DNA of 64,000 bases from Hydractinia symbiolongicarpus. Lineage: Eukaryota > Cnidaria > Hydrozoa > Anthoathecata > Hydractiniidae. This document shows, in pieces, positions 1 to 64,000 of this stretch (within the stretch, counting starts at the first letter, position 1; every line of letters begins with the position of its first letter). The position numbers and the translations under genes are program-made. The stretch covers positions 9,362,001 to 9,426,000 of the forward strand of contig NC_079887.1 of the NCBI RefSeq assembly GCF_029227915.1, written 5' to 3'. The notes below the pieces were generated by a model, which was not told the DNA's origin, ran no database searches, and saw only the letters and a list, made by a program, of their open reading frames with translations.

Positions 1-748
1 GAACATGCAATCCAATCTTATAAATCAAGCATGGTCACAAAACCTGCCGATGAAAAAAAAAAGAATCTTCAGATGAATATGAAATAGACTTCATAAGATG
101 AACAATAATCTATATAATAATACGCCAGTTCTGTCTGTCTGTCTGTCTGTGACTTTTGCAAAGTGGATAAAATTTCTTTGATAAAGTCTATAAAACATCG
201 CTTATAAATTTGTTCTGTAAATTAGCAAACTTTAACGTTAAAACAATATTGACGTCAAAGGAGAGTATATTAAGATTAGTGAAGCCATTGCATTGCACTT
301 TTAATTTTAAGGCTAAGTAACTTGGAAACGGGTGGAAATAACTGACGTCATCTCCTGCGTAAGTAACTAGGGACCACCTGGGACCAATTTGGGTAAGTTT
401 CCCAAATTCTATACATTTTCTTGATCAGCGATTTAAGACCTATACAATGAAGGCAGCAAGTATACAAATTTCTAAAAAAAAATTTTAGGGCTTTGACTGG
501 CAATTGATGACGTCAGCAAAACCTTAAAACTCTCATTAACCGCTTATCAAAAAGACATGATCGTATACATTTTTCTTGGTCAGCATTTTAACCTCTGCAC
601 AGTACAGGCAACGAATAAACTAAATTTCCCCAAAATTTTTTGTAATTGCACTGCTGACGTCAGCAACAACCTATTTTTCCATTGTCCTTCTGCCTAAGTG
701 GATTTTTCCACGGGCCTTATCGACTAGTCTATATAATAATACGCCAGT

Positions 749-805
<57 letters not shown>

Positions 806-2260
806 GACTTTTGCAAAGACGATATTTTTTACCACTGGAATGCTCGAGTTTTTCGAGTTTTTTTTTGTCAATATTTTATATATTAAATTAATGAGGCCAT
901 TACAGCGCACTTAAAACTTTGAGGCCAAATAACTTGGAAACGAGGTGGTGACGTCAATGATTTTTCACCGCGTGGGTAACTAGGGACCACCTAGGATCAA
1001 TTTGGGTAATTTTCCCAAACCTGGGTCCCCAAATCCGTTTCAGAATAGACGGGTTGATGACGTCATCAAAAAACCTTCAATCCCTAATATCTCTGCAACC
1101 GTTTGTCAAAAGTACATGATCCTATACATATTCTTGATCAGCCTTTCAAGATCTATGCGATGAAGGCAACAGGTATACAGATTTCTAACAAAAAAATTTG
1201 GTACTTTTGACAGGCCATTGCTGACGTCAGCAAAATTTTTAAACCCTTATATCTCATTAACCGCTCATCAAAAGCACATGATCATATACATTTTCTTGAT
1301 CAGCAATTTAAGCTCTACACAATAGACGTAACGGATAAACTGAATTTCGTCAATTTGTTTTTGCATATGCACTATTGACATCAGCAAAAAGTCCAAAATA
1401 ACCAGTTTTTACATTGTTCTCCTGCCTAAGTGGATTTTTCCACGGGCTTTATGGACTAGTCTCTTATAATAATACAGAGACTGTGTCTGTTTGTAGCAGG
1501 CAAAGTGGATATCGTCATTTTCTTTGATGTCACCGAAAATGTTATGTCTAATATGTTAAATTTTCTGACGTTACGGCGCGACGTCAATAGCTCTACTTTA
1601 ACGTCAATATCCTATATTAAATTAATGAAGCCATTACAGTGATCCTAAAACTTAGAGGCCAAATAACTTGGAAACGAGGTGGTGACGTCAATGATTTTTC
1701 ACCGTGTAGGTAACTAGGGAGCACCTAGGACCAATTTGGGTAATTTTCCAAAACCTGGTTCCCCAATCCGTTTTGGAATGGACGGGTTGATGACGTCATC
1801 AAAAAACTTTTAACCCCAATATCTCTGCAACCTTTTGTCAAAAGTACATGATCCTATACATTTTCTTGATCATCGTTTCAAGGTCTATACGATGAAGGTA
1901 ACAGGGATATAAATTTTTGAACTTTTTTTTGCGTTTTAACGGGCCATTGCTGATGTCAACAAAATTTTTAAACCCTTTTATGTCCTTAGTCGTTCATAGA
2001 AAAGATATGATCCTATATATTATTTTGATCAGCGTTTCAACCTCTACACGTTACAGGCAACTAATAAAGTAAATTTCGCCAATTTTTTTTTTGGATTTGC
2101 AATGCTGACGTCAGCAAACCAACTTTTTCAATGTCCTATTGCCTAAGTGGATTTTTCCACGGGTCTTTATCGACTAGTCTCTTATAATAATACAGAGACT
2201 GTGTCTGTTTGTAACAGGCAAAGTGAATATCGTTATTTTCCTTTGATGTCGCCGAAAAAC
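1..2260. repeat. tandem array of ~610-735 bp repeat units with CRE-like palindromes
   Basis: Three near-complete units and the start of a fourth begin at about 109, 728, 1461 and 2177. Each opens with a TATAATAATAC-type head and most end with TTTTTCCACGGGC followed by a CTAGTCT junction. Within a unit, two related sub-blocks share 'TGACGTCA..CAAAA', 'CATGATC.TATACAT' and 'CTTGATCAGC'. The eight-base palindrome TGACGTCA recurs at least eight times (for example near 342, 511, 655, 947, 1058, 1223, 1684, 1794, 2107). The first two heads carry a TCTG microsatellite; later heads have a degenerate form. No coding potential is seen; the short open frame over 671-910 is microsatellite plus repeat. 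Family unknown to me. Confidence 0.75.
750..805. repeat. (TCTG)n microsatellite
   Basis: About 14 perfect TCTG units inside the second tandem unit. The first unit has a much shorter run at about 134-151, so the tract has expanded or contracted between units. Confidence 0.9.
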
Positions 2261-2614
2261 TTTATATAAATTTATACAAAAATAAAAAAGATACAGATAA
2301 AATACAAAAAAATAAATAATTCAAAATATTGAGCAAGTACATGTTTTGCATAAGAAATTTGCTCTTTTGTAATCAGTTAATAAATTTATTATTTTATTTT
2401 ATTACTGTAAACAACATGCCCTGAGTCCGAAAGTTCCTATGAAAACATGCACATGTAAACAAAAAAAGAACCCCTCCCGCTGCTATCATTGTGGCTATCT
2501 ACATACATATATATTGCACTTTTAAATTATTCCATTTTCTTCGCTAATTGCTAATTTCATTTCTTGCTAATAGATACACATGATCATTTCATAATTTGCT
2601 TCTCTTTGTTATGT

Positions 2615-4196
2615 TTATTTACAGGCCAGCCTGATCTTCACAGCATCATGATCTGAAAAATAAATACATTTTACTACAGTTTCAATTTCTGCATGATCAA
2701 ATACATTATTATTAATATAAAGATGATCAAGAAGAGAACCGTCAATATGAGTTGGCTCTTGCACAACCATAGTATAGTTACGTAATAATTCTGCAAGTCG
2801 ATGTGAGCCTGGATTGAAATAATCAACATTAAAATCTCCTAACACAATATGAAAATCCTGTGCATTCAAACACCCACATAGGTCATCACAAAAAGATGAT
2901 AAAGATGAAGAATTTGACCGGTACAAAACTCCTACAGAAATAAGTTCCTCTGCAAACGAAGTTTTCCTAACTTGTACTAAAGGGAAACCAGGAGTATCAT
3001 TCTGGTAAATAAAAGGAAAACAATCTCTGTAACACACTGCAATACTTTTAAATTTGTCTAAATCAGAATTAGTATTAACATCAAACATAGGAAGTCGACC
3101 TGTTATTTCTGTCATGTCATGGTCAGGTAACAATTGGGTTTCAGCATACTCTACAGACTATGGTTTCAGTTACACATAATATGTCCGATTCTTTCAATTC
3201 CTCATCATGCTGAATGTCAATAGCATGTCTCGATAAAGATCTGACATTCAACAAAGTGATCACAAAGGAGCTTTTCTCTAAAGGCCAAAAAACTAATGGT
3301 GGTAATATACTTTTCAACCTTTCATATTCATCAGATGCATGTTTATCTGCCTTGATTGCCTTTTGCTTAAATTCACCTGTTAAATACAATCCAGCTAAAG
3401 ATGTAACACGAATCATAGCAACATACTTTTGGCCTGGATTGAATTGAGTTTGTCTGATAAATCAAAACTAATAACAGCATTGGGTAAAATTAAACCTTGA
3501 ACTTTATGGACAGTGCAAGCCCAAGAAAGCATCAGTGGAAACTGAGTTCTTTTGATAACCGGTGATGACAGGTTTTTTTTTACCACATTAATGTCAGTAT
3601 CAGTCCTTCCAATTGGTACAACTTGGTGCAACCTTGCATAGTGTTCTTTTGATATTCTGAAAACACCAGTTTGAGCATACACCTGTTGATTAATGTTGTG
3701 CAAATGGATCTTGATTAGTGTCCATGTCAGCTCTGAAGGTTGTAAAAGCTTCGTCAACAATTTCACTATATGGTTCTAACTTTTGTTCGTTCGCATTGAC
3801 AACATTTAAAACTCCTGGATAGTAAGCTTCTCCATGTAAGTACCATCAAGTAAATCAGATTCAAAACGAAAAGGATAGTATAAAAAGAACAAGTGATGAG
3901 CATACTTTTCTGGCTGAGTATGTTGGTTGGGTGTATATGATCGAACACAAGCACGAACCTTTTAACACTTAAGTTCTTGTTTAGAATTCATAAGAGGTAT
4001 CGGTGATGGATACGTAGAAGGAATGTGATTAATTTCCATGGACTCATCATTCAAAATTATAGGTTGTTTGTCGTTGAAACCTATTTCAGATTTTGTGGTG
4101 TCTATATAATAAAATGCTAAAAATTCTGCATAGCACATTTAATCCAAAGCAGCATATTTACCACTTTTGAAAGCAGTATCAGGTAAATTACTATTT
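2615..4196 (-). mobile_element. decayed Helentron (Helitron with endonuclease): helicase C-terminus plus EN domain
   Basis: Reading down the minus strand: 4196-3780 encodes a decayed stretch with phrases such as YAEFLAFYYIDTTKSE and FLYYPFRFESDLLDGTY, typical of the region before the last helicase motifs. 3766-3413 holds the Pif1-type C-terminal helicase motif (PLMLSWACTVHKVQG). 3416-3141 holds VTSLAGLYLTGEF followed directly by the start of an endonuclease/exonuclease/phosphatase domain (LLNVRSL..DILCVTET). 3133-2615 holds the rest of that domain with LGDFNVD and YFSDHD. Helicase followed by a C-terminal endonuclease is the known hallmark of Helentrons. The frame breaks at about 3950, 3770, 3415 and 3140, so it is dead. 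The Rep domain is not in the window. Confidence 0.8.
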
Positions 4197-4339
4197 GCAA
4201 AGATTACTTTGGAAAATGTTTTTCGAAGCCACAATTAAGGCATTAAATGATGCATTGTTTCTTGAACAGAGCATTCCCTATGACTTGAAAATGCATTTGC
4301 AAATTAATCATTTGTTCATACTTGTTGTCGCTATTTTGA

Positions 4340-4664
4340 GAGACAGAAAGAGTTCAGATGAGCTAAGAAGCAGGCTAAGTCTCCGTAGAATTAAAGATGT
4401 TATCAAGATAAGAAGATTGAATTGGCCGGGGCACTTGGAAAGAATGGGGGAGGATAATTGGGTAAGAAAGTGTAGAGACTTGATATAGTTCCTGGGGCAA
4501 AGCCCAGAGGCAGACCGAGAAAGACTTGCAGGAGGTTATAAGGAAAGAATTGATACAGAGGAAGTTGAGTTTAGATCTAACACAGTCTAAATCAGATTGG
4601 AAGAGGGTCATTAATATACCCCGTCCAACCCATGCTAGCATGAAAAACGGACGTTAAGTCGAGA
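4340..4664 (+). mobile_element. 5'-truncated LINE (non-LTR retrotransposon) 3' end
   Basis: The plus strand encodes the typical extreme C-terminus of a reverse transcriptase ORF: LRRIKDVIKIRRLNWPGHLERM, then with a frameshift near 4485 a 'PRGRPRKT' segment, and finally 'NIPRPTHASMKNGR' and a stop near 4653. The terminal (ATG)n begins ten bases later, as expected for an element whose 3' tail is a simple repeat. A second copy of the last 100 bp lies inverted at 27087-27186. Clade not determined. What fills 4197-4339 is unclear. Confidence 0.75.
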
Positions 4665-5803
<1,139 letters not shown>

Positions 5804-5806
5804 TAC

Positions 5807-6365
5807 CTTTATTAGTTTTTACAAATGAGTTGTTCACACTTTTAGGAGAAATTGCCATTCGTTTAACAACATAATTTTTAGTTGATGATGATTGTACTGA
5901 CTGACATTTTTTGCGAAAACTGATAACGTTTTCAATAAATCTTGAACACTTTCGGCATATAACATCGTATGTTGCGTCAGATACTATGATTCCTGTGACA
6001 GTTTCAATTTTAGCTGGCAATCCATCTGCCACATTGCTTCCACCAAAAATACGTATGTATCTCCCACAGTTACTTTCTCCACAGAGTCTACAGAATCTTT
6101 GCTGCCCATCCTCAGTGTTACCAAGAAAATATACTTTCTTTGGAGTAGTATTTTCTTTTCCTGGAAGTGACAAAAAAGTGCACATTTTAAAACTATATCC
6201 ATGTAGCCTATCTATTACCAAAATAATACAAAAAAGATATTAGAGGGAATGCACATATGCTCATTACATATACACAATACATAAGGTAAACACGAAATAG
6301 ATAAACACAAAGAAGGTACCAAAAGACAGAAAAACGTTGATATATTTTTACATACCTTTGTGCAT
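5807..6365 (-). CDS. 5' part of a ZAD-like zinc-binding domain protein (3' part absent)
   Basis: Two exons fit in phase. A short one (6356-6365 coding, ATG at 6365, donor GTATGT) encodes MHKG by joining to exon 5807-6160 (acceptor TTCCAG, donor GTAGGT). The second exon encodes a treble-clef-like Cys pair arrangement: RFCRLCGESNCG near residue 22 and DVICRKCSRFIENV near residue 62, about 40 residues apart. This resembles ZAD domains of zinc-finger transcription factors and of some transposon-derived proteins; that is inference from spacing. The donor opens into the (AT)n/(ATG)n tract, and beyond it lie only the LINE and Helentron remnants, so no downstream exon is visible. It may be a gene cut off by insertions or a domesticated/relic element. 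Confidence 0.5.
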
Positions 6366-6744
6366 GACATAGTATTGATACACTCGAAGGCATTACTGAT
6401 ATTTTTACCACCAAAATTATAAGAGAAATGAATTGACTTACCATAGATTACGTGAGACTTTCATTTTCCAAATGTATTCTTTAGGGTAAATTGCAGGGTA
6501 AATTGCAAATGAATTACAGAAGCCAACAATGTTTTTAACAAATTTAGTGACCAAAAACAACTGAAAATAAAAACAACAACAAAAAAATTTCTATCACTTC
6601 TTATACACCATTTTCTTTCATCGTCGAAATGTGCTTGCATGGTTACGGCATAATTCTTAGAAATGCGTATAATTACGGTAATTATACCCAACCAATCAAG
6701 TGCAGAATTCCGGCCTACGATTCCAGTGTCTTTTCGTCTCGCCG

Positions 6745-6782
6745 TTCAGTAAAAAAAAAAAAGAGACAAAAGGCACTGGGGA
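6745..6782 (+). repeat. copy of a dispersed repeat end shared with the 13.0-kb palindrome
   Basis: TTCAGT, a run of twelve A, then GAGACAAAAGGC and CTGGGG. The same string with one base difference forms the right arm of the palindrome at 13069-13104, so both belong to one repeat family. Confidence 0.7.
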
Positions 6783-6834
6783 ATATAGCTCGAGCTGCCC
6801 CAGAGTTCCTGCAGTGCTCAATACTGGCTCTGGT

Positions 6835-6881
6835 ATCCGCTGAGGAAGGCTTGTTAGCCGAAATACCAAGGTTGTCTGGAT
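6835..6881 (+). ncRNA. hammerhead-ribozyme-like motif (type I layout)
   Basis: In order: ATCCG (6835-6839); CTGAGGA (6840-6846, consensus CUGANGA); an extra A; GGCT-TGTT-AGCC hairpin (6848-6859); GAAA (6860-6863); a weak stem III segment; GTC (6874-6876, the expected cleavage triplet); TGGAT (6877-6881). TGGAT pairs with ATCCG over five bases (one G-U), giving stem I, and GGCT pairs with AGCC, giving stem II. Weak points: one extra A between the core and stem II, a stem III of only three or four pairs, and a competing hairpin (GGATTC-TCAC-GAATCC, 6878-6893). Hammerheads of this layout are known in Penelope-like retroelements; assignment here is inference. Confidence 0.5.
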
Positions 6882-6899
6882 TCTCACGAATCCTTTTGC

Positions 6900-7180
<281 letters not shown>

Positions 7181-7202
7181 AAAGAAAAAACACATGTATT
7201 AG

Positions 7203-7237
7203 GACAAAATATATTTCGGCTAACAAGCCTTCATCAG
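7203..7237 (-). ncRNA. inverted, incomplete copy of the hammerhead-like core
   Basis: The minus strand reads CTGATGA (7237-7231), the same extra A, the same GGCT-TGTT-AGCC hairpin, GAAA (7217-7214) and GTC (7205-7203). The flanks do not pair into a stem I, so it is probably inactive. The core is shared with the plus-strand copy about 370 bp away. Confidence 0.4.
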
Positions 7238-7656
7238 TTGTAAAATATAAAATCAAGTTACATCTTTTATGTAAAATTGGGCAAATATAATACGCTTGAG
7301 CGATTAACAGCAAAAGCATTGCTATATAAATACGTTTAGAATAACATAAACAGTTTTAAATCCTGTGGGTATAAATTGCTAAAGGAGAAGTATTTGCATA
7401 TGTACATAGTTAAAATTACGGATGTTTTAACATATAAACAATTAAAAATGATTATGTACAGAATTTTTATAATAAAAAATCTATTGACAATTAAAAATGT
7501 GGTAAATTAGCAAAAGAACTAGTAAACCGATCATTGCTTAAATTAATGACACTGTGACTGTGACGCTTAAAGACAGCTACTTTGTTAAATTGGATTAAAT
7601 AATAACAGAGTGCATGTAAAATGCCAAAAACCGTTTGTTAGAATCAACAATACAAA
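7238..7656. other. AT-rich upstream region of the glycosyltransferase gene
   Basis: No gene or recognisable repeat seen. It is the presumed promoter and 5' UTR of the gene starting at 7657; no clear TATA element can be singled out because of base composition. Confidence 0.4.
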
Positions 7657-8757
7657 ATGGAAAGTTTCAAAAGACGTGAACGCGTGTACTTAATTTCTAA
7701 AGTTATGTTATTCTGCCTTATTTTCTCATTTCTTGCTTGGATATCATATTCAACCAATGAAAATTATACATACCAACATTCAGTTGAGTTTTTTAAATTT
7801 TCAAATGTTGAACAGAAAATTCATGAAAACGTCAAAGGTAGAAATATTGTCTTGTTTATTGGTATTTTTACGGCAGGCAAATACAAAAACCGAAGAGATG
7901 CTATTCGAAAGACGTGGATGAAAACGTGCCATGAGGAGTACTACAGCGATTGCAAAAGTAAATTTATATTGGATGGATTATCAGTTGAGGGGAAGCCAAT
8001 GAGCAGTGTTATATCTAAACTACGAAACGAATCCAAGTATAATAATCACGATATGGAAATTTTACAGACACCTGTTGGCCTGAATTTTGCACTGAGAATT
8101 TTAGCCAGTTTGAGATACGCTTTTCATAAATATCACTTCGACTATTTCTTGAGAATGGACGATGATTATTATCCGTGTATTCATCGTCTGATGTTTGAAT
8201 TGCCTAGACGTATGAACCTTGATTACGTTTTCTGGGGATTTACTAAATGTTCTCCTGCAAGAAATGATGAGGGATTTGTACTAGTAAACCACAAGTTAGC
8301 CAAGCGAATTATAGAACATGAAAACTCCTTGATTTGTACTAACTTCGGTGGGACTGCATTGTCAAAATGGGTCTTGGATATATCAAAAACAGAGAATATA
8401 TCCTGGTTCGCTGACAATGATCGTATATGGCATCATCCTCCTGTATCGTTTGTGCCTGAACTTAAAACGAAAAAAGAAATTTGTCATACGTATTTGGCTC
8501 TACATGGAGTGTATTTTAACGATATGGAAGTCTTTCATAAGATCATGTTAGGCGAAAATAAAACTGATTATACCTTAAATACCGTTAAAAATCACTGTGC
8601 ATTGCCTAAACATGGAATATTTCCACTGTGGAGTCGTCTACCGGACGGTTTATGTCAAGAAATCCCCATATTTGACAAATCGAATAAAGAAGGCTCACCT
8701 TGGAATGGAAGAGAAAATATGGCTAGAAGAAGTTTTAGTGTATCACAAAAGCAATAA
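7657..8757 (+). CDS. GT31 beta-1,3-galactosyltransferase-like type II membrane protein
   Basis: A single 366-codon exon with ATG in a good context (AAAATGG). Residues about 10-32 form one hydrophobic segment (signal anchor) after a short basic tail, giving type II Golgi topology. The lumenal domain shows the Galactosyl_T (PF01762) landmarks: RRDAIRKTWM near residue 79, and LRMDDDYYPC near residue 166 whose DDD is the DxD-type motif binding Mn2+ and the UDP-sugar. An acidic-aromatic end follows with several Cys and N-glycosylation sequons (NESK, NIS, NKT). Such enzymes add galactose or a related sugar in beta-1,3 linkage; the acceptor cannot be told. Absence of introns is common in this family. 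The 3' half diverges from vertebrate B3GALTs, so substrate is open. Confidence 0.8.
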   Translation: MESFKRRERVYLISKVMLFCLIFSFLAWISYSTNENYTYQHSVEFFKFSNVEQKIHENVKGRNIVLFIGIFTAGKYKNRRDAIRKTWMKTCHEEYYSDCKSKFILDGLSVEGKPMSSVISKLRNESKYNNHDMEILQTPVGLNFALRILASLRYAFHKYHFDYFLRMDDDYYPCIHRLMFELPRRMNLDYVFWGFTKCSPARNDEGFVLVNHKLAKRIIEHENSLICTNFGGTALSKWVLDISKTENISWFADNDRIWHHPPVSFVPELKTKKEICHTYLALHGVYFNDMEVFHKIMLGENKTDYTLNTVKNHCALPKHGIFPLWSRLPDGLCQEIPIFDKSNKEGSPWNGRENMARRSFSVSQKQ

Positions 8758-8784
8758 ATAAACAAAAAGCAATTGTAAAATAAA
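8753..8784 (+). terminator. polyadenylation signals of the glycosyltransferase gene
   Basis: AATAAA at 8753-8758 overlaps the stop codon and a second AATAAA lies at 8779-8784, about 25 bases downstream. The second is the likelier working signal. Confidence 0.5.
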
Positions 8785-8946
8785 TAGTTCTAGGCTAAAG
8801 ATAAGTAAATGTTTAATCTACTGAGTACTAGGGATCGCATGGACACCTAAATTCTGAGATTTGTGGATTTCTCCACTCATTGGTTTGCATTATTGTCAGC
8901 ACTACAGGCCTTTCAATATTTTATCATCAGTAGTACTTTATGTGCT

Positions 8947-9560
8947 TTATGTTAGGCTGCCTTGGTCTCCTCCTTGTTGAGGCATAGCACCCACTGGAGA
9001 ATGCAGTCCAGACACCGCTTGTTTAGGCATTCCAGAGAGTGCTTGTCGAGACATACTAAAAGTAGGCACAGCGTGTTGATGAATTCCAGCAGCTTGAGGA
9101 TTTATGGGGATAGGTTTCTGTATCGATGATACAAAAATAGTCAAGGGGAAGTATCTGCTGTCACTTCGATATTAAAGAAAAATTCTGAAATGCGTTTCTC
9201 AGCCGTTCTTTTATCACGTTTCTACAACTGTGACAGCTTCTCATCAACATAACAGCAAATGCTAATGATTCTTCTTAGGGGGTTGTTTTTCTCGCATTGT
9301 ATGCAATAGTCAAGTTTCTTTTCAGCGATTGTCTTTTTCTTATTTCGCGGTAAACTAATTTCGCTTTCACAACCATCTTCTGGCAAACTCTGCTTTTTGA
9401 AGCTCCGAAAACCGGTATTAAGAAGGCTAGTTTTTGAAAAGCTTGTCAGTCCCTTGCCCACATTTTGTTATTCTCGCTTTAGCGAGCTCTTTTCCGAGCT
9501 GCGTTCTCAGGTTGTTCACCTTTGTTTTTATTGAAGCGACCGTGGTATCCAAAGAAGTAG
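8947..9560 (-). pseudogene. decayed transposon-type protein, coiled-coil N-terminus and Gln/Pro-rich C-terminus
   Basis: On the minus strand an ATG at about 9560 opens MATSLDTTVASIKTKVNNLR and a short helical region, then the frame is lost several times over 9420-9180, and an open C-terminal piece (8947-9144) reads PQAAGIHQHAVPTFSMSRQA and further Met/Gln/Pro/Gly-rich sequence before a stop. Short helical start plus low-complexity end is common among cnidarian MADF- or Myb-like transposon proteins, but no domain can be named with confidence. Confidence 0.4.
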
Positions 9561-10406
9561 CCATTTCTGACTATGCTATTTTCTTTAAATCTCGTTTCTT
9601 GCAGGCTTTATAGTAAACGTACCACAACCTAGTGTTTACTTCAACAATTCGATGAGTGAAGACGTTCCATTATTTGGCCGCCTTAGATTTATTGATTTTT
9701 CACTTTCAGCTTAGTCTTCTTTTTGCCAAATTAATCTCCATTTTTTATAACCTCCTCTTCGTTTTACAATGCTAACATTTTTTCAGAAAAGTTGTTTCAC
9801 TGCACTCATTGGCACACTAAAAAATTTGTCACGTTATCAAATATTCAAAAGACAAAACGTAAACAAAAAGACCCTCCATTGTCTATGTTTTGCACTCAGC
9901 GCAGTAAAACAAAAAAACAACTGTTTCATGGAGTTTGACTCAAAAAATAATAAAACATTGATAAACCAATTTTGTTTGATGAAAAGTTTGATTGCAAACA
10001 AACTTCAGCAAATACGATTTTTTTATTCTTTTCTCATTTTTCGAAAAGAATCGTACTTGATGGTGCACCTCAAATGCGTCAAACTTTCCACCAAACTCGC
10101 CAGTTTGATAAAGTTTGATTAACAGTTTGTCACGCTTGCTTCCGTTTTTAGCAAAGATGTTGTCACTCTGAAGCATTCGATTTGTGACGTCAAACATTTG
10201 ATCTTGCAAAAACGCTTGAAAATCCATAAACATCAACATGTTTTTTATTTTGAGACTGGTGCTATAGCCTGCGTTATTGTGCGGCACCATTGAGGACTAA
10301 ACGCGTTAATGATGTTAACGCTGTTAGTCTAGTTACCAACACCACCAAAAGCGACAACAACAATAACAACAGAAGCAAAAATAACAGCTATATAACACCA
10401 ACTTAC
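9561..10406. other. AT-rich region without an identified gene
   Basis: Short open frames occur on both strands (for example 9769-10122 + and 9940-10290 -) and overlap one another; none shows a family motif. Variants of 'CAAACTTT'/'AAAGTTTG' recur in both orientations between 9960 and 10120 and may mark an old inverted-repeat element. Confidence 0.4.
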
Positions 10407-11023
10407 CATGCATTCTTTTTTAAACTTTTCAGTTCTTATGATGCCACATGAATAATTATACGCATCTCCAAAATTATTTGTTGCGTTATTTCGTACTCCG
10501 TTTACAGCAGCGGGTATAGCGTTGGCGTCCCATAGCGGAATTTAATGTTCAATGATCTCACTGTACGGAATGACACACTTTCCAAGAAAGTTTAATCTTA
10601 CTGAACTTCCATCATAGTAGCAGAGAAACTCAGCTGGAAGGAAAAGACACGTTGTTATAATCATTCAAACTAGCGCCCTGGTGTACTAAAAAAATAAAAA
10701 AAATAACCTATTTCCTACACTCTTCCCTTATTAAGCTCTCTTGTTTCTTTTTCTGACAGAGAATTGAACCAAACTGAGAACGATACGTTTAATAAACCGT
10801 CATAGTTGACTGATTTAGCTGGAAGACCTAGAATATTATCGTGGTTTTTGTCGTCAGAGTTGTACCATGTTGTCGCCATGTATACCGGTGTTGTCCCATT
10901 TCTATCAAAGCTGAAAAGATAAACTTTGTATTACCTCTTTTATGTGTAATATAATAATTTCTAGGGCATGGTGGTGCTATGTTCTCGTGGGAAGTGGAGA
11001 CATCTTTTTTAACACAATCAAAC

Positions 11024-11623
11024 AATATAAAGTCTAATGTGGTCAATATGAAGTCAAATGTGGTCAAGTTAAAGTCAAATGTGGTCAATATGAAGTCAAA
11101 TGTGGTCAATATAAAGTCAAATGTGGTCAGTATGAAGTCAAATGTGGTCAATATGAAGTCAAATGTGGTCAATATGAAGTCGAATTTGGTTAATATAAAG
11201 TCTAATGTGGTCAATATACAGTCAAATGTGGCCAATATGAAATCAAATGTGGTCAATATAAAATCAAATGTGGTCAATATAAAATCAAATGTGGTCAGTA
11301 TGAAGTCAAATGTGGTCAATATGAAGTCAAATGTGGTCAGTATGAAGTCAAATGTGGTCAATATGAAGTCAAATGTGGTCAATATGAAGTCAAATGTGGC
11401 CAATATGAAATCAAATGTAGTCAATATAAAATCAAATGTGGTCAATATAAAATCAAATGTGGTCAGTATGAAGTCAAATGTGGTCAATATGAAGTCAAAT
11501 GTGGTCAGTATGAAGTCAAATGTGGTCAATATGAAGTCAAATGTGGTCAATATGAAGTCAAATGTGGTCAATATGAAGTCAAATGTGGCCAATATGAAAT
11601 CAAATGTGGTCAATATAAAATCA
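11024..11623. repeat. 21-bp minisatellite with 168/189-bp higher-order repeat
   Basis: About 28 units of AAGTCAAATGTGGTCAATATG. Variants (GTCAGT, GGCCAAT, ATAAAATC) recur in a fixed order: the GGCC variant lies at 11228, 11396 and 11585, i.e. 8 and 9 units apart, showing segmental amplification of 168-189 bp blocks. Because 21 is a multiple of three and the unit lacks stops, long frames stay open on both strands; these are artefacts. It sits in what would be the first intron of the broken secreted-protein gene. Confidence 0.9.
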
Positions 11624-11639
11624 CACTGCGCAAAATGTC

Positions 11640-13024
11640 TCCGTATACGTAAATATAATTTGCGTGTCATAAATTCATTATACTCGAATAAGCGGAAATA
11701 TACGAAAAGTCTGTGCACGATGTTCGTATATTTCCGTATAGGCGTAAACGGTTACGTATATTTTTATTATACACAAGGTTTTACGTATACGTGAATAGTG
11801 ATTTGCAAACCTTTACAGTATACTATGATATACGTAATAATTTCGTTGAGCTTCTTAAACCCAGGGTTTGTTTATTATTTTTCTCAGTTTATTTTCGGCA
11901 TAAAAAAAGATCACAATTTTACGCAGTCGAACTTTCTCTTTACGTATTTTACACGCGCTATTTTATATAACCGTAGCGTATTTTAAACCCAGCCTAAGAT
12001 CCCTATTTTTAATTTTCTCCTTTTGATTCAATTTATGCATCCTGCCCTAGCTGTTAGTGAGTTACTTCTAGTTTTAGACACGAACACTCGAGGCGTTTTG
12101 TCTGTCTGCCAGCTCTTTCCGCCCAGAGACGAATGTTGTCAGTATAAAGTGTTTTGTTCATGTTCAAGCTTATCATCATATAAACAACATATGACATCTC
12201 TAGCTTCGTCCCTTTGGACCTTGTACATCTGTGATAAGCTGACAAGACATAAAAAAATTCTGTGGAGAGGTTTAAGTGTAAGGTGTAAGTTAATATTAGA
12301 TGTAGGACTTGCGTTACAGCAAATTGTTCTCCTTGTATAACTTATAAAACAGAAAGATATATATTTTTTTCCATTAGTTGTTAGTTCCATTCATTTTAGA
12401 GAAAGTTTTTTTTCCAGTCATGTTGTCCGAATAGGAACAATAAAATGGTTTCGAATAACGAATGTCCCATTTATTCGTGAATCGAGTCAAACAGACGCAT
12501 ATTGTGAGAGCTAATGAAAATTTCTAATACGGTTTTACTAAAATAAAACAGTGTGTTAGATGCAATATATTCTAATATCAGCTTATTCTTGTCGAAGTGT
12601 CCCATGTTTATGTTGAGGGAAAGATTTCTCTTACTTGAACATATCCAAGACTTCCATGTATGTGATGAGACCTATAGAAGGTGTCACCCTGTGAATCTAA
12701 AGCAAAAATATTCACGCTTTCGTATTACTGAATTCCTTCCTCTCTTTCTCTACCATATTATTACTTTGTCAGAAAATTTATTAGGAAGAGAATTTTGCGA
12801 ACCGCAAAATTTTATTCAGCGGTAATATGAAGAGCTTCAACCGCAAAAACCGCAAAAATTAGTGAAATCGCATTACACTAGGTTAACAACGTAAATTAAT
12901 TCCCAGTTCTGACATACTTTTTTTATTCACATTTTTGCCCAGAATTTTCATTTGAAAACGAGCTTGACTTCAGCACTAGGCTTAAAGCTATCCATCACAC
13001 TAAATTTTTTTTTCCTTGTTCTTT
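11640..13024. other. AT-rich intron-like/intergenic sequence
   Basis: 11640-11800 is rich in TACGTA/GTATAC-type short palindromes (CCGTATACGTAAAT near 11641 and TTTACGTATACGTGAAT near 11779 are near inverted copies). No gene, RNA or clear element in the rest. Confidence 0.35.
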
Positions 13025-13111
13025 AAACTCGTCCCCAGCGCCTTTTGTCTCTTTTTTTTTACTGAAGTTCAGTAAAAAAAAAAAGAGACAAAAGGCGCTG
13101 GGGACGAGTTT
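13025..13111. repeat. ~43-bp-arm palindrome (fold-back element)
   Basis: Left arm AAACTCGTCCCCAGCGCC.. and right arm ..GGCGCTGGGGACGAGTTT are perfect inverted copies apart from a T9 versus A11 tract; the arms meet at ACTGAA/GTTCAGT with almost no spacer. The right arm is a copy of the dispersed sequence at 6745. Confidence 0.85.
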
Positions 13112-13675
13112 GATTGTTCTTGTCACACACGAACACATTATTCTATTCGCGTTCTAATTGGTTAATATCAAAGCGGAACTCTGGATATTCACTTTTTTGT
13201 TTACGTATTAGAAGGGATAGTGTTGTGAAAAATATTGTACATTATTTCAATTCATTCTTATTGATTTCTATTGATTTTTATTGATTTCTGTTTGTCACGA
13301 AATCTATCCGTTGTTAACATCCGTGATGTTAAAAGGCGCACAAACAAGCATTGCTTTCCTAAGAAGAATCCTATTTTGGCGGGAAAATTTTTTCAAGAGT
13401 CAAAAAAAAGTTATATTTCGCAGATTTTAATGAATTAAACAGCGGTTGCATTATGTAAAACAACGAAAATAAGCGAAATTTTCGAAACTTATTTCCCTTG
13501 AGTTATAAGATCTTTCGAACAAAAAAATTGCACAAAATTGCCAACTCCTAGAAAATTTAATACGCTTCTCGATATTCTTTCTGGCCATTTTAGACATACA
13601 ACAGTTCACATAAAATATATAGCCGTTGAGAATCGATTCTTTATTAGAAGGAAAAATACGTGAAAATTTACTCAC
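13112..13675. other. no gene seen
   Basis: AT-rich sequence between the palindrome and exon A of the broken secreted-protein gene. 13245-13290 has short TTGATTTCTATTGATTTTTAT direct repeats. The open frame at 13451-13675 (-) shows no domain. Confidence 0.35.
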
Positions 13676-14212
13676 GGATCCATTTTTGTTTTAGGTGGTT
13701 CATTGGAAGGATAATAGAAATCGTTCGGTATCATTAATGTGCTATGTCTACCAATGTGATTAGCGATGTAAGTATCACGTGGTTACCCTCTTCAATTGTA
13801 TTCTTTATTTGAAGAGAAAAACTTGAACGGGTTGCGATAATTTGAAGTTCAATTCACAAATGTGAACACGCTACCGCCATAATATTCAGGTTGATTTCTT
13901 ACGAAATCTAAGTCGAGCAGCAATATAAACAGAAAGAACTTCATATTTCCTCTCTTCTTCTTTTTTAACACTCTCCTTAAATCAACTCCTTCAGTTTTTA
14001 AATGACGATATTATATCCCATTCTCGTTCCCAGACCGCTTGCAGTTAAAGCTTGCTGCTTACCTCAATGAACCCTGGAAACTAGAACGATGAGATTTAAC
14101 TATTTACTTCTAATGTGTTTGAAGCCATGTCCAATTTATGGTTGTCGCGTACGTGTTAACGTATGTTATCATTATCCATTATGTATGTGTGAGCGTAAAC
14201 AAAGCAGCTTGT

Positions 14213-14652
14213 CAGGGTGACCGCTAGTAAAATGAGAACAAAAGTAAGGATATAAAGAAGAATTAAGGAGAAATATTGACATTTTTTAAGGATATTTTGC
14301 TGCGAACGAGAATAAAAAAAAAGGAGAATTAAGGAGAAAACCAATTTTAGTTCCCTCTGTTACATACTATGTTCTATAATAAGAATATATACATATTATA
14401 CAAATATACATAAAAATTATGCCCTAAAAGATAGAAAATATAGGATTTCAGGTAACAGAGAAATATGTATTATTTCACTGGTGATGAACAATACATGAAC
14501 ACATTTCCCAAAAAGTTACGACCATAAAAATTAAGAAATAAGGAGAAATTAAGGAGAATAGCTAAAATTTCATTTTTTTAAGTATATTTAAGTACTTTTA
14601 AGTTTTTTTTTTCTAAGGTTATTTAAGGAATTTAAGGAGGAGTGGTCACCCC
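14213..14652. mobile_element. hAT-like MITE, ~440 bp
   Basis: Ends CAGGGTGACCGCT (14213) and AGTGGTCACCCC (to 14652) are inverted copies with few differences; CAGGG..CCCTG-type ends are typical of hAT elements. The interior holds repeated 'TTAAGGAGAA' strings on the left and 'TTTAAGGAATTTAAGGAGG' on the right and no transposase. Flanking duplicates are imperfect (GCTTGT / GCTTAT). Confidence 0.55.
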
Positions 14653-16081
14653 GCTTATGTTGAATTCAAAACTGAAAAACATGTTGTGCATTGCGGAGCG
14701 TTTCATGGAATGTAATCAGGGCATGCTTAGCAACAACATCAGCGAGATCAGTCATGCTCTTGTAATCAGCCCTGTAGCAGGCTAACAACTTGAAAAGAGA
14801 TAATTGATCAACATTAAGAAACAATGCCGAACACTTTTTTCGAATGAATTAGTGTACTACATTTTTTTCGTCCTGATATTTTATTTTATTTCCCTCCCCT
14901 AAAAAAACAGACAAAAATATTAGAACTCGAAAAATATATTGTACCCTGTTCTGTGCGACAACTAGAGTACTTATTAACATCAATTTTTTGTCACCTTAAA
15001 ATTTCTTCACGTTGTGCCAACATAGTTCAGGCCGACAAGTTATTTGACACGCTTCCCAAAAGATCTAGTTTGTATAAAGGAGGATTAATATACATGGTGA
15101 TCTGAAATACAACTTGAGATGGCACGACGCGAGTATCATGTGATCTAGTGAAAAAACTTAGGATTAATAAAGAAAAACACATGTTTAATTTAAAGTAATT
15201 ATTTATGTTCGATTATTAAAATAACACTGTAATAAAAGATGTATGGTCACAAATAAATAAGAAAATATGCAAACATGACGTTAACAAAAACATCTATGTA
15301 TTCAACGGAATATAGCAAACTTAATTTTAGTTATAAATAATTTTAATACTTAATCAGGCGGGATTTTTCTTACTACAACGTCTCTCTTCAGGTTGTTATA
15401 TTAACTTGAAAACGTCTGTTCTGATCAGAAAAAGTATAAAAAGACTGTTTCTTGCTTATCTCTGTATTTAAGAAATTCCAAGTCGTTTACGATATTCTCC
15501 TAGCATGTAAACATAACGATAACTTATAGCAATAATGTACTCACATAAAATTTACACAAACAAACAAAAACAATATTACAGAGCAACATTTTAAATAAAC
15601 TTTTTTAAACAAACTTTAGTTTTTAAATTATTTTTTTAATAAAATTAAGATATAAAAAACTAGAATTCTATCTTACGCCATCTCACGCCATCCTTTCCTC
15701 CTATTTTTCATAGAAGGGCGCAGTGCGCCCGAGTTTGACAACTCATTCTAGTAACCGATAAATAAATTGAACTGATCACAGGTACGAAAATACTTGAAAA
15801 GTCGTCTATTTATTGGCTACACTAGATGACGCGACCACGGCTGTAATCCGAGTAAACATAATTATTCGTGCAAACTTTACATGAAGAAATAATGTTTACT
15901 ACTTATTTGCTAACTAAAATCTAAAAATTAAAAAATAATGGATGATAAATAACGATATTAAGAATAAGCTAAATAAACCTTTAATATATTTTCTCCCCCC
16001 TGGAAACATGCTAACCTATGCAGCGGAGACCCTAAAGTCTCTCACGCAGAACGATTATTCTTTTATTGTTAAGGTATCAAA
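14653..16081. other. region downstream of the CASTOR-like gene (3' UTR and intergenic)
   Basis: AT-rich, no gene found. The first 100-200 bases below 16082 are probably the 3' UTR; an ATTAAA hexamer on the minus strand lies near 15980. Confidence 0.4.
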
Positions 16082-19000
16082 TTACCGATTTGGCTCACAC
16101 GGTGGGATTGGGATCGGGTTGGATGATATGTGGTCTTCCGTGTAGCTGTTTTTTATTTCGATATACGAATTTACTGGGCTAGTCCCATACGAACTGTCAT
16201 CACTAACAGGACTCTGCGGAGAAGTAGACAACAGAGATGGAAAATGATTTCTTTCATCTGCGGATGAGTTTTCTAGTGCTTGACCTAATGACATATTTTC
16301 ACCTGGACGAAGTTCTTCTTTCTGTTCAAGTTCACAATTTTTATTGTCTGCCTGTGCTGAACCATTTTTTGGCACTTCGGCTTCCGTTAAAGTTACTTCG
16401 CCGTCAACGGCCTCGCCAGTGCAACTTAATTTTTTTAAAACGTTCAACACACGATCTATATCTTTTTCTAGTACCTAGAAAAATAACATTTAAAGTATTC
16501 GCTACTGGGTGAATCAATAACATCGACGATCAGGGTGATCAGTGCTCTAAAATTTAAATTTTAGTAGATTGGGAGGTTAAGGGGCACATTATAGAAAACA
16601 ATAAAAAAAAGTTTCCATATTCAGAAGAATTTGACAAAATGATAGGGGAAAAAATATTTCACTAATAATCCTAATAATTTAGGGTTAAAATTCTTTAAAA
16701 CGTAAAAATAAAATATAAAATGTACAACGCAAAAAAAAAACAACAATTTGTTGAGGAATTAATATAGTAACGAATTTTAGGTTACTTCAAAGATTTTAGA
16801 AGGTGTAGCCATGCTGGCAATGTATCTGATTTGAAAGACACAAAAAAAATTCACAAAATTTTGTAACGTAAGTAAAATTTTCTCGCAATGACGATAAAAA
16901 CTCTCCCTGTGGACAGATTCCCTTTTGCAAAATAAACAAAACATTTTTCCCTCCTTAGATTGGACAAAAATAACGAAATTTTTGTTTATTTTTACAAGAT
17001 ATAAGAAACCTATTAGTACTTAGACCACCCTAAAATAACAAAAAATAATTGTAACTACAAAAAAAAAATAGAAGAAACTGTGTTTTAGGGGACTGTAAAA
17101 ACATGGTGATCTGGCATAACTATTTTAACATGTTTCAAGAAATACCCAAAAAATATTTTTTAAAACCTTTGTAACTGAAATTGCGGTTTGAGAGAAACAA
17201 GCCTTTGAATAGATTATGGTGTAAGATACAGATTTTTTCGTACTAATAAGCAGGTATCAAAAAATAATCCTACAGCCTTACCATGCAGTACTCTACGTTA
17301 TAAGTGCTGACGTAATATGTTGACACTTGGAGAGTGGCCAGTGGCTCCACCACCTGTGCAACGATACCACATTCCTCTGTCGGTGAAAATAAATCATACA
17401 GTTATTTCTCGACATTACAAAGTTCCGATTTAACGAACATCTTATGACAATTTTGTAACAAAAAAAGTACTGAAAAAACAAGGGAGTTTGTCAAGAGACC
17501 TTCTAAAAATAAAAGTTAATAAAATAAAAAAAAGTATTTGAATTCGCGGATGGAAAAAATATTACATTTCGCATGTTTTAATTTTCGCGGTTGCGAAAGG
17601 AAATAAAAAATTCTCAATGAAACATTTACAATGCAATGATTTTTGGACTCGCAGTTCGATAAAAGCAGCAAAGCTGGCTTTCCACTCAAGAAAGATCGTA
17701 AAGAAAAAAGAATAATTTTTTACTTTGATTGGCTATTCTGCAAATTATTCCTTTGTTCTTATAAAAAAATTCCGTTTCTCTCTGCAAAAAAGTTTCAGTT
17801 TGGATCCGAACGGAGAATTTATCAACCAATCAGATTCCAGAAATCAAAATTTTCCAATCCGATCCGACCTGTTTCATTCTTGGGCAAAAATCCAGCTTAA
17901 AAATTTCTTAATCTTTTTTATACTTCTTGCAGGTACACATTTTTGTTATTTTGAGAAATTATTCAAAGTTACCTAGTTTCTCGAATTTGGACAAATTCTG
18001 CGAAAGGCGCCGAAATATCCGCACAATTTAGATCATTAAGGTATATCGTTTAAAGAGTGATAATTGAACAGTTCTTTCACAAAATTGTTGAGCTATAAAA
18101 ATAACAGTAGTAGTCATACCAAAACCGAGCGGTTCATCTCCGATCGTTATCATCCTCCAGATATCTTCGTTTTTTTTCGTGTACAACACATTGTTTGGAA
18201 ACCTGAATAGATAAAGAAAAATCAATGTGGTTGTTTTTCACTTCGTTGTTGCCGATTTAATGACAACACTATTATGAAATAATTATGAAACGTTATATGG
18301 CGCATTGTATATTTTGTGGCTTTCTGATTTTTTATAGCCCAGATTTGCAATTTGTTTATGACGATGTTTATCCTAGGGAAGACAATACATTTAGCGCATC
18401 GGAAAAGCTTAAAAGATTTAAAATTTAACAACTACTTTTTAATGGCATCGTTGTCCAGCATGAGAGAAATATCGCCGTTCACGGTTGAGAAGTGAAAAAA
18501 AGTATTGGTTTCATCTTCCTTGTTTCTAAACAAAAAGTATATATTATATAGTTACACTGTAAAAAAATACACCAAAATTGGTTCCCAGGGCATCTTGTAT
18601 AACGGCTCACAGGCCCTGGAGGCAAAGATGCGAAAATTCGTCTACAGTTACTTTGGTATCATTTTGCGCAAAATACGAGTATGATTAACACGTGATATAA
18701 TTTCTTACACACTCTGTCTTGATTTTGCCATTTCTTGGATTTTCACATAATGCGGACATCGCAAAAACTGCAAACGGCGCATTTTAACGTTGCTTATCTG
18801 GTCTACACGTCTGTCGAAGTAAAGCATTCGCTGCCTACCGGTACGATGAATCTGTTTTGCTAATAATTGCCAGATTCCTGGATTGTATGTGACATCTAAC
18901 TACCACTAATAGATAAAAAAGCTGGAAATATCAAAAACTCGCTTACCCAGAAAAAAATATAAGTTCCAGTAGTACTTGAATAACTCCTGTCAGTTTGGAA

Positions 19001-22000
19001 GCATCGAGACCAGTTATATGGTACTGATCTGAAGGACTTTTAAAAGGATGATTGACTGTTCTTGGATCACCTAAAAAGAAACAGAAACAAGGAGTATTAT
19101 GACTCATTGTATAGGCCACTTTGCCTACGAGTATATAATAATAATGTTTATTTCATTTCATCTTAAAGTTTATATTCCGTACAATGTTTTTAATGTTGGA
19201 AGAATGAGCCAAAAAAACAACAACAACAAATAAATAAAGAAACAAACATGGTAGCGGAAGTGAATAGATTTTCGCAACCAGCGGAACATATGTTGCGAAA
19301 GCTTCTGTGAGTGATTCTGTGAGTGATTTTCGCGGAAGATATTTTGGTGATTTAAGGCAAATATAATAACTTTGTTGGGGTTAATTGAGACTAAAGTGCT
19401 GTCCGACGATCATTAATTCTTAAAAGAAATTTTCACCTGTGAAATTATTCTAACCCCACCCCCTATATTTATAACATTTTGCTTAGAAATGAAAAAGACT
19501 TTTATTTACTAAAGAAAAATTTGGAACTTTTAATTTTTTTATGCTCTAACATTTATTCATAAATTTTAGGATCAAATTGCAATCTTTAATTTTAAGGAAT
19601 TTAAATTCGCGAAATCGACCCAAATGCGCCAAAATATCTTCCTAAAAAACTTCTGGTTGAGAAAATTTACTCCCTTAAAGAAACACGCCATCTTTATGAA
19701 TGACGTCATACCTGTCAATGATGGTGAAGATGGAGAGGATGACAGTATCTGTGTGCAATTTACACGCTTGTGGTCGTCGTTATAGATTTTAAAATAAGAA
19801 CCCAAACATTTGATGGTGTCATCCAGATGGGGCTCTTGCACCTAAATTAAAAGAAACAACGTGGTTTAAGTTTCCTATTTGGTTATGAAGGTTCCACACG
19901 CATCACGATTTGAAGAAGTTTGAGGGTTGGAAGTGAAGTAGTATTTTTATACCGGCAGTGAGTAATTCAAAAAAGCCTCTCTGTACCTCGGACATGTGAA
20001 AGACTTCCTATATTTTTGTATCATTTGATAGGTATTTGAAAACACATTTCAGTGATATTTAAAGGAAAAATTTTATCTACTAGCGCTGAAATATAACTAA
20101 AAAATATACTCATTATTGGTCTTCTTTTTTGAGAAATATTACAGAAAACTTATTAAACAAAAAGTTGTTGAAGTAAGTTGCATCGGCAATATCAGCTTTC
20201 AAAGAGAAGGGAATGTTTTTTGAACACATGCTTTAAAAATAACACTTGGTGTCAAAAAATTTTTAATAATAAATATTATATATAAATAGATATATAAACC
20301 ATAACTAATAATACATATATATATATATATATAGAACTATACGAATAATATTTTGAAAGCAACCTTATTAGGATGTCAAGAAGCATGACAATAATATTGA
20401 ATGACAACAATACATAAAGAATATAAAATAAAAAACCATAGAGAGTATAAGATGTTAAGAGAAACGCCCGACATGAAACTTTACATAATAACGTGACGCA
20501 TTGCAAGATGAACATAAAAACACAACAGTCAGGAAGATGGGAAAGTATACTATTAAAATAAGACATAAATAGGACACTATGGAAATAGCAATTGAAAGTA
20601 TCTTACCAGTAAAAGATGTCAAAGAAAAAGGTTGAGTTGACGAAAAAACTATAATAATACGACTGTTTAGAACCAACAGCGTGGCATTAAAAAAGGGGCA
20701 GTGAAAAAATGTTTCTCACCAGTATGAAGTCTGATTGATATGTGGACAGACACAAAACAGACACTTTATGATCTGCAAGAGGTCCAATGACAGACTTTGC
20801 AATTTTACTTGCACCAAACAGTTCATTTGATTCGCCCATTGCACCAACAGATACAGTTAAAACTCTCCATGGATGGCCACATGTTTGGAGTTCTGAATGC
20901 TTTGGAAAAACTTAAAAAAAAATTAAGGTAATAACACCAGCAGGTTGTTCTCCCCCATTAAAACAAAAATTAAAGGCTTCAAAAAAGAGTAAATTAACTA
21001 AATTCACACACCGAATAAAAATGAATTAAACAAATGTTACTTTTACATTCCTTTTTATTGATAAATAAAAATTTGAAATATATGAGAATTCAAATCAAAG
21101 GTATACAATCTTAGAAAAATTATGTGCTATTTTTGAAATATGGCTAGAAGTGGCAAATAAACAATGCCCTGCTGGTAGCAGGCTGCAAAATTGTTTTCTG
21201 TATATAGGCCAAGTTGCATTATGAAATATTCTACATATAGTTCCATAAGGATTTGCAAATTTGAAAAAATCATGCTATTGTCAGCAACAACAATTAACAC
21301 CCAAGTAGAAACCGAAATTCTTTGTTAGAAACATTGACAAGTAAACTTTTAAATGTGGGAATCTACAATTACATAAATTCTTGTGGGAACGAATTTTGGA
21401 ATTTACAGTCTTGTCTTAACATATTTTGATCACGATTGAACATATGCACAACAAGTTGGAAAGTTATAACTCTCCATCTTGTTGTACATATGCACAAAGG
21501 ATGTTGAGTTATAACTCTTAATAGAATAAAAACATGTACAAAATATTCATTTTCAGTCTATTAAAAAACAACTTTTACCAAAACTACTTCTCCACCTCTT
21601 TGCTTGTGAAATAAAACGCAAAAGCAGACTTTCAAATGTTATTACCATGTTATACCCGGTCTTGGTGAATTACACAACACAATATGAAATGTTGCTAAGT
21701 AATTTTTATTGTGTTGAGAGTATGAACCTCAAACTTACAAAATGAAAAAATATACGTCATTATTCACGTACCTTTAAAATCTTCCTCAGTAACAATTAAT
21801 GTGTAACCATCATCTGTTTCTGTTATACTGAAAAAGTTTGGTCTAAAGAAAATATGGGTAGCTAATTAGATGGTGTTTTATGTTATGCACTTGTTTATGT
21901 TTGAAAATATAATTACAGAATGCTAATAATGTTTAAAGAAGTTTTGTCAATGATATCAAATAATTAAATCAAAGAGAATGCATGTATACTATACTTTAGG

Positions 22001-22306
22001 CTCTATTACTATTATTATTAATAGTCACTATCTACTTTAAGGAAACTTTCACGCATACAAAAACTCACAAAACATTTTGGATAAATTTTCAAATTTGTCA
22101 TTTTTTTATGATACATACATTTGAAGAATTACCACCTATTCTTTTTCCTGCTGTTATATTCTCAATAAAACAGAAGTAGAGAAACTAAAAATATACCTTG
22201 AGTCTGGTAACAATGCTATTTTCATAATTGCATGACAGAAATCACCGATGGCATTTTTAGGAATGAAGCATACTTGCAGCCTGTGTTCCAACACGTATAA
22301 CTCCAT
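16082..22306 (-). CDS. CASTOR1: CASTOR-family cytosolic arginine sensor for mTORC1
   Basis: Nine GT-AG exons: 22197-22306, 21772-21842, 20720-20910, 19712-19841, 18947-19070, 18436-18525, 18120-18202, 17282-17376, 16082-16474. All junction phases agree and sum to 429 codons with the stop. Start chosen at MELYVLEHR because human CASTOR1 begins MELHILEHR; an upstream in-frame ATG at 22444 could add 46 residues. Landmarks along the ACT-domain scaffold: FFSITETDDGYTL, SKIAKSVIGPLADHKVSVL, LSTYQSDFIL, IWRMITIGDEPLGF, ECGIVAQVVEPLA, STYYVSTYNVEY. In vertebrates the protein binds GATOR2 and inhibits mTORC1 until arginine releases it. Odd: about 114 extra C-terminal residues (Ser/Pro/acidic) beyond the usual 329-residue end, and Glu where human CASTOR1 has Asp304. 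Confidence 0.88.
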
Positions 22307-22444
22307 CGATGCATCAGGTGGTGATGTGCTGAGTATGTAGGGAGACGGTGCAGGATCCCTTCGGTATGATATCCCACTACTAATAAACTGTGACAAGCTT
22401 TGTATAAACGCCATGTTAGTAGTATTTAACATATCTAATTGCAA

Positions 22445-25400
22445 ATAAACACACTCAACTTATTAACATATAAACAATTAACTACGCTAGAAACTGTCAC
22501 CCTAAGCATCAAACTAAACGATATTGTTATCACTTTCCTTTTCGTTATTGGAAGATATAATTTAATTCCTAAACTTTATTTCATTTATATTCTTGTTGTT
22601 GTTAAAACTCCCTATTAAAGTACATATCAATCTCTTTCAAAACCACAAACGATTACATTAATATTAGTATAGTTCGAGTTAGGTAAACATAACCAAGTTT
22701 TTTTTAAAATGTAAATACCCATTTATTTATCTTTGATGAAATATTAAACAATTTGTTTAAAACATGTCTTATCTTTAAAGATAAGTTGTTAAAAATAGAA
22801 TAAGATGACATGGTCTTACACTGTCTATGCAAAATAACATTACACCTTATTCAAAAATGTTTGACATACACCAAAAAATGAAAGTCACACATATTACTAT
22901 TTATATAAATAATAATTCTTTCCTACAAAAATTTGTTATAAAAACTCTTTGTGACAATTGTTTTAAACAGTATCCATAAAGCCGTGATTTCTAAAACTCC
23001 TGTTTACATTCTTGATTGGCTTAGAGCAGTATTGTATTGAAACAAAGCAATTTTGTTGCCATACCTTATTACCTTTACTTTATAATATACTATTTACCAT
23101 GGGTTTTATGTCATAGGGAATCCAATTGCGTTGATGCAATTAGGTGCACACGTAATGCAACAGGCCATTATGATTGTTGTCTATTTTTTTGAAGTTATTA
23201 TCCTATCTTTTAATGTGATTAAAGGGGTTCCTTGCATTGAAAATGATATTGCATGTTATGGAGGGTTGTTTGTTTTTCTTATGAAAATTGTTTTTGCTCT
23301 CAAAAAAAAACATTTTCAATGCAGGTATCTCTTTAACAAGAAACCGTTTTATAGTAAAAAAAAAAAATCAGAAGTTACATCTGTGATGTGGACTTTACTA
23401 TGAGTAGATACAACCAGTAGCTGCTTTACACTGTGCAAGATAGAACCAAACCTCCTGATTTCTAAATTAAATAGCTTTCTGTTTTCTGTTATGGTTGTAG
23501 CACGAGGCTTACTCGCCATCTACACACAAATGTGGAAGCAATCATTACTGTCAATAAAATTTATTTTATTATTTATTCTACAATATGAAATATATATTAT
23601 AACCTTGTATAACATCGATCGTATGAAGTTACATAATAAAATTCACACTTATTTTTTTTATCTGTTTGTGATAATTTCACATACAGATACTATGGTATAA
23701 AATATATATTATAGACTTTGTCACACAAATTAACATAATATGAAATTTAAATATTTTTCATGATGCTAGAATCAAACAAAATAGCTTCACATTTCAATGG
23801 GTGTCAAGTAATATATAACACAAATAAAAAACGTATGTCACATATAACCACAGAGATGTCAAAACTACATGATAGAATGTCATTAAATTTATAATTTATT
23901 TTGAATACTCAAGTCTGGATGTTTGTCTGACAAACATTGCCAAGCATTATAAGTTAAATTTAAAACAGCATTTTGATCAAATGTAGGTGAATCTTAAAAA
24001 AATAAACATTGATCCACCAGCGAACAAGAACATACAAATCTGTGCAATTATAGACTTGTGTTTATATATATCTTTAACGTTTATTTATATATTATTTTTT
24101 ATTGTACATACAAGTGGCATCCATACGAATGTACAGAGAATAGAATATTCATTAATTAGAATTCATCACCTGCTGGAGAAACAAACAGGAAAAATAATCT
24201 ATTCATAACAGACAAAATAATATTTTTATAACTCATATAATGTATAGGAAAAATATAAATGCTGAATCAGGAAAACTTTTTAACTAGAATTTATGTGCAA
24301 TAAAACATGTGATAGCATTCAACTTGCCACAAAAAAGTCAGGTTATGCTTTTTAATCTTAGGAGTTTCACACTGGAATAAACAATTAGACAATTATTACC
24401 TGTCAAATAACAGAATCATAGTATGGTTTATCTTCATAGATAATACCTACCTTGTAATTATCTTTCTGTAAAAACAAAAAGCTACCATGTGCTGCAGACA
24501 ATAAAACCCCAAATGTTCATTAAAACAATAAAAACACGTCATATAACTTTCAAACAAAACTTTTCGAAAAAATAGCTTCTTTTTTATACAATTTCTTAGT
24601 GTGAATTTATTCAGGTCTCCTAATATGACACTGGTGACTCAGCTCTAGGAATCCAGGGGTTCCTACACAGTAACATGCATATTTTTATGTATGTATACCT
24701 CCACAACAAATTTTGCCAATCCAACTTAAGCAGTTTTACATTTTCACTATCAAATATATATTTATGAAATGATCTAAGTGTTACAGACTTAATTGTTTCT
24801 TGCACAAGTCCAGACTCTAGGCTGAGGTTGATGTTTACCTTGAGATACACGGAATTGATCATAAAACTAGCATTCTATATCAGATTGGAAAGTTACTAAT
24901 CCATCCTACAATGGGTATACAGACATTAATTCGAGAAAAAAAAATTGGACAAAAACATAACGACTACATGCCATGCCTTGTTGCAAAATAGACAAAAATG
25001 TGTTGTACTTTGTAACAAAACTATCAAAACACAAAACTATAAAGCTCAAATATTTTTGATTTCTGTATATACACACAAGTATATGCAATATAAATAAAAT
25101 AATTTGTTTATTAGAGTGGGAATTCTGTCTTATGTTTCTTATTATTTTCTTTTAACGTTATTATTAGAACTGGTATATATATATATATATCTATAATTTT
25201 TTCAAAAGAACAATTTTACATAAGCCCTCTGATTTTGACAGAATATAAGAACAAAATAAGAACAGCTTCAGGCTCAAATTATTGCTTTTAAAAGAGGAAC
25301 AACCTATACCCAAAACTTACCATAAAATTAGAACAACCCAGGACATGATTCTATTGCAATCCTCTCTCAAGCTGCAATTTCTTATTGTCACTTCTTTAAC

Positions 25401-26045
25401 AGAAGTCCTTTCAATACCACAAAGTCCTGGGAAAAATAAACTATAAACAAAAACCTTTTAGAGCTCAGCGTTTAAATTAATGGGTCGCAAATTGAGAGTA
25501 ATTTCCTTTTTTTCACATATTAAATTTACCTATTAAATTTGCAGATCAGAACACTGCAAAATATGTATAAAACAGGTGAAAATATAACTTTACATGTAGG
25601 CAAGTGTCACAACAATGAGAAGGTAATATAATGAAAGCTTATATTGTCACAAGTAACATGCAAGCCATTGTGAAAAGCACAATAATATCATAAAAACTAT
25701 TGAAATGTTCCACATAATTTTAAACGAATGAACAGTCTTTAATTTACACCACCTACTTTCATGACTTTTTTTTAATGTAAACATTGTGGAAAAAAACTGA
25801 GAAAAAATTATTAATCTTTAAAGATTATTACACTTTTAATTATTTAATTCCAGGCCTGATTTTGCCACCAGGTAATAAAAAAACAATGCAATAAAGCTAT
25901 ATATTTGTAGAAGAACATCTATGATGCAAAATGTGATGCAATACCTACCAAACATAGTCAACACCGACTATAACTAAAATATAACTCAGTTGTTTTGAGG
26001 TCCTTGTTTTTGTGAGAAGAGTTTGAGATTCAATTTTGATGGAAA
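22445..26045. other. gene-poor AT-rich region upstream of the CASTOR-like gene
   Basis: The first few hundred bases should hold the CASTOR promoter. Open frames are short and show no family motif. No RNA gene or clear repeat apart from short (AT)n near 25178-25190. Confidence 0.4.
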
Positions 26046-26077
26046 ACATCATCATCATCATCATCATTCTCGGCTAA

Positions 26078-27086
26078 GGATACGGTCATCCCCTTCAAGG
26101 TCATTTTTTTAGAAAAAAAAAAATGTTTTTAAATTTATTGTTATTATTTATTGTTAAAAATGAAGAAAAAATCTTCTTTATCTTTTAGTGTTTTCAATAG
26201 TGTGCTCAAAGTTTAAAATTCGTCAAATATATTTAATCTGTATAATAATTAAAGAGAGTTATGCAGAATGAATAAAATATTGTATCTCTACATATAACAG
26301 GAAACATTTACACTTTAATAATCTATACAAATATATTATTATTTATCATCTATACCTTTTTAATTTATTTATTTATTTTTTTCGTTTTTATCCTGTATGT
26401 TATGTTATCCTGTTGTCTGTTTAACAATAACTAGACCCAAAGTTCTGCAAAAATATTTTTACCTTCATTTTAAATAAAATATTCATGAGTTATTAATTAT
26501 TCATAATGTTTAAGTGGGTGTAACCATGATTCTTGCAGGTAAAAGCAAAGATCTTAGATTTAGTTTTTCTTGAAATAAAATTTTCAGTCATAACGTTATA
26601 TATTTTTGTCGAACACTCCCCTCCATCTTGTCGAAATTGTATGAAAACAAGTTTGTTGCGACAATTATATCTTTCGCTGCAAAACTTTGCTTTTTCTAAC
26701 GCAGAAAGTGAGGAAATATCAAGTTATTGATCTATCATGCTTAAAAATAGATAAATCTGTCATAAAACAGCTGTTGTAACACAAAATATGCTATAATTTT
26801 GGAACCAAGTGTTATTTTGAGTAAAAAAAGCAAGTTTTTTAGAGCTTCGCAATGATGCTTTTTTCAACGAACAAAAATTTTACTTAGGGGAGTGTTCGAC
26901 AAAATGAATTGGAAGGGTGAATTTTTGTATATAATTTTTTTCCTACTTTTTGGATTTTTTATGATAATATTTTTTCATCATTCTAGAGATAATTTATTCA
27001 GCTTTTAGAATATATATATTTGCTAGGGTTAATATAGCAAGTATTTTAAATATATTGAGTATGTGTCTCATGAGGTTATTGTATCC
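26078..27086. mobile_element. non-autonomous TTAA-target DNA transposon (piggyBac/Kolobok-like) nested in a LINE tail
   Basis: The insert begins GGATACGGTCATCC and ends ..TATTGTATCC, giving at least 6-bp perfect terminal inverted repeats (GGATAC) with further partial match. It is flanked by CTAA and TTAA, and removing it plus one copy restores the LINE tail 'GAC.TTA(A/G).CGAGAATGATG' seen at 4649. Duplicated TTAA is the signature of piggyBac and Kolobok superfamilies. No transposase frame is present. Confidence 0.65.
26604..26904. repeat. 19-bp inverted repeat pair, ~263-bp spacer
   Basis: TTTTGTCGAACACTCCCCT at 26604-26622 and its exact reverse complement at 26886-26904. It lies inside the TTAA-target element and could be a further small inverted-repeat element or its sub-terminal structure. 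Confidence 0.7.
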
Positions 27087-27186
27087 TTAATGTCTGTTTT
27101 CCATGCTATAGCATGGGTTGGACGGGGTATATTAATGACCCTCTTCCAATCTGATCTAGACTGTGTTAGATCTAAACTCGACTTCC

Positions 27187-28303
27187 TATTATATTTGGAT
27201 ATTTCATAGTAGATAACATAAACCTTGTTCCCTGTTTCCTCGTTCCCAGTATCTGATCAATTACCATGTAAATAGGTAGAAAAAACTAATTTCAATAGTC
27301 TGATATATCATCAGCTACATGACTGGTGTATTATTGGTACAGAGATTGATGCTTAAAAAAGTGTTTACACTTTCACTTTGTTTATCACTTTCTCCCACGT
27401 TAAACTTTCAAATGTGACAGACTGGGCCACTGTTCATAACTTAAAGTTGGGCAGGTAGTTAAAGGTAATACTGCATCAGGTGAAACATAAAAGGCAATAC
27501 TTCAAGAGCATGTATCATTTAGGACTTACAGGGAAAGTGTGTACTCTGCAGAAAAATGTTTTTATTATGGTTGTCCTCCTAATTTTATGTAGTGATCTAG
27601 TAGCTAGTTCATGATAACAAATTGATATATATTACAACAATGAAATATATTACAATATTAGCTATAGCTATACTTCAACTGTAATAGTGGCTGGCTAGAA
27701 CAAAAAATATCCTAACAAATTTATAACAAAGAACAATGCCAGGTTATAGATAGCTTGCAGATTGATTGATTTAACAACAATGGGAGAAGAAGAGCTCCAA
27801 ACGTAATGATGCCTTAGTGCCAAGAAGTAAAATATGCGGGCAAGTATAATCGTTCACATAAAAATGATAAGGTGGCTTGGGAAATATTTCAGCTAGCCAT
27901 GTAAAATATGCACATCTATATATCTATCTACCTTGCTGAGGAAGCCCCCAAATATTTTTTTTTATCAATACAATGCAGGTCCCGTACAGATAACCTGCAA
28001 AAGTCAAAAAGTGGACTGATCACAGCAAAAGCGATACAGGGTATACTTGCTGTAATTATTAATTAAACGAAGAAGTATTTACATTTCATGAAAATGCGAG
28101 AAAAAATATGTTGGATATAATGCAACTTAACTTGCGTTTGTTCTTTTTAAAAGTGTTCTCAATAGGGATACATTATTTTTAAGTTTATCTTGACCTACAG
28201 ATTATTCGGTAAAAAGGTTTGTTTACAGGTTAAGTTCTTTTTAAAAATGGCTGCCTAGCGTTAACATAACACGAACTTGAACTTTGTTTCCTATTTCCCT
28301 AAG
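27187..28303. other. upstream region of GPATCH4
   Basis: No coding feature found. Presumed promoter and 5' UTR of GPATCH4 at its right end. Confidence 0.4.
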
Positions 28304-29107
28304 ATGCCTAAGACAGGAAGCTTCGCCTCACGAGAGTTGAAAAAGCATGGCTGGAATCATGGGCAAGGCCTTGGTAAGCTTCAAAATGGAATGAAAGAAG
28401 CCATTAAGGTAAAAGTAAAGAATAATACTAGCGGATTAGGACATGATCACGGAGCTGAGTTTACTTTTCACTGGTGGGATCACGTATTTAACAAAACAGC
28501 CAATTCCATAAAGGTGACTTCAGATGAAGATGGTGTTAAAATTGAAAAAGATAAAGATTGTGAAAAGATTAAGCCTGTTTTAATTTCTAATAAGAAACCA
28601 TTAAAGAGTTGTTTCGCTGGCAAACCTCTGCTTTACGGTACTTTTGTAAAATCTGGTACTTTTAATGCTAGTGACGGTGTACCAAGCAACGAGGAGGAAA
28701 GTGAAAGTAGCTCAGATGAGGAAGATATGAATGCTAAAGATACACTTGAAAAAACATACAAACTGACAGGTCTAACTGGGCATAAGGCAGCTAGGCATGG
28801 CCACAAGTTAAGTGGGAAATTGAAACGAATACAAGAGCAAGAAAAAAATGATGATTTAATTTCGAAAGACAGTACATGTATTGTAGCATTGAGGGATCCT
28901 GGATCAGGAAAGATAGGTGATAAAACAAAAGAACACTCCAAAAAAAGAAAAACTACTGATGAGGGAGAAAATGATTTGGAACATTCAGTAAAGAAGTTAA
29001 AAAAGAGAAAGAAAAAAGAGAAAGTAGAAGAAAATAAAGATAGAAGGGATGAAATGGTAGTAAAGAGAAAAAAGAAGAAAAAGCACAAAGATAGTGATAT
29101 AACATGA
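28304..29107 (+). CDS. GPATCH4: G-patch domain-containing protein 4
   Basis: Intronless, 267 codons plus stop. The ATG at 28304 (AAGATGCC) is taken; the frame is open a little further upstream but without an earlier ATG. Residues about 8-50 form the G-patch (LKKHGWNHGQGLGK..NTSGLGHDHG), with conserved aromatic and Gly positions. The FTFHWWDHVFNKTAN segment follows, which in human GPATCH4 reads FTNHWWNELFNKTAAN, so the family assignment is firm. Then come an acidic Ser-rich stretch (ESESSSDEED), the family segment GHKAARHGHKLSGKLKRIQEQE, and a Lys-rich coiled/nuclear-localisation tail ending KKKKKHKDSDIT. Family members are nucleolar/Cajal-body RNA-helicase cofactors (DHX15) promoting ribosome and snRNA processing. 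Tail shorter than in vertebrates. It points toward the CIT gene, whose 3' end faces it 2.2 kb away. Confidence 0.92.
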   Translation: MPKTGSFASRELKKHGWNHGQGLGKLQNGMKEAIKVKVKNNTSGLGHDHGAEFTFHWWDHVFNKTANSIKVTSDEDGVKIEKDKDCEKIKPVLISNKKPLKSCFAGKPLLYGTFVKSGTFNASDGVPSNEEESESSSDEEDMNAKDTLEKTYKLTGLTGHKAARHGHKLSGKLKRIQEQEKNDDLISKDSTCIVALRDPGSGKIGDKTKEHSKKRKTTDEGENDLEHSVKKLKKRKKKEKVEENKDRRDEMVVKRKKKKKHKDSDIT

Positions 29108-29113
29108 CGCGAA

Positions 29114-29119
29114 ATTAAA
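29114..29119 (+). terminator. possible GPATCH4 polyadenylation signal (ATTAAA)
   Basis: ATTAAA seven bases after the stop; no AATAAA is seen in the next 100 bases. Weak evidence in AT-rich sequence. Confidence 0.3.
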
Positions 29120-31340
29120 TACTTCACATATATGTAGAAATATTTTGTCATGATTCTAATGTAAAAAAATGAAAACAAAATATTTTTTTTTTTTAACCAT
29201 CAAAGTCGCAGAGTTTAATTTTTTATATAATCAAAGTTTTTATTGACAAGTTTTCTTGGATCATAGCTAAAATTTATACACAAAAGCATAATTTTTCTTC
29301 TTCATCTCTTTGTGTTTCAGTAAAAAAAATATGTGTGCTGATCTTTGATTGACAAAGTACAAACAAAAATTAGTACTTATTCAATATTTACAAGGTTTTC
29401 AAAACTATTTTCGACAGCCCTCGAAATTAGCGTCGGCAATCGGCAATTACCGACGCAATTGCTGGCGCGGTTTCATTTCGCGACGGCAAAAAACTGCTGA
29501 GGCTAATCTTTGCTGCGCGCCAATTTTGCGGTAGAAAAGTGGGGGACGTTTTGATTCGTGAACCCCAAACACGATGATCGAGCGTCTACGTATAGCGACT
29601 CTCTCAAACTTAACTTCCTTTTCTACATATCCGAAATAGTATGCATGACTATACTGTCATTTTTATAAAAATATTGTTTTCAAATTACAAAAAATGTTTA
29701 TCCATCAGCTACATTTTAATAACGAAAAACAAATGTTTTTTACCGCACGTGGGTTTCGTTTTTAAAATTGCTTAAATAACACTTGCGGCATAAAGAAAAT
29801 CCATTAAATTCGGACCTGCTATGGTTTCCAATTGCTTTGTCAAATGAAGAAATTATCTACAATTAAATCCACGATAAAATGTCTGTTCCGCCTGTAAGTC
29901 CAGTTTTGCAGACTCAATTCATCCGTGCTCCGTCGGCGTTCACATCCGCATTAGTTAAGGACCGCATGGCTGGATTTCTTGTGCAAGGTTACCAACAACG
30001 AAGGGGCCAGGCCACATAGAAATAGGTCTACGTAGTTCTTTTAACTAAGTCATATATTTTTTATACTCATTAGCGAAACATCTCGCTTCAAACTAATTTC
30101 TAGCCGAGGTTGGGGATACACAATAAAAATCCTTGCAATTTTATCTTTGCCTTTTTTTGTTCAAATTAAATTTATACCGTTTTGTTTTTCTTTTAATTTT
30201 ACTAAATATAAGTTCCTAAAATGTCTTCATCACGCCGCGCAGACAGTGACCTTTATGTTCAATTTGGTTGACGTTTGGTTTTTTAACTTCTTAATTACGA
30301 CTTTTTCCAAGTCTTTTTAAGATTGTAGATTGTCCCTCGTTAAAACTAAGTAGCGCATTTCTAATCTACGAATGTAAAAAAAAAGATAAAACCCAAACAA
30401 TCCTAACATTGCTTTAAATACACTTCGAGTCCCCCTGGCAAGTATTAAAAAGGCCCTTACCAACCTTCGCCAATTCAAAAGGAAACCCTTTAAGACATTA
30501 TTTTAACCATTATACCAAGCAAGCGTTCGGATATTTTTTGCAGGAGAAATAAATGTAAATGTTGTTTTGAAAACAATGTACTCACTCAAATTAAGAGTAC
30601 TAAACTGTTGAAAGTCATACGCGTATAATTTACTATTAAATTACATACAGAAGTACACAAACTTAACTAATCACCTTGTTAGTCGCTATTATGCCGGCCC
30701 TAGGATGGCGACGACGACGGAAAGTTTGACTGGCGTTACTTGTTAATTTTTTATAGCCAAATCTAATGCCGCCTTTTTCAACGCCCTTAAAATGAGAGTA
30801 ATGCTAATGCTGGCAAGCATAATAAGGACTAATAAAGCCACCTCAAACGCCCCTCTTTGTAAAACTCAAAATATATCACGAGTAAAGTAACGATTCGTTC
30901 CGAATTCTCATGATTTAAAAACTGTATTGGAATACTAATTCAGAACAAGAAAAAAAAACGAGGAAAATAGAATAAAAAAACTAAGGATAAATAACAATTC
31001 TTTTCATACAAAAATTATTTCTAACAAAAATTTCATTTTAAATTTTCATTTGCAAAAAAAAGACGACAAATGCGCTTTTTTCTTTCTTTCCTTCTTCTGC
31101 GGCAACGCAACCTCATAAATATGGCGGGAGAGTTATAAAATACATGTTGGTCACTACTTCGTACGGTTGCCAAAAATCTACAAAACACACGTTTTTTTTA
31201 CGTCTGGACTAGTTTTTACATCGCTTCTACTTGTTTCGTTTGTCACTTAATGCAAAAGAAATCTGTAAGCCTCATCCTGTTTACACGAGATCTTCGGTTG
31301 CCGGTAACTCCCCATCTTACAAAACAGTGCTGGTGAAACG
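29120..31340. other. convergent intergenic region between GPATCH4 and CIT
   Basis: No gene found. 29430-29456 is an imperfect hairpin (GCGTCGGCAAT / ATTACCGACGC) in a locally GC-rich patch (29420-29530) that contrasts with its surroundings and may be a small repeat. The CIT 3' UTR should occupy the right end. Confidence 0.4.
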
Positions 31341-53780
<22,440 letters not shown>

Positions 53781-54808
53781 GTTTTCAAAGTTTAAAATGA
53801 ACTATAGCAAGAGTCTAGCTAGCTATATATCAATGTTATCGTTAACGTCATTTATACTTCAAACTACATAAAAATAATATCATGGCCTTTTTACATGAAC
53901 AAAATCCTAAAAAAAATACTTCGTTTGTATATCAAACAACTAAGCTAAGGTTGTAGAGGATCCCAGCTATTACATTAGCTCGACAAAACTGCCATTTTGT
54001 AAACCTCTAAAAAATAAAACTGTCCCGCAAATGCGACATTAGGCACAAAATATGTATAGCTGTATTTTACTGACTTAGAAAAAATAAACAAGATTTAACC
54101 CGAGACCCGCATAACTTGCGTCTGTAAATTAAACATATTTTCAAAAACACCATAAATCCATTCTCTGATTGGTTCTTTCCGGATTTTGCTTATATTCCCA
54201 GCGGATATGAAAACTTGTACACATCGTCATCAATTATATGCCGGATATGAGGACAGTTTAACCTGATTCTATTTCCTAATATGATGTCTTCAAACTGTTT
54301 TTCCGCTCAAAATAGAAGATTTGCACTGGTAGCGAGTTTTTTCGCGGATTTTTGCATTGCGACCACAAATTATGTTGACGTTTTTTTAATAAAATTCGCT
54401 TCTCGTAATATAATTAGTCGCCGACATTGTGTTTTGCAATCACAACTCAGAAACTACGTTTTAATAATAATTACCGAAACACAAAAGAATTTTAATAACG
54501 AAAGCAAGGCTAATCTTTTTAGACCATTAAAAGAATTTTTTCTGCTGTAAGAATCCAGTTATTTTCTTAAATCATTATTTCTGGGTAACTTCCTATTCTT
54601 CATTCTGCCGTTACACTTTGACCTATCTCTTTCCTATACTATCCTGTACGGACAACAGCTTGTGAGGAATTTATAACGCAAAGAGGATAAAACAGTAGTA
54701 ACCGGGTGCTTTCTGTTTGTATATATATATTATATATATTAAGGATTCAAAATGTACAAAACGTAATAAAAGTTCAAAAAAAATTTAATCTTGAAAATTT
54801 ACAAAACA
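53781..54808 (-). promoter_or_regulatory. CIT upstream region with TATA-like box
   Basis: About 1 kb separates CIT from the NUDT9-type gene upstream on the same strand. On the minus strand TATAAAT lies at 53856-53850, about 70 bases before the ATG, next to a TGACGTTAAC (CRE-half-like) string. A 5' UTR of about 40 bases would follow. AT richness makes chance occurrence quite possible. Confidence 0.3.
54784..54789 (-). terminator. polyadenylation signal (ATTAAA) of the coiled-coil/NUDT9 gene
   Basis: ATTAAA on the minus strand about 20 bases after the stop at 54809, followed by T-rich then GTTTTG-type sequence. Reasonable but short 3' UTR. Confidence 0.4.
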
Positions 54809-57800
54809 TCAGTCTTCGTAATACGCTTGTTGTTGCTGGCACGTTGCTTTGATGAAATCCGCGTGACTTGCGTACAAAAGTAACTTTTTATCTATCGCAA
54901 TCCATTTCACGCCCTTCGCGTCGTCACCGTGATTTAACGGTAACTTGGCAACACTGTTGCCATTTTCGTCGTGATAATTAACAACAATCGTTTCCATCCA
55001 TGAATTATCGGTATTCCTAGGATCATCCACATAACCTTTATAAATCTAAAGTAAAAGAACTCATGTTACCATGGTGACGAACAAACGTCGCAAAGGAGTA
55101 GATAAGCAACAAGAAAGCATAAATTTTGCAAAGCCATTAGTCATTTTACTGAAAGGTTCATTTGCATTTCAAATGAGCAAAAATTCGTTTTTAGTTACTC
55201 GTTATAACGCACGTAGCGACATGTTTTCTTTTTCATAAATTTAGGTTTTGTCAATTTAAACTGGATTCGTTCCAAGAATTCAATGACACAATAAAAACAA
55301 CAATACAAACATTCTGTCGCTGACGTCGATTTGTTTTACAATGACGTGCTGTGACGACGTTTTGTCATGTTGATTACAAGTAAAACATGTAGCAGCAATT
55401 AGTGCAAATTACGTCAGCCGTTATGAAGTCGTAATGTGTTTATAAAAGATAGTAATAAACAAAAGAAACTAGCAAAAAAATATAATATATTAGCAGATTT
55501 TAGGAGGAGAGTTAGTTACTTAGAAAGTTTGTTTAGAGAAGTTGGTTATCAAGTCTTTTTTTAAAAATTTGTTATTAAGATATTCAGCCTCAAAGATAAC
55601 AATGTGACCTTGGAGGAAGAAATACGTATTCTGTGACCTTATACTGGCATTATTGATGATGCAATAAGTTAGTCAGCATAAAGCAGAGATTTTTAAAAAA
55701 CATCAAAAACAAAATTTAGGAGGTTTCATAATTATCTCATGTTTAATTTGAGGTAGATTAGTAACGCATCTATTTCCCTCTATAACATAAAAAGACACAT
55801 TTCGTGTTAGGGTTCCTTTAATTGTTTCGTTTTTTGATCATGATTTTTATTTCGACATCTCGCAGTAGCTGTATAAAATAATTCATCGCTGCTACTATCA
55901 GTTCTATTGAAAACTAAAGATACGCCTCATTTGTTTCACAAAATACTAACAAATAACTAACACATTATTACTGACACCCTGACACATACAGTATTTACTC
56001 TATTATTTCCACAATGAGGGGAGGGGGGGAGAGTTTACTAGAGATGTAAAATTATTTTATGAAATCAAAGTAGTATACCTTCAACGAAAGAAATTCAGCA
56101 AATTTTTAAAAAGGTCGCATAATTTTAATACGTAAAAAGCCACAAGAAACAAGGAAAATAAGTTGATTAGCACAAATATAACCCATGCAATGAAAAATAA
56201 AAATTTTACAACATTGAAATTTCAACATGCATTTGATGTGAGATCCTGATTATATTGGAGAAATTTTGGAGAACGACAATGACGACAATGACACAAACAC
56301 GATAGAAATAAACCGCAATCCCCTAAATGGAATATCAGAACAGGAGCATTTTTTATCAGCAGAATTATTTTTCAACACAACACAACCTCAAAAGACAGGG
56401 TAAAAGTATTAGAGTAAACACGGTATATACTAGCTGTTCTTTCTTTATAGCATATTTGATAAATCATATATTTTGGGTCCAAATTTAAGATTATTTGGGA
56501 AAAACTTTCATAACTGTCATAAATAATTACAACATCTTACCGTAACACCTTTCTGAAATAAGTTGTCTATGTTTGTTTTGAGATCTGCTATCACTTTCGG
56601 GTTCGCATCTAATAAATTCAACGCTTCTTCACTGAATTCTCTTTTTAAAGTTGCTGAAACATTCTCACCTGGATCAACCATGCCCTTAACAAATAAAAAC
56701 ACGAGAAATTATTACTACAACCATCAGGACTTAAACCTTTTTTAAGTGATTTTTTCGTTTCAGGATGTCCACTGTCCACTTATATAAAAAATGAAAAGCA
56801 TACGCAATACGGGACTTAGTAGAAAGTTTAAAATTCCTGATATTTTATATGAAAAAAAAATTTTCCTATCATTCTGTTTATAGTTATAAAATTCTTGACA
56901 ATTCCTGATGATCCAAATATTTTTGACATGTAGGTTTCCCGTACGTTTGCAGCATTTTCTGTCTATGGGACCTAGTAATAAGTTGTTATTGTAAATCTTC
57001 AGCTATTCGCAAAATATAATTAGATAAGGTAGCAAATTTCAAAGTTTAGAGCAATATAATTATATTGCGCAAAATAAATATATATAGGATACAAGGCTGA
57101 CACAATTTAAACTTGACAATGTTTATAGCAGACGTGAAACTTAAGATCTTACGTTATTTTGATAATTAAAAAATTTCGAGGCCTCTGGGCTCTGAAGCGA
57201 ATTTTTCTGTATTAGCGCGCATTTTACGCGGTATACCTAACATGTCTGCAACAAAGGGTCGTTGTCTCAATACTTACGTGGGTTGTAGCCTTGAAGTAAA
57301 GAGGGATTTCCAATTAGAAAATAAGCAAAATTGGGATCTACCGCGTTAAGTTAAAAGGGTGTCCGTTTCCAACTTATTACCTTAAAGTATATGGAGTAAG
57401 CATACTGTAAAATACGGATTATTTATACTTGGGGCCTAATTACACTTGAATTTTGTCTATCCCTTTGATTAGATAAAAGTCTTTTGACTTTTACCGGTAA
57501 AACTTTAATAAGCTATAAATATTTCACGATTATTTTTTACGTTTACGTACCGTTGTGAATAAAGCATTAAAAGTTATATAATTCACGAGTTACATTTGAA
57601 AAACAATATTAATAATTTACTAACTCCAGGAATAGCCCATTCGTCAGAATCTCTTCTTTGAATAGCTATAAACTCGAGAATCTTTTTTCCATGTTTCGTA
57701 ACAACACTACCATTTTCATTACGGAGCCAACTGAAAGGAAGAAAAAACGTTATTAGGAATTATCTTGACTTATCGCTTTAATTTCTGTGTTTTCTGACCT

Positions 57801-59918
57801 TGCATGATTTTTACAAAAAAATTAAACTACGCCAAAAAAACATGATTTTTTTGGGATTTTTTTACCATTATCACATGAAAATAGATGGATCTATTATCAG
57901 TGACAGCTAACACAGCTAACCTTGTGTGACAATACAATATTTCTCGTGATCATTTGTTTTGAAGTTAAAAATCTGAATGCAATCTCTTTAGAATGAATGG
58001 GAATTACAAAATATTGATCGCTACGCCACATAGCAACATCAAAACCTTAAAACTCAAACACATCGTGGTACGTATCAACGTGTACAAAACAAATTTACCG
58101 CGTGACGATGGGGTCAGCGGCGTGATTCGGCCCCCATCTACCTAACAATCCTCTTCCAATCATCCCAGTTCTTCCGATCGGATTTCTAAGACGGAAGATA
58201 AAAAAAAGGGTAGTAGTAGTAGTAGTAATAATAAAATGATAACTAATGTTATAGCACCACCAAACATTGTAATCCCAGGAACAATGGCACAAATGAGATT
58301 ATAAATTAAACAAAGTAGATAATTAAAGGTTACGTATGAATTAGTTAATCCGCAATTAGAAGATCTACAAGTACCTAAGTTGCTATAGTTACATTTTGTT
58401 GCCGTAGCAAGGGATTAGGCAAATCGTCTGAGCATGCAGCTAACAACACTCAATATAAAACATACGTGAGGTTTGGAACTAAGACCTTATTTGTCATAAC
58501 ATTAAAAAGTTTTGATATTCTTATCTTATTTCCTAACCAATTCATTCTTTTTTTTTGACCAAGCAGCAAAAGAGCCTGACTGTTACTTATTAAGTTATGA
58601 AAGACAGTTCGTCACCCAGTTGTGTTCACGTAAAAGCGCTATAATTTTTTTAACATTTTTTAAAGTTTGGTCAGCTGTTTGTGATAACGCTACTTTTACG
58701 CCATCGCATCAACAAACCAATACTAAGCAACTGCTCCGTCATGAAAACACTACTTTTTTCGAGGTAAAAGTCAGGTAATTTGCATTTAAATGCCAGTATT
58801 ACGAAGCAATTCATGTCAGGGCCCGCCAACGCCTGAAAAACTTAGAAACAGGGGTCTTGGTGGCAACGCGATATTTGTAAACCTTTGACTGAACTTACAC
58901 GATGTTTTCATGTTTTCTTAACTGTGCGTGCTTCAATGCTATGTAAGAACCATTGTGGTGACCTGCTAACTTCACATGTCATCACGTCACAAACAATAAA
59001 GTTGTCATGTTGAAAGGTAGATAAAGATAAATTTTACAGAAACATCATAATAGAATAACTGATTATGTTAAAATTATATATATTGTAAACACACGTATAA
59101 TGATTATATACAAACATACCTAGGGACACCATTGATGATTTTGTAATCCCCTCTATGACTTCGCCTATCTACTTTCCCATCTAGTGAGTTGAATTGCAAT
59201 GCTTCTTTTGTATCGCTAAACCAAACATACACATATTATTTTTTACAGATCTATTATAAAATCAATTGTTACACCCCCCCTCCCCCCCCCAAAAAAAACA
59301 ACAACTGGAATTGTGTTTAAGAGTATGTGAAACATAATGTTGAATAAATAAAAAACTGGTAATTAAAAAGCGTGTCATCTTGTCTTTTCTAGGGTGTAAG
59401 AATTGAGTTAATTTTCGTGGCGTGTACTCTGTTAACAAGATACCTAAGTGTAACTAAATTTAACCAGATAAAAAAGGGATTTCATTCACCATCTTGTGTT
59501 TAAACACAAAAATCTTTTGTTATTCTCACAAATAATAGTTGATTGTGTTTGCAAGATGAAAAAACTCGATTACACTGGAACCAAAGACATTCACACAAAT
59601 AACCATATATTTGAAGAAATACATACGTAATATCAGGATCCGCCCAAGCAGGTTTGTTTAGCACTTTACTCGACGTGTATGTGACAGGTGTGTATACCAT
59701 AAATTTGACATCCCACGAAACAAATTCTTGAGGAACAATAAACTTTTTTAAATTTGTCCCCAGATAATCTGGTCCCAATGCTTTTCTATGAAGTGGTTTT
59801 ATCCTAGATACAAGTTTGGAGGGTGAGTTTATGCTGTTAGTTCTAACGGCTGCAGCTCGTTGTTGTGACTGTTCTTCTTTATCAGGAACATATTCTTGTG
59901 GTGACTTTTTTTCACTTA
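54809..59918 (-). CDS. NUDT9: NUDT9 domain: ADP-ribose pyrophosphatase
   Basis: Exons 59627-59918, 59120-59215, 58099-58185, 57625-57730, 56541-56684, 54809-55045. The sequence follows human NUDT9 closely: [73 protein letters not shown], then the Nudix box [20 protein letters not shown], and [36 protein letters not shown]. The Nudix box keeps REFSEE; the TRPM2 channel version has lost these acids. Hydrolysis of ADP-ribose to AMP and ribose-5-phosphate is therefore expected. Human NUDT9 has a mitochondrial leader; here the N-terminus is replaced by coiled coil, so location is uncertain. There is no TRPM2 channel sequence nearby. Confidence 0.92.
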
Positions 59919-62900
59919 CTATGAAAAAAAAGAGAAAACAAACGTACTTTCGTGTTGCTGATAACTACTTTGTTTAAGAGAAAAACTTTAATTTATCTTA
60001 AATAATGGTTTCTTTTAACTGTTCTTTAACACGCTGCCCATAGCAGCAGAAACAGAACTGTCATATTTTTATGCAGTTATCTCATTGGTTTAGCATAGCA
60101 GGATAATTTTAACAAGACTTTTAAACAAAAAATAGATTGGGAAAAGATTTCTCTTTGTATAGACGCAAGCATTCTTTACATTTCTACCATTTCAACTCAT
60201 GTTTAATTTTTTTTCATAATTAATTTCATTTCTGTAATAATTCTTCAAAAGGATGGTTGTTATTCCGCATAATCTGTATTTATACAAATTTACCTGTGTT
60301 TTCTTCCATACTCTTATGAAGCTGGGCATGCTTTCGTTCCAACTTCATGTTTTCCTAGAAGAATTATTGGCTTCAGAATTTTAAAAATGACATGTTCCTG
60401 AGAAATGATTCCTTAGCCAAATAGGATTTGGTTGCATTAGTTTTTAGTGAATTTTTATTTCACTTAACCCTTAAAAAAATTTGATCATTTTTTATGAAAG
60501 GGGCAGGGAGTTAATAAACGAGGGATCAATCAAAAAGGATGAGCAAGGAGGTAACATAAATTACCGACTGCTAACATGTGTAATTTACCGAACTATACCT
60601 TAGTTGCTTGTGTCAACACCTTTTGTAACTTGGTCAATTCCATTGTTCGTTGATGCAACAAATGTGTGTTTCGTTGAGAGTCTAATTCGTAACGCTAGAA
60701 ATACAAAACAACATGATACTCTCCCACAATTTTTAACTGGATGTGGGTAAGAGGCTAAATATTTTGTCTAGGTGGAAGTGAGTGAGTGGGAGGGTAAGTG
60801 GTTGTGGGTGGGTAAGTGGTTGTGGGTGGGTAAGTGGTTGTGGGTGGGTAAGTGGTTGTGGGTGGGTAAGTGGTTGTGGGTGGGTAAGTGGTTGTGGGTG
60901 GGTAAGTGGTTGTGGGTGGGAGGGTATATATTTCTGCTGGGTATATATTTTTATTGGGTGTGCACACGGTTTAATACTAACACTAAATAAATAGTTTTGT
61001 TGCACAACATGTAAATAGGGCACCTGTTTAGGATAATATCTGGACAAATGAAAGCAAGAAGGTTAACGAGAAAACACAGATACCTGTAGAGAAACCTCTA
61101 ATTCCTGGACTCTATTTTCCAACTTTACGACTTCTGGTAACTATTAAAACATTATAAAATTTTAATAGAATATTTGTACATCAATGAAAATAAACAGAAA
61201 ACAAAGAGCCACAGTAGACAGTCCATAAACCCTGATACTTTGCAGAAACAATAACTTATGTCCTTCTGGGTGCTACTATTGTATTTCTTGTACTCACTGT
61301 GGAAAGAATAAGATAAAACATCAGTTATAAACAAACAATCAAACAAACAAAACCCCACAGTAATCAACTTGAAAAATACTCTACCAGTAATAAAAAGGAT
61401 GATGTAAACTTCAAGAATTGGCAAAAAAGTTGGTATCCATAAAAATAGAAATCGTCTTCTGTATTTAAAATCTGATTTAATTTGACGCTCAAAACACAAA
61501 CTACTCACACTATCCAGTGATGTTTCCTGATCATAATACGAGCTTTGTTTTAAAGAAGCATTTTCTTTACGTAGTTGCTGCACACGACTTTGCAAGTGAC
61601 GCAACAAGCGTGCTGATGTCGGTGAGCTGTCCACTGAATCAGCATTTTCATCAATAGTCTAAAGAAAAATATACGTGTCACATACTCACAAGGGAGGCAA
61701 TTCTAGTGTGATTAGTGTATCACACCACATATTTTAGAACAGACGGAAAAGAAGTTTAGCAAACTGTGGTTAACCGCAGATATCTTTAGAAACCTGTTGC
61801 ATCACACAATTCACAAGATTTTTTTCACCTTATTAAAAATAGTGGCTTCAAAATTATTTAGTATTCAAAGGCATACAGAAGTCGAAATTTCCTGGACTCT
61901 CCATAACATTCATAAAAAATCGCCTAATTCCTAGTTTTTCAGAGTTCCATAATTTACAGACCTGCTCATGGTTTTGCAAACTTTCATTTGCATGTTGCAA
62001 TGATAGAACATAATGACGTATATTTTCCACATTATCTTTCAGCAGGTTCTATAACATTGTTGAATATAATTTATTCAGGTTTACAATACTGAACATTGTT
62101 TCAAAGAAGTTTGCTCATACACTGGGTATTGTCCATCGAATAGAATCAAAGCCTCAATTTAAACTTTCATCAAAAAAAACATAACATAACAACAAGGAAA
62201 AGATAAAAATAGTAAAGAACCAAAAAAGACTCTTCAAAAGAGGTCTTACAAAGCTACAATGAAACAAAAGAGCAAGCTCTCATAGTTATAAACATTTGTT
62301 TTGTAACCATAATTACTATTGGACAATTTAGTCTACCTAAACTGTTCAAAAAGAAAAAACAAAAGGGTTAAACTTTTAAACAATCTTTTGTTTGTTTCTG
62401 CGCAATCCTAAAGTCTACAATTCCAAAAAACTTGTTGACTTTCCCAATCAAGCATCTATTTTTCTAATGGTTTAACAATCTTTCCTGTTGTATTAGAAAT
62501 TTACATTAATTTATTGCATATTCATTTTTATTAAATTTAAGCATACAACAAAGACATAATTTAATTTAACGACTTAAAATCTTTTTAAGAATTAGTGTTA
62601 GAAGAGCTGTTTAGACATCTGGAGATATTGGAATTCAAAATTTTCCTCTGGAAAACTCTCAAAATAATTCTTAATTAAACCAAACGATGCAAATTTCTAG
62701 CTAATATCCTGATAACTAAAATGAAATTTACTTACAACTGCATCTGTTACAATATTTCCACTCTTGCCATCATTCGCAGGAGATGAACTAACAAAATTTA
62801 ACAAAACAAAAATTCTTTTCCCAACATTTGGAGTTGAAATTGACACTTCTAGTAAATACACAACTAGAGTTGACACTAATTATCCTAGATACCCCTAACT

Positions 62901-64000
62901 TTTGCCATATTCCTATGTTCGCCTTAAGAATCACATCCTATTTCTTATTAAACATCCAGCTGTATGCAACTCTGATAGCTTTTGTAATAGATTGTTTTAC
63001 TACCTACAACTAGACAACTTAGGGCAACTTTATAGAGATTCTTTACATTCGTAAAATGTCGGAATCTTTAATAAGCAGAACAAAAATTAGCACAACAAGA
63101 TTTCAATCAACGTCAACAACATTATAGCCAACAAAGTTTAAATGACTGCACTCCTCATCCCCATTGTTAATGGCAGCACTCAAATACACTCATGATAAAG
63201 ATGGCAACATTTTTGGATTTATGAGTTATGTGATTTTTATTTTGTTAAATAAAACATGCATGCTGTTGACTCATTGACTAAACTTTCTAAGCTGTAATAG
63301 GTGCTGCAGTGAGAGAAAAAATATTACACACATTCCCAGTACTAATGTAGTAGTAACTTTAGCATCTCTGTACTACCTCAACACACCTTTTAATAGAACT
63401 TCCAACAATCACAGCCAATTTTGTATTTTCTTCAATAAGATCGAGGGCTATAGTTTTCAGAAATTTCTCAGTCTAACGAAAAAAAACAGTACATTGTTTA
63501 ATAATAAAATGTTAAAACAAAATTTAGATAAAAAGCATCTTAAAATTTCAATGCTAAATTTAACAACAGGATAATAACTGTTTTTAAAGGACATTTGCAG
63601 CTAAAATATAAAAATACAACATAATGAGAAAACACCTGCTGCAATTTTTCTTTTACTGCGATGTATGCTTTATCTTCTTCTATGTTCTTCATGTAAGTTT
63701 CTTGGGAGACAGAAGAAAATTCTAGTCGTAAGTTTTGAACTTCCTTTTGGCTGTCCTCTAAATCCTAAAATTGATTCCAAAATAAGCTAAATTATAAAAA
63801 TTATTTTTTGTAAGTCTTGACGTCAACCTGTACGTCATAACGTCAACCTGTTCTAAATGCACACCTGTTTTAGCTTGAGATTTGTTGACTTCAAAGCTTC
63901 TAAATTGATTTTAAAACGATCACATTCCAGAGAATGCTGTTTTTTTATTTTTACTTTTTGACTTTGTTCTCTTGTGAGACTTTCCTTTAGCTGATCTAAT
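54809..64000 (-). CDS. coiled-coil protein fused to NUDT9-type ADP-ribose hydrolase (5' end beyond window)
   Basis: Fifteen visible exons on the minus strand, all GT-AG, all phases agreeing, totalling 605 codons with the stop after one leading partial base. The first nine exons are coiled coil, the last six a complete NUDT9 domain. The join (donor at 60294, acceptor at 59918) is phase 1 and in frame: ..[18 protein letters not shown]... The first NUDT9 exon has no in-frame ATG before the conserved domain, so it must be spliced to something upstream. A short unseen alternative first exon in intron 59919-60293 or further away remains possible. Neighbour CIT follows 1 kb downstream on the same strand. 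Confidence 0.75.
58210..58234. repeat. short (TAG)n/(TAA)n microsatellite
   Basis: About six GTA units then a few ATA units, in an intron of the NUDT9 part just upstream of exon 58099-58185. Confidence 0.8.
59273..59297. repeat. poly-C/poly-A tract
   Basis: C7-T-C10 followed by A8 in the intron between exons 59627 and 59215; homopolymers of this size are prone to sequencing error. Confidence 0.8.
60294..64000 (-). CDS. coiled-coil N-terminal part (family not recognised), partial
   Basis: Exons 63865-64000 (partial), 63636-63764, 63387-63472, 62736-62787, 61962-62048, 61509-61658, 61084-61140, 60599-60694, 60294-60354; about 284 residues. Heptad-like segments: [91 protein letters not shown]. 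Two hydrophilic linkers interrupt them ([24 protein letters not shown]). It has no visible catalytic motif. It might belong to a centrosomal or cytoskeletal protein, but nothing allows a name. Confidence 0.7.
60782..60925. repeat. 18-bp G-rich minisatellite, ~8 units, intronic
   Basis: Unit GTGGGTGGGTAAGTGGTT repeated almost perfectly, in the intron between exons 61084 and 60694. Each unit has two GGG runs, so neighbouring units could form G-quadruplexes on the plus strand. Frames stay open on both strands only because 18 is a multiple of three. Confidence 0.9.

Follow-up and report, generated by a model that had tools for sequence, protein, structure and literature searches.

A probable hydrozoan gene fusion joining a cnidarian coiled coil to a duplicated NUDT9 in Hydractinia symbiolongicarpus

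According to the available text of PMC13143021 and PMC6461439, NUDT9 is found either in mitochondria or, as a C-terminal domain, in TRPM and TRPS channels; the initial annotation of the DNA described here had named it alone and in TRPM2, which agrees with these sources, TRPS being a further host protein. The Nudix consensus tied to activity is REUXEE, and NUDT9 itself has REFGEE; active cnidarian and choanoflagellate forms carry AEFGEE and REFMEE, inactive human TRPM2 carries RILRQE, and invertebrate TRPM2 has a canonical Nudix box (available portions of PMC6461439). The literature found on NUDT9 and cnidaria is concerned, by title, with TRP/TRPM channels, apart from a leech sensory transcriptome. 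NUDT9 combined with gene fusion and coiled-coil gave, by listing, only a swine virus proteome paper, Nudix combined with coiled-coil, domain fusion and metazoa gave nothing in the literature searched, and NUDT9 or ADP-ribose pyrophosphatase combined with Hydractinia gave nothing in a literature that included few subscription papers. Furthermore, a broader NUDT9 search had none on this fusion by title among the matches listed (best 8 of 27). No description of a coil-NUDT9 architecture was found in this literature, which subscription papers largely lie outside, and within it the architecture seems to be undescribed; the protein sequence itself is already in public databases.

The window, by which we mean the whole stretch of 64,000 nucleotides that was analysed, quite probably carries the 3' part of an inherited hydrozoan fusion gene, in which a coil was spliced before its ancestral stop onto a duplicated NUDT9 to give a scaffold-tethered ADP-ribose pyrophosphatase. 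On the minus strand, between 63999 and 54809, 15 exons form one open chain with GT/AG borders and agreeing phases, and encode 604 codons and a stop over a genomic span of 9.2 kb; nine of them belong to the coiled coil (63999-60294) and six to NUDT9 (59918-54809). The features are as follows.

63865..63999, minus strand: coil exon 1 in the window, residues 428-472 of the database protein P0001; the gene continues beyond 64000
63636..63764, minus strand: coil exon 2 in the window, placed by the exon chain and tblastn of P0001
63387..63472, minus strand: coil exon 3 in the window, placed by the exon chain and tblastn of P0001
62736..62787, minus strand: coil exon 4 in the window, short, with 17 protein letters, placed by the exon chain and tblastn of P0001
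61962..62048, minus strand: coil exon 5 in the window, placed by the exon chain and tblastn of P0001
61509..61658, minus strand: coil exon 6 in the window, with the most conserved motif, LLRHLQxRVQQLRxEN, from the alignment
61084..61140, minus strand: coil exon 7 in the window, placed by the exon chain and tblastn of P0001
60599..60694, minus strand: coil exon 8 in the window, holding a 12-letter block, placed by the exon chain, the alignment and tblastn
60294..60354, minus strand: coil exon 9, the last, whose end corresponds to the C-terminus of coral coil-only proteins
59919..60293, minus strand: junction intron (intron 9) from coil to NUDT9, 375 bp
59627..59918, minus strand: NUDT9 exon 1 (exon 10), with the linker (P0001 713-759, low model confidence) and the start of the NUDT9 domain
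59120..59215, minus strand: NUDT9 exon 2, placed by the exon chain and tblastn of P0001
58099..58185, minus strand: NUDT9 exon 3, placed by the exon chain and tblastn of P0001
57625..57730, minus strand: NUDT9 exon 4, placed by the exon chain and tblastn of P0001
56541..56684, minus strand: NUDT9 exon 5, with the Nudix box REFSEE
54809..55045, minus strand: NUDT9 exon 6, with the stop codon and a 15-letter motif

The gene runs on past 64000, with a further 427 residues encoded outside the window and its start upstream of it. Exon ends in the coil part are mostly in phase 0 (phase 2 once), the 60294/59918 junction is in phase 1, and the borders after it are in phase 2 three times and then in phase 0. 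Phase agreement at one such junction is about a 1-in-3 event, and 256 alternative open chains, all in one frame, can be drawn via nearby splice sites (counted without exon 62787-62736); for these two reasons the open chain taken alone is weak evidence for the gene model, and independent evidence was therefore sought. There is no in-frame ATG ahead of the NUDT9 domain in exon 10, the sole methionine of that exon lying inside the domain, and the frame upstream of 59918 reaches a stop without a methionine (40 codons displayed). The initial annotation had described nine coil and six NUDT9 exons in one chain of 605 codons, which equals the 604 codons plus stop, and had pointed out that an in-frame start is missing from the first NUDT9 exon and that the adjacent coil exon fits it; its account of the locus stands on all these points, phases and GT/AG borders agreeing at the junction. 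The continuation past 64000, the in-frame ATGs of exon 9 and the read-through stop of intron 9 go beyond that account. Two side features of the region may be recorded. Intron 7 of the fusion gene contains a minisatellite (60786-60920, an 18-base unit in 7.5 copies with 99% matches), and part (53592-53780) of a minus-strand ORF at 53481-53801, some 1 kb past the NUDT9 stop, is weakly similar (E 0.005) to the N-terminus of an MRCK-type kinase (PDB 4uak); the ORF may be the opening exon of the neighbouring gene.

A search of a database of about 5.8 billion proteins with the 604-residue chain returned P0001, a protein of 1031 aa with 100% identity along the full 604 residues, whose residues 428-1031 map by tblastn onto the 15 exons; P0001 may itself be a gene prediction. 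Its N-terminus is an acidic, serine-rich stretch that to the eye is unlike a mitochondrial presequence, and NUDIX is its only Pfam domain at E up to 0.1. The AlphaFold2 model of P0001, built from a 23-row alignment, is poor overall (mean pLDDT 60.5, pTM 0.33) and too low in confidence for docking or fold search; it has a long helix at 227-538, further helices that end at 712, next to the junction, a stretch with pLDDT under 50 at residues 713-759, and a Nudix part of mixed strands and helices. On this model the low-confidence N-terminus is probably disordered, and so, probably, is the linker of about 45 residues between coil and NUDT9; the long coiled coil presumably self-associates.

The join is not confined to P0001. 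P0002 (731 aa, on a 3,891-bp contig) and P0005 (455 aa, on a 2,050-bp contig) both have the coil followed in frame by NUDT9, with 47% identity over 100% of the query and 45% identity over 78% respectively, and as contigs of this size are too short for the 9.2 kb over which the 604 codons extend in the window the two records are probably transcripts. Because both carry the same join, the fusion seems genuine and inherited; transcription of the fusion in Hydractinia symbiolongicarpus we infer. The coil/NUDT9 fusion put forward in the initial annotation is hence backed by three proteins, by a single clade of their NUDT9 domains and by coral coils that end at the junction, and the BLASTp-type check on the joined protein that it had proposed found P0001 together with the two further fusion proteins. 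By BLAST the coil half is present in three of 120 NUDT9 proteins (P0001, P0002 and P0005), these being the best 120 of 420 matches above threshold, with scoring limited to the 7,993 candidates that had most words in common with the query, and the NUDT9 half is present in none of the 17 coil proteins P0121-P0137.

A search with the coil-linker region of P0002 found, besides P0002 itself, P0001, P0136 and Clytia P0137, the last two without NUDT9. P0136, a coil relative on a 4.8-kb contig, has no NUDT9 at its end and a tail of another kind, and NUDT9 is also absent from the Clytia models P0134 and P0137, the latter stopping early; the fusion is therefore not universal in the group, or these models have been cut short. 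The C-terminus of P0136 (8 member sequences) after the LLRHLQ block is unlike the coral end and unlike the fusion, and may mark a loss of NUDT9 or a lineage from before the fusion. Clytia P0134 has between its coil segments a PF00078 domain, which we take to be a reverse transcriptase and which is probably a transposon absorbed into the gene model, and the model was left out as gene-structure evidence. The high scores of P0003, P0004 and P0006 (fluke, fish and brachiopod) had suggested a wider spread of the fusion, which was rejected as these sequences contain repeated NUDT9 segments and, by BLAST, no coil half. Two further NUDT9 models have extra Pfam domains, sea urchin P0105 (PF00538) and P0027 (presumably ferredoxin-type domains), and would be merged models or else additional NUDT9 fusions.

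The coil half has named relatives in Oculina, Stylophora, Montipora, Actinostola and Clytia, and in corals it occurs as a separate protein. Membership of what we call the cnidarian LLRHLQ coiled-coil family, a name coined in this analysis, was judged on two blocks, LLRHLQxRVQQLR and the C-terminal TKLQKxLTxATKEN, both of which are present in P0001 by alignment and BLAST. When compared with the 21 letters that precede the junction here, nine of 14 aligned coil-only proteins end in KENMKLERAYASLQRKIIDNSR or at most one letter off it, and the local alignments of these nine run as far as P0001 residue 711, encoded by the final complete codon of exon 9 ahead of the junction, and stop one residue short of their own C-terminus. 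The query in this alignment reached P0001 residue 752, 41 residues past the junction. P0133, with a different ending, aligns up to 713 and also stops one residue short of its own end, and the other four (P0134, P0135, P0136 and P0137) end earlier, P0135 being a partial record. P0124, P0128 and P0132 stood outside this alignment; in BLAST with a query cut at 711, which therefore itself sets the 711 ends, P0124 and P0128 reach 711 and P0132 reaches 707. Since the alignments of nine coil-only proteins end at 711, one residue before the proteins' own ends, the junction lies, as judged from these alignments, at the ancestral stop of the coil gene. No Pfam family was above cut-off in the four coil-only proteins scanned, and a PDB search with a 9-row coil profile (eight coil-only proteins and P0001) returned no chain at E up to 0.001. 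Pfam matches of the coil to bHLH_IRO3, Hairy_orange, DUF641, USHBP1 and SF3a60 were set aside as all under the curated cut-offs, as was the CDK5RAP2 CM1 construct as a PDB relative, a weak match at E 0.16.

The NUDT9 half of the chain, residues 328-603, aligns over 276 residues with residues 4-282 of human NUDT9 (1q33) at E 1e-95, the N-terminal subdomain included, and also aligns with the NUDT9-H domain of TRPM2. Its Nudix box, REFSEE in exon 56684-56541, is intact, and a box of the form REFxEE is found in 118 of the 120 NUDT9 proteins (best 120 of 420 matches). As REFSEE fits the REUXEE consensus, the enzyme half should be active by the yardstick in the available text of PMC6461439. Hydractinia symbiolongicarpus also has a separate stand-alone NUDT9-like protein, P0007, with 57.5% identity in the domain; by tblastn P0007 matches only the same six NUDT9 exons, with no sign of a second NUDT9 copy in the window. 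Judged by eye, the start of P0007, MGNLFGCKP, is unlike a mitochondrial presequence and is reminiscent of a lipid anchor.

Two trees were built from the NUDT9 domains. The first comprised 44 domains picked by hand from the best 120 of 420 matches, with TRPM2 absent, and placed the three fusion domains (P0001, P0002 and P0005) in one clade (100/93), sister to a group of 11 other NUDT9s (98/95) whose named members, Hydractinia P0007 and Clytia P0116, are both hydrozoan; the two groups together received 95/86. For the second, of 38 rows, P0003, P0036, P0039, P0081, P0090, P0094, P0098 and P0115 were removed and the Nematostella TRPM2 NUDT9-H and human NUDT9 added; the fusion trio was recovered at 98/95, the 11 NUDT9s at 96/93 and the wider group at 93/92. 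P0005 has a long branch and its position inside the trio is uncertain. At p-AU 0.0066 the data reject a tree in which P0001 and P0002 group with Hydractinia P0007 and P0108; given that P0005 was left out, the trio was broken and the group was chosen after the tree, this tests only weakly for a local copy of P0007. The simplest history consistent with these trees would be a duplication of NUDT9 before the Hydractinia-Clytia split followed by one fusion, an order of events that we infer.

The intron at the junction bears on two other readings of the locus. The first, which is compatible with the fusion gene and which we regard as possible but on balance doubtful, is that both products are made, the coil alone by retention of intron 9 or early polyadenylation and the fusion by splicing. 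When exon 9 is read through into intron 9 a stop follows after four codons (GKFV), and the resulting end, ENTGKFV, would approximately restore the length of the coral coil C-terminus, which is suggestive only; an early stop of this kind is however not unusual here, since read-through meets a stop within 13 codons in 10 of the window's 14 introns, among them intron 9. The second, which appears improbable, is that prediction has merged two neighbouring genes, the coil gene ending at the GKFV stop in intron 9 and NUDT9 having a hidden first exon of its own. The read-through stop, the two ATTAAA motifs in intron 9 (at 60207 and 59992), the coral coil proteins ending at exactly this place, the in-frame ATGs in exon 9 (residues 267 and 280 of the 604) and the modest weight of a single phase agreement would all suit separate genes. 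However, P0002 and P0005 share the in-frame join on their short contigs at 45-47% identity, the NUDT9 halves of the trio form one clade, exon 10 has no start codon ahead of the domain, and ATTAAA is, on our impression, unsurprising in such AT-rich DNA. That the NUDT9 half derives from part of a TRPM2-type channel gene and not from a NUDT9 duplicate is most improbable, for whilst the C-terminal part of TRPM2 also has coiled-coil helices (available text of PMC6461439) and a tree joining the trio to the Nematostella TRPM2 NUDT9-H is not rejected (second tree, p-AU 0.18), no TRPM2 chain matches the coil half, since in the PDB such matches fall within query residues 313-602, the best trees join the fusions to the 11 other NUDT9s, and human NUDT9 scores 325 bits against 288 bits for Nematostella TRPM2.

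Under the preferred reading of a single inherited fusion, the coil seems to have been spliced before its stop onto NUDT9, because the trio is one clade, the coral coils are separate proteins and their alignments end at 711. Splicing would have deprived an old cnidarian coiled-coil gene of its own end, a donor immediately ahead of the ancestral stop codon being linked to the opening exon of a NUDT9 duplicate that lay downstream, and the product of ~1031 residues would consist of an N-terminus, a long coiled coil, a linker and a NUDT9-type Nudix hydrolase. The NUDT9-like domain, the REFSEE box and an N-terminus unlike a presequence lead us to propose a scaffold-tethered, non-mitochondrial ADP-ribose hydrolase, which would convert ADP-ribose to AMP and ribose 5-phosphate at the site of the coil; its cell site, oligomer state and activity are here predictions from sequence, and from the intact Nudix box it is plausible that an active hydrolase is held at a chosen place in the cell. 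More speculatively, and we think rather unlikely, a hydrozoan lineage may have made a new class of scaffold-bound ADP-ribose hydrolases in which the same gene still yields either the coil alone, when the junction intron is kept, or the coil with its enzyme. If both forms are made, splicing would decide whether ADP-ribose is removed at the scaffold.

The locus adds a further kind of host protein to those in which NUDT9 occurs, and its presence in three divergent sequences, with the active-site box intact, suggests that selection can favour clearing free ADP-ribose locally at places other than mitochondria and channels. The junction would also illustrate cleanly how splicing around an ancestral stop codon can fuse two genes. 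Tagging and knock-out are feasible in Hydractinia, a genetic model for which gene knock-in is reported in the available part of PMC6122657 and RNA-seq runs are listed in PMC10411563.

When set beside known systems, the fusion resembles the cnidarian coil proteins (Oculina P0123, Stylophora P0127 and Montipora P0130) in SDDT and KVREG motifs at the N-terminal end (a comparison by eye), in the LLRHLQxRVQQLR block and in the TKLQKxLTxATKEN..LER end, whereas those proteins stop at the junction and have no NUDT9 half. With NUDT9, the mitochondrial ADP-ribose pyrophosphatase, it shares the 276-residue alignment to 1q33 and a Nudix box of the REFxEE form, but its enzyme follows a mostly coiled-coil part of 711 residues and belongs in the trees to a lineage apart from P0007. 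Finally, like the TRPM2/TRPM chanzymes it is a larger protein that carries a NUDT9-type domain C-terminally; unlike them, P0001 has only NUDIX in Pfam, the melastatin and channel domains are absent upstream of NUDT9 (Pfam at E up to 0.1 and PDB chains), and TRPM2 chains in the PDB match the NUDT9 part alone.
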